From positions 186,001-250,000 of the forward strand of contig NZ_JAUAOA010000003.1 in NCBI RefSeq assembly GCF_030542965.1: DNA of 64,000 nucleotides. The letters are read 5' to 3'. This DNA comes from Azotosporobacter soli (GTDB taxonomy: Bacteria > Bacillota > Negativicutes > SG130). The translations under genes and the position numbers were made by a program. This document shows positions 1 to 64,000 of this stretch, piece after piece (positions within the stretch are counted from its first letter, which is position 1; each line of letters starts with the position of its first letter). Below the pieces are notes generated by a model. That model was not told the origin of the DNA and did not search any database. It worked only from the letters and a program-made list of their open reading frames with translations.

Positions 1-529
1 TCGTGTCCAGTTGTTCGCGCGATACCGCGCCGACTTCGTACAGCGTCTTGTAGCGTTCATAGCCCGCCACGGCACGCAGATAGTCCGCTTTCGCGCGATC
101 AAGATTAGCATAGAACGTCGCCTGCGTCGTGAGCGCATCGGAGCTTGCCTGCTGATACGCCGCCTGATTCTGCTGGATTGCGATCTCCGCATCGCCGGTA
201 TCTTGAATAATCAAAACTTGTCCGGCTTCCACCCGTTGTCCAAGCAACGCCTGAACCGAAACGACCTTGCCCTGGTATTTCGCGGCAATGTCGATCTGCG
301 CTTCCGGCACCGTTTGGCCGGTCAGGGAAATGCGTTTGAGTAAATTCGTGTGGCCGACCGCCATTACGTCTACCGTCGTCTGCTGTTTTCCGTTCTGCTG
401 CGGTTTGGCCGCCGACTGAATGCGCTGCGCGATCGTCAAACCGCCGCACAGCAGTACGACAACGGCGCAGATCGCCGTCAGCTTGAGCCGCTTCTTATTT
501 TGCAAAAGATGTAATAATTTCGCTTTCAT
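1..529 (-). CDS. HlyD/RND-type efflux periplasmic adaptor (N-terminal part)
   Basis: Membrane-fusion (adaptor) subunit of a tripartite or ABC-type exporter; the gene runs off the left edge, leaving 176 codons. The reading frame starts at an ATG (529) preceded by GAGGAG. A basic N-terminus is followed by one membrane segment (about residues 14-33). A biotinyl/lipoyl-like half follows, with the usual pattern of inhibition-free beta strands ending in 'GQRVEAGQVL'. An Ala/Gln-rich alpha-helical hairpin then begins, and the segment 'YERYKTLYEVGAVS' is typical of RND adaptors. The missing part should hold the second lipoyl half and the beta-barrel; the inner-membrane pump should lie to the left of the window. 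Substrate cannot be told. Confidence 0.85.
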   Translation of the reverse strand, partial: MKAKLLHLLQNKKRLKLTAICAVVVLLCGGLTIAQRIQSAAKPQQNGKQQTTVDVMAVGHTNLLKRISLTGQTVPEAQIDIAAKYQGKVVSVQALLGQRVEAGQVLIIQDTGDAEIAIQQNQAAYQQASSDALTTQATFYANLDRAKADYLRAVAGYERYKTLYEVGAVSREQLDT

Positions 530-647
530 TTGCCAGCACTCCTCTTTCAGCTACGTACAGCACTCTTATATTATGTCTATAGAATAACAAAAAAATATCC
601 AGATTCGGTTAAGATATGATTGTCATTTCATTCAGATTGAATGTTAA

Positions 648-687
648 AAATGGACTGGCCGGGCTCTTTTGCCCGGCAGTCCATTTT
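648..687 (-). terminator. Intrinsic terminator after the diguanylate cyclase
   Basis: A GC-rich hairpin (TGGACTGCCGGGC arm against GCCCGGCCAGTCCA) is flanked by A and T runs and touches the stop codon of the upstream minus-strand gene. The A run on the other side could make it bidirectional. Confidence 0.85.
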
Positions 688-2355
688 TTAGCCTAATTTT
701 TCTCTTAAAGTGATCACATTCTCTGCGCAGACCCGGTTCCGCCCGCCTTCTTTTGCCGCATAGAGCGCTTCGTCGGCGCGTTTGGCGAACCGTTCCGGCG
801 TATCGCCGCCTTGCCAGCGACTGACGCCGAAACTGCAAGTGACCGGAGACACTTCCGCCGCAAAGCGCCTTACCGTGGCGATGCGTAGTTGCTCGGCAAG
901 TTCGATCGCGCCGGCCAGGTTCAGTCCTTTGCAGAGCACCGCGAATTCCTCGCCGCCCAGGCGCGCCACGATTCCTCTACTGCCGACGATTCCAAGCATC
1001 ACTTCCGACAAGGCGATCAAGACCCGATCGCCTACGTCATGGCCGAACGAATCGTTGATGCGTTTAAAATAGTCTACGTCCAAAAAGATCAGCGACGTTT
1101 CCTCGCCTTCACTTTGGCAGACCTGTTCCATCGCCTGATTGAACTTAGATCGGTTGTAAAGCCCGGTCAACGGATCGGTCACCGCCAGCCTTGTCACAAC
1201 TTTGACGCGTTCCACCAGCTTCCGGTTCACTTCCTGCAATTTTTGCCGTTCTGCAATCCGTCGGCTGAACATCGCCATCAAGACGAAGGCGAGGCTAATG
1301 CCGCCCAAATGAGTGGTGTGATGGTGCCACGGCACCAAATGCCACTGCAGGCCCGCCATATCATAGGCAACGAGAATCGGCAATATCATCAGGCCGCGCA
1401 ACAGCCAGTGCGCTTCGTTATTGCCCTGCCGCATCGCCAACACCAGGCTGGTCATCCAAAACACGATCCCAGCCAGCGTCAAAAGCAGGTAATAATCAAG
1501 CGCATCGCGCAGCATTCCCGGCTGGAAACATTCGCCGACCGCTACCGCGAGTGCATAGAGCGCCAGCAGCAAACGACAAAACTTAATCCAATAACGGCAG
1601 CTTGGCTCGACATAGTCCTGCATCATCGAACCGAAAACAATCGGCATCGCATACGTGCATGCGAGGATCAGATACATCCAAAGCGGCGGATCATTCCAGA
1701 GAAAGACGCTGAACGGACTTTCACCAACCGCCCACAATCCAAGCAACGAAAAAAACAGCGCCGTGCGCAGATAGATTGATTCTCTGACCAACAGCCAAGA
1801 GGTCAGCATCATCAGCATCATGATCACGCCGATACCGGCCGATAACAGATAGTCGATATGATTGCGGATCAAGCGCGCATAAAGTTCGCGCTCCGGTGCA
1901 ACCTGAAGATCCGACAGGATCAATCGGTTGCGCGGAAAATTATTATAGACCCGTAACAGCACTTCACGTCCTCCGGCCGATCGCGGCAAGTCGATCATGT
2001 GCCAGGTAGAGCCGAGCAAATCGCTCTTCGGCAAGAGATTGCCGTAACGATAAATCTCCTTGCCTCCCAGATACGCTTCCACTTCATGATCCCGCGTACT
2101 AAAGAAGAGGTCATATTCAGCCTCGCCCAACTGCGGAATCGGTATCTTCAGCCAATAATATTCGCTTTCGATGCGTATTGGCGTTTTGATGTCATAGTTT
2201 TGCCAAACCGTATCCGTCTGCCATTCGCCGCGCTCGTTTTTCCACAAGTCGCCCGAATGGATCTGCCAACTTCCGGCCGCCTGAGCGGATACAGCTGCAA
2301 GCAGCAGACAAAAGAACAGCAAGCCGTTCACTGCATGCCTTGCACCTTTTTTCAC
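688..2355 (-). CDS. Membrane diguanylate cyclase (7TMR-DISM + GGEEF)
   Basis: Predicted to make c-di-GMP from two GTP at the inner membrane in response to an extracytoplasmic signal. The 555-residue protein starts at a GTG (in-frame TGA just before it, GGGGGTGG upstream). It has a signal peptide ending near 'SAQAA', an exported beta-rich domain (about 30-165), seven hydrophobic segments (about 170-370) typical of 7TMR-DISM receptors, a short coiled linker, and a GGDEF domain starting at 'DPLTGLYNR'. The active site reads GGEEF near residue 465, compatible with activity. The inhibitory RxxD site upstream of it is absent ('GSRG' at that place), so product inhibition through the I-site is not expected. 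No ligand can be named. Confidence 0.9.
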   Translation of the reverse strand: MKKGARHAVNGLLFFCLLLAAVSAQAAGSWQIHSGDLWKNERGEWQTDTVWQNYDIKTPIRIESEYYWLKIPIPQLGEAEYDLFFSTRDHEVEAYLGGKEIYRYGNLLPKSDLLGSTWHMIDLPRSAGGREVLLRVYNNFPRNRLILSDLQVAPERELYARLIRNHIDYLLSAGIGVIMMLMMLTSWLLVRESIYLRTALFFSLLGLWAVGESPFSVFLWNDPPLWMYLILACTYAMPIVFGSMMQDYVEPSCRYWIKFCRLLLALYALAVAVGECFQPGMLRDALDYYLLLTLAGIVFWMTSLVLAMRQGNNEAHWLLRGLMILPILVAYDMAGLQWHLVPWHHHTTHLGGISLAFVLMAMFSRRIAERQKLQEVNRKLVERVKVVTRLAVTDPLTGLYNRSKFNQAMEQVCQSEGEETSLIFLDVDYFKRINDSFGHDVGDRVLIALSEVMLGIVGSRGIVARLGGEEFAVLCKGLNLAGAIELAEQLRIATVRRFAAEVSPVTCSFGVSRWQGGDTPERFAKRADEALYAAKEGGRNRVCAENVITLREKLG

Positions 2356-2445
2356 TCATCCACCCCCGTTTCGCACTTATCACTCTACAAACTTACACAT
2401 CCAGGCCACGTTCGTCAATCTTATTTAACTTTTAAAAGCTAAAGA

Positions 2446-2497
2446 AAGAGGCTGCCGCAAAAGTGGAATTTATCCATCCACTTTGCAACAGCCTCTT
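2446..2497 (-). terminator. Terminator of the GNAT/HD/glycosyltransferase operon
   Basis: Long imperfect inverted repeat with outer arms AAGAGGCTG / CAGCCTCTT and inner arm AGTGGA / TCCACT, located 13 bp past the stop of the tandem-GNAT gene, followed on the minus strand by a T-rich stretch. Confidence 0.75.
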
Positions 2498-2509
2498 GGC
2501 GCGCATTTG

Positions 2510-3382
2510 CTATTCTTTCACCATCCACCATTGGCGGACGTAGACGTTAAAGCCGTTCTCCGTCAACAGTTTCCCCATGCTGGTGCGTTCGCCGCCGGAA
2601 AAATTCAGCGCCAATAAGCGCGGCGCTCCCGCGCCGTCAGCCAATGTACGCAGCAGCAGACTACGCAAGATTTGCGTTTTCCGGTCATGCCCCGGCAACG
2701 CCTGACACTGGTATACATTCAAGGCCTGCAAACAACCTTGCCTGTCCCATTGTCGCCGATACAACGCGTAGCCGACCAATTGTCCGTCTTCTTCCGCCAA
2801 CCAGATTTCTGCGTCCTTGATATGCGACCAATGGCTCTGCCAGGGAAGTTCTTCGTCGTACCAGGAGAGAATCGCCAAATCGCGCGGCGATCCGCGCCGC
2901 AACGTGATGCCGCTCGGCAACGCCTGTGCATCGCTTTGCCAAGGCGTCTTGCGCTCCCAGCAGATCAGCTCCGCCCGCCGTTCATAACCGACAGCCTGGT
3001 ATAATTTGAACGCCCGTTCATTTTCCTGAATCACTTCCAGCGTAGCGCGGGCCACGCCTTCGTCTTCATAAATCTGCAGCGCTTCCAAAAGCAGTTTGCG
3101 CCCCACGCCCTGACTGCGCCAGGAAGGCAGAACCGCAGTACCGCCATTCCAAGCGGTCTTGCAACCTGCGATTTCCTCAATTCCATTGAGCAGCAAGCCG
3201 GCTCCTTCGTTCTTGCTGAGCGCGACCAGAGAATGATCCGGCGATAAATGCTCTCCCGATAAGCGGTCGACAAAAGCTGCCGTACTGAGTCGAATCGGCA
3301 CGAAATAATCCTGAAAACCATGGTTCCACGCTTGTACCGCCACCTGCAGGCTGCAGTCGCTTAACCGCTGTAACTTCAACAT
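2510..3382 (-). CDS. Tandem-domain GNAT N-acetyltransferase
   Basis: 290-residue protein predicted to transfer an acyl group from acetyl-CoA; the acceptor is unknown. The start at 3382 is set by AGGAGG nine bases upstream; a longer frame to 3547 overlaps the upstream gene and has no ribosome site. The N-terminal GNAT fold carries the acetyl-CoA loop 'RSQGVGRKLL' (about 117-126) and 'NERAFKLYQAVGY', the usual beta4-alpha4 end. The second half ('LVGYALYRR', about 210) resembles a second, more diverged GNAT fold. It is the last gene of a likely operon with the HD protein and the glycosyltransferase. Confidence 0.8.
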   Translation of the reverse strand: MLKLQRLSDCSLQVAVQAWNHGFQDYFVPIRLSTAAFVDRLSGEHLSPDHSLVALSKNEGAGLLLNGIEEIAGCKTAWNGGTAVLPSWRSQGVGRKLLLEALQIYEDEGVARATLEVIQENERAFKLYQAVGYERRAELICWERKTPWQSDAQALPSGITLRRGSPRDLAILSWYDEELPWQSHWSHIKDAEIWLAEEDGQLVGYALYRRQWDRQGCLQALNVYQCQALPGHDRKTQILRSLLLRTLADGAGAPRLLALNFSGGERTSMGKLLTENGFNVYVRQWWMVKE

Positions 3383-3410
3383 TGTTTCCAGCCTCCTTCT
3401 CTCTGCTTCT

Positions 3411-4601
3411 TTACTGGAAGTAATCGAACATCTGACCGAAATCAATTCCGGCAATGCTGCGATTCTGATAGAGCCGGTACAGTTTTTCCGAGCCGTCGCG
3501 CAAATGGCGCGAGGTAATGCCATGCGCCATCGAAAGTCGCGCCTCAATATAGGCGGCGAGATGGTCGCAGCCTTTCAATAGTTGGCCGTCGATCGGCGAA
3601 AATTCATCGCGATTATAGAGCTGATCCACCTCTTCCCCTTTTACCTTTTCGACAACGCCGTCGCGCTGAATCTTGTTGGCGAATTCGTCTTCGATGAAGT
3701 AAAGCAGCTGCGCATGCCATGCGACCGGCAGGAGCGGCAGCACCTTTTCCTGAATTTGCCGGTTTTCTATCTCCTTGATCAATTCTTCCAACCCGGCAAC
3801 CGAACGCTTGACCGGCGATACGATGTCGCGCGTCAGCACTTCCGGCAAGTCATGAAACAGTCCCGCAAAGAAGTTGTTGCACAGCCGTTGATCGCAGGCG
3901 CCGATTTCCACCGACAGCAGATAGGCAAGCATCGCAACAACCAGCATATGCCCCATCACCGAAGTTTCCGGCACGCGCGGCGATTGCGCCCAGCGCTGCT
4001 GAAAACGAAGTTGTCCGACCAAGTTGATGAAATGGTTTGTTTTTTTCCCCAGACCTGCTTTGCGTACGCCGAGCAAGTCATAATATTCTTCAATCTCATT
4101 TTCAATGCGCGCCTTCGTTTCTTCCAGGCCGAAGATGTTCGCGTTCAAATTATGGATGATCTGAAATTCCCAATCGGTCGCCAAATAGTGCGCCGCCTTC
4201 AATAGTTTCTTTTCCTGGCGGCAATACTGCGGATCATCAAAATACGTTTTGAATTTACTGCTGAATTCTTCACCCAGGCATTCGAGCTGCGGCTGCAGTT
4301 GTTCCATGATCCATTCGTTCAAACGCGCGCCGTGCCTTGCCATCAGTTCGTGCGCCACCGACGGTTTGATGTCGGTCAGGACGATGCGATGAAAAAACTC
4401 GAAGATGCCGCCTTCGATCAAGCCGCGCCAATCGACCGGCATTTGCCGTTCCTCTTCTTCGAACTTGGCCAGCATATAGGCAATGATCATCTTGTGTCCC
4501 TGTTTGTCCATTTCGGTAAAGCCTTTGGGCCGAATATGATCGTTCCAGCGCTGCATATGCGCGCTTTCATAGATCAGCTCTAGTAATGGTTTTCTCAGCA
4601 T
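3411..4601 (-). CDS. HD-domain phosphohydrolase (YfbR-like)
   Basis: Soluble 396-residue metal-dependent hydrolase of the HD superfamily, closest in motif style to YfbR/5'-deoxynucleotidase-type HD proteins. The metal ligands are visible as His in 'VMGHMLVVA' and the pair in 'GLFHDLPEVLTRD', the latter with the extra acidic residue of this branch. The rest is helical with no membrane segment. I place the start at 4601, with GAGGGGAG about ten bases upstream. An upstream ATG at 4679 would add 26 residues of low-complexity Lys/Asp sequence and lacks a well-placed ribosome site. It sits between a glycosyltransferase and a GNAT gene. The substrate is unknown; nucleotide hydrolysis is a family-level guess. 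Confidence 0.75.
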   Translation of the reverse strand: MLRKPLLELIYESAHMQRWNDHIRPKGFTEMDKQGHKMIIAYMLAKFEEEERQMPVDWRGLIEGGIFEFFHRIVLTDIKPSVAHELMARHGARLNEWIMEQLQPQLECLGEEFSSKFKTYFDDPQYCRQEKKLLKAAHYLATDWEFQIIHNLNANIFGLEETKARIENEIEEYYDLLGVRKAGLGKKTNHFINLVGQLRFQQRWAQSPRVPETSVMGHMLVVAMLAYLLSVEIGACDQRLCNNFFAGLFHDLPEVLTRDIVSPVKRSVAGLEELIKEIENRQIQEKVLPLLPVAWHAQLLYFIEDEFANKIQRDGVVEKVKGEEVDQLYNRDEFSPIDGQLLKGCDHLAAYIEARLSMAHGITSRHLRDGSEKLYRLYQNRSIAGIDFGQMFDYFQ

Positions 4602-4682
4602 GCCGCCTGTTCTCCCCTCTATCGCATCGCAGTTCTTCTTATCTTTCTTGTTCGCTGTTCTCCCGTCTATCCCTGCCATATT

Positions 4683-5783
4683 TTACAAAACTATCTCCAA
4701 TCCTTTTCTTTTCGCCTTAGCGTAAGCCAATAAGCGCAGCGCGACCATGCGCACTTCGTTGCTGCGTACGCGCTGCGCGCCTTCGTCGAGCAGCGCAAGA
4801 AGCGGCTCCAGCCACGTTTGCGGCAGACCGCACTGCGGATCGGCGACAAATTGCCTGACCTTGGTCTCCTGGCAGATGCTGCGCCAGATCGCTTCTTCCT
4901 CGACCCAGCCATTACTCGACCTTAATACCAGGAGCGGTTTACCGGCGATCAGCGCCTCGCTGACCGTCGACCAGCCGCATTTTGTCACGACAGCGTCGCA
5001 GGCAGCCAGATAATGTTGCGTATCGAGCGCTTCTTGCGGCACGGGAAATACATTCGCCAGATCCGGCACACGGATGCCGCGCGTATACAAAAAATCGACG
5101 TCAGCCGGAAGCGGCATACCTTCGAGTTCGAGCGCACCGCCAATGCTCAGGAAAAGCAAAGGACGACCTGGCCGTTTATATTTTTTACGCAATTCTCGAA
5201 TCCGTTCTTCACACAGCGGTCGGCAGATCAAACCAACTTCGCGCCTTACTCCAATCGGACTGGCTGCGCCGGTAGAAAGCGCATATTCAAGTTGCAGCGT
5301 GGCCTTCTCATATTGCTCGCGCAGCGGCAGCAACTCTTTCTCCGAACAAAAGCCGCGACATATCTCATACCAGGTGAAATTTGAAAGCGCAATTCCTGCT
5401 CTGCCGATTTTCGCAGCTACGCTGAACGCTTCAGGGACGATGTCGGAAACAACCAGATCATACTTCTGATCGACGTCTGCGATTTCTCTTGCCGCCGAAT
5501 CCGTCAGAGCGGCGACCCAGTTCAACGTTTCCCGGCGCGTCGCCTCTATGTTCACCGCCCAGGCTGCCTGATCAAAGACGATGGAAAAACTCGAAGTGAA
5601 TAAGCGCCACTCGATGCGTGAAGCATAAGCCTGCAGATAGCTCTCAGCAAAACGCTGATGCTGCGCCTGCCCCTTCAGCACGACCTGCAGCGTCTGATCC
5701 TCTTTCAGCATCGCTTCCAATACGGCGAGCGAACGGGTCAGGTGACCAAAGCCAAATGGCGATATATAATAGAGTAGTTTCAT
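4683..5783 (-). CDS. GT-B fold glycosyltransferase (MurG/UGT-like)
   Basis: 366-residue protein with the two-domain layout of GT-B enzymes. The N-terminus 'YYISPFGFGHLTRSL' is the glycine-rich loop plus His/Arg seen in MurG- and UGT-like transferases. The C-terminal half contains 'LFLSIGGALELEG' and 'VTKCGWSTVSEALIAGKPLL', the nucleotide-sugar binding loop and alpha/beta/alpha motif. No signal peptide or membrane anchor is present, so it probably acts at the cytoplasmic face on a cell-surface or lipid acceptor. It is the first gene of the set with the HD and GNAT genes. Neither donor sugar nor acceptor can be read from the sequence. Confidence 0.7.
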   Translation of the reverse strand: MKLLYYISPFGFGHLTRSLAVLEAMLKEDQTLQVVLKGQAQHQRFAESYLQAYASRIEWRLFTSSFSIVFDQAAWAVNIEATRRETLNWVAALTDSAAREIADVDQKYDLVVSDIVPEAFSVAAKIGRAGIALSNFTWYEICRGFCSEKELLPLREQYEKATLQLEYALSTGAASPIGVRREVGLICRPLCEERIRELRKKYKRPGRPLLFLSIGGALELEGMPLPADVDFLYTRGIRVPDLANVFPVPQEALDTQHYLAACDAVVTKCGWSTVSEALIAGKPLLVLRSSNGWVEEEAIWRSICQETKVRQFVADPQCGLPQTWLEPLLALLDEGAQRVRSNEVRMVALRLLAYAKAKRKGLEIVL

Positions 5784-6009
5784 TCTTCTGCTCTTTCCTT
5801 TCTCCGGGCATGCAAAACTGCTCCGCTTCGTTGTTTAGTTTAGATTCGTCATTTTAGGCGCTCTTCCTGCCCGAGTCAAGCTTACGGATTGCCCGGATTG
5901 CCATTCGATGATAGAGTATAGATAGATACGTCACCCGGTATTGCCCGGGAAATATACGGACCGGCTCAGGCGCACCTGCAGTCCGAGTCTGACAGCGGAG
6001 GTCAGCACT

Positions 6010-6762
6010 ATGGTACATTCTCTTGAAATTTCCGAATCGCACGCTTCAACCTGCCTGAACAAAGCAAGACAGGCCTTTCGTCTGCATCAGCGCGAAACCG
6101 CCTGCCATTGGTATACGGAAGCAGACCTGCACCGTCGGCCCGATGCCACATTGCAGGATTTGGCCGATTTTCTCGTTGTAGCCACCGAGTACCGGCCCGA
6201 TTTGGCCCGTAAAATAGCGCGCCTGCTTCTGACGCAAGACCAACCCCTGCCCGCCGTTTATGTCCAGGATATTTTTTGCTGCGCTTTGTTCCTGCCCGAC
6301 CCAGAGCTCGAGGAGCTGGCCATCGAACACGTCTTGGCCGGCCCTTTAACGCCGCACCTTTGTCTGCGCGTTGCCGATATGTACTTCGACTATTCCTCCA
6401 ACCGGCGCGAACAGGCCAAAGCGCTCCTTTGGGTCAACCGGGCCGCGACGGCCGAACCGCTCGACTTCAACGACTGGGCAGCTAAGACGCATGCTCTCTA
6501 CGTATTGGTCGAAGACAATGAGCGTGCCGCGCAGGTCATTCTTTCCTGTGCAGAAAAGACCATCGCTTTGGCCAGTCAGGCTCCCGCCATCGACCCGACC
6601 GCGCTCGACGATTTGCTGGAAGCCTTCGACTACATCACCGCCGGACCGGCACTCGCCAAAAAATTATACGAACAAGTCCTGCTCAACGAGAAACTTCCTT
6701 TGCCGGACAAGCATCGCATCCGCCAGGATCAAAAAGAAATCATTCAGGAGTTCGATTTATGA
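6010..6762 (+). CDS. Unknown helical protein, TPR-like
   Basis: I do not recognise a named family. The 250-residue protein starts at 6010, eight bases after GGAGGT; a frame from 5941 exists but lacks a ribosome site. The sequence is almost wholly alpha-helical, Ala/Leu-rich, and has recurring helix pairs with small residues at contact positions (for example 'NKARQAFRLHQRETACHWYTE' spread over about 14-35), resembling tetratricopeptide solenoids that bind other proteins. No signal peptide, membrane segment or catalytic motif is visible. It is transcribed alone, away from the glycosyltransferase operon, and is followed by a fold-back repeat. Confidence 0.7.
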   Translation: MVHSLEISESHASTCLNKARQAFRLHQRETACHWYTEADLHRRPDATLQDLADFLVVATEYRPDLARKIARLLLTQDQPLPAVYVQDIFCCALFLPDPELEELAIEHVLAGPLTPHLCLRVADMYFDYSSNRREQAKALLWVNRAATAEPLDFNDWAAKTHALYVLVEDNERAAQVILSCAEKTIALASQAPAIDPTALDDLLEAFDYITAGPALAKKLYEQVLLNEKLPLPDKHRIRQDQKEIIQEFDL

Positions 6763-6775
6763 CGCACCTTTCATA

Positions 6776-6936
6776 CTGTCGACAAAACGAAATCAAGTGG
6801 GATGTTTTTTACACGAAGAGTTGAAGAAGCGAAGCGGGCCGATAGTATCGGCCCGCTTCGCTTCTTCGTGTTATCGTTTCCTTTAATCCTTCTATTCACT
6901 CCTGTTATCGTATGCTGTTTTTTCAATTGTCAGCAC
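6776..6936. repeat. Fold-back (MITE-like) repeat, copy 1
   Basis: 161-bp element. Both ends, the outer 20-60 bp on each side, recur in opposite orientation at 28603-28800 with few differences. The tips carry short inverted repeats (GTCGACAA at the left, TTGTCRRC at the right). The core is a perfect 22-bp palindrome with a one-base centre (6823-6867). The element lies between two convergent genes. No transposase gene is present; the short open frame through it looks accidental because differences between copies mostly change the codons. Confidence 0.75.
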
Positions 6937-6944
6937 GCTGAAAA

Positions 6945-6976
6945 AAAAGACGTTTGCATATTTTGCAAACGTCGCT
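6945..6976 (-). terminator. Terminator of the 55-residue gene
   Basis: Hairpin GACGTTTGCA...TGCAAACGTC directly after the stop codon, followed on the minus strand by eight Ts. It abuts the right end of the fold-back repeat. Confidence 0.85.
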
Positions 6977-6981
6977 TATTT

Positions 6982-7149
6982 TTAATTGCACTCTTCCAGT
7001 TTCATTTCGATTTCGCCGCGTAAATTGCGGCAGATGACCAAGCGTTGGTCTTTGGCGATCGTTTCCGGTTTAATGTCAAAATGAATGCGATTTGTGGCCG
7101 TATCCCAAATCATGGGGCGTCCTGCCATCATCGTCTCTATATTGTTCAT
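6982..7149 (-). CDS. 55-residue protein of unknown function
   Basis: Small gene not matching any family I know. ATG at 7149 is preceded by AGGGGGCGAG and the frame ends in TAA, followed at once by a strong terminator, so it has a complete gene architecture. The product is mixed beta/alpha with a basic middle and an acidic tail; it reads 'MIWDTATNRIHFDIKP' near residues 13-28 and ends 'EMKLEECN'. There are two Cys (40 and 54) and no hydrophobic segment. It lies alone between the fold-back repeat and the divergent isochorismatase gene. Confidence 0.6.
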   Translation of the reverse strand: MNNIETMMAGRPMIWDTATNRIHFDIKPETIAKDQRLVICRNLRGEIEMKLEECN

Positions 7150-7320
7150 CGTCTCGCCCCCTGTTATAAAGAATGTATTGTCATTTTCCCATATTTTAGC
7201 GGCGCATTCAATTGCCCTAAGTCCTGTTGCTCTAGTCCGCCAGTCCTATTTCTTACAAAGAAAAAGTTTGAAAACCTTTTGGGGCGTCGTGGCCTTGTCG
7301 CCTCTGGCTCTCTTTCCTTC

Positions 7321-7349
7321 AAGACAGTCGCCTTCGGATATGATATAGT
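7321..7349 (+). promoter_or_regulatory. Probable sigma-A promoter of the isochorismatase gene
   Basis: -35 AAGACA, 17-bp spacer, -10 TATAGT, about 60 bp before the start codon. Moderate match only. Confidence 0.45.
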
Positions 7350-7410
7350 AAAAATAACCCCTTCTGCCGTAAGTGAATGGCGAAGGACATTACAACTAAG
7401 AGGTGATACC

Positions 7411-7908
7411 ATGAAAGCAGCCTTGTTGGTTATCGATCTGCAAAAAGCTTTTTTCCTGCACAGTCCCGAAACCGCGCACTCCTTGAATCAGGCGATCGTG
7501 GTGACCAATGCCGCAATTGAGTTGTTCCGGCAAAAGAATCTCCCTGTCATCTGCATTCAGCATATCAATCCGGCCAGCGGCGTGACGCCGGACAGCGAAG
7601 GCTTCGCTTTGCCGGAACATTTAAATGTGCAGCCCGAAGATCTTCACATCCACAAAACCTACGGCAACGCCTTCAATAAGACTACGCTGCTTGAAGAACT
7701 GCGCCGGCAAAATATCGACACCCTGATCCTGACCGGCTACTGCGCGGAATATTGCGTCCTTTCGACGTACCGCGGCGCGCTTGATCTGGACTTGGCGCCG
7801 ATCTTACTGCGCGGCGCGATCGCCAGCCGTGCACCGCAAAACATTCCGTTCGTGGAAAACGTCAACGACATCATTTCGCTCGGCGCATTGAAGCACCTGC
7901 TGCGCTAA
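7411..7908 (+). CDS. Isochorismatase-like cysteine hydrolase
   Basis: 165-residue alpha/beta hydrolase of the isochorismatase/nicotinamidase superfamily. Triad residues are visible: Asp9 in 'LLVIDLQKAF', Lys in 'IHKTYGNAF' (about residue 87), and Cys in 'GYCAEYCVLST' (about 118), the second Cys of that motif being the likely nucleophile. The start at 7411 follows AAGAGGTGATACC. Length is normal for a soluble amidase. The substrate is undecided: pyrazinamide/nicotinamide, N-carbamoyl compounds and other amides are all possible. It is a single-gene unit converging on the PhzF gene, with which it shares a terminator. Confidence 0.85.
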   Translation: MKAALLVIDLQKAFFLHSPETAHSLNQAIVVTNAAIELFRQKNLPVICIQHINPASGVTPDSEGFALPEHLNVQPEDLHIHKTYGNAFNKTTLLEELRRQNIDTLILTGYCAEYCVLSTYRGALDLDLAPILLRGAIASRAPQNIPFVENVNDIISLGALKHLLR

Positions 7909-7921
7909 ACGGAATAAAATG

Positions 7922-7974
7922 AAGAGCTGTCTCAATAACGGCGTTTTAATCGCCTGCTTGAGACAGCTTTTTTA
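7922..7974. terminator. Bidirectional terminator between isochorismatase and PhzF genes
   Basis: AGCTGTCTCAA / TTGAGACAGCT arms with a T run on the plus strand and an A/T-rich flank on the other side. It lies between convergent stop codons. Confidence 0.8.
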
Positions 7975-8772
7975 TTGATCTAAGGCCAGATAAAGTTTTC
8001 CGTGCAAATACGTCACAGCTTCGCCCTCAAGCGCCACTTGTCCGTTTAGCATTTCGCAAGATAGCTCGCCGCCCCGTTCGGAGAGCTGGCGGGCACGCAG
8101 TTTCCTCAACCCCAATCGCTTCGCCCAGTACGGTGCCAGGCTGCAATGCGCAGAGCCGGTCACCGGATCTTCCGGCACGCTACAATTCGTCGCGAAGTAA
8201 CGCGACACGAAATCCACGTCGTTTCCCTCTCCCGCTGCGGTCACGATGATGCCCGGCGCATCAATCCGGTTGAGGCGCTGAAAGTCGGGCTGCAGAGCGC
8301 GCACGGCCGCTTCGTTTTCCAAAACCAAGAGGTATTCTTTCGCCTTATACACCGCAAACGGCAGCGCAATACCCAGCGCCTCCGCGAGCCCCGCCGGCAG
8401 CGCGCATACGTCCGGCTCGCGCAAAGGAAGAAGCATGCGCAATCGCTCGCCGGATCTTGTCACGCTCAGCACGCCGCTTAACGTCTTGAAACGAAGCGTC
8501 GTTTCCTGCACCTTTTTGTGGCGAAACAGGACATGGGCAGCTGCCAGCGTCGCATGGCCGCATAGGTCGATTTCCTCTTCCGGCGTGAACCAGCGCAGGC
8601 GGTAACCGTCTCGCTCCGTTAGCACAAACGCAGTTTCGGCCAGATTGTTTTCGCTTGCGATTTTCTGCATGATTCGCTCCGGCAATGCTTCTTCCAACAG
8701 ACATATCGCCGCCGGATTCCCCTGAAAGAGGCGGCTGGCAAAGGCATCCACCTGAAAGATCTCCACTTCCAT
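7972..8772 (-). CDS. PhzF-family isomerase
   Basis: 266-residue member of the PhzF/diaminopimelate-epimerase-fold family. It shows the N-terminal 'VDAFASRLFQGNPAA', the catalytic Glu in 'ENNLAETAFV' (about 47), the motif 'DLCGHATLAAAHVL' (about 72-85) and the C-terminal half's 'DPVTGSAHCSLAPYW'. These are the two pseudo-symmetrical active-site loops of the family. It starts 14 bp after the RyR/AAA gene ends, so the two are probably co-transcribed. PhzF itself isomerises a phenazine precursor, but no phenazine genes are here; most bacterial homologs have no known substrate. Confidence 0.9.
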   Translation of the reverse strand: MEVEIFQVDAFASRLFQGNPAAICLLEEALPERIMQKIASENNLAETAFVLTERDGYRLRWFTPEEEIDLCGHATLAAAHVLFRHKKVQETTLRFKTLSGVLSVTRSGERLRMLLPLREPDVCALPAGLAEALGIALPFAVYKAKEYLLVLENEAAVRALQPDFQRLNRIDAPGIIVTAAGEGNDVDFVSRYFATNCSVPEDPVTGSAHCSLAPYWAKRLGLRKLRARQLSERGGELSCEMLNGQVALEGEAVTYLHGKLYLALDQ

Positions 8773-8786
8773 TCTTCTCGCTCCCT

Positions 8787-11354
8787 TTACTCCTCGCCTT
8801 CGCCGGAAAACTTCAGATACTCGATTTTGAAATTGGCGTTGGCCAGCATTTCCGGCCAGCTTTTCACCATCTTATAAACATTATATTTCTTGTCCGGTGA
8901 CAGGCTCTCCCAGCGGACCAGGTCGGGATCGGTCTTCTTCTCCCAATCCATCGCCTCTCCCTTTTTCCAACCGTTGGCCTTCTTATAGCGCAGCCAGTAA
9001 GAGTGTTCATACGCGGCGAGAATATCCATCTCGCTTTCGGTGAACTCGATGGCAGGCGGCTTCTCTTTCACCGAGACGACATCATAATTAATGCGCAATA
9101 GCGCGTCGGGAATATGTTTGGCCTGCTCGCGCGCGAACAGCTTCGGTTCTTCATCCAGTTCATCCCACACTTTGGTCAGCGCGCTTGAAACGTAAGGATT
9201 GCGTTCGTTCAGGCTGCGATACAGTTCATGGATCGCCATCGAGAGGCTCTCTATTTTCTCACTGTAGAACGTGTCATGCATCAGATGGCGCAAGAACGCC
9301 TCTTCATCGACATGAAGCTTCAACTGTTCTTTCGAAGGCAGGAACGATTGTTCCCATTTCTTCGCACCCACTAAGAGGCTCATATCGAGAATCGCTTCCA
9401 TCGACCGCGATTCATGCTTGTAACGCGGAATCTTGAGCAGCGCACGCAGGACGCCGGTGTCGATCTGCGCCTCACCGTTGAAGATCAGATGCGGTACTTT
9501 TTTCTCAAGCAGAGAACGCAGCAGCATCGCGCGGCGGATGATGAACAGCTGGTCATAGCGCGGCTCGGTCTGGTTCGGTCCGAGGATATTGACGTAACCG
9601 CGCAGACGACTGAGAAAATCCGGCCCCTTGGCGCTTTTGAACTCAGCGGCAAAACTCTTCTTTTCTTCCGCTTCGCTGATTTCCTCGCCGCAAAAATTCT
9701 TGATCGTATTACTGGTTCCGCCGGCAAAGACAAAGATAGCCTTGCCGATCGAATGCAGCGAATCGCCTTCGCGAAATACGCCATCTTGCATCGGCGCTAG
9801 AAAATATTTCAGCCAGCCGAGCGTTCCTTCGAATGCGGAATCAAACTCATCAAAGAAGACCAGCGGGATTTTTCCCTCTAGCGAAAGATCGCGCACCTTG
9901 TGAAACGCATTGATCAGTTCGAGCGGACTGCGAAACTGCGACAGATTAAAATTCAAGCGTTCGATCAGCATCGGCGCAATGCTGCCGGCGACCTGCGTCA
10001 CACCGAAGGATTTTCCCGACCCCGGCGTGCCGAAGACCGCAATTGAGAGCGGCCGCGTCGTATTGGCGGTGGAAATGTATTCGCACAGCAAATTTTTAAT
10101 GCTCCGATAGCTTTCGATTTCGGTCCGGTCGACCGTCTGCAATTTGCCGAACTGCGCAATCGGAATATAGCGCAGCGACTGCTGCACGCCTTTCTTGACG
10201 ATATTGTAGGCGATTTCCGCCAGATTGGTCGAACTCTTTTCTTTCAAGATATACCAGTAATGATCCGTGTTGTCCGCTTGCCGGATCGCGACGTCCTGTA
10301 CATGCTCCTTGCAGATGAAATCGTCAGCCGCCTCGCTAAAGATTTCACTCTTAGGAAATGACGCCGGTTCCATCCCGTCGCCAAACCCTGCCACGAAATA
10401 TTTTTGCGCCGCAACGATGCCTTCACGGATGCCTTCGCCGATCGAAAGGGAAAGTTCCTCCACGTTCGACCCCGCCGTGATGCAGCGGGCAATCCCGGCC
10501 ACAAAGCAGGACGTATACCCCGACATCATGCCCTGGTCATCGGCAAAAGAGCCGCCCTCAAACTCGTAGGGCAGAAAGTAAAGGTGCGATTCCACGCTGC
10601 CGGCTTCATTCTTATAGTAAATCGCACCTTCCATGCCGAACAGGACGATCAAATGGCGGCAATTCGCCAAAAAAGTAAGATTGGGGCTGTTGTTGATCTG
10701 CCAGACAAAATCCTGCGCCGTACGTTCCCAGGACAAACCCTTGCTGATATTCACGCCCTTCGAACGCAAATCCTCGCTGTTGATGATCACGATCGTATTG
10801 TTGATATGCTTGCCTTCGATCCTTCTCCATAAGGCGTTGGCATTGTTCGGATTGCTCATCTTGTACAGGATGAGCGGCTCCCTGTCCGTCGTCTTTATCG
10901 CCAGCGGCCAGAACTCTTCCTTCGCGTTGAAGCCGTTATTCTCATCGTCGATGATCACCATATCGGCATCAGCGGTATCGTTTAAAATCGGCAGCAGCTT
11001 GATCGCGCCATTTGCCGGTCCGGCAAAGCCGAGCAACTGCTTGAGCCGGTATGTCTGGCCGCGCTTTTCCTGTCCGGCTGCGTTCGAAAAACGTTCGATC
11101 TCGCCGACCGCCTGAAGAAATTCTTTGGCCGACGCCGCATCCAATTCCGGTTCCTGCGGCCCGATCACTTTGCCGTTTGTCGCCGCCGCGACCAAACGCG
11201 CGAGCAGCAGCGCTTCGCCGGGCAGAAATACGCTGTGTATATTGACATGGGCCTGCCAGTTCAAGCCCTTGCTGTTTCGTTCATTCGTCCGCCAATATAA
11301 AGAATTGATGCAAATGTCGCCGGACACGACAATTTTGAATGCATTGCTTACCAT
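8787..11354 (-). CDS. Ribokinase-like / AAA+ ATPase / RyR-domain protein
   Basis: An 855-residue protein with an unusual domain order. Residues about 5-340 look like a diverged PfkB/ribokinase fold: 'VVSGDICIN' at the start, 'LIVLFGMEGAIYYK' near 235-248, and 'DDQGMMSGYTSCFVAG' where kinases have their GxGD catalytic motif (here altered). Residues about 400-650 are AAA+: Walker A GTPGSGKS (442-449), Walker B 'LVFFDEFD' (498-505), sensor-1 Asn (about 549), and an arginine-finger-like 'FLSRLRG' (about 580). Residues about 772-838 match the RyR domain, with 'YWLRYKKANGWKKGE' and 'EKKTDPDLVRWESL'. There is no signal peptide or membrane segment. The start follows GAGGGAG by seven bases. The function is unknown; a ligand-sensing remodelling ATPase is a guess. 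Confidence 0.75.
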   Translation of the reverse strand: MVSNAFKIVVSGDICINSLYWRTNERNSKGLNWQAHVNIHSVFLPGEALLLARLVAAATNGKVIGPQEPELDAASAKEFLQAVGEIERFSNAAGQEKRGQTYRLKQLLGFAGPANGAIKLLPILNDTADADMVIIDDENNGFNAKEEFWPLAIKTTDREPLILYKMSNPNNANALWRRIEGKHINNTIVIINSEDLRSKGVNISKGLSWERTAQDFVWQINNSPNLTFLANCRHLIVLFGMEGAIYYKNEAGSVESHLYFLPYEFEGGSFADDQGMMSGYTSCFVAGIARCITAGSNVEELSLSIGEGIREGIVAAQKYFVAGFGDGMEPASFPKSEIFSEAADDFICKEHVQDVAIRQADNTDHYWYILKEKSSTNLAEIAYNIVKKGVQQSLRYIPIAQFGKLQTVDRTEIESYRSIKNLLCEYISTANTTRPLSIAVFGTPGSGKSFGVTQVAGSIAPMLIERLNFNLSQFRSPLELINAFHKVRDLSLEGKIPLVFFDEFDSAFEGTLGWLKYFLAPMQDGVFREGDSLHSIGKAIFVFAGGTSNTIKNFCGEEISEAEEKKSFAAEFKSAKGPDFLSRLRGYVNILGPNQTEPRYDQLFIIRRAMLLRSLLEKKVPHLIFNGEAQIDTGVLRALLKIPRYKHESRSMEAILDMSLLVGAKKWEQSFLPSKEQLKLHVDEEAFLRHLMHDTFYSEKIESLSMAIHELYRSLNERNPYVSSALTKVWDELDEEPKLFAREQAKHIPDALLRINYDVVSVKEKPPAIEFTESEMDILAAYEHSYWLRYKKANGWKKGEAMDWEKKTDPDLVRWESLSPDKKYNVYKMVKSWPEMLANANFKIEYLKFSGEGEE

Positions 11355-11458
11355 GCCACCACTCCCTCTTCCATCGCCTGTAAACCTTTCTCACATGATA
11401 TCATGCGCAAGAAAAGCAATCCAGTCGAATTGTGTTAAGTTTATCCGCAGGCGCAAAA

Positions 11459-11503
11459 AAACTGCCTCAAACAGGCCGATTTCGCTTCTGTTTGAGACAG
11501 TTC
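11459..11503 (-). terminator. Terminator of the yedE-yedF operon
   Basis: Arms AACTGTCTCAAACAG / CTGTTTGAGGCAGTT followed by Ts on the minus strand, starting 8 bp past the YedF stop. Confidence 0.85.
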
Positions 11504-11510
11504 TATTCTA

Positions 11511-11747
11511 TTATTCCGGCACCCGAACAAGAAAGCGCAGTGTCGGACCGATTTTTTCCGGCGCTTCCACCATTTCATAGCCGGCTCTGACCACTTCCTC
11601 CGGCACCGTGCCGAAACTTTGCGGACAGTCCGCCAGGATTTCCAGCACCGCTCCTTTAGGCAGCCCCTGCAGTGTTTCCAACGAAAACACGACCGGGTAC
11701 GGTCAGGCCTCGCCCCGTAAATCTAAAAAAAACTTCTTATCGTTCAC
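11511..11747 (-). CDS. yedF: TusA/YedF-like probable selenoprotein (in-frame TGA = Sec)
   Basis: 78-residue TusA/SirA-fold protein read through a TGA at 11703-11705 (residue 15). The frame gives 'FFLDLRGEA-U-PYPVV', that is, the TGA stands exactly where TusA-family proteins have the catalytic Cys of the CPxP motif. The remaining 63 codons keep the family pattern ('LPKGAVLEILADCPQS', then a C-terminal strand) to a TAA. The GTG start at 11747 overlaps the yedE stop by four bases (GTGA) and has GGGAGGG upstream. A hairpin resembling a bacterial SECIS follows the TGA. A Cys-to-stop mutation is the alternative, but then the downstream frame should decay. Likely role: selenium/sulfur carrier working with YedE. 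Confidence 0.8.
11664..11705 (-). promoter_or_regulatory. SECIS-like hairpin after the TGA codon
   Basis: Starting at the TGA, the RNA can form a lower CCC/GGG pairing and an upper stem GUGUUUUC / GGAAACAC closed by a GUU loop about 20 nt after the UGA. A short upper stem with G at the start of the apical loop, 16-37 nt from UGA, is what bacterial SelB-binding SECIS elements show. Confidence 0.6.
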
Positions 11748-12955
11748 GCACAGCCCTCCCGACGGCTAAATTGCTTTTCTTTTGTGCTCTGACGCCAATC
11801 CGCCCAGACATATAGCGCCGCAAGGAGCAGTGCGGTGATGCCCAGCGCAAGCGGCATGCCCCATTGTTTCACCATGTCGATGCGCGAAAACGGCTCGACC
11901 AGGCTCGGATATACGATCGGATCCCACGCCAGCGTGAGCAGCGTCGCCCCGATGACATTGCCAAGGCCGACGATCCAAAATTGCAGTTGTCCCTCTACGG
12001 AACGGTACATCCAACCGGTTTCGCAGCCGCCGGCAATGACGATGCCGACGCCGAACATGACGCCGCCCAATAGGGCGTTAGGTCCGGCCCACCAAATGAC
12101 ATTCGGCGCCATCCCCTTGCTGAGAAAGACAGCCGTGATCAGTGTCTGCACCGCGATCCCCAAGACCAAAGCCTTAGCAACATTCGGCCGTCCAAGCAGC
12201 CAGAGATCACGGAACGCGGAGGTAAAGCAGACCTGGCCTTTTTGGATCAAAAAGCCGAAAGCAAAGCCGAACAGCGTGGCCAACGACAGATTGACCGGAT
12301 AGCTGCCGCCCATATGCTGCAGCATGTAATACGCAAACAGTCCGATTCCCAGCATGCCAAAATAAGGCTGCCAGCGATAATATTCCGACTTGGCACGATC
12401 GCCGATCTGCGATACGTTCGACAGTTTCGGCTTACCTTTTACCCATGGCTGCATGCTGATCTTCAAACCCAAATACGTTCCGCCGATCGTCCCAAGCGTG
12501 AACATCCAGGCATGGACGGAAAATTGCGGAATTCCCGTAAACAGCGCCGCCAAGTTGCAGCCCATCGCCATCCGCGTACCGAAGCCCGCGATCACGCCGC
12601 CGACCAACGCCTGCACGGCCCGCCTCATTGTCGGTACCCTCAGTTTAAAATGCTGCCCTAAGAGCGCACTGCTGAACGCGCCGCCGAACATCGCGATCAC
12701 CATCACGCCGTCAGGACGCGTCAGGGGACTTCCGGCAAATTTGATAAGTTTCAAATAGCCCAATTGTTCGACATTTACGCCGATCGCCTGCAGAAAATGT
12801 CCGCCCCAGCGAGTAAATTCGCCCGTCACAGCCCAGGCCACGCCGAGTGTGCCGAAATAGAGCGCACTGAGCACGCCGAGCGCCAATATCGCAAAACGCT
12901 GGCTCCAAAAACCAGTGATGATTTGCGTATAATATCGCTTTGCCAATAAGTTCAT
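11744..12955 (-). CDS. yedE: YeeE/YedE-family membrane transporter (selenium metabolism)
   Basis: 403-residue polytopic protein with about ten hydrophobic segments, built of two YeeE/YedE repeats. The Cys-bearing motifs of the family are present: 'MGCNLAALFTG' (about 142), 'KGQVCFTSAFRD' (about 240) and 'IAGGCETGWMYRS' (about 310). Homologs such as TsuA import thiosulfate, and the YedE branch co-occurs with selenium-donor genes. Direct overlap with a TusA-like gene that has a TGA at its catalytic Cys points to a selenium role here. The start at 12955 follows GAGGTG by six bases. A good sigma-A promoter lies 54 bp upstream. Confidence 0.88.
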   Translation of the reverse strand: MNLLAKRYYTQIITGFWSQRFAILALGVLSALYFGTLGVAWAVTGEFTRWGGHFLQAIGVNVEQLGYLKLIKFAGSPLTRPDGVMVIAMFGGAFSSALLGQHFKLRVPTMRRAVQALVGGVIAGFGTRMAMGCNLAALFTGIPQFSVHAWMFTLGTIGGTYLGLKISMQPWVKGKPKLSNVSQIGDRAKSEYYRWQPYFGMLGIGLFAYYMLQHMGGSYPVNLSLATLFGFAFGFLIQKGQVCFTSAFRDLWLLGRPNVAKALVLGIAVQTLITAVFLSKGMAPNVIWWAGPNALLGGVMFGVGIVIAGGCETGWMYRSVEGQLQFWIVGLGNVIGATLLTLAWDPIVYPSLVEPFSRIDMVKQWGMPLALGITALLLAALYVWADWRQSTKEKQFSRREGCA

Positions 12956-13008
12956 CCTGTCACCTCATCCATTATCGATTTATTCTTTTCATGCCAATAA
13001 GCTTTTCT

Positions 13009-13038
13009 ATTATAGTACGCCGAGAAAAAACTTTCCAA
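13009..13038 (-). promoter_or_regulatory. Sigma-A promoter of yedE-yedF
   Basis: -35 TTGGAA (13033-13038), 18-bp spacer, perfect -10 TATAAT (13009-13014), reading toward yedE. Confidence 0.65.
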
Positions 13039-13095
13039 CAAAATAATTACTTCGCCGCCATTTCAACAGCTTCCATTTTTGTCGGCTTTTCTACG

Positions 13096-13127
13096 CAAAA
13101 AAAAACCGGGCCTTAGCCACGGTTTCT
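13096..13127 (-). terminator. Terminator of the D-lactate-dehydrogenase-like gene
   Basis: AAACCG...GGC TAAG GCC...CGGTTT hairpin followed by a long T run on the minus strand, 13 bp past the stop. Confidence 0.8.
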
Positions 13128-13139
13128 TTTTCTCTTCTC

Positions 13140-16001
13140 TTATCGCTTCGCTTTGCTGCAGCGATCCGCCAAATAGGCGATTGATTGATAGCTGAAGCCG
13201 CTTCGCTCCGCCAGACCTATTTCGCAAGTCCGGCTGTTCGAATAGCCGCTCGCGCAATCGGGCGGTAAAGCCTCCGCCAGATGCTCGAGCGCCGATTCGT
13301 TCAATTCCGGCACCTCGAAGCCCTTATCGCCGGCAAAACCGCAACAGCGAACCTTCGGCGGCACGATGACCTTAGTTGCGCAGGCATTGGCGACCGCCTT
13401 GAACTTGTCCGTCAAACCAAGCTTCGTCGCGCTACATGTCACATGCAGCGCAACCGTCTTGTCAAGCGGCGTCACGGCGAGACGCGGCAGAAGCAAGTCA
13501 TGCAGCGCTTCCACCGTATCGAGAATCTTTAAGCGTTTGTCCATCACCCGCTTCATCCGGTAGACGCAGGGACTGGTATCGCAGACGACCGGAATTTTCC
13601 CGTCTTCGCTCAACGCGAGCAGCACCGTTTCCAAGCGATCGCTCAGCTGGTTCGCCGCTTCAAAATATCCTTTGCTCTCGAACGGCATGCCGCAACACAG
13701 GTCTTCAAGCTCTTTCGGCAGCAAAACCTGATAGTCGGCCTTCGCAAAGAGCGACAGCATCACCTCATGCAGCTGGCGCTGATCCAGATCCTCTTTCGCC
13801 GGCCCCATCATACGCGTCACGCAACTGGGAAAATAAATGACGCGTTCCCGCTCGTTTGCGACTTCTTGGCGCGGCGCAGGGCTCGAGCCTGCCTTAGGCA
13901 TCCAGGGCGTCCATTTCGGCAGGTGACCGCCGCTCAGATTGCGCATGCCGCCAGCCAAACCGCCCAGCATCACGCCGCCGAGCAGGCTATGCGCCAGATT
14001 CGCGCCGCCCAACCCCAGCTTCGCCATACTGCTGACGCGGGAAAAATTGCCGGCGATAAATTTGGCGATCTTGCGCCCTCGCACCGTTGTCTGATCGGCG
14101 CGCAACTGTTTGGTGAAGCTGCCGGTGTTGATGCCGACCGGACAAGTCGTCTCACAGAGTCCATCCGCCGCGCAGGTAATCTCGCCAAAATACTCATAAT
14201 CACTTTCCAGGCGACGACGCCTCGCTTCATCCGCACCGCTTTGCTGCAGACTGACGATTTCCCTTTGAATCGCGATGCGCTGCCGCGGCGTACTGGTCAG
14301 ATTCTTCGAAGGGCAGTTCACTTCACAATAACCGCATTCGATGCACTTGTCGACGATTTCGTGCGTGCGCGGCGCCGCTTTGATATCGGCCAAATGCAGC
14401 AGCGGATTGTCTGTCAGGATGACATCCGGATTCAAAAGACGCTGCGGATCGAAAAGGTCCTTGATCCGTTTCATCAGCGCATACGCCCTAGGCCCCCACT
14501 CTAGTTCCACGAACGGCGCGACATTGCGTCCGGTTCCATGCTCCGCCTTCAGCGACCCCTGATGATCTTCCACCACCATCCGGCAGATCGCCGCCATGAA
14601 TTCCTCGTAGCGTTTCAATTCTTCCTGCGTGCTGAAATCCTGGCTGAAGACGAAATGGACGTTCCCATCCAGCGCATGACCATAAATGATGCCGTCCTGA
14701 TAGCCGTGCTCGTTCATCAGGCGGCGTAGCGCGAGAACCGCATCGCCGAGTCCGGCTTTGGGAAAAGCCACATCCTCGATGATCACCGTGGTTCCCGGCT
14801 TACGCATGCCGCCGACCGCCGGGAAGATGCCGGAGCGAATCTTCCAGAGCATTTCATATTCCGCCTTTTTATCGGTAAAGGAAATTGGCATCAATTTAGG
14901 GATATCGGCCAGCACCGTTTCCACCTCGCCGATCCGGCTCTGCAGCTGCTCGCGCTCTTCCGCTCGAATTTCCACCAACAGTGCGGCCGCTTCTTCAGGC
15001 AAGGTCTTCAGATGTTCCGGCATGCCCGGACGGTCTTCGACCGAACGCAAGGATACGCGGTCGATCAATTCGGCAGCGGCAACGAGCGGACGCGAAAGCT
15101 GCATCACCGCTTGGCAGGCGCTGCCAATATCAGGAAACAGCATCAGCGCCGAAGCCTTGTGCGCATGGTCGACCACGGTACGATACGTGATACGGGCAAT
15201 GAACCCTAAAGTGCCTTCCGAACCGATCAGGATATGGTTGATGATATCGAACGGATCCTGATAATCGACAAAAGAATTCAAGCCGTAACCGGTCGTATTC
15301 TTGATTTTAAATTTCCGGCTGATGAATTCGCGCAGTTCCTCTTCTCTTTCGATTTCATCGCGCAAGGCGCTCAATCCTGCCAACAGTTCCGGCTTCGCCT
15401 TGCAAAACGCTTCGCGCGACGCAGGATCGCCGGTATCGAGAAAGGTCCCGTCGGCAAAGACCACCTGCAGCGATTCTATTGTCTTGTAACTGTTATCCGC
15501 CGTGCCGCAGCACATGCCGCTGGCGTTATTGGCGGCAATGCCGCCGATGACCGCATGGTTGATCGAAGCCGGGTCCGGTCCGATTTTACGGCCATAGTCT
15601 TTCAGATATTGATTCGCCTCGACGCCTAAAATTCCCGGCGCCAGCGTAATGCTTTCCCCGCCGGGCGCAATGCTGTATCCGTCCCAACCTGCCGCAGCCA
15701 CCACCAGTACGGAATTGCTAAGCGCCTGTCCCGACAAACTGGTTCCCGAACCGCGAAACGTGACCGGTACGGCGCAGGCATGCGCCTGCTTCAGAACTTC
15801 AACCACTTCACTTACGTTGCGCACCTGCACCACCAGTTTCGGATTGATGCGATACAGACTGGCATCTACGCCGTACGCCAAGGTTCGGATCGGATCGGCA
15901 AAGATTCTCCCTCTGCCGACAAGCGGCTGGATCGCACTGTAAAATCTGCGATACGCTTCCGGTAAACGCGCAACATCTCTGGCATTCCATTGTAATCCCA
16001 T
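13140..16001 (-). CDS. FAD/Fe-S D-lactate (2-hydroxyacid) dehydrogenase
   Basis: 953-residue fusion of a GlcD-like FAD half and a GlcF-like Fe-S half, cytoplasmic or membrane-peripheral. The FAD-binding part (about 30-260) has 'VPVTFRGSGTSLSGQ' and 'GIAANNASGMCCG'. The FAD-oxidase C-terminal part ends near 530. Two ferredoxin-like clusters follow ('CIECGYCEVNCPSK', and 'CAADGLCETTCPVG'). The C-terminal part has two CCG-type motifs ('LEDLCCGMPF', 'VRCCGFAGDKGF') as in heterodisulfide-reductase-like subunits. Such one-piece proteins oxidise D-lactate or D-2-hydroxyglutarate and pass electrons to a quinone or flavoprotein. AGGAGG lies nine bases before the ATG. The exact substrate is open. Confidence 0.88.
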   Translation of the reverse strand: MGLQWNARDVARLPEAYRRFYSAIQPLVGRGRIFADPIRTLAYGVDASLYRINPKLVVQVRNVSEVVEVLKQAHACAVPVTFRGSGTSLSGQALSNSVLVVAAAGWDGYSIAPGGESITLAPGILGVEANQYLKDYGRKIGPDPASINHAVIGGIAANNASGMCCGTADNSYKTIESLQVVFADGTFLDTGDPASREAFCKAKPELLAGLSALRDEIEREEELREFISRKFKIKNTTGYGLNSFVDYQDPFDIINHILIGSEGTLGFIARITYRTVVDHAHKASALMLFPDIGSACQAVMQLSRPLVAAAELIDRVSLRSVEDRPGMPEHLKTLPEEAAALLVEIRAEEREQLQSRIGEVETVLADIPKLMPISFTDKKAEYEMLWKIRSGIFPAVGGMRKPGTTVIIEDVAFPKAGLGDAVLALRRLMNEHGYQDGIIYGHALDGNVHFVFSQDFSTQEELKRYEEFMAAICRMVVEDHQGSLKAEHGTGRNVAPFVELEWGPRAYALMKRIKDLFDPQRLLNPDVILTDNPLLHLADIKAAPRTHEIVDKCIECGYCEVNCPSKNLTSTPRQRIAIQREIVSLQQSGADEARRRRLESDYEYFGEITCAADGLCETTCPVGINTGSFTKQLRADQTTVRGRKIAKFIAGNFSRVSSMAKLGLGGANLAHSLLGGVMLGGLAGGMRNLSGGHLPKWTPWMPKAGSSPAPRQEVANERERVIYFPSCVTRMMGPAKEDLDQRQLHEVMLSLFAKADYQVLLPKELEDLCCGMPFESKGYFEAANQLSDRLETVLLALSEDGKIPVVCDTSPCVYRMKRVMDKRLKILDTVEALHDLLLPRLAVTPLDKTVALHVTCSATKLGLTDKFKAVANACATKVIVPPKVRCCGFAGDKGFEVPELNESALEHLAEALPPDCASGYSNSRTCEIGLAERSGFSYQSIAYLADRCSKAKR

Positions 16002-16062
16002 TCGACACGCCTCCTACTCTCATTCTGCGTGGCTGCCATAACGCCTCCGCTAACCTCAGCTG

Positions 16063-16506
16063 CTACTTGATCGTCTTTTTCATGAAGATATGCTCCACAT
16101 CCGCTTCCTGAAAGGTCTCGCCTTCCGCCTGGTAACCAAGCACTTCATAAAAGCGACGGGCGTACGTTTGCACCGCGACGCACAAGATATGAAACCCTGC
16201 CGCCCGCGCAGCCATTTCCACATAGAGCATCAGTTCGCGCCCGGCTCCGACCTTGCGATACGGCGCCAAGACTGCCAAGCGTTCGACCTTCGCGATCCGT
16301 TCACTATCATAGGGGCGAAAACGCAAGGTTCCCACAACATCGCCCGTCTGCGTCAAGATCAGCAGATGACGCGTGCCCTCCAAATAGTCGAGTTCATCCA
16401 CATCCAAAGCAGCCAGAATCCGCTGTTCTTCCATGAACACCTTGCGCCGCACTAAAAACGCCAATTCCCTTTCTTCTGGGGTTCGGGCAAAGCGAATGAC
16501 ATGCAT
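16063..16506 (-). CDS. GNAT N-acetyltransferase
   Basis: 147-residue single-domain GNAT protein. The core shows 'VVGTLRFRPY' (beta4), 'VERLAVLAPYRKVGAGRELM' spread over about 72-92 as the acetyl-CoA loop, and 'ARRFYEVLGYQAEGETFQEADV' at the C-terminal strand pair, a pattern close to ElaA/YjdJ-like acetyltransferases. The acceptor is unknown. The start codon at 16506 has only a weak GGGGTGG before it. It follows the D-lactate-dehydrogenase-like gene's start by about 60 bp on the same strand, so it may be the first gene of that transcript. Confidence 0.85.
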   Translation of the reverse strand: MHVIRFARTPEERELAFLVRRKVFMEEQRILAALDVDELDYLEGTRHLLILTQTGDVVGTLRFRPYDSERIAKVERLAVLAPYRKVGAGRELMLYVEMAARAAGFHILCVAVQTYARRFYEVLGYQAEGETFQEADVEHIFMKKTIK

Positions 16507-16591
16507 GAAACCACCCCGCTATTTCCTTTTATTTCAGAATCTTTCGCCACTAGTTACTCTTTCACCTGCTGCGCCAGAAAATACTCTTGTT

Positions 16592-16620
16592 TTGACAAAT
16601 TCCTGGTATTTTGTTATATT
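16592..16620 (+). promoter_or_regulatory. Consensus sigma-A promoter of the riboswitch-antiporter unit
   Basis: -35 TTGACA (16592-16597), exact 17-bp spacer, -10 TATATT (16615-16620). The start point would fall a few bases before the riboswitch. Confidence 0.8.
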
Positions 16621-16627
16621 TAATGAT

Positions 16628-16745
16628 AGCAAAGGGGAGTAGTTAGCTAGGTACTATCAACATATTGGCGCAAGCCTGGTAGTGCCCGCATGTTTGATGC
16701 GTAATGAGACCTTTGGTGTTTTGGCACCAGAGGTCTCTTTTTATT
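16628..16745 (+). ncRNA. yybP-ykoY (Mn2+) riboswitch with terminator
   Basis: The leader begins with AAAGGGGAGTAG, the conserved 5' strand of yybP-ykoY RNAs, and closes with TGAGACC (16705-16711), the conserved 3' strand. The stretch between can form the two coaxial helices of this class. The 3' strand is shared with the arm of a strong terminator (next entry), the usual ON-switch design. Mn2+ sensing is established for the family. The gene below it encodes a cation antiporter, a recurrent partner of this class. Confidence 0.85.
16706..16743 (+). terminator. Riboswitch expression-platform terminator
   Basis: GAGACCTTTGGTG / CACCAGAGGTCTC arms with a TTTTGG loop, then a T run. Its 5' arm reuses the closing GAGACC of the aptamer, so ligand binding should prevent its folding. 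Confidence 0.85.
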
Positions 16746-16779
16746 TCCCTCTCTATATTTTATGCAGGAGGTTTTTGAA

Positions 16780-17766
16780 ATGTTGCTTAGCTACGCGATT
16801 TTGCTCATTTCCGTCATCGTCATTTATTATAGCTGTGAATTATTCGTCAATGCCATCGAATGGGTCGGCAAGAAGATCAATGTTTCCCAGTGCGCGATTG
16901 GTACAATTCTCGCCGCGTTCGGCACCGCACTGCCGGAAAGCGTCGTCACCTTCATGGCCGTGACGTTCAACGCGACGCCGCAGCAACAGGATATCGGCGT
17001 CGGCGCTGCGCTCGGCGGGCCATTGGTGCTCGGCACGCTGGCGTATGCGGTGACCGGCTTTTGCATCCTTTTATTTCGCAAACAGCGTGATCAAGGCCTT
17101 AGTATTCAAGTGGACGGAAGAAAATTGCGCCACGATCAGCTTTGGTTCGCATTCATCTTTATCTTCAAGCTGCTGCTCGGCATAACCGTCTTTGCCTTTA
17201 AACCGCTGACCGGTTTCTTATTCCTTGCCGCTTATGCGCTTTATTTCTACAAGGAGATGCGTGCCGAATGCGACCTCAAACTGGCCGATATGACGCCGCT
17301 TACCTTTCAACCGAACCAACTCGAACCGGATACGTTCCGCGTCCTGCTGCAAACCACGCTCTCGCTGACGCTTATTTTCATCAGTTCGCATTTTTTCGTT
17401 AAAAACCTCGAGCTCTTGAGCGTCGTCTGGAACGTTTCGCCGCTTGTCGTTTCGCTGCTCCTCAGCCCGGTCGCCACCGAACTGCCGGAAATACTCAATG
17501 CAGTGATCTGGGTCCGCCAGGGTAAAGAATCTCTGGCTCTGAGCAATATCAGCGGCGCCATGATGATTCAGGCGACGGTGCCCAGCGCATTGGGTCTCTT
17601 CTTCACTCCGTGGCTGTTCGATCGCCATCTCTGGGCGGCGGGGATCATGACACTCGTCTCGATCTCCTATCTGCTCTTCACGCTAAAGCGCAACCAACTT
17701 TCACCGAAGCGTCTCTTGGTCGCCGCTTTGTTTTATCTGCTTTTCTCTCTGATCTTCTTCATCTGA
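16780..17766 (+). CDS. CaCA-family cation antiporter (Na+/Ca2+-exchanger type)
   Basis: 328-residue membrane protein with ten or so hydrophobic segments and the two alpha-repeats of Ca2+/cation antiporters: 'FGTALPESVVTFMAV' (about 48-62) and 'LSPVATELPEILNAVIW' (about 227-243), each with the acidic ion-binding residue inside a helix. The chosen ATG (16780) follows GCAGGAGG by seven bases; an upstream ATG at 16762 overlaps that ribosome site. It probably expels Ca2+ or Mn2+ in exchange for Na+ or H+. The Mn2+-type riboswitch directly upstream suggests that Mn2+ is the physiological cue and possibly the substrate. Confidence 0.9.
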   Translation: MLLSYAILLISVIVIYYSCELFVNAIEWVGKKINVSQCAIGTILAAFGTALPESVVTFMAVTFNATPQQQDIGVGAALGGPLVLGTLAYAVTGFCILLFRKQRDQGLSIQVDGRKLRHDQLWFAFIFIFKLLLGITVFAFKPLTGFLFLAAYALYFYKEMRAECDLKLADMTPLTFQPNQLEPDTFRVLLQTTLSLTLIFISSHFFVKNLELLSVVWNVSPLVVSLLLSPVATELPEILNAVIWVRQGKESLALSNISGAMMIQATVPSALGLFFTPWLFDRHLWAAGIMTLVSISYLLFTLKRNQLSPKRLLVAALFYLLFSLIFFI

Positions 17767-17792
17767 TCTTGCGGCGCATCCCATTGCCGCTT

Positions 17793-17839
17793 AAAAAGAA
17801 GAAGTGCGGTCTCAACTTGAGACCGCACTTCTTCTTTTT
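17793..17839. terminator. Bidirectional terminator between antiporter and punA
   Basis: Near-perfect 20-bp-plus stem (AAGAAGTGCGGTCTCAA / TTGAGACCGCACTTCTT) with T runs on both strands between convergent genes. Confidence 0.9.
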
Positions 17840-17859
17840 GCCATCTATAGCAGAACACC

Positions 17860-18675
17860 TTATTTCAACTTGCCAAGCACTTCTTTTACCCAGCGGCACA
17901 AATCTTCGGACGCTTTTTGCGCCGTCTCTACGACGTTGGCGTGCGAATGCTTGCCTTTTTGGATACCGGTCGCCATATTCGTGACGCAGGCAATGCCGAG
18001 CACTTGCATGCCCAGATAATTGGCCACAATCGTCTCCGGCACCGTCGACATGCCAATCGCATCGGCACCCATACCGGCATACGCTCTGATTTCGGCCGCC
18101 GTTTCATAGTAAGGCCCCGTGCAGCCGGCATAAACGCCCTCACGCCAGGCAACGCCGATTTCATCGGCCGTGGTTTTGGCCAGTGCGATCAACTCTTTCT
18201 TGTACGGCTCCGACATATCGGGGAAGCGCGGGCCGAAGCGCTCATCGTTGCGACCGATCAAAGGATTGGTTCCGAACAGATTGATGAAGTCATTGATCAG
18301 CATCAGCGTGCCCGGTGCGAAGGAAGGATTGATGCCGCCGCAGGCATTGGTGATGACGATCTGCTGTGCGCCGAGCTGCTGCATCACATAGACGGGGTAG
18401 GTAACTTCCTGCATGCTGTAACCCTCATAATAGTGAAAACGGCCCTGCATCAACACCACGTCTACGCCGTTGATCGTGCCAAACACCAACCGTCCCGCAT
18501 GTCCGACCACTGTAGACTGCGGAAAATATGGGATATCCTTGTAATCGATGCCGACTTGATTCTCCACCGCGTCAACCAGGTCACCCAAACCGGAACCTAA
18601 GATGATTGCCACTTGCGGCTTATTCGCCACACGGCTCTTAATATATTCCACCGAATGCATCACTTTTTCGTACAT
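17860..18675 (-). CDS. punA: Purine nucleoside phosphorylase
   Basis: 271-residue trimeric-type PNP that splits purine (deoxy)nucleosides with phosphate into base and (deoxy)ribose-1-phosphate, in the salvage pathway. Family marks include 'AIILGSGLGDLVD' (about 24-36, phosphate loop), 'GRFHYYEGYSMQEVTYP' (about 78-94), 'TNACGGINPSF', Glu in 'GPYYETAAEIR' and the base-contacting Asn in 'CVTNMATGI' near residue 230. The start follows GGGAGG by eight bases. It lies 19 bp after a LacI-family regulator gene, so the regulator and enzyme very likely form one operon. Confidence 0.93.
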   Translation of the reverse strand: MYEKVMHSVEYIKSRVANKPQVAIILGSGLGDLVDAVENQVGIDYKDIPYFPQSTVVGHAGRLVFGTINGVDVVLMQGRFHYYEGYSMQEVTYPVYVMQQLGAQQIVITNACGGINPSFAPGTLMLINDFINLFGTNPLIGRNDERFGPRFPDMSEPYKKELIALAKTTADEIGVAWREGVYAGCTGPYYETAAEIRAYAGMGADAIGMSTVPETIVANYLGMQVLGIACVTNMATGIQKGKHSHANVVETAQKASEDLCRWVKEVLGKLK

Positions 18676-18694
18676 GCCATAGCCTCCCGAAATT

Positions 18695-19702
18695 TTATTT
18701 TTTCACTGCACAGGTACTGCCCCGCTCTTTGCGCTGATAACCGATCATGATATTCTCCAGCCGCTCCTGCGGCCGCCGCATCCTTAGCAGCAGCAGTTCC
18801 GCAGCTTGAACGCCGGAATTGTAATAATCATAGTGAACCGTCGTCAGCGACGGGTGCACGGTCGCCGCAATATCCATGTCGTCAAGGCCTGCCACCGAAA
18901 CATCCTCCGGCACCGAGCAACCCTGCTCGCGCAGATATTGAATCGCAGCCAGCGCCAAGCGGTCGGTCGCGGCAAAGACAGCCGTCGGTTTTTCACCCTC
19001 GCTTTGCCAAACCGTTTGCATCGCGCGGTAGCCGTATTGCAACGAAAAGTCACCCTGCGTCATCAAACGTTCCTCCGGCGCAACCCCATGGCGGCTCAAA
19101 GCCGCGAGATAGCCTTCACGCCGTGCCTGGTCGATGACCTTGTTATGTTGACCGACGCCCAGATAGGCGATTCGACGATGTCCGAGCGCTAATAAATATT
19201 CTACCATATCGCGCGTCCCATTAAAATCATCATATAATACCGACGGCACAGTCCCGCCCGGATCAAGTTGACTGACCAGCACCAGCGGCAAACCGCTGCG
19301 AGCAAAAAAAGTCTGATGGCGTTCTAACAAGAGCGTCGGAAAGGAGATGATGCCGTCGACCTGTTTCTTGCGAAAAACGTCAAAATAACGCAACTCTTCC
19401 TCCGGTTGGTCACGCGACGTCGCCAAGAGCAGATTGTAGCCGTTTTGATTCAGGACATGCGTGATGCCTTCAATCATTTCGGCAAAGGTATCGATGCCGA
19501 TCTGCGGCACGACAACGCCGATCAGATGCGTTTGCTTCGTCACCAACTCACGCGCCAATAAGTTCGGCGCATAGCCCGTCTCTTTCAGAACTTGCTCCAC
19601 CCGGGAAACCAACTGCGGACTGACCTGTTCCGGGCTGTTGATGACCCTGGAGACGGTCGCTTTGGATACGCCAGCCAGCCGTGCAATATCTTCCATTTTC
19701 AT
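18695..19702 (-). CDS. LacI-family transcriptional regulator
   Basis: 335-residue repressor/activator with an N-terminal LacI HTH ('MEDIARLAGVSKATVSRVIN', residues 3-22), a hinge near 'YAPNLLAREL' and a periplasmic-binding-protein-like sensor domain (about 60-335). The effector is unknown; linkage to purine nucleoside phosphorylase suggests a nucleoside, pentose or purine. The gene's own promoter carries a 14-bp palindrome of the LacI/CcpA type right after the -10 box, which fits autoregulation. The start is preceded by GGTGAGGG. Confidence 0.92.
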   Translation of the reverse strand: MKMEDIARLAGVSKATVSRVINSPEQVSPQLVSRVEQVLKETGYAPNLLARELVTKQTHLIGVVVPQIGIDTFAEMIEGITHVLNQNGYNLLLATSRDQPEEELRYFDVFRKKQVDGIISFPTLLLERHQTFFARSGLPLVLVSQLDPGGTVPSVLYDDFNGTRDMVEYLLALGHRRIAYLGVGQHNKVIDQARREGYLAALSRHGVAPEERLMTQGDFSLQYGYRAMQTVWQSEGEKPTAVFAATDRLALAAIQYLREQGCSVPEDVSVAGLDDMDIAATVHPSLTTVHYDYYNSGVQAAELLLLRMRRPQERLENIMIGYQRKERGSTCAVKK

Positions 19703-19719
19703 AATAAACCCTCACCTTA

Positions 19720-19733
19720 TGTAACCGGTTTCA
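19720..19733. promoter_or_regulatory. LacI/cre-type operator
   Basis: TGAAACCGGTTACA on the minus strand, a near-palindrome fitting the cre consensus TGWAANCGNTNWCA exactly. It lies between the -10 box and the start codon of the LacI gene, where a bound repressor would block initiation. Confidence 0.7.
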
Positions 19734-19738
19734 GAATA

Positions 19739-19768
19739 ATCATACACTATTCCATAGGAAAATGTAAA
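19739..19768 (-). promoter_or_regulatory. Sigma-A promoter of the lacI-type/punA operon
   Basis: -35 TTTACA (19763-19768), 18-bp spacer, -10 TATGAT (19739-19744). Confidence 0.65.
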
Positions 19769-19783
19769 GGCGGAGCTAAAAAA

Positions 19784-19826
19784 AGGGCGGACGCAAAAAG
19801 AAGAGTATTTTTGCAGCCGCCCTCGT
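19784..19826 (-). terminator. Terminator of the two-component operon
   Basis: GGGCGG.TGCAAAAA / TTTTTGCG.CCGCCC arms followed by seven Ts on the minus strand, just past the kinase stop. Confidence 0.85.
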
Positions 19827-19828
19827 GG

Positions 19829-21247
19829 TTATTCTTTTGTAGAAGTCAGTTCCAGTTCTTCAATCGGCAATGTAACGCTAAACGAAGTTCCTTTGCCCGG
19901 CAGACTGTCGACTGTAATATCGCCGCCATGCAGAAGCGCATATTCTTTGGCGATCGCAAGACCAAGGCCTGAACCGCCGGTATGGCGCGTCCGGCTTTCG
20001 TCGCCGCGGAAAAAGCGATCGAAGACATGCGGCAGGACATCGGCCGCGATGCCGCAGCCGCTGTCCGCCACCGTCACCGCAAGCGTCGCACCAGCGGCGA
20101 GACGCGCCGTCACGTCAATTGAGCCGCCGGCTGGCGTATAACGGGCCGCATTATGCAGCAGGTTCGTGAAGATTTGCATCAGTCGGTCCATATCCGCATA
20201 GAGCAGCGCTTCCTTTGCATCCTGCGGCGCTTCCACCGCAAAATGAATCTCCTTTTGCCGCGCAACTTCCGCGAACGATTCCGTCAAACGCTCCAACAAA
20301 TCTCCGAGAGCGAAGATTTCCTTATGGATCGAAAGCTGCCTGTTCTCCGCCCGGCTCAGTTCATGCAAGTCCGTCACCAGACGACTCATCCGTCCGGTTT
20401 CTTCCTGCAGCGAGGCCAGCGTCTTGCTGTCCCAGGCTACAACGCCGTTTTCCAACGAATCCAGCACCGCCTGGCATACCGCCAGAGGTGTTCTGAGTTC
20501 ATGCACCACGTCGGCCTGCAACTGCTGCCTAAGTTGTTTGTCCTCCTGCAGATGAGCCGCCATCCGGTTAAAGTCGGACGCCAAGTCCGCCAATTCATCG
20601 TTATTTTTCATATAGACCCGATGTTCCAGCTCGCCTCCGGCAATGCGCCGCGCCGCATCAGCCAGAACCTGGATGCGCGTCAGCAGGGAGTTGGAAAAGA
20701 GAAAGGCAATCAAAAATGCCGCCAAGGTAGCCGCCAGGACAGACCACAGATTGCGTAAAATCAGCGGCATCAAAAGATGACGCGCCAATTCGAGTACGCT
20801 GTTCTCGCGCGATACGAGACCGACTCTGCCGACTGTCTGCCCCTGGACCAGCAAAGGTTCCAAGTCCTGCGGCCGCTCATATTTTTCCGGTTTGCCGATC
20901 AAGATTTTTCCTTGCGCATCTTCCAGCCAGATCAGCCAAGAACTGTCGCCCTGAATCGTCATGTAACTGGTCGCTTCCCGGGTAAGAGCGGTCGCTCCGC
21001 GGCGCGGCAATTCGACCGTCACTTCCTTGGGCCGGACATCACGGTCTTCGATGCCAACCAGCGAAAGATGCTGCCGGTAATAATCCAGCGTGTTTTCGAC
21101 AACCGCCTTCAGATAGACTTCCTGAAATCCGCCTGCGAACCGTTCGACCGATTTCTCTCCCAGATAGTAATTGATGCCGACATTCAACGCAGCGGTAATT
21201 AAGACCAGCAGCAATAAATACTTTAAAATGTGGCGGCGCAGTTTCAT
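19829..21247 (-). CDS. Sensor histidine kinase (HAMP-HisKA-HATPase)
   Basis: 472-residue inner-membrane kinase. The first membrane segment is about 9-28, followed by an extracytoplasmic sensor of about 130 residues, a second segment (about 165-185), HAMP to about 240, the phospho-acceptor in 'VVHELRTPLAV' (His about 250), and a HATPase domain with 'NLLHNAARYT', 'DSGCGIAADV' and 'GGSGLGLAIAKEY'. The start overlaps the stop of the response-regulator gene by four bases, so the two are translationally coupled. The architecture resembles BaeS-like envelope-stress kinases. The signal is unknown. Confidence 0.93.
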   Translation of the reverse strand: MKLRRHILKYLLLLVLITAALNVGINYYLGEKSVERFAGGFQEVYLKAVVENTLDYYRQHLSLVGIEDRDVRPKEVTVELPRRGATALTREATSYMTIQGDSSWLIWLEDAQGKILIGKPEKYERPQDLEPLLVQGQTVGRVGLVSRENSVLELARHLLMPLILRNLWSVLAATLAAFLIAFLFSNSLLTRIQVLADAARRIAGGELEHRVYMKNNDELADLASDFNRMAAHLQEDKQLRQQLQADVVHELRTPLAVCQAVLDSLENGVVAWDSKTLASLQEETGRMSRLVTDLHELSRAENRQLSIHKEIFALGDLLERLTESFAEVARQKEIHFAVEAPQDAKEALLYADMDRLMQIFTNLLHNAARYTPAGGSIDVTARLAAGATLAVTVADSGCGIAADVLPHVFDRFFRGDESRTRHTGGSGLGLAIAKEYALLHGGDITVDSLPGKGTSFSVTLPIEELELTSTKE

Positions 21248-21927
21248 GTCTGCTCACCAAAGCGGTAGCCGATGCCGAAAACAGTTTGGATATATTGCGG
21301 TTTGCCCGCTTGCAGTTCAATCTTCTTGCGCAAATTGAAAATATGCGTATCAACGGTTCGCTCGTAATTTTCATACGCTTCACCCACTGCGCCTTCGAGC
21401 AGCTGTAAGCGGGTAAAGGCGCGCCCCGGTTGCTGCGCAAGCATCGTCAGCAATTTAAACTCTGTCGGCGTCAGCGCGACTTCATTGCCGCGACACACGA
21501 CCTGTATCGTATCCAAATTAATCGACAGTTCGCCTTGCACGACGACGCGGAGCGGAACCGCCGCTGCGCCGCGTCTTCGCAGGATCGCCTTCACGCGCGC
21601 GACCAGTTCGCGCATGCGAAACGGCTTGACGACGTAATCATCGGCCCCTTCTTCCAAGCCCTTCAGCACTTCTTCTTCGCCGCCCAGCGCACTGACGATC
21701 AGGATCGGCAGATCGCTTTCCTGTCTCAATAGCTGACAAACTTGAATGCCTGTCAAACCGGGCAGCATCACATCAAGGATCACCAGATCCGGCTTCATCT
21801 CACGGATGACTCTGACCGCAGCAAGCCCGTCCCCGACGCCGCGCACCTCAAACCCTTCCTTGCTTAAGAACTGTTCGACATTCTCACGTAATTTATCTTC
21901 ATCTTCCACGACGACAATCTTATTCAT
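21244..21927 (-). CDS. OmpR-family response regulator
   Basis: 227-residue regulator: receiver domain (1-120) with acidic pocket 'VVEDED', phospho-acceptor Asp in 'LVILDVMLPG' (about 53) and Lys in 'DDYVVKPF' (about 103), then a winged-helix DNA-binding domain (about 130-225; 'LTPTEFKLLTMLAQQPGRA'). It is the first gene of the pair with the downstream kinase. Two TTGACA repeats spaced 11 bp apart about 100 bp upstream look like a typical OmpR-family operator and may serve autoregulation or the divergent Nudix/PhoH genes. Confidence 0.93.
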   Translation of the reverse strand: MNKIVVVEDEDKLRENVEQFLSKEGFEVRGVGDGLAAVRVIREMKPDLVILDVMLPGLTGIQVCQLLRQESDLPILIVSALGGEEEVLKGLEEGADDYVVKPFRMRELVARVKAILRRRGAAAVPLRVVVQGELSINLDTIQVVCRGNEVALTPTEFKLLTMLAQQPGRAFTRLQLLEGAVGEAYENYERTVDTHIFNLRKKIELQAGKPQYIQTVFGIGYRFGEQT

Positions 21928-22027
21928 ATTCCGCCCCCTTTTCTCTAGGCTTCGCTTTTTGCGGCAAAAAAACCTTTCTGCTTCCTTTTCATCCTAGCAT
22001 AATTTGATTGAGATTTGATGCAGAGCT

Positions 22028-22044
22028 TGTCAAGATTGTGTCAA
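22028..22044. promoter_or_regulatory. Direct repeat TTGACA-N5-TTGACA, candidate response-regulator site
   Basis: Two identical hexamers one helical turn apart (22028-22033 and 22039-22044, read on the minus strand) in the divergent region between the response regulator and the Nudix-like gene. Eleven-base periodic direct repeats are typical of OmpR/PhoB-family sites. One hexamer could equally be a -35 box. Confidence 0.4.
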
Positions 22045-22138
22045 TTTCTTAAACAATGTTTAACATAAGCATAATCTTTTCCCGCCCGCCGCATGCTATC
22101 GTAATAGATAAGAACACTGCGAAAGGATGGATGCCTTC

Positions 22139-22627
22139 ATGCACCTAGCCGTTAACGCCGGTCTTCTCGTGTACCGCTGTCATTTAGGAGAAACACAGGT
22201 TCTTCTCGCTTTGCCCGTCAGCTCTTTTGCCCTGAAAAAAGATGCCGGACAATGGACAATCCCGCATGCTCCGCTGGCTGCTCAAGACGATTTATACCAA
22301 GGCGCCGTCGGCGCATTTCGCCATGCGACAGCTTCTTCGCCAGTCTTATGCAATACTACACCGTTGGGCTGGATTTGCGATCCGTGGGATGAAATCTTTT
22401 ACGCCTGGTCCTGCCGCACCGATTGCAACGTCGTACCCCCTCATCCCGTCACTCGTCTGCAGCTCGAAGCAGAGCGACGTCAAAACTTTCCGGCCTTCGC
22501 AGCTCTGACTTTCTTTTCGCTGGACACCGCCGCGCAAAAAATACAGCGCGCGCAGCGCCCTTTCCTTTCCCGTCTGCGCCAGGAACTAAATAAACAAGGC
22601 AGCCTTTTCTGTGCCGCCATTTGCTGA
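22139..22627 (+). CDS. Degenerate Nudix-like protein (COG4119 type)
   Basis: 162-residue protein aligned by eye with the COG4119 Nudix branch: 'NAGLLVYRCHLGETQVLLALP' spread over about 4-24, 'KDAGQWTIPHAP' (about 36-47), 'TPLGWICDPWDEIFYAW' (about 77-93), 'NFPAFAALTFFSLDTA' and 'QRPFLSRLR'. The Nudix box itself (GX5EX7REUXEEXGU) is lost: where REXXEE should be the sequence reads 'AVGAFRHATAS'. Hydrolase activity is therefore unlikely, and a binding or regulatory role is more plausible. The start at 22139 has AAAGGA about ten bases before it. It is transcribed with the PhoH gene 49 bp downstream. Confidence 0.65.
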   Translation: MHLAVNAGLLVYRCHLGETQVLLALPVSSFALKKDAGQWTIPHAPLAAQDDLYQGAVGAFRHATASSPVLCNTTPLGWICDPWDEIFYAWSCRTDCNVVPPHPVTRLQLEAERRQNFPAFAALTFFSLDTAAQKIQRAQRPFLSRLRQELNKQGSLFCAAIC

Positions 22628-22676
22628 TGATATGCCAACAAGCATGTCTTTTTTTATTAAAAAGGAGGATTCTTTG

Positions 22677-24062
22677 ATGAACAAGCACTATGTCCTCGAC
22701 ACCAACGTATTGCTGCATTCGCCTGAATCATTGTATTCCTTTAACGAGCACACGGTGATCATCCCTGAAGTCGTCATTGAGGAATTGGATCGCTTTAAAC
22801 GGGAAAGCGGCGAGCGCGGCGCCAACAGCCGCGAAGTCAGCCGCATCCTGGATGAACTGCGCGGCTGCGGCGACTTACTGTCCGGTCTGGTTATCAACAA
22901 GCAAGGCGGACAACTACGTTTAGAAGCCAATCACACCGCCACCGCAATGCCAAGTCACTGGGAACAGGAGAAAAGTGACAACCGAATTTTACAGATTTGC
23001 AAGGGATTGCAGGAAGAAGGCAAATCGACGATTCTGGTCAGCCAGGATACCAACATGCGCGTCAAAGCCTCGATCCTTTCCCTCGTAGCCGAAGACTTTC
23101 GCCGCGACAAAGTCGCCGACATTGCTCGTCAATACACGGGCCGCGCTTTGGTTTACGCATCCGGCAAAGATATTGACCGCTTTCACCGCGATGATGTCAA
23201 CATCCTCTTGCCGGAAGCCTTAACAAGCTATGATGAAACATCGGGCCGCTTGCAGCCCGCCGCGCTTGTCACCAACCAATTTCTTTTGCTCCGTTCCACC
23301 GAAAACCAGCAGCATACCGCGCTCGGGCGTTTTGACGGCGAAAAAATTGTCCATCTGCGTTATAAGACCCACACGCCGTTCGGCGTCACGCCACGCAGCG
23401 TCGGTCAGATTTTTCTGCAGGAATGCCTGATGCTCAGCGCACAAGAAGCGCCGCTCGTCATCATCAAGGGCCCCGCCGGTACCGCGAAGACATTTTATTC
23501 GCTGGGAGTCGGCCTTCATAAACACATGGACGTGCGCCCGCGCGAATATCACCATTTACTGATTTGCCGTCCGAATACCATGCTCGATGAAGGCATCGGT
23601 TTTCTGCCCGGCAGTGAGGCTGAAAAAATCGAGCCCTATATGCGCTCGGTTAAAGACAATCTATTCACGTTGCTTTCCTCTTCCAGCTGCAACGACGAAC
23701 GCGATGTCGCCCAAGCAGAAGACACGGTCAACATGTTGTTTGAAAAGCGCATCATTCAGAGCGAAGCGCTGGCCTACCAACGGGGACGCTCGCTGCAAAA
23801 TTACTGGGTCATGTTTGATGAGATGCAAAATTCGACGCCGCGTCAGGCCAAAGCGGTTTTGACGCGACCAGGCCTGGGCACGAAGATGATCCTGTTGGGC
23901 GATCCGGCGCAAATTGACAATCCGTTACTGGACAGTCAATCGAACGGCCTGTCCTACGCCAGCGAAAAAATGCAGGGCTCGAAGCTCTGTTTTCAAATCA
24001 CCTTGCTGCCTGAAGAATGCGAGCGTTCACCGCTTGCCGCCGAAGCGGCCTTGCGGCTATAA
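22677..24062 (+). CDS. PIN-PhoH ATPase (PhoH2-like)
   Basis: 461-residue protein joining an N-terminal PIN nuclease domain ('VLDTNVLLHSPESL', 'PEVVIEELDRFKRE', 'ILVSQDTNMRVKA' holding the acidic metal ligands) to a PhoH helicase/ATPase domain (about 230-455). Walker B/helicase motif: 'WVMFDEMQNSTPRQAKAVLT'; later 'ILLGDPAQIDNP'. The Walker A loop reads GPAGTAKT, with Ala in place of the usual last Gly. Similar proteins are RNA helicases/ribonucleases involved in RNA turnover. The ATG at 22677 follows AAGGAGG by eight bases. Confidence 0.9.
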   Translation: MNKHYVLDTNVLLHSPESLYSFNEHTVIIPEVVIEELDRFKRESGERGANSREVSRILDELRGCGDLLSGLVINKQGGQLRLEANHTATAMPSHWEQEKSDNRILQICKGLQEEGKSTILVSQDTNMRVKASILSLVAEDFRRDKVADIARQYTGRALVYASGKDIDRFHRDDVNILLPEALTSYDETSGRLQPAALVTNQFLLLRSTENQQHTALGRFDGEKIVHLRYKTHTPFGVTPRSVGQIFLQECLMLSAQEAPLVIIKGPAGTAKTFYSLGVGLHKHMDVRPREYHHLLICRPNTMLDEGIGFLPGSEAEKIEPYMRSVKDNLFTLLSSSSCNDERDVAQAEDTVNMLFEKRIIQSEALAYQRGRSLQNYWVMFDEMQNSTPRQAKAVLTRPGLGTKMILLGDPAQIDNPLLDSQSNGLSYASEKMQGSKLCFQITLLPEECERSPLAAEAALRL

Positions 24063-24072
24063 GCAACACGCC

Positions 24073-24100
24073 TGACCCGCGATCAAATTCGCGGGTCTTC
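24073..24100 (+). terminator. Hairpin between convergent PhoH and kinase genes
   Basis: GACCCGCG / CGCGGGTC stem followed by a T-rich stretch on the plus strand. It overlaps the last codons of the minus-strand kinase. Confidence 0.6.
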
Positions 24101-26212
24101 TTTGTCGCGTCGCAGCGGCAAGTCGATTACAAATTTCACGCCGCAGCCCGGTTCACTATATCCCTCGACCGTACCGCCAAATTCCTGTACCACGATGTTA
24201 TGTAAGACATACAAACCCAATCCCATATTCCCGGCCCCACGGCATGCCGTCACGAACGGATCGAAAATCCGCGGCATTAATTCCTCGTCGATGCCGCGTC
24301 CGTCATCGGTATACGTCAGCAATAACCTATCGATCAATTGAACCGCTTTAATCTTGATTTCGCCTGACTCGCCAGGAGCATAGCCGTGAACTAAACTATT
24401 CAAAATCAGATTGCTGATCATTTGCAGGAATGCACTCGGCGAGCCATCGAGGCATAGATTCCGGTCGCACTCCAGCACGACATGCAATCTTGCTGCGGCA
24501 ATGCGCTCCCGCAGGCTGATCAACGCGTCGTCGAGACATTCCTGCACCAAGAAGAGACGTCGATCCTGCGCAAACTCCTCCAGTGAAACCTGTTTAAAAC
24601 TTTTCACCAGTTGACCTGCCCGTTGCAAATTATACAACAGCATACGCGCGGCTTCAGCGCTGTCATTAAGATCCTCGAACAGTTCATTGCGCTTCATTTT
24701 TCCGTTTTCTAAACGCTTTAAAAGGTTGCCGATGATTTCCTCCATATGGGAAGCCAACGTCACGCCCAGCCCAATCGGCGTGTTTAGTTCGTGCGCCACG
24801 CCAACCACAACCATTCCCAAGCCGGCCATCTTTTCCGCCTGAACCAGTTGCCCTTGCGTCTGCCGCAATTTATCCAAGGTGCCCAGTAACGCTTGATTCA
24901 TCGCTTGCAGGTCTTCATTCAGCACCGTCAACTCCTGCGTGCGTTGCGCAACCTTCGTTTCCAGCCTTTCATTCGCCTCCGCCAACGCCTGTTCCGCCGC
25001 TTTTCGCGTGCTGATATCGACGAACGCCGCCAAACTCTGCTCCGTTCCCGGCAAAACAGCCACCGTGACGATCATATTTTTGCGCACGCCAGCTCGATCG
25101 CGCAGTATGAATTCATAGCTTAGCGGCGCCTGTTTGTCATTTTTGCGCCGCAGTTGATGATACTCCGCCATGCGCGCCAATTCAAACGGATCATCGACAA
25201 AAATATCCCAGCGTACCCGCCCTTCAATCTCCGCTTTCCTATAGCCGCTCAGTTTTTCAAATTCCTTATTGATTAAACTGATCCGCCGATCCTCTTCAAT
25301 AAACATCAACGCCGTTCCGCTATTTTCAAAGATCGCCCGGTAGCGCTCTTCGGAAACGGCAAGAGATCGCGTCTTTTCCAGCACGGCTTCACGCAGTTTT
25401 TTCTCACGCATCATGCTTTGATTTACAATAATCATCACGCCACTGAGCAATAACAAACCTACACTCCATATCAAGGCAAGAATAAAGTAACTAATTTGCG
25501 GCGCCGTTCGCCAATCCACTTTAGCTAACCAGACATTATCGCCTACCGCAATCGCCCGCTCGACAGACAGCGAACCGGTTTCCCCACTACGCCAGAACAC
25601 AGCTCCAGACGTTGTCAATAACTCAATCGTGTATTGCTCTTGCATAACCGCCAGCGCCTGCTCGACGACAAGGTCGATATTGAACACTTCCTGCGCCAAA
25701 CCGACAAATTCAGTTTCACGATACAAAGGCGCACGCACAACGATTCCCTGAAAGCCCTGCAACGTCATAAATGGGTCCGACACGACCATTCGTCGCTCAC
25801 GCATCGCTTTTTCGACAAAGGGAACATTCACCGCGCGACTCAGTAACGCATGATTAAGCGCCGCCTCATTTCCCTCCAGCGGATACACATAGCGGATAAT
25901 CAACCGCTCATCCGCATACTCTAACGCTCCGATGGACGGGTAATTCTCCAGGGAAATCTTAGCATACCTGTTGAAGCTTTCTTGATCCGGCACCGATTCT
26001 TGCGCCAACAGAAAACCGCGTAATGCATCGACGACATTCAGTCGATTGCTGATCGTCTTGTTCAGCCTCTCTTCCACCAACTTCGCCGCTTCCTGCAGCG
26101 CAACCTGGTTTTCTTGCGCGTCTTCCTGGCGGTAGCGATAATCGGTATAAAAAATTCCGCTTAAGCCAATAATGAGCATTACAAACAGCACGCTCCAGCG
26201 TTTCATGCCCAT
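24083..26212 (-). CDS. CHASE-PAS sensor histidine kinase
   Basis: 709-residue membrane kinase. Membrane segments at about 5-22 and 285-305 enclose a CHASE sensor domain ('PSIGALEYADERLIIRYVYP'). A PAS domain follows ('RYRAIFENSGTALMFIEED', about 340-450), then a long coiled coil, the acceptor His in 'VVGVAHELNTPIGL' (about 515), and a HATPase with 'LILNSLVHGY', 'DDGRGIDEEL' and 'GLGLYVLHNI'. The HELNTP variant is the form common in PAS-linked kinases of this type. No cognate regulator is adjacent. Starts at 26212 (ATG) or 26215 (GTG) are both reasonable after GAAGG. Confidence 0.9.
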   Translation of the reverse strand: MGMKRWSVLFVMLIIGLSGIFYTDYRYRQEDAQENQVALQEAAKLVEERLNKTISNRLNVVDALRGFLLAQESVPDQESFNRYAKISLENYPSIGALEYADERLIIRYVYPLEGNEAALNHALLSRAVNVPFVEKAMRERRMVVSDPFMTLQGFQGIVVRAPLYRETEFVGLAQEVFNIDLVVEQALAVMQEQYTIELLTTSGAVFWRSGETGSLSVERAIAVGDNVWLAKVDWRTAPQISYFILALIWSVGLLLLSGVMIIVNQSMMREKKLREAVLEKTRSLAVSEERYRAIFENSGTALMFIEEDRRISLINKEFEKLSGYRKAEIEGRVRWDIFVDDPFELARMAEYHQLRRKNDKQAPLSYEFILRDRAGVRKNMIVTVAVLPGTEQSLAAFVDISTRKAAEQALAEANERLETKVAQRTQELTVLNEDLQAMNQALLGTLDKLRQTQGQLVQAEKMAGLGMVVVGVAHELNTPIGLGVTLASHMEEIIGNLLKRLENGKMKRNELFEDLNDSAEAARMLLYNLQRAGQLVKSFKQVSLEEFAQDRRLFLVQECLDDALISLRERIAAARLHVVLECDRNLCLDGSPSAFLQMISNLILNSLVHGYAPGESGEIKIKAVQLIDRLLLTYTDDGRGIDEELMPRIFDPFVTACRGAGNMGLGLYVLHNIVVQEFGGTVEGYSEPGCGVKFVIDLPLRRDKEDPRI

Positions 26213-26230
26213 CACCGCCCTTCACTTTAC

Positions 26231-27736
26231 TTATCCGCCAAAAACTTTGGCCTTAGCCGCGAAATTTTCCCGCAAAGTCGGGTACAGTCCCTTGTACAAT
26301 TCATGCATCATTAAATAATTTTGCCCGCTTTCCTTGTCCGGTTCTACTCTCTCCACCACGCCGACTAACGCTTGACAAGCTTGCGTCACATCGTCAAACG
26401 CCTGCGCTCCGACAGCGGCCAACATCGCCGCTCCATAGGCCGGCCCTTCCCGCACCGTCGTCACATCAACCGGCAAAGAAAACACATCCGCCAAAATCCG
26501 CCGCCACAGCATGCTTCGCCCACTGCCGCCACTGACTCTGACTGCCGTTACCGGTATTTGCAGTTGCCGGATGATATCAAGCGAATCCTTTAAGCCGAAA
26601 CAAACGCCTTCCATGATGGCCCGCGTCATATGGCCGCGATGATGCGTCATATCGAGGCCGACAAAACTTCCTCTCGCATGCGGATCGCTGTGCGGTGTAC
26701 GCTCGCCTAACAGATAGGGTAAAAACAGCACGCCTCCGCTGCCCGGCGCAATAACTTCCGCCTCCCCCAATAAATCTTCATACTCATCAATCGACTTGCA
26801 GCGACAGATATTATCACTCCACCATTTAATACAGGATACGGCCGACAGCATTACTCCCATCACATGCCACTTGCCATTGGCAGCGCAAAATGAATGCAAG
26901 CGCAGTTCAGGATCCGCCGCATAACGATCCTGGCAGGCAAAGACAACGCCGGAATTCCCGAGCGCCACAGAAAGAATCCCCGGTACGACAGCACCGTTAG
27001 CAACCGCGCCGCACTCCTGATCACCAGCCCCTCCGACCACTGGCGTTCCGGCACGCAGACCTGTCACGGCAGCCGCCTTAAGCGATAACTTCCCCGTCAC
27101 GGCCGTTGATTCATAGCAGCGCGGCAGCCACGCCTTATCGATGCCCAATTTTTCCAGCATATCCACTGACCATTCACGTTTTGCCACATCAAAGAGCAAT
27201 GTTCCTGACGCATCCGACATATCGGTGGCATATTCGCCAGTCAATTGCAAACGGATATAATCTTTCGGCAGCAAAATATGGCGTATCTTTTCATAAATTT
27301 CCGGCTGCTCGGCTTTGACCCAAAGTAATTTTGATGCCGTAAAGCCTGTGAAGGATTTATTGCCGGTCCATTCCTTTAAATGCTCAAAGCCAACCGTCTC
27401 ATTAATCCAATCGCTTTCTGCCCGAGTACGCTGATCACACCATAAAAGCGCCGGCATCAGAACCTTATTGTGTTCATCAAGCAACACCAAGCCATGCATC
27501 TGTCCACTAAGCCCGATTGCACGCACGCTTTCCGGCGACAGTCCGGCTTTCATAAACAATTCGCGGATTCCCGCTCCAGCAGCCTCCCACCATTCACGCG
27601 GATTTTGTTCCGCCCAACCTGAACGCGGATAGTAAATCGGATATTCTCTCGTCAAGGTGTAGAGCACCTTGCCCTCTTCATCCATCAACAAAAGCTTCAA
27701 CATCGTTGTACCTAAATCAATCCCGAGAAATGCCAT
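26231..27736 (-). CDS. xylB: Xylulokinase
   Basis: 501-residue FGGY-family kinase phosphorylating D-xylulose with ATP to feed the pentose phosphate pathway. Seen: 'FLGIDLGTTMLKLLL' (phosphate-1 motif, residues 3-17), 'GLSGQMHGLVLLD' (substrate site typical of XylB), 'WCDQRT', 'VVGGAGDQECGAV' and 'RVSGGSGRSMLWRRILADV' (FGGY C-terminal signature). The ATG at 27736 follows AAGGCGG; an upstream extension of 17 residues lacks a ribosome site. No xylose isomerase or transporter is adjacent. Transketolase, the next pathway step, lies 30 kb away. Confidence 0.9.
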   Translation of the reverse strand: MAFLGIDLGTTMLKLLLMDEEGKVLYTLTREYPIYYPRSGWAEQNPREWWEAAGAGIRELFMKAGLSPESVRAIGLSGQMHGLVLLDEHNKVLMPALLWCDQRTRAESDWINETVGFEHLKEWTGNKSFTGFTASKLLWVKAEQPEIYEKIRHILLPKDYIRLQLTGEYATDMSDASGTLLFDVAKREWSVDMLEKLGIDKAWLPRCYESTAVTGKLSLKAAAVTGLRAGTPVVGGAGDQECGAVANGAVVPGILSVALGNSGVVFACQDRYAADPELRLHSFCAANGKWHVMGVMLSAVSCIKWWSDNICRCKSIDEYEDLLGEAEVIAPGSGGVLFLPYLLGERTPHSDPHARGSFVGLDMTHHRGHMTRAIMEGVCFGLKDSLDIIRQLQIPVTAVRVSGGSGRSMLWRRILADVFSLPVDVTTVREGPAYGAAMLAAVGAQAFDDVTQACQALVGVVERVEPDKESGQNYLMMHELYKGLYPTLRENFAAKAKVFGG

Positions 27737-27881
27737 ATTAACACCGCCTTTTCGCAGCATGAACATTTGCTTTAGACGCAACACCATCTGTTATTATTTG
27801 TAAATTAGTCGTACGGCAGCAAATTCCTGCAACGCTTTTGTCTTATCTTGCGAGCAGTCCGCACTATTTTCTCGACAAAAA

Positions 27882-27911
27882 TTGACAATATCCTCTCCAG
27901 TATGCTATTTT
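27882..27911 (+). promoter_or_regulatory. Probable sigma-A promoter of the acetate permease
   Basis: -35 TTGACA (27882-27887), 18-bp spacer, -10 TATTTT (27906-27911), about 30 bp before the start codon. Confidence 0.55.
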
Positions 27912-27941
27912 ATATGTACTTTGCATATTAGGAGGTTCTTG

Positions 27942-28559
27942 ATGAGTATGAGTACCCATGACAGCCAAAAAGTAAGCATTTCCGTTGCCGATCCTTCCGC
28001 CTTAGGCTTGCTCGGCCTAGCGATGGTAACCTTCGTGGCATCCTCGCAAAAATTGGGCTGGACGGTAGGGCTGTCCTTCGTGATTCCCTGGGCCATTTTT
28101 CTCGGCGCATTCGCACAACTGATCGCCTGCCTCTATGACTTCAAACACAACAATATTTTCGGCGCCACCGCTTTTGGCGGCTATGCCTTCTTCTGGTTCG
28201 GCGTCGCGTCATCCTGGCTGATCAAACTCGGCGCTTTTGGTCCGGCTCTCGCCGCGGCCACCGATGTCCGTCAGCTCGGCTTCGCTTTTTTAGGCTATCT
28301 TATTTTTTCTTTATTCATGACGATCGGCGCCATTGAAACTAATAAGGTTTTGCTCAGCATCTTCCTCCTCATTGATGTCCTGCTGGCAGCCTTAGCCGCT
28401 GACGCTTTCGGACTTTCGCATTCGGCGCACACCATTGCAGCCTGGACGGAACTGGCGATCGCCCTTTTCTCTTTCTATGGTTCCGGCGCCGTCGTGCTGA
28501 ACACGCATTTCGGCCGTACATTTTTGCCGACCGGCAAACCGCTCGGCATCTTCAAATAA
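27942..28559 (+). CDS. satP: Acetate/succinate permease, SatP (YaaH/GPR1/FUN34) family
   Basis: 205-residue, six-helix inner-membrane protein moving acetate or succinate with protons. The family signature NPAPLGL appears here as 'DPSALGLLGLAMVTF' near residue 17. The second motif region 'ATAFGGYAFFWFGVASSWL' (about 74-92) is also conserved, and aromatic/small residues typical of the central constriction are present. AGGAGG lies before the ATG at 27942. It is monocistronic. With the nearby mmdA it points to propionate/acetate/succinate metabolism. Confidence 0.88.
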   Translation: MSMSTHDSQKVSISVADPSALGLLGLAMVTFVASSQKLGWTVGLSFVIPWAIFLGAFAQLIACLYDFKHNNIFGATAFGGYAFFWFGVASSWLIKLGAFGPALAAATDVRQLGFAFLGYLIFSLFMTIGAIETNKVLLSIFLLIDVLLAALAADAFGLSHSAHTIAAWTELAIALFSFYGSGAVVLNTHFGRTFLPTGKPLGIFK

Positions 28560-28565
28560 TCTCGA

Positions 28566-28603
28566 CACTAAAAAGCACCGTCCGGCTGGACGGTGCTTTT
28601 TAG
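28566..28603. terminator. Terminator of satP
   Basis: CTAAAAAGCACCGTCCGG / CTGGACGGTGCTTTTTAG hairpin right after the stop, symmetrical enough to act both ways. Its core is nearly the same as the hairpin at 28803-28838. Confidence 0.85.
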
Positions 28604-28800
28604 TGTCGACAATTGAAAAAACAGAATACGATAACAGGAACGAATAGAAGGATTAACGGAAACGATAACACGAAGAAGCGAAGCGGGCCGCTACTATCAG
28701 CCCGGAGAGAAGAAAGGAAGAATTTAAAATCTCTTCCAACCTTTCCTTCTTCGACTCTTCGTGTAAAAAACGTCTCACTTAATTTCGTTTTGTCAACAGT
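28603..28800. repeat. Fold-back (MITE-like) repeat, copy 2
   Basis: 198-bp element inverted relative to copy 1 (6776-6936). The first 80 bp and last 35 bp match copy 1 with few differences, including the GTCGACAATTG and TTTTGTCAACAG tips. The interior differs: a different palindrome of GAAGAAAGGAAG / CTTTCCTTCTTC type replaces the perfect GC-rich stem. It also lies between convergent genes, here sandwiched between two look-alike terminators. Confidence 0.75.
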
Positions 28801-28802
28801 CC

Positions 28803-28838
28803 CCACCGTCCGGCTTGCCGGACGGTGCTTTTTTAATT
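28803..28838 (-). terminator. Terminator of mmdA
   Basis: ACCGTCCGGC / GCCGGACGGT stem at the end of the gene, with a T run on the plus strand and an imperfect one on the minus strand. The core sequence is shared with the satP terminator on the other side of the repeat. Confidence 0.65.
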
Positions 28839-30366
28839 ATAAAGGGATATTACCGTGTTTTTTTTGCGGACGCTGTTCGCGTTTTGTCTTCAGCATGTCA
28901 AGCGCCTGCAGAATGCGCTTTCGGGTTTCCTGCGGTTCGATCACCTGATCGACGTAGCCGCGTTCAGCTGCTTTATACGGCGTAGCAAACTCATCGACAT
29001 ACTCCTGTGATTTTTGCGCCACATCCGGATCACCGCGGAAGATGATGTTCGCCGCACCGGCCGGTCCCATGACCGCGATTTCCGCCATCGGCCAGGCGAA
29101 GACCATGTCCGCGCCAAGATGGCGCGAGCACATGCCGATATATGCGCCGCCGTATGATTTTCGCGTGATCAGAGTAATTTTCGGCACGGTGGCTTCCGAA
29201 TAAGCATAGAGTACCTTTGCGCCATGGCGGATGATGCCGCCGTATTCCTGATTCATGCCCGGCAAAAAGCCCGGCACATCGACCAAATTCACCAGTGGAA
29301 TGTTAAAGCAATCGCAAAAGCGGATGAAACGGGCGCATTTGTCGGAGGTGTCAATATCGAGACAACCGGCCATTACTTTTGGCTGGCTGGCAACAATACC
29401 AATCGTCTTGCCTTCCATCCGGGCAAAGCAGGTTATGATATTGGGCGCAAAATAAGGCTGCACCTCGAAGAATTCACCACGATCTACGATCAGGCGGATG
29501 ATCTCTTTCATGTCATAGGGAATGGACGGATCATCATGGATGACCGTATTGAGAGCCGGGATCAATTCACGCGAACCTTCTTCCAGCGCATATTCCGGCG
29601 CCGCTTCCAAATTGTTGCTCGGCAAAAAGCTCAGCAGGTAACGGATTTGCTCCAGACAATGTTCATCATCATTCGCGATGAAGTGAGCCACGCCGGAAAC
29701 CGAGTTATGCGTCATGGCGCCGCCTAATTTTTCCGCGCCGACTTCTTCGCCGGTCACCGTCTTGATCACCTGCGGACCGGTAATAAACATCTGGCTCGTC
29801 TTTTGCACCATAAAGATAAAATCGGTAATCGCCGGCGAATAAACCGCTCCCCCAGCACAAGGTCCCATGATCACCGAAATTTGCGGAATCACGCCCGATG
29901 CCATCGTGTTATTAAAGAATATTTCGCCGTAACCGGCCAACGCATCGACGCCTTCTTGAATGCGCGCACCGCCCGAATCGTTGATGCCGATGATGGGTGC
30001 GCCCATCTTGAGCGCCATCTTCTGCACCTTGACGATCTTAGCCGCATGCATTTCGCCAAGCGAACCGCCGACTACCGTAAAATCCTGTGCAAATACGAAG
30101 ACCAGCCGTCCGTCGACCGTGCCGTAGCCGGTTACGACGCCTTCTCCCGGCGTATCGAGCTTTTCCATGCCGAAATTCACGCAGCGATGTTTGACAAATT
30201 GATCCACTTCTATGAAACTGTCGCGGTCCAACAAAAGCTCGATACGCTCGCGCGCAGTCAGTTTACCGCTGGCATGCTGTTTCTCCACCCGTTTCGCGCC
30301 GCCGCCCTGTTTAAGCTGTTCCTGTTTGTTTTTCAGCTCTTCAATGCATTCTGCCACTGTTGCCAT
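28837..30366 (-). CDS. mmdA: Methylmalonyl-CoA decarboxylase alpha / acyl-CoA carboxyltransferase
   Basis: 509-residue carboxyltransferase (crotonase-like, two halves) moving CO2 between (methyl)malonyl-CoA or propionyl-CoA and a biotin carrier. Seen: the N-terminal basic region 'ASGKLTARERIELLLD', the acyl-CoA site 'GSLGEMHAAKIV', oxyanion loops 'DSGGARIQEG' and 'MGPCAGGAVYSP', and the C-terminal 'KKHGNIPL'. Length and ending match MmdA of Veillonella-type sodium pumps better than generic AccD. The ATG at 30366 follows AGGAGGATCTC. The other subunits (membrane beta, biotin gamma, delta) are not adjacent, so it is a detached gene. A promoter and an operator-like palindrome lie upstream. Confidence 0.88.
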   Translation of the reverse strand: MATVAECIEELKNKQEQLKQGGGAKRVEKQHASGKLTARERIELLLDRDSFIEVDQFVKHRCVNFGMEKLDTPGEGVVTGYGTVDGRLVFVFAQDFTVVGGSLGEMHAAKIVKVQKMALKMGAPIIGINDSGGARIQEGVDALAGYGEIFFNNTMASGVIPQISVIMGPCAGGAVYSPAITDFIFMVQKTSQMFITGPQVIKTVTGEEVGAEKLGGAMTHNSVSGVAHFIANDDEHCLEQIRYLLSFLPSNNLEAAPEYALEEGSRELIPALNTVIHDDPSIPYDMKEIIRLIVDRGEFFEVQPYFAPNIITCFARMEGKTIGIVASQPKVMAGCLDIDTSDKCARFIRFCDCFNIPLVNLVDVPGFLPGMNQEYGGIIRHGAKVLYAYSEATVPKITLITRKSYGGAYIGMCSRHLGADMVFAWPMAEIAVMGPAGAANIIFRGDPDVAQKSQEYVDEFATPYKAAERGYVDQVIEPQETRKRILQALDMLKTKREQRPQKKHGNIPL

Positions 30367-30444
30367 GAGATCCTCCTGTATCTGCACTGCCTTTACCTAT
30401 TCTTACGCCGCGCAGATTTTATTATCTATTATTAGCACTCGATA

Positions 30445-30461
30445 TTATTACTTGGTACTAA
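30445..30461. promoter_or_regulatory. FapR-like palindromic operator
   Basis: TTAGTACCAAGTAATAA on the minus strand, two or three bases off the FapR operator consensus, placed just downstream of the mmdA -10 box. FapR binds malonyl-CoA in Bacilli; whether this lineage has FapR is not shown here. Confidence 0.4.
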
Positions 30462-30471
30462 AACTTTTATC

Positions 30472-30500
30472 AGTATAGCAGACGCGGGCAAAGATTGCAA
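30472..30500 (-). promoter_or_regulatory. Sigma-A promoter of mmdA
   Basis: -35 TTGCAA (30495-30500), 17-bp spacer, -10 TATACT (30472-30477), about 100 bp before the start codon. Confidence 0.55.
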
Positions 30501-30508
30501 GTCCACGC

Positions 30509-30548
30509 AAAAACGGGTTGACCGCCGCATGCAGTCAACCCGTTTTTC
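30509..30548 (-). terminator. Terminator of the GGDEF-EAL gene
   Basis: AAAAACGGGTTGAC / GTCAACCCGTTTTT arms directly after the stop codon. It lies upstream of the mmdA promoter and separates the two units. Confidence 0.85.
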
Positions 30549-30553
30549 GCCTC

Positions 30554-33529
30554 TTATTTCGCTTCTTCTGCTTGTTCCGTCAGCCACTTTTTCACTTCGG
30601 TCGCATGTAACGGACGGCTGATCCAGTAGCCTTGCAACGCATCGCAGCCGTTAGCCGCCAAAATTTCGGCCTGCGCCTCCGTTTCAACGCCTTCCGCAAC
30701 CACTTGCAAGCCAAGACGATGCGCCAGATCGATGACGGTTTCGACAATGTCGCCTTGATTTTTCCTGCCGTCAATATCATGAACAAAGGCTTGATCCACT
30801 TTTATGACGTCGAGCGGCAACTGTTGCAAATAGGTCAATGACGAGTATCCAGTGCCGAAGTCATCCAGCGCCACTTGGATGCCGAGTTGGCGCAGCGTCT
30901 TCAACTTGCCGATCGCCTTCGGCAAGTCGCCCATGACGACGGACTCCGTTATTTCCAGTTCCAGATTAGCCGGCGCTAGTCCTGTTGCATCCAGCACACC
31001 GCGCACCATCGCGATAAACTCATCTTCCATCAACTGACGCACCGATACATTGACCGCTACGACCGCCTGCGGCCAGCCTTCCTCCACCAGTTGACGGGCA
31101 AATATGGCCGCCTGCATCAACACCCATCTGCCGATCGGCACAATCAAACCGGTTGCTTCCGCGAGCGGTATGAACTGCGCCGGTGAAATCCTTCCCAGCT
31201 CAGGATGCTGCCAGCGCAGCAACGCTTCCAGGCGCAGCGGCTTCTTCGTCAGCGCGTCCACTAGCGGCTGATATTCGAGGAAAAGCTCCTGTGCGGCAAT
31301 CGCATCGCGCAGCTGACTTCCAAGCCGCGTCTTTTCCTCGACCACATCTGCCATTTCCTGCAGGAAGAAACGGTATTTGTTGCGTCCGGCCGCCTTCGCC
31401 TGGAACAATGCCATGTCCGCTTTCTTAAACAGTTCATCCGCCACGATGCCGTCCTGCGGCCAGAGGGCAATGCCAATGCTGATGCCGACGTGGCAGCGGA
31501 TATTTTCCACCTGAAAGTCGCCATGGAATTCGCGATACAGATCCGCCAGATATTGTTCGACTTCCTCTTTTCCTATCCCCATAAACATGACGGTGAATTC
31601 ATCGCCGCCCAGGCGTGCCACGAAAGCCTGCGCCTGCGCCACGCCATACAATCGCTCGGCAACCTGCAACAAAACTTTATCGCCGAACGAATGGCCGAAG
31701 GTGTCATTGATATCTTTAAAATCATCAAGATCCAGATACAGTAAGGCTCCTTTGGCCTCGCTGCCCTCTGCGATCGCAGCGTCCAATTCCTTCAGGAACG
31801 ATGTTCGATTCGGCAAACCCGTCAACATGTCCACATACGCCAGTTGTTCAATCCGCAAATCACGTTTCTTATTCTCGCTGATATCGGTATACGAGCCGGC
31901 CATCCGAATCGGCTTGCCTGTTTCGTCAAAGAGCACTTTGCCGCGGCTTAATATCCAGCGATATTCGCCTTTGCAACTGTCAACGCGAAATTCATCCGTG
32001 TAGAACTGATGTCTGCCGTTCAGATACTCCTGCAGCCGCTTCGCGACACCGTCCGCATCATCCGGATGGATCAGACGTTCCCAGTCTCTGCGATCCGTGC
32101 TTCCTTGCGGCAAAGGAACCAATTCCCACGCTTTTTCCGACCAGACGATGCAGTCCGCCTCAATATCCCAATCCCAAAGGATATCGTTTGCACCTTCCAT
32201 CGCCAACCGATAGCGTTCTTCGCTTTGCATGAGGCGCTGATATTGTTGGTGCAGGAGTTCGTCGGTAGCCGCCATTTCTTCATATAACGCCATCAGTTCA
32301 TTATGCTGTAGGAGCAGGCGCGCCTGCGCTTCCTTGTGTTGGCTGATGTCACGAAAGAAGCATTGGATCGTCCGGTCCGCAAGCTGACAGGCCCGTGTTT
32401 CAACGATGATCCGTCGCCCATCTTTATGCGCGAGTTCCCGCTCTTCGGTAACCGTCTCCCCCTGGGCAAGTAAATCAAAACGCAACGGTTTTTCCGCCAG
32501 TACGTCTTCCGCAAAAAGTTTTTCCAGGCCAAAGCCGATCAATTCCGCCTGACAATAGCCGCTGATCTCTTCAATCTGACGATTTGCCATCATGATCCGT
32601 TCATCGCGGCTGAGATAAATAATGCCGTCAACCGCTTCCTGAATCAGGCTGCGAAAGCGGGCTTCGCTCTTTTCCAACGCGCTGCGCTGTTTACGCAGGT
32701 TTACCGCCATCATATTAAAGCTCTCCGCAAGCAGTACGGTTTCAGCAGCGCCGCGCACTTCAATCGGCTCAACCTTCAGTTTCCCGCCGGACATCTCCCG
32801 CATTCGCGAGGCCATCTCCTGGATCGGCCCGGCAATGCGCCGTCCGAGCAGCCAGGCGGAAAGCCCCGTCAACAAAAAGCCCAGCAAAACAATGCCCGCC
32901 GAAACAGCCAGATCCTGACGCATCCCGTGCAGATAAGCCGCCTCTTGCCTGGCTGTCAGGCGTTCCACATCGTCCAGCCAGGTTCCGGTTCCAACCACCC
33001 ATTGATACGGTTCAAAGAGCAGTGAATAGCTGCGCTTTGGCGACTCCGCAGTTTCTCCTGGCTTTGGAAACCAATAGTTTGTAAAGCCGCCGCCCGGTTT
33101 CTGTGCATTGGCAATCATATCGGCGATAATCTTCGTGCCGTGCGAATCGGTTAACGCATAACGCGACCGGCCTTCACTCTCCCGTCCAAGCAGGACGATA
33201 TTGGTTCCGTCCACTGCATCAATCCAAAAATAATTGACGCCGCCGTCATAGCGCAGTTCGCGCAGCAAATCAGCGGACAAACGCTTCGCTTCGTTTTCCG
33301 TCAGTAAGCCGCGTTCCTGACGCTGCTTGACCGCTTTCAGCAGGCTCACCGCGGTTTCCACTTCCATCTTCACATTGCGGTCATACTGTTCCTGCATGAT
33401 ATTTCGCGTTTCCGCAATATAGGTTTGATGGGTTTGCTTTATCGTGCCCAAGCCGTAAAAACCAAGCCCCAGCGCCATTAAACCGCAGGCCCCTGTAACG
33501 GCTATGATGATTTGCTGCTGCAGACGCAT
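30554..33529 (-). CDS. Cache-HAMP-PAS-PAS-GGDEF-EAL c-di-GMP protein
   Basis: 991-residue membrane protein that may make and break c-di-GMP. Order: membrane segment (about 9-28); single Cache-type sensor ('RYDGGVNYFWIDAVDGTNIVL', about 90-115, through 'PYQWVVGTGTWLDDV'); second segment (about 205-228); HAMP; PAS (about 290-400); PAS with PAC (about 435-555, 'YRWILSRGKVL'); GGDEF with an intact 'RLGGDEF' but no RxxD I-site; EAL (about 735-985) with 'EALLRW' and 'DDFGTGYSSLTYL', so phosphodiesterase residues look intact. The ATG at 33529 follows GGGGAGGT. The Cache form is typical for small organic acids. Confidence 0.92.
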   Translation of the reverse strand: MRLQQQIIIAVTGACGLMALGLGFYGLGTIKQTHQTYIAETRNIMQEQYDRNVKMEVETAVSLLKAVKQRQERGLLTENEAKRLSADLLRELRYDGGVNYFWIDAVDGTNIVLLGRESEGRSRYALTDSHGTKIIADMIANAQKPGGGFTNYWFPKPGETAESPKRSYSLLFEPYQWVVGTGTWLDDVERLTARQEAAYLHGMRQDLAVSAGIVLLGFLLTGLSAWLLGRRIAGPIQEMASRMREMSGGKLKVEPIEVRGAAETVLLAESFNMMAVNLRKQRSALEKSEARFRSLIQEAVDGIIYLSRDERIMMANRQIEEISGYCQAELIGFGLEKLFAEDVLAEKPLRFDLLAQGETVTEERELAHKDGRRIIVETRACQLADRTIQCFFRDISQHKEAQARLLLQHNELMALYEEMAATDELLHQQYQRLMQSEERYRLAMEGANDILWDWDIEADCIVWSEKAWELVPLPQGSTDRRDWERLIHPDDADGVAKRLQEYLNGRHQFYTDEFRVDSCKGEYRWILSRGKVLFDETGKPIRMAGSYTDISENKKRDLRIEQLAYVDMLTGLPNRTSFLKELDAAIAEGSEAKGALLYLDLDDFKDINDTFGHSFGDKVLLQVAERLYGVAQAQAFVARLGGDEFTVMFMGIGKEEVEQYLADLYREFHGDFQVENIRCHVGISIGIALWPQDGIVADELFKKADMALFQAKAAGRNKYRFFLQEMADVVEEKTRLGSQLRDAIAAQELFLEYQPLVDALTKKPLRLEALLRWQHPELGRISPAQFIPLAEATGLIVPIGRWVLMQAAIFARQLVEEGWPQAVVAVNVSVRQLMEDEFIAMVRGVLDATGLAPANLELEITESVVMGDLPKAIGKLKTLRQLGIQVALDDFGTGYSSLTYLQQLPLDVIKVDQAFVHDIDGRKNQGDIVETVIDLAHRLGLQVVAEGVETEAQAEILAANGCDALQGYWISRPLHATEVKKWLTEQAEEAK

Positions 33530-33561
33530 CGCCAGACCTCCCCATTACACTCCTTACACAC

Positions 33562-34413
33562 TCAGCCGATATTTTCAAGAATTCGTCTTACTTCCGGCCT
33601 TTTTTGCCAAACTTCCGGCAATAATTTCAACGTATCGTGAATCAGGGCAAAACAGTCCTGCACACTGGCTTCCGCATCCTGCAGACAAACGATGGTATTA
33701 ATCCGTTCCGCCAGATGCGGCGGACAGCACTCCAGTTTTTCCACGATATGCGGTATCCATTTCCAATCTGGTTCCCACTGCCGGTTGAGCGAAAACAAGA
33801 TGCGCAGCACGCGATGCACATCGGCAATCATTCGCTCCAAAAGAGGAATCCGGTCGTCGCGCGCAGCCAACGCGCGACGGACTTGAAGCCCAAGGTCCAA
33901 CGTCCATGGGGCAATCGTACTGGAAATGATCGCCTCTTGCAATTCCGTCGGATATTGTTGCAGCGCCGCCTGCCAGATTGGCAGCAAGCCGCTGTCGCGT
34001 ACGCCGATCGCATACTGCACGATCGAGGCGATGCGCAGTTTATCGTGGCTGTATACCTGAGCTGAGAGGATTTGTTCCAGCTGTGCTGTCAGCTGACTGC
34101 CTTTTTGCCAACCGGCTTCAAACCAAAAATCTTGCCAACGGAAAATCAGCCATGTGGAACGATCGCCGATCGGGCCGCTATACGACTGGATCTCACTTCC
34201 GCCAATCGATTTTATCCATTCTGTCCGTTTTACTTCGGACACGTCTTCTTCCGTCAGGAACAGGATTTCAATATCAGAATTATCATCGGCAAGACCGCGC
34301 GAGACTGAACCCGTCACCATAATATCGCTTGCCAAATGCGCCGGGCAATGCCGTTCCATTTCTCGTACCAAATCTAACCGTTTCAGACAAGCTTGATTCA
34401 AAAAGACTTCCAT
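33562..34413 (-). CDS. Nucleotidyltransferase-domain protein
   Basis: 283-residue soluble protein with an N-terminal polymerase-beta-like nucleotidyltransferase fold: 'VTGSVSRGLADD' (GS motif, about 33-44) and 'NSDIEILFL' (two catalytic acids, Asp47 and Glu49). A helical C-terminal domain of about 180 residues follows, similar in layout to aminoglycoside-nucleotidyltransferase-like and DUF4037-type proteins. The substrate is unknown; it could be a small molecule or a protein (AMPylation). It lies between a c-di-GMP protein and a DUF4127 gene on the same strand, but 142 bp and a terminator separate it from the gene upstream. Confidence 0.75.
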   Translation of the reverse strand: MEVFLNQACLKRLDLVREMERHCPAHLASDIMVTGSVSRGLADDNSDIEILFLTEEDVSEVKRTEWIKSIGGSEIQSYSGPIGDRSTWLIFRWQDFWFEAGWQKGSQLTAQLEQILSAQVYSHDKLRIASIVQYAIGVRDSGLLPIWQAALQQYPTELQEAIISSTIAPWTLDLGLQVRRALAARDDRIPLLERMIADVHRVLRILFSLNRQWEPDWKWIPHIVEKLECCPPHLAERINTIVCLQDAEASVQDCFALIHDTLKLLPEVWQKRPEVRRILENIG

Positions 34414-34517
34414 TGCAAGCCTCCCCTTCTCAGCCCAAGGCTGTCGGCCTTCTGTAATTATTATTTTTACTTTCGGTAAAACCGAAGCTAACTCCTTTAT
34501 CTTTAAACAAACAAATT

Positions 34518-34552
34518 AAAATCAGACCTTTAGGCAAAAAGGTCTGATTTTT
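34518..34552 (-). terminator. Terminator of the DUF4127 gene
   Basis: AAAATCAGACCTTT / AAAGGTCTGATTTT arms with a short TTGCC loop, directly after the stop. Confidence 0.85.
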
Positions 34553-34556
34553 CTCG

Positions 34557-36131
34557 TCACCAAATTATTTTCACTTCAAACATCCGATCCCATGGGTGCT
34601 CCGCCTGAAATTCAGGCGTCTTCAAATCGGGGAAATGCTGCGCGGCAAAAAAGCGCAGCGCGGCTGTCGTTTGCGCTTCCACCTGCGCACGCCGCTCGCC
34701 CAAACGCACGCTGCTGAGCGAAGCGGGCGTCAGTACCTGTTTGATGATTTGCTGGCGCACATTGGCTTGATACGCCCAGTCATCCAAGAAACGCCCGAGC
34801 AACAGACGCCGCTGCGCAACACTCTCCATCCGCGCCGCCAACATCCCCTGGCTCAAGGCAAATCCGGCCGAATTGCTGGCCGTATTCCAACCGCCGTAAG
34901 CCGCCAAGCGTCCTAAAAGATGCCGCCGCTGCATTTCCGTCATGAAACCGTTGTCCGCACCATTGGCGTATGCGATATCGGCGACAGCCACCGTCCGCCC
35001 GGCAGCAAGCCAGTTTGCAATCCTTCCCGCCATAGCGGCCGCAGCCGGACTCGGCGTCGCGCTGTTCTCTTTGGATGACGCTTCCTTTGTCTTGCCGTCA
35101 GCCAGCGTATGTACGGCCAAAACGAGTTCCGCCCGCTCCGGCTCGGGAACCGGGAACGCGCCCGTCGCCCAGATTTGCGCCGCGACATTGGCGCCCGCCG
35201 TTTCATCCTGATAACTCGGCACCGTATTCTTGCCGCTTCCCTCGCCATAGACCGCCGCGACAAACGGAATTTGTCCGCTGAAATGATTGACCGCCCGCGC
35301 CATCAAGAGCATGCCGAGCTGGTCGGCTGCGGCCATCGTGGCAAAACGGCTCAGATCCGGTTTACCTTCGCGCTGCGCAAGCAACCAGCGCAAATCGCGC
35401 CGCGAATCAGAGTACATCCAGGCGTCATCACGTCCCAACAGCAGATAGTCAATTGCCCCCGCCTGCGTCATATCCCAAAGCGCCAAATTATTGCGAAGAT
35501 TCTTTACACGCCGTTGCCGCCAATCTGCGAGATAAGCTGAAGGAATTTTTTCCGAAAGTCGGGTGATTTCGGCTCGCTCCGCTTGTGTTACGCCATCGCT
35601 TTCTTGTTTGTCGGTCAGCGCTCCCAAACGAAAAAGGTCAGGCCCCCAGACTTCATAATAAGAAGCATCGACGCCGCCTGCACTCGCCTTTGGCGAACGC
35701 ATCAGCGTCGAAAATGCATAAAGTCGCAGGCTAGGCTGCAATGTTTTCAACTCTTCGATCTGCTTACGCCGCAACGCCAAAACACTTTCATCCAGTTCAT
35801 GCGTACGAGACGGAACCAAGCCACCGTAAATCAGGCTGTCGAGCGATACAACCGCCGCATCAGCGCGCGGCGCTTCTTCCTTCAGCCACTGCCAGATCTT
35901 ATCCGGATCGCCGCGATGATCACGGCTTGAAAGCCATTCCTGCGGCGGCGTATGCACTTCAAGACCTGCCGCCCGAGCGGTCGCCAGCGTATCGGCCAGA
36001 CAGACCGGGCGATCGTCGAGCGGAACGAACAAAACGAGCGGGGCAGCCTCAGCCAGCCTGAAGATGCCGCACACGCCGATTAAGAACCACACTAAACCGC
36101 ATAGGATCTGCTTGTTTCTTCTCTTCTTCAT
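34557..36131 (-). CDS. DUF4127 family exported protein
   Basis: 524-residue protein of the DUF4127 family, function unknown. The signal peptide (about 1-30, ending 'RLAEAAPL') suggests export. Family-typical stretches: 'VLFVPLDDRPVC' (about 33-44), 'VSLDSLIYGGLVPSRTH' (about 95-111), 'YAFSTLMRSPKAS', 'LLGRDDAWMYSD' and 'DIAYANGADNGFM'. The acidic/Asn-rich motifs at strand ends look like a hydrolase-style active site, but no activity is established. AGGAGG precedes the ATG. It starts 20 bp after the recQ stop, so it is probably co-transcribed with recQ. Confidence 0.85.
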   Translation of the reverse strand: MKKRRNKQILCGLVWFLIGVCGIFRLAEAAPLVLFVPLDDRPVCLADTLATARAAGLEVHTPPQEWLSSRDHRGDPDKIWQWLKEEAPRADAAVVSLDSLIYGGLVPSRTHELDESVLALRRKQIEELKTLQPSLRLYAFSTLMRSPKASAGGVDASYYEVWGPDLFRLGALTDKQESDGVTQAERAEITRLSEKIPSAYLADWRQRRVKNLRNNLALWDMTQAGAIDYLLLGRDDAWMYSDSRRDLRWLLAQREGKPDLSRFATMAAADQLGMLLMARAVNHFSGQIPFVAAVYGEGSGKNTVPSYQDETAGANVAAQIWATGAFPVPEPERAELVLAVHTLADGKTKEASSKENSATPSPAAAAMAGRIANWLAAGRTVAVADIAYANGADNGFMTEMQRRHLLGRLAAYGGWNTASNSAGFALSQGMLAARMESVAQRRLLLGRFLDDWAYQANVRQQIIKQVLTPASLSSVRLGERRAQVEAQTTAALRFFAAQHFPDLKTPEFQAEHPWDRMFEVKIIW

Positions 36132-36151
36132 TCCGCTCTTTCCTCCTTCGC

Positions 36152-37936
36152 TTAAACGCCGCTTTCTTGCAGCGCCGCCAAGAACGTTTCGCCATAACGA
36201 GCCAGTTTGCGATCGCCGACGCCTTTAATCTCGCGCAGCTCGTCCAGCGTTTGCGGTCGCACACGGCACATTTCCTGCAGGACGCTGTCGGCAAAGACAA
36301 CATAGGGCGGCACATGATCGCGCATGGCAAGCGAATGGCGAAGTTTCCGCAACGTTTCAAACAGTTCGCCGCCAACGCTCTCCTTGCGCTTGACAGCCGC
36401 AACGCTGCGTTTCATGACGGTCTCTTCGCCGCGCAATACCGGGACGCCGCGTGGCGCCATCTTGACGACCGGAAAACGATCATCGCTTTGCAGCAGATAA
36501 CCGTGGTCGATCAGCCAATGGATAAAGCGCCGGATTCCAGGCCCGGTCCAACTTTTAAGCAGCCCGTAGGTGGAAAGTTGGTCGAAGCCCATGTTCATCA
36601 CTTTTTGCAGTTCACTGCCCTTTAGCACTTCGGCAATCATCTCCACGCCAAAGTTCTCTTTGAGCCGCAGTACGCAAGACATGACCTGGCGAGCCGGTAA
36701 CGTCATATCTTCCATCGGGCTGTCGGATTGGCAGGAACTGCAATTGCCGCATTGATCGGCCGCTTCCCGTTCGCCGAAATAGCGCAGAATATAACCGCGC
36801 AGGCAGTCCGCCGTCCGACAATATTCAACCATGTCCCAGAGTTTGGCTGCATCCTGAGTCACTTTCTCCAGCGGCGCTCCGGCGTCGGCCGCTCCTTTTT
36901 CCAGGAGAAATTTTTGCAAACGAATGTCCTGCGCAGAAAAAAGTAGAATGCACTCGGCCGGATCGCCGTCGCGGCCCGCACGGCCCGCTTCCTGATAGTA
37001 CGCTTCAATATTGCCGGGCATGTTGTAATGCAGCACATAGCGAACATCCGATTTATCAATTCCCATGCCGAAGGCACAGGTGGCCACGATGACCTTGCTG
37101 CGGTCATAGAGAAAATCGTCCTGCGCCGCCGTACGTTCCGCTTCACTGAGTCCGGCATGATAGCGCCCGACGGCGATGCCCTGGCGCTGCAGCACCTCCC
37201 ACAAATGATCGGTTTCCTTGCGCGTTCCCGCATAAATGATGCCCGAGAGCTGCGTCCGCTCCGCGACATACTTCTTCACAAAACGCAAGCGATCCTCACC
37301 GCTGATTACCGAGAGCGACAAGTTCGGCCGGTCAAAACCACTGACAAAAAGCTGCGCCTCTTCGAGGCCCAATAGGCTTATGACATCTTCTTTGACCTTG
37401 GTCGTCGCGGTCGCCGTAAACGCCGCGACAATCGGACGGCGTGGCAGTTTGGCGAGCGCCGGGGCAATCAATCGATAACTGGGACGAAAATCGTGTCCCC
37501 ACTGCGAAACGCAATGCGCCTCATCGACCACGACCATCGACACAGGCAACGTCTCGAAGACTCTCGCAAACGCTTCGGAATCGAGACGCTCCGGCGCGAT
37601 ATAAACCAGTTTCATTTCGCCGCTGCGCACCTGCTCCAAGCGCTTAGCCGCTTCCCCCGCACCGAGTGAGCTATTGATGAACGTAGCTGGAATGCCCATC
37701 GTATCCAGCGCATCCACCTGATCTTTCATCAGTGAGATCAGCGGTGAAAAAACAACGCTGACTCCATCGGCCAGTAACGCCGGAACTTGAAAGCAAATCG
37801 ACTTTCCAGCTCCGGTCGGCATGATCGCAAACGTATCCTTGCCGGCTAACAAACTTTCGACTACCGGCTCTTGCGCCGGGCGAAACGCAGGATAGCCGTA
37901 ATATTGCTGCAGCGCTTTTCTCGCTCTTTCTAACAT
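36152..37936 (-). CDS. recQ: ATP-dependent DNA helicase RecQ
   Basis: 594-residue 3'-5' helicase in recombination repair. Superfamily-2 motifs: 'IMPTGAGKSICFQ' (Walker A), 'VVDEAHCVSQWGHDFRP' (DEAH plus the RecQ aromatic-rich loop), 'AFTATATTKV', 'GMGIDKSDVRYVLH' and 'YYQEAGRAGRDG'. The zinc site is 'CLRGYIL...CGNCSSC' (about 370-395), followed by a winged-helix RQC region, and a C-terminal HRDC domain ends the protein ('LDELREIKGVGDRKLARYG', about 560-580). All standard RecQ parts are present at usual length. Confidence 0.95.
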   Translation of the reverse strand: MLERARKALQQYYGYPAFRPAQEPVVESLLAGKDTFAIMPTGAGKSICFQVPALLADGVSVVFSPLISLMKDQVDALDTMGIPATFINSSLGAGEAAKRLEQVRSGEMKLVYIAPERLDSEAFARVFETLPVSMVVVDEAHCVSQWGHDFRPSYRLIAPALAKLPRRPIVAAFTATATTKVKEDVISLLGLEEAQLFVSGFDRPNLSLSVISGEDRLRFVKKYVAERTQLSGIIYAGTRKETDHLWEVLQRQGIAVGRYHAGLSEAERTAAQDDFLYDRSKVIVATCAFGMGIDKSDVRYVLHYNMPGNIEAYYQEAGRAGRDGDPAECILLFSAQDIRLQKFLLEKGAADAGAPLEKVTQDAAKLWDMVEYCRTADCLRGYILRYFGEREAADQCGNCSSCQSDSPMEDMTLPARQVMSCVLRLKENFGVEMIAEVLKGSELQKVMNMGFDQLSTYGLLKSWTGPGIRRFIHWLIDHGYLLQSDDRFPVVKMAPRGVPVLRGEETVMKRSVAAVKRKESVGGELFETLRKLRHSLAMRDHVPPYVVFADSVLQEMCRVRPQTLDELREIKGVGDRKLARYGETFLAALQESGV

Positions 37937-38017
37937 CGATCAGCCATCCTTCCTTTTAAAAACATCTCAGACCAGTTTACCACAGATCGTCAAAGTCCTT
38001 CCAGCTGTCCGGCAATA

Positions 38018-38047
38018 AAAAAAAGAATCCCGCAGGATTCTTTTTTT
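38018..38047 (-). terminator. Terminator of the HD-GYP gene
   Basis: AGAATCC TGC GGGATTCT hairpin followed by eight or more Ts on the minus strand, overlapping the stop codon. Confidence 0.85.
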
Positions 38048-40100
38048 AGCCGATCTCCTTCCGAATCATCTTGACGAACAGCGCCGTCAGTTCCGGATCA
38101 AACTGTCTCCCGGCCATACGTTCCAGTTCGGCAAGCGCTTTTTTCACCGGCAGCGCACTGCGGTAAGGACGATCGGTCGTCATTTCGTCATATGCATCGA
38201 CCACTGCCAGTACACGTGCTTCAAACGGGATTTCCATGCCGCGTAAAGAAAGCGGATAGCCGTTTCCGTTCCACCATTCATGATGTTTCAGCACTAAGTC
38301 CGCCACCGCCGCCAAGTTAGGGATGGCCTGCGCGATCCGATAACCGATCTCCGCGTGTCGTTCCATTTCACTCCGCTCCGCTGCCGTAAGACGTCCGCTT
38401 TTAAAGACGATCTCGTCGGCGACGCCGACCTTACCGATATCATGTACCTTGCCAAGCAGTAAAAGGCGTTCCTTTTGCTCAGAGGAGGCGTCGGCCAGTT
38501 CGCCCAGACGATAGGCCAGCGCTCCGACCCTTTCGCCATGTCCTTCATTGAGATAATCCCGGCTGTCCAGCATTTTCAGAATCGACTCCAGCATGATGCG
38601 GCGATTCTCCGAACTCGCAGCCAATTTTCGCCGGTACATGGCATCATCCGCTTCACGGATCATCGTAGCCACATGATGCGCCCTGATCGGCGGTGTATCG
38701 GAAAACGCCCAGCCCACCGACATCCTCAGGATGAAGCCATCGCGCTTTAGTTTCACCAGTTCCAGCTGTTCTTGGATCCGGTGGCAAGCGTTCCGCACAT
38801 GCTCTTCGCTTTCTCCGTAAAGCATGATCAAAAATTCGTCGCCGCCCATGCGGATTACCTTTGCCTTTTCGCCGAATACGGACAGCAGCAAGCGGACGGC
38901 TTGCTGGATCATTTCATCGCCGACGTCATGTCCCAACGTATCATTGACGATTTTCAGTCCATCCACATCGCAGACCACGATGTCGATTCGCTCAACGTCG
39001 CTTACTTCAAGCCGCTCCAGTTCCTGTTGGAAGAAGCTCCGGTTGTACAGACCGGTAAGGCCGTCTCTCAGGCTCATCTCCTTCAGCTTTTCGCGCGAAC
39101 TTTGCAATTGGCTCAGCATCAGGTTCATCGTCTGCGCCGTACGCGACACCTCATCGTGACCGACCAAATCAAGCTGCAGCGAAATGCCGTCCTCTTGCGC
39201 CGCAACCTTGCGCATAAACTGATCGAGCTTTTCCAAGCGCCGCACCACCAAAGAACGAGAGAGCCAAAAGGTCAGCATGCTTGCCGCCGTGCCAAGCAGC
39301 AGCGTCATCAGAGAATAGCGAAAGATCATTTCTTCGACGCGCTGCATGATCGTACGCGGCAATGTCGTTTCAAGCAGGATGCTTTCTTCACCGAACAGAT
39401 CGACGAGGCTACGGTAACCCCGCACTTCATTCGGCGTCACGATCCGTTGCCAATAGCCGGATGAAGCTTCCTTTTCTCCCTTTCTAAAATTCATCTGCAC
39501 CTGGATGCGCCGCGTCATCTCTTTCATGTACCTTGCATCGACAATACGGCCAAAAACCAGTACGCCCTGGCTCGGTCCCCGGTAATCGGTACTTGATATG
39601 CGCTGCGCCGCAAGCAGCAATGGCACGTCATCGCTCAGCACCAAGCCTGCCAACGCATTTTCACGGGCAAGCTGCTGCGGCAGCGTTGCCGCGATCCGCC
39701 GCGCCTGACGTTCCAGTTCCGGCCGCAAGTTTTCGCGTTCCGCGCCTAAGCCTTGCAATATAATGACCTTGCCTTCCGGATCCAGCAAAAGAGCGATATC
39801 GATCTTCAAATTCAGCATCTGCGCCAAAGACAAATTGCTTTTGAAAAAGGCATCCGCCTTGCTTTCGGCAAGCGCGCGGTACATCCCGTTCCACGCCGCC
39901 CAGTCCCGCGTCACGCCCAGCAGCGTTTTCGCTTCCTCATCCCAGTTATCCGCCGCCCGGCTCGTTTCATTCAAAACACGTTCTTCTTCCAAACGCAGAT
40001 ACCCGTCTGTCGCGACATGATGCCCAACGCCAAACGTCACTCCTACCAGAACCAGCACCATAGCCAGGTTTAACAAAAGAATCTTACGCCCAATGCTCAT
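38046..40100 (-). CDS. CHASE4-HAMP-GGDEF-HD-GYP c-di-GMP protein
   Basis: 684-residue membrane signalling protein. The chosen ATG (40100) follows GGAGG by seven bases; a longer frame adds 23 residues with no ribosome site. Order: membrane segment (about 5-26), CHASE4 sensor (about 35-215; 'NWDEEAKTLLGVTRDWAAWN'), second segment (about 250-270), HAMP, GGDEF ('VIRMGGDEFLIM', about 410; I-site missing), HD-GYP (about 490-680) with 'LGKVHDIGKVGV', 'HAEIGYRIAQ' and 'HHEWWNGNGYP'. The HD-GYP residues look complete, so c-di-GMP hydrolysis is likely; the cyclase half may be active or GTP-sensing. Confidence 0.9.
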   Translation of the reverse strand: MSIGRKILLLNLAMVLVLVGVTFGVGHHVATDGYLRLEEERVLNETSRAADNWDEEAKTLLGVTRDWAAWNGMYRALAESKADAFFKSNLSLAQMLNLKIDIALLLDPEGKVIILQGLGAERENLRPELERQARRIAATLPQQLARENALAGLVLSDDVPLLLAAQRISSTDYRGPSQGVLVFGRIVDARYMKEMTRRIQVQMNFRKGEKEASSGYWQRIVTPNEVRGYRSLVDLFGEESILLETTLPRTIMQRVEEMIFRYSLMTLLLGTAASMLTFWLSRSLVVRRLEKLDQFMRKVAAQEDGISLQLDLVGHDEVSRTAQTMNLMLSQLQSSREKLKEMSLRDGLTGLYNRSFFQQELERLEVSDVERIDIVVCDVDGLKIVNDTLGHDVGDEMIQQAVRLLLSVFGEKAKVIRMGGDEFLIMLYGESEEHVRNACHRIQEQLELVKLKRDGFILRMSVGWAFSDTPPIRAHHVATMIREADDAMYRRKLAASSENRRIMLESILKMLDSRDYLNEGHGERVGALAYRLGELADASSEQKERLLLLGKVHDIGKVGVADEIVFKSGRLTAAERSEMERHAEIGYRIAQAIPNLAAVADLVLKHHEWWNGNGYPLSLRGMEIPFEARVLAVVDAYDEMTTDRPYRSALPVKKALAELERMAGRQFDPELTALFVKMIRKEIG

Positions 40101-40292
40101 CGCCCGACCTCCATCCGTTTTTCTGCAGGATTTACATTGCCCGAGCCGTTCAACCAAAAACGCAAGCACTCTTTTTTTATGGCGTTGAGAATGATTTTTT
40201 GTTCGTTTTCGCCTTCTTCGTTTTTTCTAATTATCGCTATAATTCTGCAAAACAAAATCAGTTCCTGCCGCTCTTATGATGCGCCCAAGCGG

Positions 40293-40352
40293 CAAAAAAA
40301 AATGTCTTTCCAGCGCAAAAGCCAATGCTCTTGAACGATAGAAAGACATTCT
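40293..40352 (-). terminator. Terminator of the amino-acid ABC operon
   Basis: AATGTCTTTC / GAAAGACATT arms around a 30-nt loop, followed by nine Ts on the minus strand, 10 bp past the ATPase stop. Confidence 0.8.
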
Positions 40353-40362
40353 TACGCCTGCA

Positions 40363-41118
40363 TTACAGGATTTTTTGCAAAAAAGCCTGCGTGCGCGGCT
40401 GCGCCGGGCAGGTAAAAATCTGTTCCGGCGAACCTTGTTCAACAATTTCGCCTTCATCCATAAAGATGACGCGATTCGCCACTTCTCTGGCAAATCCCAT
40501 TTCATGCGTTACCACCAACATCGTCATATGCTCTTCGGCCAGCTGTCGCATCGCTTTCAGCACTTCGCCGGTCAGTTCCGGGTCGAGCGCAGAGGTCGGC
40601 TCGTCAAAAAGCATGATGTCCGGCTGCATCGCCAGCGCCCTTGCGATCGCAACCCGCTGCTTCTGTCCGCCGGACAGGCGCGACGGATAATTATCGCGTT
40701 TCTCAAAGAGGCCGACTTTTTTCAACAACTCCTCCGCTTGCGGAATGATCGTCTCACGGCTGACTTTTTGCACCGTCAGCGGCGCTTCGATCAGGTTTTC
40801 CAAGACCGTCAGATGCGGAAACAGGTTAAACTGTTGGAACACCATGCCCATCTTGCCGCAGATGCGTCGCCCCTCCGCTTCCGTAACATATTGCACACCG
40901 CCATCCGCTGCAGGCCTGACAAGCGTTTCGCCCTCGATCTCGATCGTCCCCTGATCGATCGTCTCCAAGCGATTCAGACAACGCAAGAACGTGCTCTTGC
41001 CCGAGCCGGACGGACCGATGATCGCCACAACTTCCCCTTTAGCCACTTCCAGCGTAATACCTTTTAAAACTTCTAATTTTTGAAAGCGTTTATGAATATC
41101 AAGTGCTCGAATCATCAT
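40363..41118 (-). CDS. Polar amino-acid ABC transporter, ATP-binding subunit
   Basis: 251-residue GlnQ/HisP-type ATPase. Walker A '[15 protein letters not shown]' (about 35-49), Q-loop '[17 protein letters not shown]', signature '[17 protein letters not shown]', Walker B '[19 protein letters not shown]' and switch His '[18 protein letters not shown]'. An insert of about 20 residues before the Q-loop ('[18 protein letters not shown]') occurs in a known sub-branch. It is the last gene of the operon with permease and binding protein and starts 11 bp after the permease stop. Confidence 0.93.
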
Positions 41119-41129
41119 GCTCGTTTCTC

Positions 41130-41783
41130 CTATTCATCATGCGCGGCATAACGCCGCTCCAGCTTTTGAAACATCCAGGTCAAAACCAGCGTCATCGCCA
41201 GATAAAACACCGCCGCCACCAAAAAAGGCATCGTCGAAAAATCACGCTGCACCAGGCTGCGCGCTGTGCGCAGCAGGTCGTTCATCGCCAGGACATAAAT
41301 CAGCGACGTGTCCTTGACCAGCGTGATCGTCTCATTGCTGACCGGAGGCAGCACGCAGCGTATCACCTGCGGCAAGACAATGCGGCGCATCGTTTGGACA
41401 TAATTCATGCCCAGCACCTTGGATGCTTCATATTGACCCCGGTCAATCGATTGAATGCCGGCACGGAAGATTTCAGCGAAATACGCCGCGTAGTTCAGGA
41501 CAAATGCCAGCACGGCCGCCGGAAAATCGGGCAAGCGGATTCCGATAACCGGTATGAACGGCAAAGCAAAGTAAACAAACAACAATTGCAGCATCAACGG
41601 CGTTCCCCGCATCAGCCAAATATAGACGCCGACCGCTTCACGCAGGCTGCGATAGCGCGAAATTCGCGCCAACGCCAATAACAGGCCCAGCGGCAAGGAA
41701 AGTAATATTGTGACAAAGAACATTTCCAGCGTCACTACCGTACCTTCCAGCATCGGTCCGATTATATTCATTACATAGTCCAT
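41130..41783 (-). CDS. Polar amino-acid ABC transporter, permease subunit
   Basis: 217-residue HisM/GlnP-type permease with five membrane segments. '[20 protein letters not shown]' near the N-terminus is the family entry motif; '[19 protein letters not shown]' and the EAA loop '[20 protein letters not shown]' (about 135-154) contact the ATPase. The ATG at 41783 has GGAG eight bases before it; the longer frame to 41843 is not supported. The middle gene of the operon, 83 bp after the binding-protein gene. Confidence 0.92.
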
Positions 41784-41866
41784 CTTTTTTCTCCATTCTG
41801 CCATTTCACCCGCTGTTACGCGCAGAAACGCCCATGGCAGCAACCACAGGCGAATCCGCGATCAGC

Positions 41867-42631
41867 TTATTTAACGATTTCAGCGCCGAACCATTCTTTG
41901 GAGATTTTTGCCGATGTTCCGTCCTTCTTCATCTCAGCAAGCGTCTTTTGCAGCTTCTCCAACAGCTCTTTATCATCTTTGCGTAAGCCCACACCATATT
42001 CTTCCGAACCAAAATTATCATTGAGCACGATGTACTCGCCCGGCTTCTTGGCGATGTAGTAACGTCCGACCACTTCATCAACCACAACGGCATCCAAACG
42101 TCCCACTTTCAGATCCATCAGCGCGGCCACATTGTCGCCGTATTTTTTCAGTTCCTTGAACGATTTCATGGTTTGCCCTTCGCCTTCAATCGCTTCGATG
42201 CTGCTGCTGCCATCCTGCGCACCAACAACCTTTCCGCTCAAATCCGCTTTGTTTTTAATGGTTGAGTTTGCATTCACCACGATGATCTGTCTGTTTTCCA
42301 TGTAGGGACTGGTAAAAGAAATGTTTTCTTTGCGTTTTTCGGTAATCGTCAGGCCGTTCCAAAGCACATCGACCCGCTTGCCGTTAAGTTCCGCTTCTTT
42401 GCTGTTCCAATCGATCGGCTTGAATTCCAATTCCAGGCCCAATCGTTTGCCGGCTTCTTTAGCCATATCCACATCAAAGCCGACGATTTCATTTTTATCA
42501 TTGCGAAACCCCATCGGCGGAAAATTATCATCCAAGCCGACCACAATTTTCTTCTTGGCCGTCGTTCCGCAACCGGCCACCAACAACATCGCCAGTAGCG
42601 TCACCATTACCAGACTCAGCATTTTTTTCAT
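41867..42631 (-). CDS. Amino-acid ABC transporter substrate-binding lipoprotein
   Basis: 254-residue family-3 solute-binding protein. The lipoprotein signal ends in the lipobox 'LLVAGC' (Cys about 21). The mature protein shows 'VVGLDDNFPPMGF', 'IVGFDVDMAKEAGKRLGLEL' and 'DVLWNGLTITEKRKENISFT', the standard polar amino-acid pocket motifs. The exact ligand (Gln, Glu, His, Arg, Lys or Cys2) cannot be assigned safely. It is the first gene of the operon with permease and ATPase; the start has GGGGG upstream. Confidence 0.92.
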   Translation of the reverse strand: MKKMLSLVMVTLLAMLLVAGCGTTAKKKIVVGLDDNFPPMGFRNDKNEIVGFDVDMAKEAGKRLGLELEFKPIDWNSKEAELNGKRVDVLWNGLTITEKRKENISFTSPYMENRQIIVVNANSTIKNKADLSGKVVGAQDGSSSIEAIEGEGQTMKSFKELKKYGDNVAALMDLKVGRLDAVVVDEVVGRYYIAKKPGEYIVLNDNFGSEEYGVGLRKDDKELLEKLQKTLAEMKKDGTSAKISKEWFGAEIVK

Positions 42632-42871
42632 ATCGTTATCCCCCGCTTTTGTAAAATCAACTGTCTCTATATTACTTTAACACACTAAAATAAGAAAGCA
42701 TTAAAATGTATGCATAATTTAATTGACGCGCTTCGTTCGTTCATTTTCTGCTCCGTTCTTCGCCAATCTCATTTTTTTATTTTTCTTGCAGCAGTCATAA
42801 ATCGAAAGGTATTTTTTACCATTTGGCGAATCTTTTTTATTAAGATCCAATTTAATGAAGAGGTGATAATT

Positions 42872-43297
42872 ATGACGATCCAACGGATCCTGGTCGCGTA
42901 TGACGGCTCTCCGCACAGTAAAAAAGCTCTGGATTGGGGCCTGAACATGGCGAAGCAGACAACAGCCTCCCTTCATTTGGTCATGGTCTTTGAGCGCAAC
43001 ATCTACCATACCGATCTGCCAACGCATCTTGACGATTTAGAGAAAACCTATATGGAACTGTTCCAGATGAAACTGGATTCTGCGCTTGAAGCTTGCCGCG
43101 ACAGCGGCATCCCCGTCAGCGGCGAAGTCTGCAACGGACATATAACGGATTCGATCATCAAAAAAGCGTTGGCATGGCAAGCTGACATGATTGTTTGCGG
43201 CACGCGCGGTCACGGCGGTTTTGCCAATGTGCTGATTGGCAGCGTCGCTCACGCACTGGTCACATACTCCGACGTTCCTGTCGTAGTCATTAAATAG
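42872..43297 (+). CDS. Universal stress protein (UspA family)
   Basis: 141-residue single-domain Usp protein. 'RILVAYDGSPHSKKALDWGL' at the start and 'MIVCGTRGHGGFANVLIGSVAHALV' spread over about 107-131 give the G2xG9xG[S/T] ATP-binding pattern, so it belongs to the nucleotide-binding branch. 'YSDVPVVVIK' is the typical C-terminus. GAGGTG precedes the ATG at 42872. It is monocistronic, followed by a strong terminator. Confidence 0.92.
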   Translation: MTIQRILVAYDGSPHSKKALDWGLNMAKQTTASLHLVMVFERNIYHTDLPTHLDDLEKTYMELFQMKLDSALEACRDSGIPVSGEVCNGHITDSIIKKALAWQADMIVCGTRGHGGFANVLIGSVAHALVTYSDVPVVVIK

Positions 43298-43305
43298 TTC
43301 GCCAA

Positions 43306-43338
43306 AGAGAGGGGCAGCCGCATTGCTGCCCCTCTCTT
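43306..43338 (+). terminator. Terminator of the usp gene
   Basis: AGAGAGGGGCAGC / GCTGCCCCTCTCT perfect 13-bp stem, followed by a T/C-rich stretch. Confidence 0.85.
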
Positions 43339-43350
43339 CTCTATCCCTGC

Positions 43351-43410
43351 GAAAAGACGGCATGATGGTTTTTGTTGTAATTACAATAAAAACCATCATG
43401 CCGTCTTTTC
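43351..43410 (-). terminator. Terminator of ywbE, unusually long perfect stem
   Basis: 23-bp perfect arms (43351-43373 with 43388-43410) and an inner TTGTAATTACAA palindrome, so nearly the whole 60 bp is self-complementary. It sits 1 bp from the ywbE stop. Confidence 0.85.
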
Positions 43411-43411
43411 T

Positions 43412-43606
43412 TTAGCCTATTATCTCTTGTACGCGACCAATAATGCCGCTTTCCAGTCTTACCTTAATGCCGCGGTGATGCACCGGACTCTTGGTCAGCA
43501 GGTCTTTGACGATGCCTTCCGTCAGCGCACCCGTGCGCTGATCCTGTTTTTGCACCACTTTTACGCGTGTGCCCGGTTTGATGTTCTTTCGTTCGGTTCC
43601 ATTCAT
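43412..43606 (-). CDS. ywbE: YwbE family protein
   Basis: 64-residue protein of the YwbE family (DUF2196), function unknown. The whole length matches the family pattern: 'IKPGTRVKVVQKQDQRTGAL' (about 9-28), 'EGIVKDLLTKSP' and 'HHRGIKVRLESGIIGRVQ' (about 42-59). The fold is probably a small SH3-like beta barrel. The start follows AGAGGC. It is a single-gene unit ended by a long perfect hairpin. Confidence 0.9.
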   Translation of the reverse strand: MNGTERKNIKPGTRVKVVQKQDQRTGALTEGIVKDLLTKSPVHHRGIKVRLESGIIGRVQEIIG

Positions 43607-43662
43607 CGTAGTTGCCTCTTTCTTTTTCTTCAGTATAGATGATTGACGGCAAAAAGCAATGC

Positions 43663-46152
43663 CTATCCCTTATCCATTTTCGCCTTGACGCGATGCGTCG
43701 CCTGCGCCAAAAGTGGATTTTCGGGCCAGTAATGTTTGGGATAACGTCCCTGCAGGTCTTTTTTCACTTCGAAATACGTATCGCGCCAAAAATTCGCCAG
43801 ATCACGCGTCACTTGCACTGGCCGTCGCGCAGGCGACAGAAGATGCAAGAGCAGCGGTACGCGCCCATCGCAGATACGCGGCGTTTCACTGAGGCCGAAC
43901 ATTTCCTGCAAGCGCACGGCCAGCACCGGTTCCTCGGGATTCGCATAATCGATTGCCACGCGCTGACCGCTTGGCACCACGACATGTGTCGGCGCCGCTT
44001 TCTCGAGCGCATTGCGCTGTTGCCAGCTTAGACGGCTGCACAACACGTCAAGCCAATCCACCTTTTTCAATCCATCCCAGTTCGTGATCTCATAAAGATA
44101 CGGTCCCAGCCATTCGGCAAGATTTTCCCGCAGTGCCCTATCGGAAGCATCCGGCCAGACATCGTCCTGGCAATGCAGAAACTGCAGGCGTTGGCGCAAA
44201 GAGTGCGCCTGGCTGCTCCAGGGCAGGCATTCGACGCCTTCGTGGAGAATGCCCGCCAGCATCGCCGCTTTGACCGCTGCTGCATCCGGCTCTGCCAGCG
44301 GCGTTTCCTGCAAAACCAGTTCGCCGAGCAGTTCGCGCTGCCAGCTTTGCACCGCTCTTGTCTCTTTCTTCCAAGCCACGCACCGTTCTGTGCGCAGCAA
44401 AGCTGCGCATTCACGGCGCAGCTCCTCCAACTTCAGCGGCGCCGCCAGATAGATGCGCGAATCGCTGCCCTGATCATCGAGTTCTGCCGCAACCAGATAC
44501 GGTTCCTCTGCCAGTGCCTGAACGCCGCGCAAATAAGCGCCGCGTCCATTGCTGAGCAAAAAACGCCCATTGCCCCTGTTTTGCGCGATCCGATCCGGGT
44601 AGGCCAAGGCCAGCAAACTGCCGCAACAATCCGCCGTGACGTCCGCTTCTTTTTTTAGCCGCAAACGTCGCTGCCACACATGGCTCTCCGCACGGCTGCG
44701 CGCGAGCGAGCCTTCTTCACGCTGCCCGCCTAAAGAAGCGGCTACGCCTTGCAGCGCATCGAGACGCAGTCTAAGATCTGCGCCTTGCTCTACCGGCATC
44801 GCATCGCGATTGCTGAGCAGTGCCGCGAGATCGCAGGCCATACGGCCGAGTCCCCGTTCAGCCGCCGTCAAAATCATGTGCGACAGGCGCGGATGCAGAC
44901 CGATTTCCGCCATCCGGCGGCCATGTTCGCTGAGCCGTCCTTCTGCATCAAACGCACCGAGCAGTCTAAGCAGGCGAACAGCCTGTTCATAAGACGCCTG
45001 CGGCGGCAAATCAAGCCAATCGAGTTCCTCCGGCTGTCGAATCCCCCAGACCGCCAGTTCCAGTGCCAAAGAGGCCAAATCCGTCGCCAAAATTTCCGGC
45101 TTGCTTTGCTCCGGCAAACCTTTTTCCTCGCGTTTCGTCCAAAGGCGATAGCATACGCCCGGCCCCTGCCGTCCCGCACGGCCACGCCGCTGATCGGCAG
45201 CCGCACGCGAAACCGGCAGCGTTTCCAAGCGAGACATTCCGGTACGCGGCGAGAAACGCGAGAGACGCATCAACCCGCTGTCAACGACGATACGCACCCC
45301 TTCTACGGTCAAACTGGTTTCTGCAATTGAGGTCGTCAACACGATTTTACGCCGTCCCGGCGGTGTTTGGCTCAACGCCTGTTCCTGCTGCTTTTGCGGC
45401 AAATTTCCGTGCAGCGGCAATACCGATAATGACTCCGGCAATCCAGCCTGCGCCAGCAGTTGCTGCACACGCCGAATTTCTCCTACGCCCGGCAAGAAGA
45501 CCAAGACATCGCCTTCAGCTTCGCGCAGCGCCCGTTTGATGACGCCGACAAGCGCCGCTTCTTTGCGTCCGACAAGCTCTTTTTCAAGATAATACGTCTC
45601 AACCGGATAACTTCTCCCCTCCGAGACTAAAACGGGCGCCGCATCGAGCAATGCGGCGACCGGCTTGGCCTCAAGCGTCGCCGACATGACGAGGATGCGC
45701 AGTTCCGGGCGCAACAGCGTTTGCGTCTGGCGTGAAAGCGCCAGGCCCAGATCGGCATGCAGGTTCCGTTCATGGAACTCGTCAAAGATAAGCAGGCCTA
45801 CGCCGCTAAGCGCCGGGTCGTTTTGCAGCATGCGCGTTAAGATGCCTTCGGTCACGACTTGAATGCGTGTGGCATCGCCCACCCGGCTGTCAAAACGGAT
45901 ACGGTAGCCGACTCGTCCTCCAACCTCTTCCTGCAGCGAGCGTGCCATAAAACGAGCCGCCGCTTTGGCCGCGAGGCGGCGCGGTTCCAGCATGATGATT
46001 GTCTGTCCGGCCAGCCAGGACTCATGCATCAGTTCTAAAGGCACGCGCGTCGTCTTTCCCGCGCCAGGCGGCGCAATCAAGACGGCGCAGGCGTGGCTTT
46101 GCAAAGCCGCTTTCAGTTGCGGCAAAACATCGGTAATCGGCAAATCGGCCAT
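43663..46152 (-). CDS. hrpB: ATP-dependent helicase HrpB
   Basis: 829-residue DEAH-box (DEAH/RHA) helicase. 'LIAPPGAGKTTRVPLELM' (Walker A), 'LLIFDEFHERNLHADLGLAL' (motif II as DEFH), 'VMSATLEAKPV', 'VLTTSIAETSLTVEGVRIVVDSG' (motif V, spread over about 270-292), 'QRRGRAGRQGPGVCYRLW' (motif VI), then a winged-helix/ratchet region and the HrpB-specific C-terminal part ('RPVQVTRDLANFW', 'RYPKHYWPENPL'). RNA is the likely substrate; the physiological role of HrpB is poorly known. GGGGAG precedes the ATG. Confidence 0.94.
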   Translation of the reverse strand: MADLPITDVLPQLKAALQSHACAVLIAPPGAGKTTRVPLELMHESWLAGQTIIMLEPRRLAAKAAARFMARSLQEEVGGRVGYRIRFDSRVGDATRIQVVTEGILTRMLQNDPALSGVGLLIFDEFHERNLHADLGLALSRQTQTLLRPELRILVMSATLEAKPVAALLDAAPVLVSEGRSYPVETYYLEKELVGRKEAALVGVIKRALREAEGDVLVFLPGVGEIRRVQQLLAQAGLPESLSVLPLHGNLPQKQQEQALSQTPPGRRKIVLTTSIAETSLTVEGVRIVVDSGLMRLSRFSPRTGMSRLETLPVSRAAADQRRGRAGRQGPGVCYRLWTKREEKGLPEQSKPEILATDLASLALELAVWGIRQPEELDWLDLPPQASYEQAVRLLRLLGAFDAEGRLSEHGRRMAEIGLHPRLSHMILTAAERGLGRMACDLAALLSNRDAMPVEQGADLRLRLDALQGVAASLGGQREEGSLARSRAESHVWQRRLRLKKEADVTADCCGSLLALAYPDRIAQNRGNGRFLLSNGRGAYLRGVQALAEEPYLVAAELDDQGSDSRIYLAAPLKLEELRRECAALLRTERCVAWKKETRAVQSWQRELLGELVLQETPLAEPDAAAVKAAMLAGILHEGVECLPWSSQAHSLRQRLQFLHCQDDVWPDASDRALRENLAEWLGPYLYEITNWDGLKKVDWLDVLCSRLSWQQRNALEKAAPTHVVVPSGQRVAIDYANPEEPVLAVRLQEMFGLSETPRICDGRVPLLLHLLSPARRPVQVTRDLANFWRDTYFEVKKDLQGRYPKHYWPENPLLAQATHRVKAKMDKG

Positions 46153-46170
46153 TTCAGCTCCCCTTCTTCT

Positions 46171-46962
46171 CTATCGATCCAGTAAGAATGTTTTCAGTAC
46201 GGCGAAATATTCGCGCAGCGCATAATTCAAATAAAGCAGCGGCCGCGAGCGAACCGCTTCTCCGCTTGCCTCGATGCCGAGCCGCGCCGCAAGATATTGC
46301 GCCCGGAATTGATGATAATCGCTAGTGATGATGACCAGACTTCCGTCCCAATCCGCCCGCTCCTGCAAAAGGATTTTGCTGTAACGCAGATTTTCCCAAG
46401 TCGTCGTCGAACGGTTTTCCATGATGATCCGTTCGGCTGCAACGCCGCGTTCGATCAGATAGCGCCGCATCACTTCCGCTTCCGTATATTGCTTGCCGCG
46501 CCCCAAGCCACCGGATACGACTGTTGTCGCCTCCGGATGCGCGTGCAGGTATTGAACCGCTTTTTCCAGCCGTCCTCTCAGCGTCACGCTTGGCTGGTCG
46601 CCGAGTACCGCAGCGCCGAGCACGATTAAAAACGGCCCCTTCGCTTTTGCATCATCGCTTCCGGCTCGATAGATGAACCCCTCTACGATTAACAGCGACG
46701 CCAGAAAAAGAATCACGCCGCTGAAAACTACGCATTGCAAACGATAGAGCAAACGTAAATGCCTCGGATTCTGCTCTGCAAGCGGCGCAAAGAGGCGACT
46801 TGCACCGAGTAACGCCAATCCCAGGCAACCGGTCGCCACTGTGCCGAAGGTAATTCCATATAGCGCCAGCATCAGCAGCAGAGCCAGCAAGATCAGAAAG
46901 ATTCCAGCGCCAGCAAAGATCTTTTTCGTTCTGTGACCTACACTTCTAATTCGGTATTTCAT
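46171..46962 (-). CDS. YdcF/SanA-like membrane protein (DUF218)
   Basis: 263-residue protein with three N-terminal hydrophobic segments (about 15-35, 40-58, 72-95) and a DUF218 domain (about 105-260): 'FLIVLGAAVLGDQPSVTLRGRL', 'VVSGGLGRGKQYTEAEVMRRYL', 'IIMENRSTTTWENLRYS' and 'IITSDYHQFRAQYLA' match ElyC/SanA/YdcF proteins linked to envelope (peptidoglycan or lipid-carrier) maintenance. The enzymatic role is unproven. It is encoded 18 bp before hrpB on the same strand. The start has a weak ribosome site and lies just after a 9-bp inverted repeat. Confidence 0.88.
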   Translation of the reverse strand: MKYRIRSVGHRTKKIFAGAGIFLILLALLLMLALYGITFGTVATGCLGLALLGASRLFAPLAEQNPRHLRLLYRLQCVVFSGVILFLASLLIVEGFIYRAGSDDAKAKGPFLIVLGAAVLGDQPSVTLRGRLEKAVQYLHAHPEATTVVSGGLGRGKQYTEAEVMRRYLIERGVAAERIIMENRSTTTWENLRYSKILLQERADWDGSLVIITSDYHQFRAQYLAARLGIEASGEAVRSRPLLYLNYALREYFAVLKTFLLDR

Positions 46963-46966
46963 CTTT

Positions 46967-47016
46967 CATGTTCAGTATGTGGCAAGCGATTAAGCTCCAA
47001 ATACACTGAACATACA
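46967..47016. repeat. Spaced inverted repeat upstream of the YdcF-like gene
   Basis: ATGTTCAGT (about 46968-46976) and ACTGAACAT (about 47005-47013) are perfect complements about 28 bp apart in the leader. They could be two half-sites of a regulator or a hairpin that hides the weak ribosome site. Confidence 0.45.
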
Positions 47017-47054
47017 CTTCCCTTCGCTTATAAGATTGTTAATTTCAAAAAAGA

Positions 47055-47096
47055 AAAAGCTGCAGGACCCTACTGTCCTGCAGCTCCATTTTACTC
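47055..47096 (-). terminator. Terminator of the SDR gene
   Basis: AGCTGCAGGAC / GTCCTGCAGCT arms followed by TTTTTC and further Ts on the minus strand. Confidence 0.8.
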
Positions 47097-47873
47097 TTTT
47101 TTCTTACGATGGACAACTCCGCCTGTGGCCTGGTGCGTCGGCGTAACGGTGACTTCACAGATTTGCACATGCGGCGGAACCATGGCCGTGTAAAGCACCA
47201 CATCGGCAATATCTTCAGCCACCAACGGCTGAAGCCCTTCATAGACGCTATCCGCTTTCGCCTGATCGCCCTGGAAACGGATCACGCTGAAATTCGTCTC
47301 GACCATGCCCGGTTGAATGTTCGTGACCCGGATCGGCTGATCCACGACATCCATGCGCAGCCCGTCGCTGATGAACTTTACGGCGGCTTTTGTCGCGCAG
47401 TATACGCCCCCTCCGGCATAGGCATGAATCCCCGCAGTCGAACCGATATTGATAACCTGGCCATTCGTCTGATTTTCAATCATGATCGGCACGACTTTAC
47501 GCGTCAGGTACAACAGGCCTTTGACGTTGGTATCGAGCATCACATCCCAGTCCTCGGCATCGCCTTCGTGCAACTTTTCCAGTCCCAAAGCAAGGCCGGC
47601 ATTGTTGACTAAGATATCGATCTTTCGCCATTCCGCAGGCAGGTTGTCGACTAGCGCGCCGACCGCAACACGATCGCGCACATCGAGTTTATCGACCATG
47701 ACCTTTACGCCATGCTCGCTGCGCAGCGCCGCCGCGATTTCATTCAGCTTGGTCAGATTGCGTGCGAGCAGGATCAGATTCGCTCCGGCTGCGGCGAAGC
47801 GCTCTGCGCAGGCCCGCCCGATCCCGCTGCTCGCGCCGCTGATCAAAACGATTTTATTCTTCAATGCTACCAT
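47091..47873 (-). CDS. Short-chain dehydrogenase/reductase
   Basis: 260-residue classical SDR. 'VLISGASSGIGRACAERFA' gives the TGxxxGxG cofactor loop, with 'ARNLTKLNE' after beta2 suggesting NADP(H). 'ILVNNAGLALG' (about 84-94), the catalytic Ser in 'NIGSTAGIHAY' (about 141), and Tyr/Lys in 'GVYCATKAAVKF' (about 155-159) are complete. The overall pattern resembles YdfG-type 3-hydroxy-acid dehydrogenases. The ATG at 47873 follows GGAGG by eight bases. Substrate unknown. Confidence 0.9.
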   Translation of the reverse strand: MVALKNKIVLISGASSGIGRACAERFAAAGANLILLARNLTKLNEIAAALRSEHGVKVMVDKLDVRDRVAVGALVDNLPAEWRKIDILVNNAGLALGLEKLHEGDAEDWDVMLDTNVKGLLYLTRKVVPIMIENQTNGQVINIGSTAGIHAYAGGGVYCATKAAVKFISDGLRMDVVDQPIRVTNIQPGMVETNFSVIRFQGDQAKADSVYEGLQPLVAEDIADVVLYTAMVPPHVQICEVTVTPTHQATGGVVHRKKKE

Positions 47874-47988
47874 AGAAGTGACCTCCTTCATTTGCAAAAC
47901 TCAATTACGCTTGTTCCCTCTTTTCAATTCTCCGCGCAAAAGCCAAACCCTGCTGCGCTTTTTTTATTTCGCCGCGTCTCTTTCAGCT

Positions 47989-48912
47989 TCATTCAGCAAA
48001 CAGAGTCCGCCATAAGTAAAGCGTCGCATACGCTTCCCAGCCCTGCCAGGAAAGCGCCCATTCACGCAGTTCTTTCTCGCTCGGTTTTTCGCTGCGCCCC
48101 AGAATCGTCTTCACGGCGTTCTGCACGCCGGCGTCGCCGACCGGAAATGCATCCGGCTGCAGCAGCGCTTTCATGAGCACATAATCCGCGGTCCATTGCC
48201 CAACGCCCTTAAACTGCATCAAACGTTTTGCCATAGCGCTTGTATCTGCTTCGTGCAGCAACGCTTCTTTGTTCAGCTCGCCCTGCGTGATCGCCTGCGC
48301 AATGCCGATCAGATATCCCGCCTTCGCGCGCGATAATTTAAGCGGCGTTAAATCATCCAGCGATAATTTGGCAATCAACGCCGGCAACGGAAAGAGCCAG
48401 TGCTTTTCTTCCTGCCAGAGAATAAAGCTGCCAAACGTCTCGACAAAGCGGTTTTTCAACGTATAGGCAAAGGAAATATTGACTTGCTGGCCGATGATGC
48501 TCCAACAAAGCGCCTCGAATAGGTCCGGCAACGCGAAAATTCGCAAGCCGCGATACTTTTTTACGCTTGCGCCGAGCAGAGGATCCTTCTCCGCAATCCG
48601 GTAAAACGGCGTTATATCGCGCTTCAGATCCAGCCAGTCGCTGACGAACGCCGCAAGCTGTCGTCGTTCCGTCTGCGTCGGTTCCCCGTTCAGACAGCGC
48701 ACGACAAGCTCGCCCTGCCGCGCAGGCCGAACCGTAATCAGCCAGCTGAAATTGCCGAAATCGACAGCCCTCTCCAACTGTCCCTCCCTGTATCGGTACA
48801 GGCAGTCAGGCGGATAATGACGCAAAAAATCCATCTGTTGACGCCACTCGTAACTCGGCGCCGTTTTGATGCAAAACTCACGCTGCGCCGCATTCCAGCT
48901 TAACTCCTTCAT
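47989..48912 (-). CDS. alkA: DNA-3-methyladenine glycosylase II (AlkA)
   Basis: 307-residue base-excision glycosylase removing alkylated bases. The N-terminal AlkA-type domain (about 1-110) precedes a helix-hairpin-helix-GPD core: 'CWSIIGQQVNISFAYTLKNR' (about 135-154), HhH 'LMQFKGVGQWTADYVLMKAL' (about 232-251) and the catalytic Asp in 'FPVGDAGVQNAV' (about 260). The start overlaps the ogt stop by four bases (ATGA). It is the third gene of an Ada-Ogt-AlkA alkylation-repair operon. Confidence 0.92.
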   Translation of the reverse strand: MKELSWNAAQREFCIKTAPSYEWRQQMDFLRHYPPDCLYRYREGQLERAVDFGNFSWLITVRPARQGELVVRCLNGEPTQTERRQLAAFVSDWLDLKRDITPFYRIAEKDPLLGASVKKYRGLRIFALPDLFEALCWSIIGQQVNISFAYTLKNRFVETFGSFILWQEEKHWLFPLPALIAKLSLDDLTPLKLSRAKAGYLIGIAQAITQGELNKEALLHEADTSAMAKRLMQFKGVGQWTADYVLMKALLQPDAFPVGDAGVQNAVKTILGRSEKPSEKELREWALSWQGWEAYATLYLWRTLFAE

Positions 48913-49388
48913 TCGCCCTGCTCCAGACGCAGCAAATATTCTTTAAACGTTACGCCAAACTCTTTATAGCCGACCATCTTCCCATTTTTCCCGATGACGC
49001 GATGACAGGGAATCAGGATCGGCAACGGATTTTTATTATTGGCCATGCCGACAGCGCGGCAAGCCTTGGGTCGATCAAGTTGAGCGGCGATCTCGCTATA
49101 GGAGCGTACCTCTCCATAGGGAATGGCAGCGACCGCAGCCCAGACGCGGCAGAAAAAATCTGTGCCGTCTGCCTTCAGCGCAACAGAAAACTCCCTGCGT
49201 TGTCCTTGAAAATATTCCTTTAACTGCTCAATGACTTCGCGGCAGGCTTCTTTGTCATGCGGACAATTCTTCTCCGTCTGATAGACCTGCCACTCCCGCT
49301 CGCCCAAAAGAATTTTTTCCACCACACCTTCATTGACGATTGTATAAATACGCCCACCCGCTGATTCCAGAAAATCATATGCAATCAT
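48909..49388 (-). CDS. ogt: Methylated-DNA-protein-cysteine methyltransferase
   Basis: 159-residue suicide enzyme taking methyl groups from O6-methylguanine. The acceptor Cys128 sits in 'ILIPCHRVIGKNG'; upstream 'IPYGEVRSYSEIAAQL' is the conserved helix-turn-helix approach and 'RAVGMANNKNPLPI' the Asn-hinge. The start codon immediately follows the stop of the Ada-type gene (TAA ATG), and its end overlaps alkA, so the three are tightly coupled. Confidence 0.94.
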   Translation of the reverse strand: MIAYDFLESAGGRIYTIVNEGVVEKILLGEREWQVYQTEKNCPHDKEACREVIEQLKEYFQGQRREFSVALKADGTDFFCRVWAAVAAIPYGEVRSYSEIAAQLDRPKACRAVGMANNKNPLPILIPCHRVIGKNGKMVGYKEFGVTFKEYLLRLEQGE

Positions 49389-49967
49389 TTATTCCATCCC
49401 TTCTTCCGTCTCGCGGCATAATTGGCGATAAGCACGGGGCGAACAGGCCATTTGGCGTCGAAAAGCCGCATAAAATCCGGAAAGACTACGAAAGCCGACC
49501 GCAAAGGCGATTCGCGTATTGTCGAGCATGCTTTCCGCTAACAGCACCGTCGCCTGCGTAATCCTGACGCGGCGCAAATATTCCGCCGGCGTTTCTCCTT
49601 TTGCCTTCTTGAACAGACGCTGAAAATGAAACGCGCTGCTGCCGAGCCGCCCCGGCAATGTTTCCGCCAAGCCTTCCCGGTCAAATTCGAGGCTGATAAT
49701 CCGGCAGGCCGCCTCGATCAGCTCCTCTTCCGGCGAGTAAACGCCGTTCACTTCCGGTCGGCAACGCTTGCAGGGCCGGTAACCGGCTTTTTCCGCTTCG
49801 ACAGCACTGAGAAAATAAACCGCATTCTCCCTCTTCGGCAACTTGGAATGACAGGAAGGCCGGCAATATATTTTCGTCGTTGTCACGCCGTAATAAAATC
49901 GTCCGTCATAATGTTCGTCGCCTGCGACAACCGCCTGCCACATGACACCGCTCGAAAAATTTTCCAT
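49389..49967 (-). CDS. adaA: Ada-type methylphosphotriester acceptor and AraC activator
   Basis: 192-residue AdaA-like protein: an N-terminal zinc domain with Cys35, Cys39, Cys66 and Cys69 (Cys35 corresponds to the methyl-accepting Cys38 of E. coli Ada), joined to an AraC-type double HTH ('SSAFHFQRLFKKAKGETPAE', 'VGFRSLSGFYAAFRRQ'). Methyl transfer from DNA phosphotriesters should switch it into an activator of its own operon with ogt and alkA. I prefer the ATG at 49967, with GGGGAG 11 bases upstream; one at 49988 adds seven residues. Confidence 0.92.
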   Translation of the reverse strand: MENFSSGVMWQAVVAGDEHYDGRFYYGVTTTKIYCRPSCHSKLPKRENAVYFLSAVEAEKAGYRPCKRCRPEVNGVYSPEEELIEAACRIISLEFDREGLAETLPGRLGSSAFHFQRLFKKAKGETPAEYLRRVRITQATVLLAESMLDNTRIAFAVGFRSLSGFYAAFRRQMACSPRAYRQLCRETEEGME

Positions 49968-50053
49968 CTCCCGTCTCACTCCCCACAAGCTTCTATACCG
50001 CTATCCTATCACATTCTACGCGCAATTTCGTCCGAAAATTTGCGTTTCAATTT

Positions 50054-50113
50054 TTCGCTAAAAAGAGCAGCGCAGGACAGGTCAAAAACCTGTCTTGCAC
50101 TGCTCTCTTTAGC
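50054..50113 (-). terminator. Terminator of the glyoxalase-like gene
   Basis: Long imperfect stem: outer CGCTAAA.AGAGCAG / CTGCTCT.TTTAGCG, inner GGACAGGT / CCTGTC, just past the stop. Confidence 0.75.
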
Positions 50114-50127
50114 GTAGGATTTTTTTC

Positions 50128-50496
50128 TTACCCTCTTCCGTCAGGTAAGATTTCCAGCCAGTAGCCGTCCGGATCGGCAATGAAATAAATCCCCATCGCC
50201 TTATTTTCATAGCAAATGCAGCCCATCTTTTTGTGCAGTGCATAAGCCGCGTCAAAATCATCTACCGTAAAAGCGATGTGAAATTCATTTTCGCCCAGAT
50301 TATACGCTTCGCTTCGCGCATGCAAGTGCGTCAGTTCGAGTTTGTGCGGCGTTTGTCCATCGCCAAGAAAGACCAGCGTAAAATCCTCCTTTTCCATGCG
50401 GCGGACTTCCTTTAGTCCTAAGGCTTCCTGATAAAACACCAGGCTTTTTGCCAGATTCAAGACATTCAAGTTATTGTGCACAAATTTGAAATTCAT
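50128..50496 (-). CDS. Glyoxalase I-like VOC protein
   Basis: 122-residue vicinal-oxygen-chelate protein. Two beta-alpha-beta-beta-beta halves and metal ligands His7 ('FKFVHNNLNV'), Glu ('HKLELTH', about 56), His ('NEFHIAFTVDD', about 74) and Glu ('YWLEILPD', about 117) follow the lactoylglutathione lyase pattern. It may detoxify methylglyoxal, using a thiol other than glutathione if this bacterium lacks it. The ATG at 50496 follows AAAGGGGGCG. It is divergent from the GNAT gene. Confidence 0.85.
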   Translation of the reverse strand: MNFKFVHNNLNVLNLAKSLVFYQEALGLKEVRRMEKEDFTLVFLGDGQTPHKLELTHLHARSEAYNLGENEFHIAFTVDDFDAAYALHKKMGCICYENKAMGIYFIADPDGYWLEILPDGRG

Positions 50497-50636
50497 TCTT
50501 GCGCCCCCTTTATTTTCCGTCATTTGTCTTCTGGATAAATAATATCATTAATTTTGTCAACGCTCAATTGACATTAACTATTTTTAGTTTTACAATTGTA
50601 GTTAATTTTGCATCTTTTTTACAAGGAGTTGTAAGC

Positions 50637-51143
50637 ATGGAAATGAAAATCCGACCTGTTTGTCTGGCTGACGCTGCTGCCATTCACGAATTGCGGCACC
50701 AGCCAGGCGTATTGGAAACCGTACTCAGCATTCCCGGCGAGCGAATCACGGACACAGAAGCCTTTTTAGCCGGTTTGAGCGAGCACGACTATCTGCTTGT
50801 CGCGGTACTGCAAAACGGCGCGCAAGAAAAAGTCATCGGCCTATGCGGCCTGCAGCGCAACCGGCGAGCACGTCAACTGCACAGCGCCGTACTCGGCATC
50901 ATGGTCGATGCCGAGCAGCAGGGAAAAGGCGTCGGACGTGCCTTGCTGCGCGAAATCCTGACTCTGGCCGACCAATGGCTGATGCTGTTGCGCGTAGAGC
51001 TAAACGTCTTTACCGACAACAAACGCGCCATCGCCTTATATGAATCGATGGGCTTTTCCATCGAAGGTACGCGCAAATATGCCGCGATCAAGAACGGGGC
51101 TTACGCCGATGAACATCTGATGGCCCGCTACTGCCTCTCTTAG
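50637..51143 (+). CDS. GNAT N-acetyltransferase (RimJ/PhnO-like)
   Basis: 168-residue acetyltransferase. 'KIRPVCLADAAAIHELRHQP' starts the fold, the acetyl-CoA loop is 'QQGKGVGRALLREIL' (about 96-110), and 'LNVFTDNKRAIALYESMGF' with 'EGTRKYAAIKNGAYADEHLM' ends it, a pattern close to RimJ/SpeG-like enzymes acting on amines or protein N-termini. AAGGAG precedes the ATG at 50637. It is monocistronic, followed by a terminator. Confidence 0.87.
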   Translation: MEMKIRPVCLADAAAIHELRHQPGVLETVLSIPGERITDTEAFLAGLSEHDYLLVAVLQNGAQEKVIGLCGLQRNRRARQLHSAVLGIMVDAEQQGKGVGRALLREILTLADQWLMLLRVELNVFTDNKRAIALYESMGFSIEGTRKYAAIKNGAYADEHLMARYCLS

Positions 51144-51148
51144 ACTGT

Positions 51149-51185
51149 AAAAGCACCCTGCGCCTCACGGCAAAGGGTGCTTTTC
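51149..51185 (+). terminator. Terminator between GNAT and cheW
   Basis: AAAAGCACCCT / AGGGTGCTTTT arms with T and A runs; it can serve both convergent genes. Confidence 0.8.
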
Positions 51186-51197
51186 GTATGAAGTTCA

Positions 51198-51647
51198 TCA
51201 CCCCGCGTCCTGCAAACGCACAAGCCCCATCGAGGCAAATAGTCGTTCCACATCGAGCAGAATGATTAACCGCTCCCCATCCTTGCCAATGCCTAGGATG
51301 ACGTCATTCAGCATTTCCACTTCACTCGTCACGCTTTCAATATTCGCCTCTTCCAACCAACGCACTTCGGAAACAGCATCCACGATCACCGCTAAATCCT
51401 TGCCGGATGCCTCCAGCAGCAACGCCCGGCGATTCTCACTCTGCTCGGCACAGGCCAGTCCCATTTTTTTTGCCAGATCCACAACGGTAATGATCTTGCC
51501 GCGCAGATTGACAATCCCTTCCACGTACTCCGGAACATTCGGAATTCGGGTCGCCCCCTGGTAACGAATGATCTCTCGAACCTGGGAAATGTCCACCGCA
51601 TATTCTTCTTTGCCCAGACTGAATACAACCACTTGCTCTTGGCTCAT
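51198..51647 (-). CDS. cheW: CheW chemotaxis coupling protein
   Basis: 149-residue adaptor linking chemoreceptors to the CheA kinase. 'VVVFSLGKEEYAVDISQVREI' spread over about 5-25, 'YVEGIVNLRGKIITVVDLAKK' (about 42-62) and 'VDAVSEVRWLEE' are the hallmark strands of the two SH3-like subdomains. The ATG at 51647 follows AAAGGAG by nine bases. No other chemotaxis genes are nearby, so it is an orphan copy. Confidence 0.92.
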   Translation of the reverse strand: MSQEQVVVFSLGKEEYAVDISQVREIIRYQGATRIPNVPEYVEGIVNLRGKIITVVDLAKKMGLACAEQSENRRALLLEASGKDLAVIVDAVSEVRWLEEANIESVTSEVEMLNDVILGIGKDGERLIILLDVERLFASMGLVRLQDAG

Positions 51648-51741
51648 CGCGGACAACTCCTTTCTAGAAGTTCCCCCTTCTGCCTGGTTGAGCCCGGTTC
51701 AGTCTCGAATTGTCCAATCCCTTTTGCTTTTCCCCGCTTCC

Positions 51742-51747
51742 ATTATA
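51742..51747 (-). promoter_or_regulatory. Putative -10 box of cheW
   Basis: Perfect TATAAT about 95 bp before the cheW start in an AT-rich stretch; the -35 region is weak. Confidence 0.35.
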
Positions 51748-51773
51748 TCATATTTTACATTTTTTAACATTCA

Positions 51774-51926
51774 TTATTGAACCTTCGTTTCAAACATAGC
51801 CTTGGTAATCCATTTCCAAAAAACGGAGCCGCATCGGTTACAGCAATACAAATTCCAACCCAAATGTACCGTTCCTTCCACTACATGAGCTCGTCCGCCG
51901 CATTCGTGTCTGATGATTGAAAACAT
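51774..51926 (-). CDS. Possible small zinc-ribbon-like ORF (perhaps remnant)
   Basis: In the 442-bp gap between cheW and the TauE/SafE gene the only protein-like frame is this 50-codon one. It includes 'HECGGRAHVVEG' and 'LYCCNRCGSVFWKW', a Cys pattern like a small zinc ribbon. The same frame stays open 90 bases further upstream (to 52016) with protein-like composition but no ATG/GTG/TTG, so the true start may be lost or non-canonical. No clear ribosome site precedes the ATG at 51926. It may be a decayed gene. Confidence 0.35.
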   Translation of the reverse strand: MFSIIRHECGGRAHVVEGTVHLGWNLYCCNRCGSVFWKWITKAMFETKVQ

Positions 51927-52043
51927 TGCAACCAACTCCAAATATGGATTTTTTCCGATGCTGCAACGCAGGAAGTTACTTATTTCATAGTATTCTAAGC
52001 CGATTTCAATATTCCTTTAAAAATCGGCCAAGATCGTACTAAA

Positions 52044-52078
52044 TTTAAAGGGACCGTCAGTAGCGACAGTCCCTTTAC
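52044..52078 (-). terminator. Terminator of the TauE/SafE gene
   Basis: AAAGGGAC.GTC / GAC.GTCCCTTT stem, T/A-rich downstream on the minus strand, 12 bp past the stop. Confidence 0.7.
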
Positions 52079-52089
52079 CCTGTTCCCGC

Positions 52090-52941
52090 TTATTTTTTCG
52101 CTGCGCGGATCATCGTTACGCCGGTATAGATAATGACGCAAACCACGACCCACTTCAAAACCAGCAACGGCAAACTCTTGACGATATAAGCCGCGACTAA
52201 GACTCCAAACGAACCGGCCAGCGCAATCCAAAGGCTTGCTTTGCGATCGTACGCCCCGGTCTGGATGAACTTGATGCTTGCAGCCGGCTGCAAGAACGCA
52301 CAGGACGCCATCATGATCGGGAATGCGACCCGCGGGCTAAGCCCAAGCGCATAAACCAGCGCCATACAGGGCGCAAACAAACCGATGCCGATCGTCATCA
52401 ACGCGCCCAAGAAGAAATTGCCCACGGCGCCGATGACCATGCTGCTGCCCGTCAGTGCGATCGCATCGCCGCCAACCGGCATCACGCCAAGTAAGCCCGC
52501 TAAGATGATCGCCGCAACCGTCAGCAAGGCAATGCCCATGTAGAGGCGCACCTTATCAACCGGCAGGCGGGCAACAAGCCCGGCGCCAATCACAGCGCCC
52601 AGCATAGCCGCAATGATCATCACGACGAGTGTGATGGGTTCCACTTCGATGATCGTGGTAAAAATAAGCGCTTCCAAAACAACCGGTATACAGCAACTGA
52701 CGTTTAACGTTCCTGGAATAATTCGATCCGGCACTAACTTGAAAAATTTGAAGAAAGCAGTTAACTGCGCAAAACTTCCAATCCCTAGCGTGTCGAAAAA
52801 ATTAGTGATGAAGCCGATTGCGCTCAAGGTCATCGGGCTGGCTGAAGAAAACTGGCTGCGATATTTGTAGAGATCACGAAAAAAGATAAAGGAAAAACCT
52901 CCGGTCATAGCCACTAGCAGTCCGATAATAATTGATAACAC
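52090..52941 (-). CDS. TauE/SafE-family sulfite exporter-like permease
   Basis: 283-residue membrane protein with eight predicted helices in two repeats. The first repeat has 'IGFITNFFDTLGIGSFAQLTAF' (about 46-67), the second 'GAVGNFFLGALMTIGIGLFAPCMALVYALG', matching the TauE/SafE pattern. Family members export sulfite, sulfoacetate or other sulfonates. The substrate is unknown here. The start is a GTG with GGGG before it. Confidence 0.88.
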   Translation of the reverse strand: MLSIIIGLLVAMTGGFSFIFFRDLYKYRSQFSSASPMTLSAIGFITNFFDTLGIGSFAQLTAFFKFFKLVPDRIIPGTLNVSCCIPVVLEALIFTTIIEVEPITLVVMIIAAMLGAVIGAGLVARLPVDKVRLYMGIALLTVAAIILAGLLGVMPVGGDAIALTGSSMVIGAVGNFFLGALMTIGIGLFAPCMALVYALGLSPRVAFPIMMASCAFLQPAASIKFIQTGAYDRKASLWIALAGSFGVLVAAYIVKSLPLLVLKWVVVCVIIYTGVTMIRAAKK

Positions 52942-53062
52942 CTGCGTTCCCCTTTCTTTATACTAATGTACGTCGAATTATAGCATAATCCAGTAAATAT
53001 TTGTATGTTTTTTCTACGCCATCCGTCATTTTATTTTCTTTTTTCTTGCAACTATGTAAATA

Positions 53063-53108
53063 AAAAGCACCGTCTGTCGCGCAAGCGGAAAACAGACGGC
53101 GCTTTCTT
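53063..53108 (-). terminator. Terminator of the exported-protein gene
   Basis: AAAGCGCCGTCTGT / ACAGACGGTGCTTT arms followed by TTTTT on the minus strand. Confidence 0.85.
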
Positions 53109-53120
53109 TACTTGTCCCTC

Positions 53121-54050
53121 TTAGCGTTGTAAGAGATAGGCGCAAACCGTGTTGCCGGTCTTCTCATCATAAATGAGCTGTAAGGTGCAAGCCTTATAGT
53201 TGAACTCAAGCATTCCGGGTTTCTCTTTCACTACCGGACCAAAGACTTTTTTGAAACTGTCAACGCCGTCGCCCAGACGCAAACCGTTGAAACTGATTTC
53301 CTTGCCGCTGATAAAGACTTGGTTCACTTTCGCATCGCTGAACCAAATCCGGATGCCTTCTTTGACAAAATCCAAACCGCCTTCATCCGCCGCAATCGGA
53401 GATTCGGCGATGCGCGCGACGGCCGCTTCACGTGCCAGCCCCAGCAATGCATAGTAACGCGACAAGTTATGGCGAACCGTCATTGCCTTGACCTGCGCCC
53501 GTTCTTCAGCACCGCGTTCGACCAGAACCCGCTGCTTTATGACGTATTCCTTGCTGAGCGGCAACGGCGCCTGACCTGCGGCGCTATTTTTATTTTGCGT
53601 CAGATAATCGACCCGGATCACGCCATTTTCCAGCGCAAGGCGCTGCGGCACAATGCTCTCGCCTAAGAGCAGCGCATTACTGCCGCTGCGGCTTCCATCC
53701 GCCTGGCTTAGCGTAGCCGCAAGATAATAATAGACCGCTTTGCTGCCGCTGCTTTCCTGTTTCAAAAGCAACGCCGCATCGAGCGTACCGTCGCCATTCA
53801 AGTCGCCGCTCACGGGCTGAGGCTCTTCGAGCGCCGTAGTCAGCAGCCAGGACACGCCATGCGCGACCATATCCATTTCCGCTTTACCGTCAAGCAACGT
53901 GATCGACTTGCCATAAAAATCATACGTCGCATTGCGCGCGGCAACGCTTGCCTCGTTTGGCGTCAACGTCGCCTCTTCCGCCCACGCAGGACTCGCTGTG
54001 CAGCTCAAACCGATCAGCGCTGCGATCACCGCTTTCTTCATCGCCTTCAT
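53121..54050 (-). CDS. Exported protein of unknown function
   Basis: 309-residue protein with a clear signal peptide (cleavage near 'SPAWAEE', residue 23). I do not recognise the family. Near residue 95 the sequence 'SGDLNGDGTLDAALLLK' is an EF-hand/FG-GAP-like calcium loop, common in VCBS-type secreted proteins. The rest is mixed alpha/beta with many charged residues, and the C-terminal 70 residues ('GLRLGDGVDSFKKVFGP') form a repeat-like module seen in several lipoprotein-like proteins. The ATG at 54050 follows AAGGGGCG; a longer frame to 54128 is not supported. It is probably in the cell envelope. Confidence 0.65.
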   Translation of the reverse strand: MKAMKKAVIAALIGLSCTASPAWAEEATLTPNEASVAARNATYDFYGKSITLLDGKAEMDMVAHGVSWLLTTALEEPQPVSGDLNGDGTLDAALLLKQESSGSKAVYYYLAATLSQADGSRSGSNALLLGESIVPQRLALENGVIRVDYLTQNKNSAAGQAPLPLSKEYVIKQRVLVERGAEERAQVKAMTVRHNLSRYYALLGLAREAAVARIAESPIAADEGGLDFVKEGIRIWFSDAKVNQVFISGKEISFNGLRLGDGVDSFKKVFGPVVKEKPGMLEFNYKACTLQLIYDEKTGNTVCAYLLQR

Positions 54051-54137
54051 CGTAACACGCCCCTTTTCTAGCCTCGTCATCTCAAACCGTATTATTATAT
54101 TTCTGTACGCGTCGCAAAAGCCCTGCAAAAAGGCAGT

Positions 54138-55514
54138 TCAGCCTTGCGCGCCCCGTTCTTCCTCTTTTAGCAAACGCTGACGTTGCTGCACCAACAGTAA
54201 ACGCCCCAAGAGGCATAACGCGCCGAGCGCTAAGCCGATGATAACGCCCAGCCAATAGCCGTACGCGCCGTAAGCCGGTTGAAGCGCCAAGTAATGTCCG
54301 AGCGGCAGCCCGACAAACCAGTACGCCGCAATAGTCACCAGAAACGTAACATTCACATCCTTATAGCCGCGCAAAATTCCCTGCACCGGCGTTGCAACCG
54401 CATCCGAGAGTTGAAAAAACGCGGCATAAAGGAGAAAGCGCCCTGTCAATTCGATCACCGCCGGATCTTCGCTGTAAATCCGGGCGATGTGGTTGCCGTA
54501 AAACACCAACAGCACGGCGCAAATTCCGCCGACAAACACGGAAAGTCCTAAGCCCAGATAAGCATACTGCTTTGCGTCGCGAAACCGCCCCGCGCCGGTT
54601 TCGAAGCCGACCGCAATCGTCAGCGCCATCGCGACGCTAAGCGGCAACATATAGATCAGCGAAGCAAAATTGATCGCCGCCTGATGCGCCGCGATCGTCA
54701 ACGTGTTAAAGCGGCTCATCAAGAGTGCGATCGCGGCAAAAATGCTCGTCTCGCAAAAAATGGCAATGCCGATCGGTATGCCGATCCGCGTGATCTCCCG
54801 CCAGATCTTCGCATCAAGGCGATAAAAGCGCTGCAGCACGCCATACGAACGAAACGGTTCTAGGCGCTGCACCACCCAGACGAACATCAGCAAGATGAAC
54901 CAGTACGTAATGACCGACGCATAGCCCGCGCCTACGCCGCCCAAACGCGGCATGCCGCATTTGCCGAAAACCAGAAGATAGTTCAGCAGCAGGTTGAGCG
55001 GCAGCGCCGCCAGACTGATCCGCATCGTGATTTTCGTGTAGCCGAGTGTATCAACGAAGCTGCGAAAAATAGTCGAGAGAAATAACGGCGCGACGCCATA
55101 GGCGATGGCGCCGAGAAACGCCTGCGCAATCCGCCGGACTTCCGGCTGCAGCGCCATCCGATCGAGCAGCGCCGGTACGGCAAAATAGCCAACGAGCAGA
55201 ACCAGCGCCGAAACAGCCAGCGCCAGATACACGCCCTGAATGATCTTGAACGAAATACTGCCTTTTTCCCGCGCACCGAGCAGCTGCGCAATGATCGGCA
55301 CCAACGCAATCAGGATTCCGTTCAGGCCGGTAAATACAGCCATCCATATGTTCGCGCCAATCGCGACGCCTGCAAGATCGTCCGCTCCGGCATGGCCGGA
55401 CATGATTGCCGCAAACAGGGCGATGGCAAAGAGCGCAACCTGGGTTACAAAGATCGGCAGCATCACGTCGCGCAACTGCCGGTATTTTTCTTTTAAAGAC
55501 CACGTCTGTTTCAT
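54138..55514 (-). CDS. MATE-family efflux transporter
   Basis: 458-residue, 12-helix cation/drug antiporter built of two six-helix bundles. 'VTQVALFAIALFAAIMSGHAG' (about 20-40), 'GLNGILIALVPIIAQLLGA' (about 64-82) and, in the second half, 'HQAAINFASLIYMLPLSVAMA' with 'FETGAGRF' are the MatE repeats. AGGAAAAAG precedes the ATG, 19 bp after the MFS gene ends, so both transporters are probably one operon. Substrates are unknown. Confidence 0.9.
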   Translation of the reverse strand: MKQTWSLKEKYRQLRDVMLPIFVTQVALFAIALFAAIMSGHAGADDLAGVAIGANIWMAVFTGLNGILIALVPIIAQLLGAREKGSISFKIIQGVYLALAVSALVLLVGYFAVPALLDRMALQPEVRRIAQAFLGAIAYGVAPLFLSTIFRSFVDTLGYTKITMRISLAALPLNLLLNYLLVFGKCGMPRLGGVGAGYASVITYWFILLMFVWVVQRLEPFRSYGVLQRFYRLDAKIWREITRIGIPIGIAIFCETSIFAAIALLMSRFNTLTIAAHQAAINFASLIYMLPLSVAMALTIAVGFETGAGRFRDAKQYAYLGLGLSVFVGGICAVLLVFYGNHIARIYSEDPAVIELTGRFLLYAAFFQLSDAVATPVQGILRGYKDVNVTFLVTIAAYWFVGLPLGHYLALQPAYGAYGYWLGVIIGLALGALCLLGRLLLVQQRQRLLKEEERGAQG

Positions 55515-55533
55515 TCTTTTTCCTCTTTCTCCA

Positions 55534-56691
55534 TCACTCAGACAGTTTGCTGGTCAAGCGGGTGATTTTCTTTTCCAGCCAAATTCCGTATACAGTTCCA
55601 TAAAGCAGCGTATAGACGCCCGCCAGGAAAAACACGCCCGGATAACCGGTAAAAACAGCGGCAAAGCCAAAACCTGCCGAGCCTAAGATAAAACCCAGGT
55701 CCGCCGCCGTGGCAAAAAAGCCGAACGCGGTTCCGCGATTCACAGGATCGGTGCTCGCGGTCACGATCGTCCCCATCACCGGAAATGCCATGCCAAGCGC
55801 GCCGCCCATCAGCACGCCGCAAAAGCTGAGCAGAGGCCAGGAATTCGTCACACTCGTCAGACACATCATCAGTCCCATCAAAATCACCGCGACTAGCGTC
55901 AAGCGTTCCGGCGACGCCAAGCGCGTTATTTGGCGCAAAAAGAGACGCGTTATGATCACGCTCAGCGCATAGGCAGCAAAAAACGGCGTCGCATCCGCAA
56001 TGCCCCGTCCCAGCATCATGAGCGGCAGAAACGTTAGTGCGCCGCCAAAGCAAAGACTGGTCGACAGGAGACTGAGCGTCGGCAGATAGACGCCGGGGTG
56101 AACGATAATCTCCCGAATCGGTCGTGTTTCTGAAGCCGTCATCTTCACCCGGATCGCCGGTCGCTTCGGAAATAAGAAAAGCGCAGCCAGGGCCAAAGCG
56201 CCGCCGACCTTAATGACTAACGACATGCCGCCCAAGAGATAAATCGGACTGGCCGCAGCCATCGCCAGACTGGCACCGAGCATGCCGAGCAGGCTATACC
56301 AGGCAAAGACCTCCGTCGTATGAATTTCCTCGAACATCAGGGTCGCCATCGTCAGCGCCGCGCCGCTGTAGCAGGCCAAGCCAATCCCTTGCACCAACGC
56401 ACAGAACATGGCCAGCGGCAGTGTCTTCGCGAGCGAATAACCGCCCACCGCAAGCAGCGTCAGGCATAAGCCGATAGCAACCAGCGGCGACGTGCCAAAG
56501 CGGTCGACCGCCTTGCCCGCCACGACGCGCAGCAACAGGCCGCCGCTTGAAACCGAACCGACGACTAGCCCCACTTCAAAGCCGCTGAACGCAAGGCTGT
56601 CATAATAACGCGGCAAAACCGGCATAAAGATATCCAGACTGGCCCAATAACAAAAATTGGTCAGAATCAGCCGGATGAATTGGCGATTCAT
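55534..56691 (-). CDS. MFS transporter
   Basis: 385-residue major facilitator protein with 12 hydrophobic segments. The loop 2-3 motif appears as 'GKAVDRFGTSPL' (about 68-79; related to GxLaDrxGrrkx). 'MPVLPRYYDSLAFSGFEVGLV' near the N-terminus is typical of drug/sugar MFS exporters. An upstream GTG at 56718 would add nine residues; neither start has a strong ribosome site. The MATE gene follows after 19 bp. Confidence 0.88.
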   Translation of the reverse strand: MNRQFIRLILTNFCYWASLDIFMPVLPRYYDSLAFSGFEVGLVVGSVSSGGLLLRVVAGKAVDRFGTSPLVAIGLCLTLLAVGGYSLAKTLPLAMFCALVQGIGLACYSGAALTMATLMFEEIHTTEVFAWYSLLGMLGASLAMAAASPIYLLGGMSLVIKVGGALALAALFLFPKRPAIRVKMTASETRPIREIIVHPGVYLPTLSLLSTSLCFGGALTFLPLMMLGRGIADATPFFAAYALSVIITRLFLRQITRLASPERLTLVAVILMGLMMCLTSVTNSWPLLSFCGVLMGGALGMAFPVMGTIVTASTDPVNRGTAFGFFATAADLGFILGSAGFGFAAVFTGYPGVFFLAGVYTLLYGTVYGIWLEKKITRLTSKLSE

Positions 56692-56762
56692 GATTTCACT
56701 TTTCACTGTCTTATCCACTCCATCTTTTCGTTGCAGCCTTCTGCCGCAACAACGACAAAACG

Positions 56763-56798
56763 GGCTTATGCACCGCCGGTAAGGCTACGCATAAGCCA
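56763..56798 (-). terminator. Terminator of tkt
   Basis: GGCTTATGC / GCATAAGCC stem followed by CGTTTTG on the minus strand, 36 bp past the stop. The T run is short. Confidence 0.6.
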
Positions 56799-56833
56799 TC
56801 CATGCAACATCATAACTCCACTTACGCTTTCTT

Positions 56834-58855
56834 TCAGCGGTTCTCGGCCAGCAGCTGTTTCATCCGTTCCACTACATTCTTCACGTTGAAGCCATAGCGG
56901 CGGATCAATTCTTCGCCCGGCGCGGATGCGCCGAACGCATCGATCGCCAAGACCCGGCCACGTTCGCCGACGTAGCGTTCCCAGCCCATGCTCGCCCCCA
57001 TCTCCAGTGCGAGGCGCGCGGAAATTTGCGGCAGCAATACGCTGTCCTTGTATTCGCGCCCCTGCTTTTCAAAAAGACTCCAGCAAGGAAAACTGATTAC
57101 CGAGACATAGATATGTTCCTCCGCCAGCTTGGCCTGCGCCTCGAGCGCCAGAGCGACTTCCGAGCCGCTGGCCAGAATGAGGCCGCGCAGCGAACCGCCT
57201 TTGCCCGGCGAAAGGACATAAGCGCCGCGCACCACGCCTTCTTTGGCCAATTTATCGGTCGCAGGCAAGACCGGCAAATCCTGACGCGACAAGACCAAAG
57301 CCGTCGGCGTCGCACTCGCTTGCAGCGCAATCCGCCAGGCTGCCGCGGTCTCATTCGCATCCGCCGGACGGATCACATGCAGATTCGGCATCGCCCTAAG
57401 CGAAGCCAACTGCTCGATCGGCTCATGCGTCGGACCGTCCTCGCCTACCGCGATGCTGTCATGCGTAAAAACGTACGTCACCGGCAACTTCATCAGTGCC
57501 GCTAGGCGGATCGCCGGTCGCAGGTAGTCGGCAAACACGAAGAACGTCGCACCGAACACGCTCAGCCCGCCATGCAACGCCGCACCGTTAAGCGCCGCCC
57601 CCATGGCAAACTCCCTTACGCCGAACCAGATGTTGCGTCCCGTCGGCTGCAGCGCGGAAAAATCGCCGCCGCCTTTGATCGTTGTCTTATTCGATCCGGC
57701 TAGGTCCGCCGAACCGCCGAAAAAGCAGGGCAGCACCTGCGCCAGCGCATTGATGATTTCGCCTGAGGCCGAGCGGGTCGCCAAACTGGCGCCTTTCGCA
57801 AAGACAGGCAACGCCGCCTGCCAATTCTCCGGCAGCTTGCCGCTCATCGCCTGCGCAAGCACACTGCCCAGTTCCGGATATGCGGCATGATAGCGCACTA
57901 AGAGCGCTCGCCATTCTTCCTCAGCCTGGCAGCCGCGCTCCTTCACCGCCGTTTCAAAATGTTCATAGATTCCCGCCGGCACGGTAAAAGGCTGTGTTTC
58001 CTGCCAAGCGTACGCCTGCTTCGCACCTGCCGCCTCATCCTTTCCGAGCGGCGAACCGTGCGCCGCAGAAGTTCCCGCCTTCTTCGGCGCGCCGTAACCA
58101 ATCACGGTCTTCACTTCGATCAGACTCGGCCTGGCGTCCTCTTCTTCGGCCGACGCCAGCGCCGCATCAATGGCAGCCAAATCATTGCCGTCTTCAACCC
58201 GCAACACTTGCCAGCCATAGGCGGCAAAACGCTGCGCCACATTTTCCGAAAACGATTTAGCCAAATCGCCGTCAAGCGAAATATCATTCGAATCATATAG
58301 CACAATCAGGCGGCCCAATTTCAAATGCCCCGCCAGCGAGGCCGCTTCGGCCGCAACGCCTTCCATCAGGTCGCCGTCGCCGCAAAGGCTGTATGTCCGG
58401 TGTTCAATGACCGGATAGCCGTCGCGATTGAACCGCGCGGCCAAATGACGCTCCGCCATCGCCATGCCGACAGCCATCGCGATGCCCTGGCCCAGCGGCC
58501 CGGTGGTGGCATCGACGCCTTTGGTGTGGCCGTATTCCGGATGCCCCGGCGTCCGGCTCTGCCACTGCCGAAATTGCTTCAAGTCTTCCATGCTAAGCTC
58601 ATAACCGGACAGATGCAGCAATGCATAAAGCAGCATCGAGCCATGGCCTGCCGATAAGACGAACCGGTCACGATTGAACCAGTTCGGATTCGTCGGATTA
58701 TGCTTCATATGGCGGGTCCAGAGCTGATACGCCATCGGGGCAGCACCCAGCGGCATGCCGGGATGTCCTGATTCAGCCTGTTCAATGGCATCAATCGCCA
58801 ATGTCCGAATTGTATTAACGGCAATTTGCGCCACAGATTGTTCGCGCTTTTCCAT
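56834..58855 (-). CDS. tkt: Transketolase
   Basis: 673-residue TPP enzyme of the pentose phosphate pathway. The PP domain has '[14 protein letters not shown]' (about 30-43), '[21 protein letters not shown]' (about 113-133), and the TPP motif '[13 protein letters not shown]...N' (Asp/Asn metal ligands, about 155-185). The Pyr domain has '[20 protein letters not shown]' with the conserved Glu and '[18 protein letters not shown]' (about 465-482). Length is standard. GGGAGG precedes the ATG. Together with xylB it supports pentose use; it also supplies erythrose-4-phosphate for aromatic amino acids. Confidence 0.95.
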
Positions 58856-58948
58856 CGTACCGCCTCCCTTTTCCTGCTTGCTTTCTCTTGCAACTCTTTC
58901 GCCAAGTGGAAAGAAAATCCCTTTTTGCCGTTTGCGCTGCGCCTTCCT

Positions 58949-59827
58949 TTACGCCGCCTTTTTCGCTCTCGCCGTCCCTAGCTGCAGCAATACGATGCCG
59001 AGCAAAATCAGACTGCCGCCCGACAATTGCGGCAGACTGAGTCGGTCGCCAAGCAGCAGCGCCGAAAGGAGCACCGTGATGACCGGTTCGATCATGCTGA
59101 TAATCGAAGCATTTGCAGGTCCCACCCGGTTCATGCCGAGCAGAAAGCCAAGCACGCCGACCACTGTGCCAAAAAACGCGATCCCTGCCAGCGCCAGCCA
59201 ACCGGAAAGCGGCAGCTCAAAGGCCAAACTGTCGCTTAGCAGGCCGCCGAGTGCGCAGAGCAGCGCCGCGGCGCCGCAAACATAGGTCGCGGCCACCAAG
59301 GCTGGAATCTCTTTTAACAAACGGTTGCTAAAGACAATATAGGCCGCATACACCAAAGCCGACGCCAAGCCCAACGCGATGCCGAGACCGCTGAGTTGTT
59401 GAAAGGAAATCCCCAGCACAAAACCCAGACCGATAAAACAGATCAGCAGCGACAGCGCCTTTTGACGCTGCATTTTTTCATCACCTAAAGCAGCCGCAAT
59501 CAGCGTCACTAAAGCCGGATATGCATAAAGCAGCAGCGCGCCGATCGAAGCCGATACATGACGCAGCGATGCCGCGAACAAGATCGCCATCAGTCCATAG
59601 CCAAACGCGCCAAGCACGAGCAGGTGGCGCAACCTTTTCCCCGGCAGGCGCAGCGTCATTTTGCGCCAAGCGGCAGCCGCCGCCAGCAGCAACGCTGCCA
59701 ACGAGAAGCGCACCGTCAAAATCGTAAACGTCGACGCTCCGGCCTCATACGCATATTTGATAAAAATAGCCACCGTCGCAAAACCGGCTGCCGAGGCCAG
59801 CACAGCCAACACTCCCGTCCATCGCAT
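58949..59827 (-). CDS. EamA/DMT-family transporter
   Basis: 292-residue membrane protein with ten hydrophobic helices in two EamA repeats ('LASAAGFATVAIFIKYA' at the start; 'GLASALVYAAYIVFSNRLL' opening the second). Many relatives export amino acids or metabolites. It starts 20 bp after the TyrR-like regulator gene on the same strand, so it is probably in that operon, which makes an aromatic amino acid or a breakdown product a reasonable but unproven substrate. GGAGG precedes the ATG. Confidence 0.88.
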   Translation of the reverse strand: MRWTGVLAVLASAAGFATVAIFIKYAYEAGASTFTILTVRFSLAALLLAAAAAWRKMTLRLPGKRLRHLLVLGAFGYGLMAILFAASLRHVSASIGALLLYAYPALVTLIAAALGDEKMQRQKALSLLICFIGLGFVLGISFQQLSGLGIALGLASALVYAAYIVFSNRLLKEIPALVAATYVCGAAALLCALGGLLSDSLAFELPLSGWLALAGIAFFGTVVGVLGFLLGMNRVGPANASIISMIEPVITVLLSALLLGDRLSLPQLSGGSLILLGIVLLQLGTARAKKAA

Positions 59828-59847
59828 CTTCTCGCCTCCGTCCCTCT

Positions 59848-61407
59848 TTAGCCCGCCGGCTCATTCATCATGCCATATTTGCGCATTTTCTTCAGCACCG
59901 CAGTATGCGACAAACCAAGAACCGCGCCGACGCGGCGGGAAGAACGGAATTTTTTCAGCGTCTCTTGCAGGATCACTTTTTCCAATTCCGCCAGTCGTTC
60001 TTCCAACGTTTGATAAGTCGCAAACTGAACCTGGCTGATTTCGCCAACACGTCCTTCCGACTTACCCAACAGGATATGTTCACTCTGAACCTGATTGCCG
60101 TCCACCAAATTCACAGCCCGTTCGATGATATTTTCAAGTTCCCGCACATTGCCTGGCCAAGCGTAATCGCGCAGTCTCTCGAGCGCATCCGGCGAAAAGC
60201 CGGATACCGGCCGACGCAGCTTTTCGGCAAAGCGACGGAGAAACAAACCGGCCAGCAGTTCGATATCCTCCGGTCGCTCACGCAGCGGCGGCAGAAAAAG
60301 CGGAATGACGTTCAAACGATAATACAAATCTTCGCGGAACAGATTGCCGCTCACCATCTCTTCTAAATTACGGTTTGTCGCCGCAATGATGCGCACATCG
60401 AGCAATGTCTCCCGCGCGCTGCCCAGACGGCGCACTCGCCGTTCCTGCAGTACGCGGAGCAGTTTTGCCTGTAAATGCGCGGACACTTCACCGATCTCAT
60501 CAAGAAACAGCGTGCCGCCGTTCGCCATCTCAAAAAGCCCCGGCTTGCCCCCTTTCGTCGCACCGGTAAACGCCCCTTCTTCATAACCGAACAATTCGCT
60601 TTCCAGCAGCGTATCCGGTATGGCCGCGCAATTAATCGGCACGAACTGCATCTTGGCGCGCGGCGATGCACTGTGCAGCGCGCGGGCAAACAATTCCTTG
60701 CCGGTTCCGGTCTCGCCCCGGATTAAAATCGTCGATTCGCTGTCGGCATAACGCTTGGCCTGAAAAAGCACACGTTCCATCGTCTTACTGACGAAATCGA
60801 TATCTTCAAAAGTGACCGGAAGACCCGCCGTCATTTTTTTTACCAAATCTCTCACATCACGGTTATCGCGGATCACGACAACCACGCCGACGACTTCACG
60901 ACTGCTGTCTCTAAGCGGAATCGTGCTCACCATGCAGTAGCTGGCCGTACATTCGACGTACACTTCGCGGTTTCGATACGGAGCGCCGCTTCGCAGAGTC
61001 TCTTTCACGAGCAGACTACGAGCCAGTTCCGTCTGCACCGGCGCACCGAGTACTTCCTCGAGTTGTAGACAGAGCATGCGCGCCGCCGCCGGATTACACT
61101 GCGTCACAACACCCTTTGCATTAATCGCGACAATCCCATCCTGAACCGATGTCAACACGGCATCGAGCTGTTCCGCACGTTCCTTGGAAGGCATAAAAAA
61201 AGTCCGCTCCACGCGATGGATGCCCTCCACGGCTGCCAATGCCTGCAGCAGTTCCTCGCAGCGCCTCTGTTCCACCGTCTGGCACTCGAGAAAAACCGCG
61301 CCCTGCTCCACTTCGATCGCAACAATGTTTATATCCCGTTCAGCCAGCAGCTGCGTCACTTCATACACGAGGCCGACCCGATCCATACAAGGCATGCGCA
61401 AACGCAT
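59848..61407 (-). CDS. tyrR: TyrR-like sigma-54-dependent activator
   Basis: 519-residue regulator: ACT domain (about 1-75, ligand-binding), PAS domain (about 80-190), AAA+ domain with Walker A GETGTGKE (231-238), GAFTGA loop (278-283) and Walker B 'LFLDEIGEV' (about 300-308), and a C-terminal TyrR-type HTH ('LGLSHTAVLKKMRKYG'). E. coli TyrR lacks a full GAFTGA loop and works with sigma-70; this one keeps it and should act with sigma-54. GGGAGGTG precedes the ATG at 61407. It lies directly downstream of tpl and upstream of the EamA transporter gene. The ligand is probably an aromatic amino acid. Confidence 0.88.
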   Translation of the reverse strand: MRLRMPCMDRVGLVYEVTQLLAERDINIVAIEVEQGAVFLECQTVEQRRCEELLQALAAVEGIHRVERTFFMPSKERAEQLDAVLTSVQDGIVAINAKGVVTQCNPAAARMLCLQLEEVLGAPVQTELARSLLVKETLRSGAPYRNREVYVECTASYCMVSTIPLRDSSREVVGVVVVIRDNRDVRDLVKKMTAGLPVTFEDIDFVSKTMERVLFQAKRYADSESTILIRGETGTGKELFARALHSASPRAKMQFVPINCAAIPDTLLESELFGYEEGAFTGATKGGKPGLFEMANGGTLFLDEIGEVSAHLQAKLLRVLQERRVRRLGSARETLLDVRIIAATNRNLEEMVSGNLFREDLYYRLNVIPLFLPPLRERPEDIELLAGLFLRRFAEKLRRPVSGFSPDALERLRDYAWPGNVRELENIIERAVNLVDGNQVQSEHILLGKSEGRVGEISQVQFATYQTLEERLAELEKVILQETLKKFRSSRRVGAVLGLSHTAVLKKMRKYGMMNEPAG

Positions 61408-61572
61408 TTTGCCACCTCCCAGCCGAACTTCATTCAAATTCTTTCCCCTCCATAGTAGCAAATTTTCTCACATTTCACAAATCTCTCAATCCAGCCTGAG
61501 CGGCAGACGCTTCGTGCCAGCAAAGCAAACGCTTACGCATTGTCAGCTTTTCAACTTCTTTCGCCAGAGTAA

Positions 61573-61612
61573 AAAGCCGGAAAAAGTGTTGTCGCACTTT
61601 TTCCGGCTTTTA
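61573..61612 (-). terminator. Terminator of tpl
   Basis: AAAGCCGGAAAAAGTG / CACTTTTTCCGGCTTT arms (16 bp) followed by Ts on the minus strand, between tpl and the regulator gene. Confidence 0.85.
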
Positions 61613-61625
61613 TTATGAATTTGTC

Positions 61626-63005
<1,380 letters not shown>

Positions 63006-63072
63006 TTATTCCTCCTTGCGCTAATTACGGCAACGATCCAAATTTCCCGATCGTATTCCTGTCGTACAGTAG

Positions 63073-63089
63073 AGCAAAAACGATGCCAA
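63073..63089 (-). promoter_or_regulatory. Sigma-54 (-24/-12) promoter of tpl
   Basis: TTGGCATCGTTTTTGCT on the minus strand; GG and GC are at the required spacing and 15 of 17 bases fit the consensus TTGGCACGNTTTTTGCW. The start point would be about 60 bases before the ATG. Confidence 0.8.
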
Positions 63090-63140
63090 GCGTGCCAAGG
63101 CGTTCCTTTCTTTGCTCACGCTTCTTTTTCGGAATCTCAA

Positions 63141-63177
63141 GTTTCCACTTTAGTTTCCTCTGTTGCTTTTGGTTTCC
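63141..63177. repeat. Three GTTTCC direct repeats upstream of the tpl promoter
   Basis: GTTTCC at 63141-63146, 63153-63158 and 63172-63177, that is 50-100 bp upstream of the sigma-54 element, where activator binding sites are expected. They do not match the E. coli TyrR box. Confidence 0.35.
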
Positions 63178-63208
63178 GATTTCAAACGACTCTTGCAGCA
63201 TACAATTA

Positions 63209-63256
63209 GCAAGAAAGGCTTACCTCAAATAGCAGCGCTATTTCGGGGTAAGCCTG
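63209..63256 (-). terminator. Hairpin in the tpl upstream region
   Basis: AGGCTTACC.AAATAGC / GCTATTT.GGTAAGCCT stem, T-rich on the minus strand. It is the only structure between the SNF2 stop (63328) and the tpl control region, and probably ends the SNF2 transcript. Confidence 0.65.
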
Positions 63257-63327
63257 ACTCAGTCAAACGAGAACAGTTTTATCTTGACACGTAGCGAATT
63301 AATCCGTGTTTCCCTAAGCAGTCACTG

Positions 63328-64000
63328 TTATAAACCGAATAAGTCTCTGACTTCCGCTTCGCCCAGTTTGTTCAGGAACGTTTCGCCCGGTTGGATCAGA
63401 CCGTCAATGATCTCCCGTTTCTTTTCCTGCAGTTTGTATATCTTCTCTTCGATCGTATCTTTCGCAATCAGCTTATAAACCTGCACAGCCCGCTGCTGGC
63501 CAATCCGGTAGGCACGGTCGGTAGCCTGATCCTCGACCGCAGGGTTCCACCATGGATCATAATGAATAACCACGTCTGCGCCGGTAAGATTCAGCCCTGT
63601 GCCGCCCGCTTTCAAGGAAATCAGGAACACCTCCGCCTGTCCGCCGTTAAAAGCATGCACAAGGCGCATGCGTTCCGCAGCAGGCGTACTGCCGTCGAGA
63701 TAAAAATGCTGAATGTCTTCCGCCGCCAGTTCACGACGGATCATGCCGAGCATTTCGGTAAACTGTGAAAACACCAAGATGCGATGTCCGCCGCTGACCG
63801 CGTCCGTTACCAATTCTTTGAGCATTTCAAGTTTACCGCTGCCGCCGTCATAGCCATCGAGAAAGAGACCGGGGTGACAGCACACTTGGCGTAAACGCGT
63901 AAGCAGCGTCAAAATTTTGATCTGGCTCTTGGCAAAACCGTTGGTCGCCACTTCCTGTTCAAATTCGCGCCGCGCCTGGAGCAGCCATGCGTCATAAACT
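63328..64000 (-). CDS. SNF2-family DNA helicase, C-terminal part
   Basis: 224 codons; the gene enters from the right edge. The frame is open through 64000. The visible part is the second RecA lobe of a SNF2/Rad54-like ATPase: 'SQIKILTLLTRLRQVCCHPGLF', 'ILVFSQFTEMLGMIRREL' (motif IV), 'LISLKAGGTGLNLTGADVVIHYDPWWNPA' spread over motif V, and 'QATDRAYRIGQQRAVQVYKL' (motif VI). Bacterial members often carry an N-terminal SWIM zinc domain, which would lie outside the window. It remodels or translocates on DNA; the role is unknown. Confidence 0.92.
   Translation of the reverse strand, partial: VYDAWLLQARREFEQEVATNGFAKSQIKILTLLTRLRQVCCHPGLFLDGYDGGSGKLEMLKELVTDAVSGGHRILVFSQFTEMLGMIRRELAAEDIQHFYLDGSTPAAERMRLVHAFNGGQAEVFLISLKAGGTGLNLTGADVVIHYDPWWNPAVEDQATDRAYRIGQQRAVQVYKLIAKDTIEEKIYKLQEKKREIIDGLIQPGETFLNKLGEAEVRDLFGL

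Follow-up and report, generated by a model that had tools for sequence, protein, structure and literature searches.

The window analysed here, a stretch of 64,000 nucleotides from Azotosporobacter soli, contains a gene for an Escherichia coli-type short YedF protein (TusA fold), in which an in-frame TGA is very probably read as selenocysteine (Sec), as judged from comparative sequence evidence. This gene, yedF, comprises 78 codons on the reverse strand (11511–11747) with a GTG start and a TAA stop (11513–11511). The TGA at 11705–11703 (UGA in the transcript), the predicted Sec codon, specifies residue 15, the cysteine position of the CPxP motif. Only if this codon is read through is a complete 78-residue YedF obtained, which then begins with VNDKKFFLDLRGEAU-PYPVVFSLETL. 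The initial annotation of the sequence had regarded the gene as a likely selenoprotein gene, and this view is now supported by the alternation of TGA and Cys codons among relatives, the matching distribution of SelB, selection on the downstream frame, a conserved hairpin and the Sec machinery of the genome. Sec would be inserted at the UGA by SelB and tRNA-Sec, directed by a SECIS hairpin located just downstream.

The read-through product is matched by the Pfam model TusA with 56.6 bits (cut-off 28.6) and by the NCBIfam model NF008242 (YedF) with 97.6 bits when C is written for U (curated cut-off 79) and with 89.8 bits directly from the raw DNA, which bears out the claim that read-through yields a complete TusA-fold protein. 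In the alignment U15 falls on the invariant Cys of CPxP (here U-P-Y-P), exactly as had been proposed. It belongs neither to TusA proper nor to the two-domain YedF: the model for TusA proper (NF001423, cut-off 78 bits) gave 23.7 bits, the two-domain YedF model TIGR03527 (cut-off 110 bits) did not match the product at an E-value of 0.001, and a DsrE domain is absent from the 78 residues. Plain short YedF proteins of NF008242 carry the active cysteine in CPxP, and the codon found there is TGA, a predicted Sec codon; the product is filed as a Sec variant of NF008242 and not as a plain member.

Together with the preceding yedE, yedF forms an operon of two genes. Its GTG start at 11747 overlaps the TGA stop of yedE/fdhT (GTGA), as noted initially, and is accompanied by a Shine-Dalgarno-like motif GGGAGG. 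The partner gene yedE (11744–12955, reverse strand) encodes a membrane protein of 403 amino acids from the YeeE/YedE family, which is matched by NF033796 (selen_YedE_FdhT) with 487.9 bits (cut-off 350), and it immediately precedes yedF in every related locus examined for which enough upstream sequence was available. A sigma-70-like promoter (TTGGAA, 18 nt, TATAAT; a consensus match only) is found upstream of yedE at 13009–13038 on the same strand. Behind the TAA stop of yedF an intrinsic-terminator-like hairpin with a T run follows (11455–11505, reverse strand; −26 kcal/mol, z-score −4.29), in agreement with the normal stop and terminator described before. On the 3′ side of this terminator, an ORF on the reverse strand (8787–11354) encodes a protein of 855 amino acids that contains an AAA-type segment and carries a RyR domain at its C-terminus; NCBIfam gave no match for it.

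For the search for related genes 1,176 genome look-ups were carried out, which included some genomes more than once. A scan of the genome contigs with a single protein as query gave no match, while the alignment-based scan did. Within the class Negativicutes yedF scored above the family cut-off in seven of 380 genomes. Four of them, distributed over three families, carry TGA at the codon for residue 15: the genome of the window, which is the only representative of its family and order in the genome set searched, G293, and the two genomes G306 and G307 of one genus. The other three (G076, G077 and G079) carry TGC or TGT. Thus, the alternation between Cys and TGA that had been suggested as a check was observed, and an in-frame UGA lies on a conserved Cys in several genomes, forming the Cys/Sec pair expected for bacterial selenoproteins. 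The remaining matches of the phylum survey contained no internal stop, and all distant YedF homologs in which the motif was read have Cys. Carboxydothermus and Carboxydocella possess SelB and yet encode a Cys YedF, three stop-free Cys copies were found in the searched class of a Carboxydothermus-like genome, and the relatives in Paenibacillus and Burkholderia have Cys as well. A further genome, G314, was listed with one TGA and was rejected, as its open frame has Cys in CPxP and lacks a TGA at that place. With tblastn, plasmids gave matches only below 60% identity.

In a concatenated tree of YedE and YedF, built with residue 15 masked, the four TGA genes group together (ultrafast bootstrap 92). 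The topology fits a single change from Cys to Sec within the Negativicutes or, alternatively, an older Sec form which would have been lost in the SelB-less branch. The residue preceding position 15 is Ala in all TGA genes (GEAU; 11706–11708 in the window) and Pro in all Cys genes of the tree (GEPC). As a side observation, yedE of G306 (locus L125, around 8560) is apparently frameshifted, since its halves match in different frames; this could be an assembly error, and the gene of the sister genome G307 is intact.

The frame downstream of the TGA is under strong purifying selection. Between families dN amounted to 0.08–0.17 and dS ranged from 1.2 to saturated, which corresponds to a dN/dS of about 0.1 in three families. 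The 63 codons behind the TGA are open and family-like, as had been described, and the frame is kept in the close relatives, whose lack of it had been named as a possible refutation.

A bacterial SECIS hairpin, GUGUUUUC-GUU-GGAAACAC, is predicted at 11672–11690 (reverse strand). The sequence GUGUUUUCGUUGGAAACAC (11690–11672) starts 12 nt after the TGA and folds into an 8-bp stem with the loop GUU (11682–11680), 20 nt after the UGA. Published constraints for such elements comprise a loop of 3–9 nt with G in one of the first two positions, a stem of 4–16 bp, a spacing of 16–37 nt and a minimum free energy (MFE) of −7.5 kcal/mol or lower (PMC13188914). With its 3-nt loop beginning with G, its 8-bp stem, its spacing and its MFE the yedF hairpin lies within all of them: over 40 nt, MFEs of −14.3, −9.7 and −8.3 kcal/mol were calculated for TGA genes, compared with −1.1, −0.9 and −5.2 kcal/mol for Cys genes. 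Because a hairpin passing a rough filter follows 5.5% of all TGA triplets of the window, a single sequence carries little information and the weight rests on conservation in the relatives. The 19 nt of the hairpin are invariant in all TGA genes, synonymous sites included, and the hairpin is absent from the Cys genes. All six codons covering it (20–25) are identical at every base among the TGA genes, whereas about three quarters of their other amino-acid-conserved codons vary synonymously (hypergeometric p about 6e-4; longest-run permutation p about 0.009). The SECIS-like hairpin with a G-first apical loop at the expected distance, as postulated initially, is conserved in the TGA genes; since its stem is the same in all four, they offer no base-pair covariation in its support. 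A search of the window against Rfam was negative, which is uninformative as bacterial SECIS elements vary. Another, terminator-like hairpin indicated by a pattern scan at 11705–11690 was set aside, since it is not conserved in the folds of the relatives.

The distribution of the Sec machinery agrees with that of the TGA. SelB is encoded in all four TGA genomes and in none of the three Cys genomes of the Negativicutes, which are 89–100% complete. The genome of the window encodes SelA and SelB in adjacent genes, and in addition SelD and a tRNA-Sec (anticodon UCA), so that the absence of selB and selC, which would have spoken against a selenoprotein, does not apply. It also possesses two established UGA-containing selenoprotein genes: fdhA (formate dehydrogenase alpha), with one TGA inside a match of 854.8 bits, and selD, with TGA at SGG-U-ASK. 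In the latter gene, located at about 5245–6285 of locus L023 on contig C12, the TGA makes ORF callers start late; a two-domain yedF (TIGR03527) comes after selD on this contig.

Other readings of the TGA were weighed against Sec. If it were a real stop, yedF would be a pseudogene from which only a peptide of 14 residues is made. TGA does regularly serve as a stop codon in this genome, as can be concluded from the nine of 30 long open frames of the window that end in it; nevertheless, the 63 codons behind it are open under the selection described above and four genomes, all of them with SelB, have retained this TGA, and we regard a real stop as very improbable. The same nine frames, together with the tRNA-Sec and the position of the codon at a Cys/Sec site with a SECIS-type hairpin, argue against nonspecific readthrough of the UGA and against its decoding as another amino acid through a suppressor tRNA or a reassigned code, a reading that appears slightly less probable still. 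Nothing was found to suggest that TGC or TGT had been misread in sequencing or assembly, and the chance of this is negligible: TGA is common to four separate assemblies, so that resequencing is unlikely to reveal a Cys codon, and it is accompanied by the hairpin and the preceding Ala, while the Cys genes have Pro and lack such a hairpin.

The predicted Sec-containing YedF is a form of a known protein that has probably not been reported before. The short YedF of E. coli (NF008242/PRK11018, PDB 1JE3), encoded with YedE, and FdhU/FdhT of Campylobacter share the family, the fold, the yedE neighbor and the motif position with the window gene; the known short members have Cys at CPxP, whereas the window gene has UGA and a SECIS-type hairpin. 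The YedF of TIGR03527 encoded next to selD on C12 has a TusA domain and a link to selenium in common with it, but it is a separate gene with an additional DsrE domain and Cys. Sec is likewise found in chalcogen-handling proteins of the prokaryotic selenoprotein catalogue of 2026, which includes Sec forms of YeeE/YedE transporters, DsrE and several rhodaneses (PMC13188914). The family PF01206 (TusA/SirA/YedF) has no entry in this catalogue, and no earlier report of a Sec form of TusA/YedF was found in the open-access literature; the statement of the initial annotation that surveys had reported Sec in TusA-like proteins could thus not be substantiated. If the reading is correct, the TusA/YedF family joins the list of selenoproteins with Sec at the catalytic position, by way of a gene which ordinary annotation truncates. 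It would furthermore provide, for a protein of 78 residues whose fold is known, Sec and Cys versions that form a clean natural pair.

With regard to function, the best structural match of the AlphaFold model of YedF was YeeD in the YeeE-YeeD complex (TMq 0.84, rmsd 1.2 Å). The model reached a pLDDT of 92.7 with 25 sequences and a poor 68 with seven, and it places residue 15 just before the helix 17–27. In YeeD the Cys of CPxP is the catalytic residue, which decomposes thiosulfate at the transporter exit (PMC11073785). By analogy we infer a YeeD-like mechanism at residue 15, and the likeliest function of YedF would be to take or reduce selenium (or sulfur) species arriving via YedE. YedF would dock on the cytoplasmic side of YedE, as in YeeE-YeeD. 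Its residue 15, with Se instead of S, would receive the incoming chalcogen species and then reduce or cleave it, the selenol being superior to a thiol both as nucleophile and as reductant, and selenium would be handed on in the direction of SelD to serve Sec as well as the selenium cofactor of molybdenum hydroxylases.

The YeeE-YeeD pair (TsuA-TsuB, PDB 8J4C) likewise combines a transporter with a TusA-fold partner that has its active center at the CPxP residue; unlike it, the window pair scores as YedE/FdhT and YedF, has Sec for Cys and probably has selenium as substrate. That YedE-YedF handles selenium rather than sulfur is an assumption we favor with some reserve. Evidence from gene neighborhoods comes from the SelB-less Pelosinus-type Cys genomes G076 and G077, in which yedE-yedF follows the gene of a selenium-dependent xanthine dehydrogenase (TIGR03311, about 1400 bits). 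Behind the pair lie xdhC-like genes, selD and a two-domain yedF in G076, and yqeC, a mocA-like gene and xdhC-like genes in G077. By this neighborhood the pair is linked to selenium use as such and not to Sec alone. In the genome of the window yqeB is present. In Campylobacter, FdhT supports formate dehydrogenase activity (PMC11237541).

It is less probable, though a serious alternative, that YedF is a selenoprotein and the pair nonetheless handles sulfur (e.g., thiosulfate or polysulfide), with Sec providing a better sulfurtransferase. The YeeE/YedE family takes in sulfur importers, the closest structure is that of a thiosulfate pair, and the Cys YedF of Paenibacillus and Burkholderia may count against selenium as substrate. 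Moreover, deletion of yedE in Methanococcus maripaludis caused no clear selenium-uptake phenotype (PMC11097638), and the fdhT deletion in Campylobacter had a partial effect (PMC11237541); both results stand against a simple uptake role. On the other hand, the window transporter reached just 115 bits with NF052577, the model for TsuA-type thiosulfate transporters (cut-off 400), far below its score as YedE/FdhT, and in G076 and G077, which have Cys and lack SelB, the pair lies in the cluster of a selenium-dependent xanthine dehydrogenase, joined by selD in one of the two. With Sec at residue 15 and this context of the Cys forms, the question of selenium uptake by YedE-YedF becomes directly testable.

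Starting from selenium as substrate, a more speculative idea is that, with Sec-YedF, the route of selenium acquisition would itself include a selenoprotein. As the synthesis of Sec-YedF needs charged tRNA-Sec, the active form would be made only with selenium available, which might create a self-reinforcing or self-sensing loop; its selenol might carry an Se-Se or Se-S intermediate that is less stable in the Cys forms. We consider this idea possible, albeit rather unlikely.

At loci L127 and L128, in two SelB-less relatives, the Cys yedE-yedF pair lies beside genes encoding a selenium-dependent xanthine dehydrogenase and its maturation, and in L128 also selD. This neighborhood represents a context for selenium-cofactor supply.
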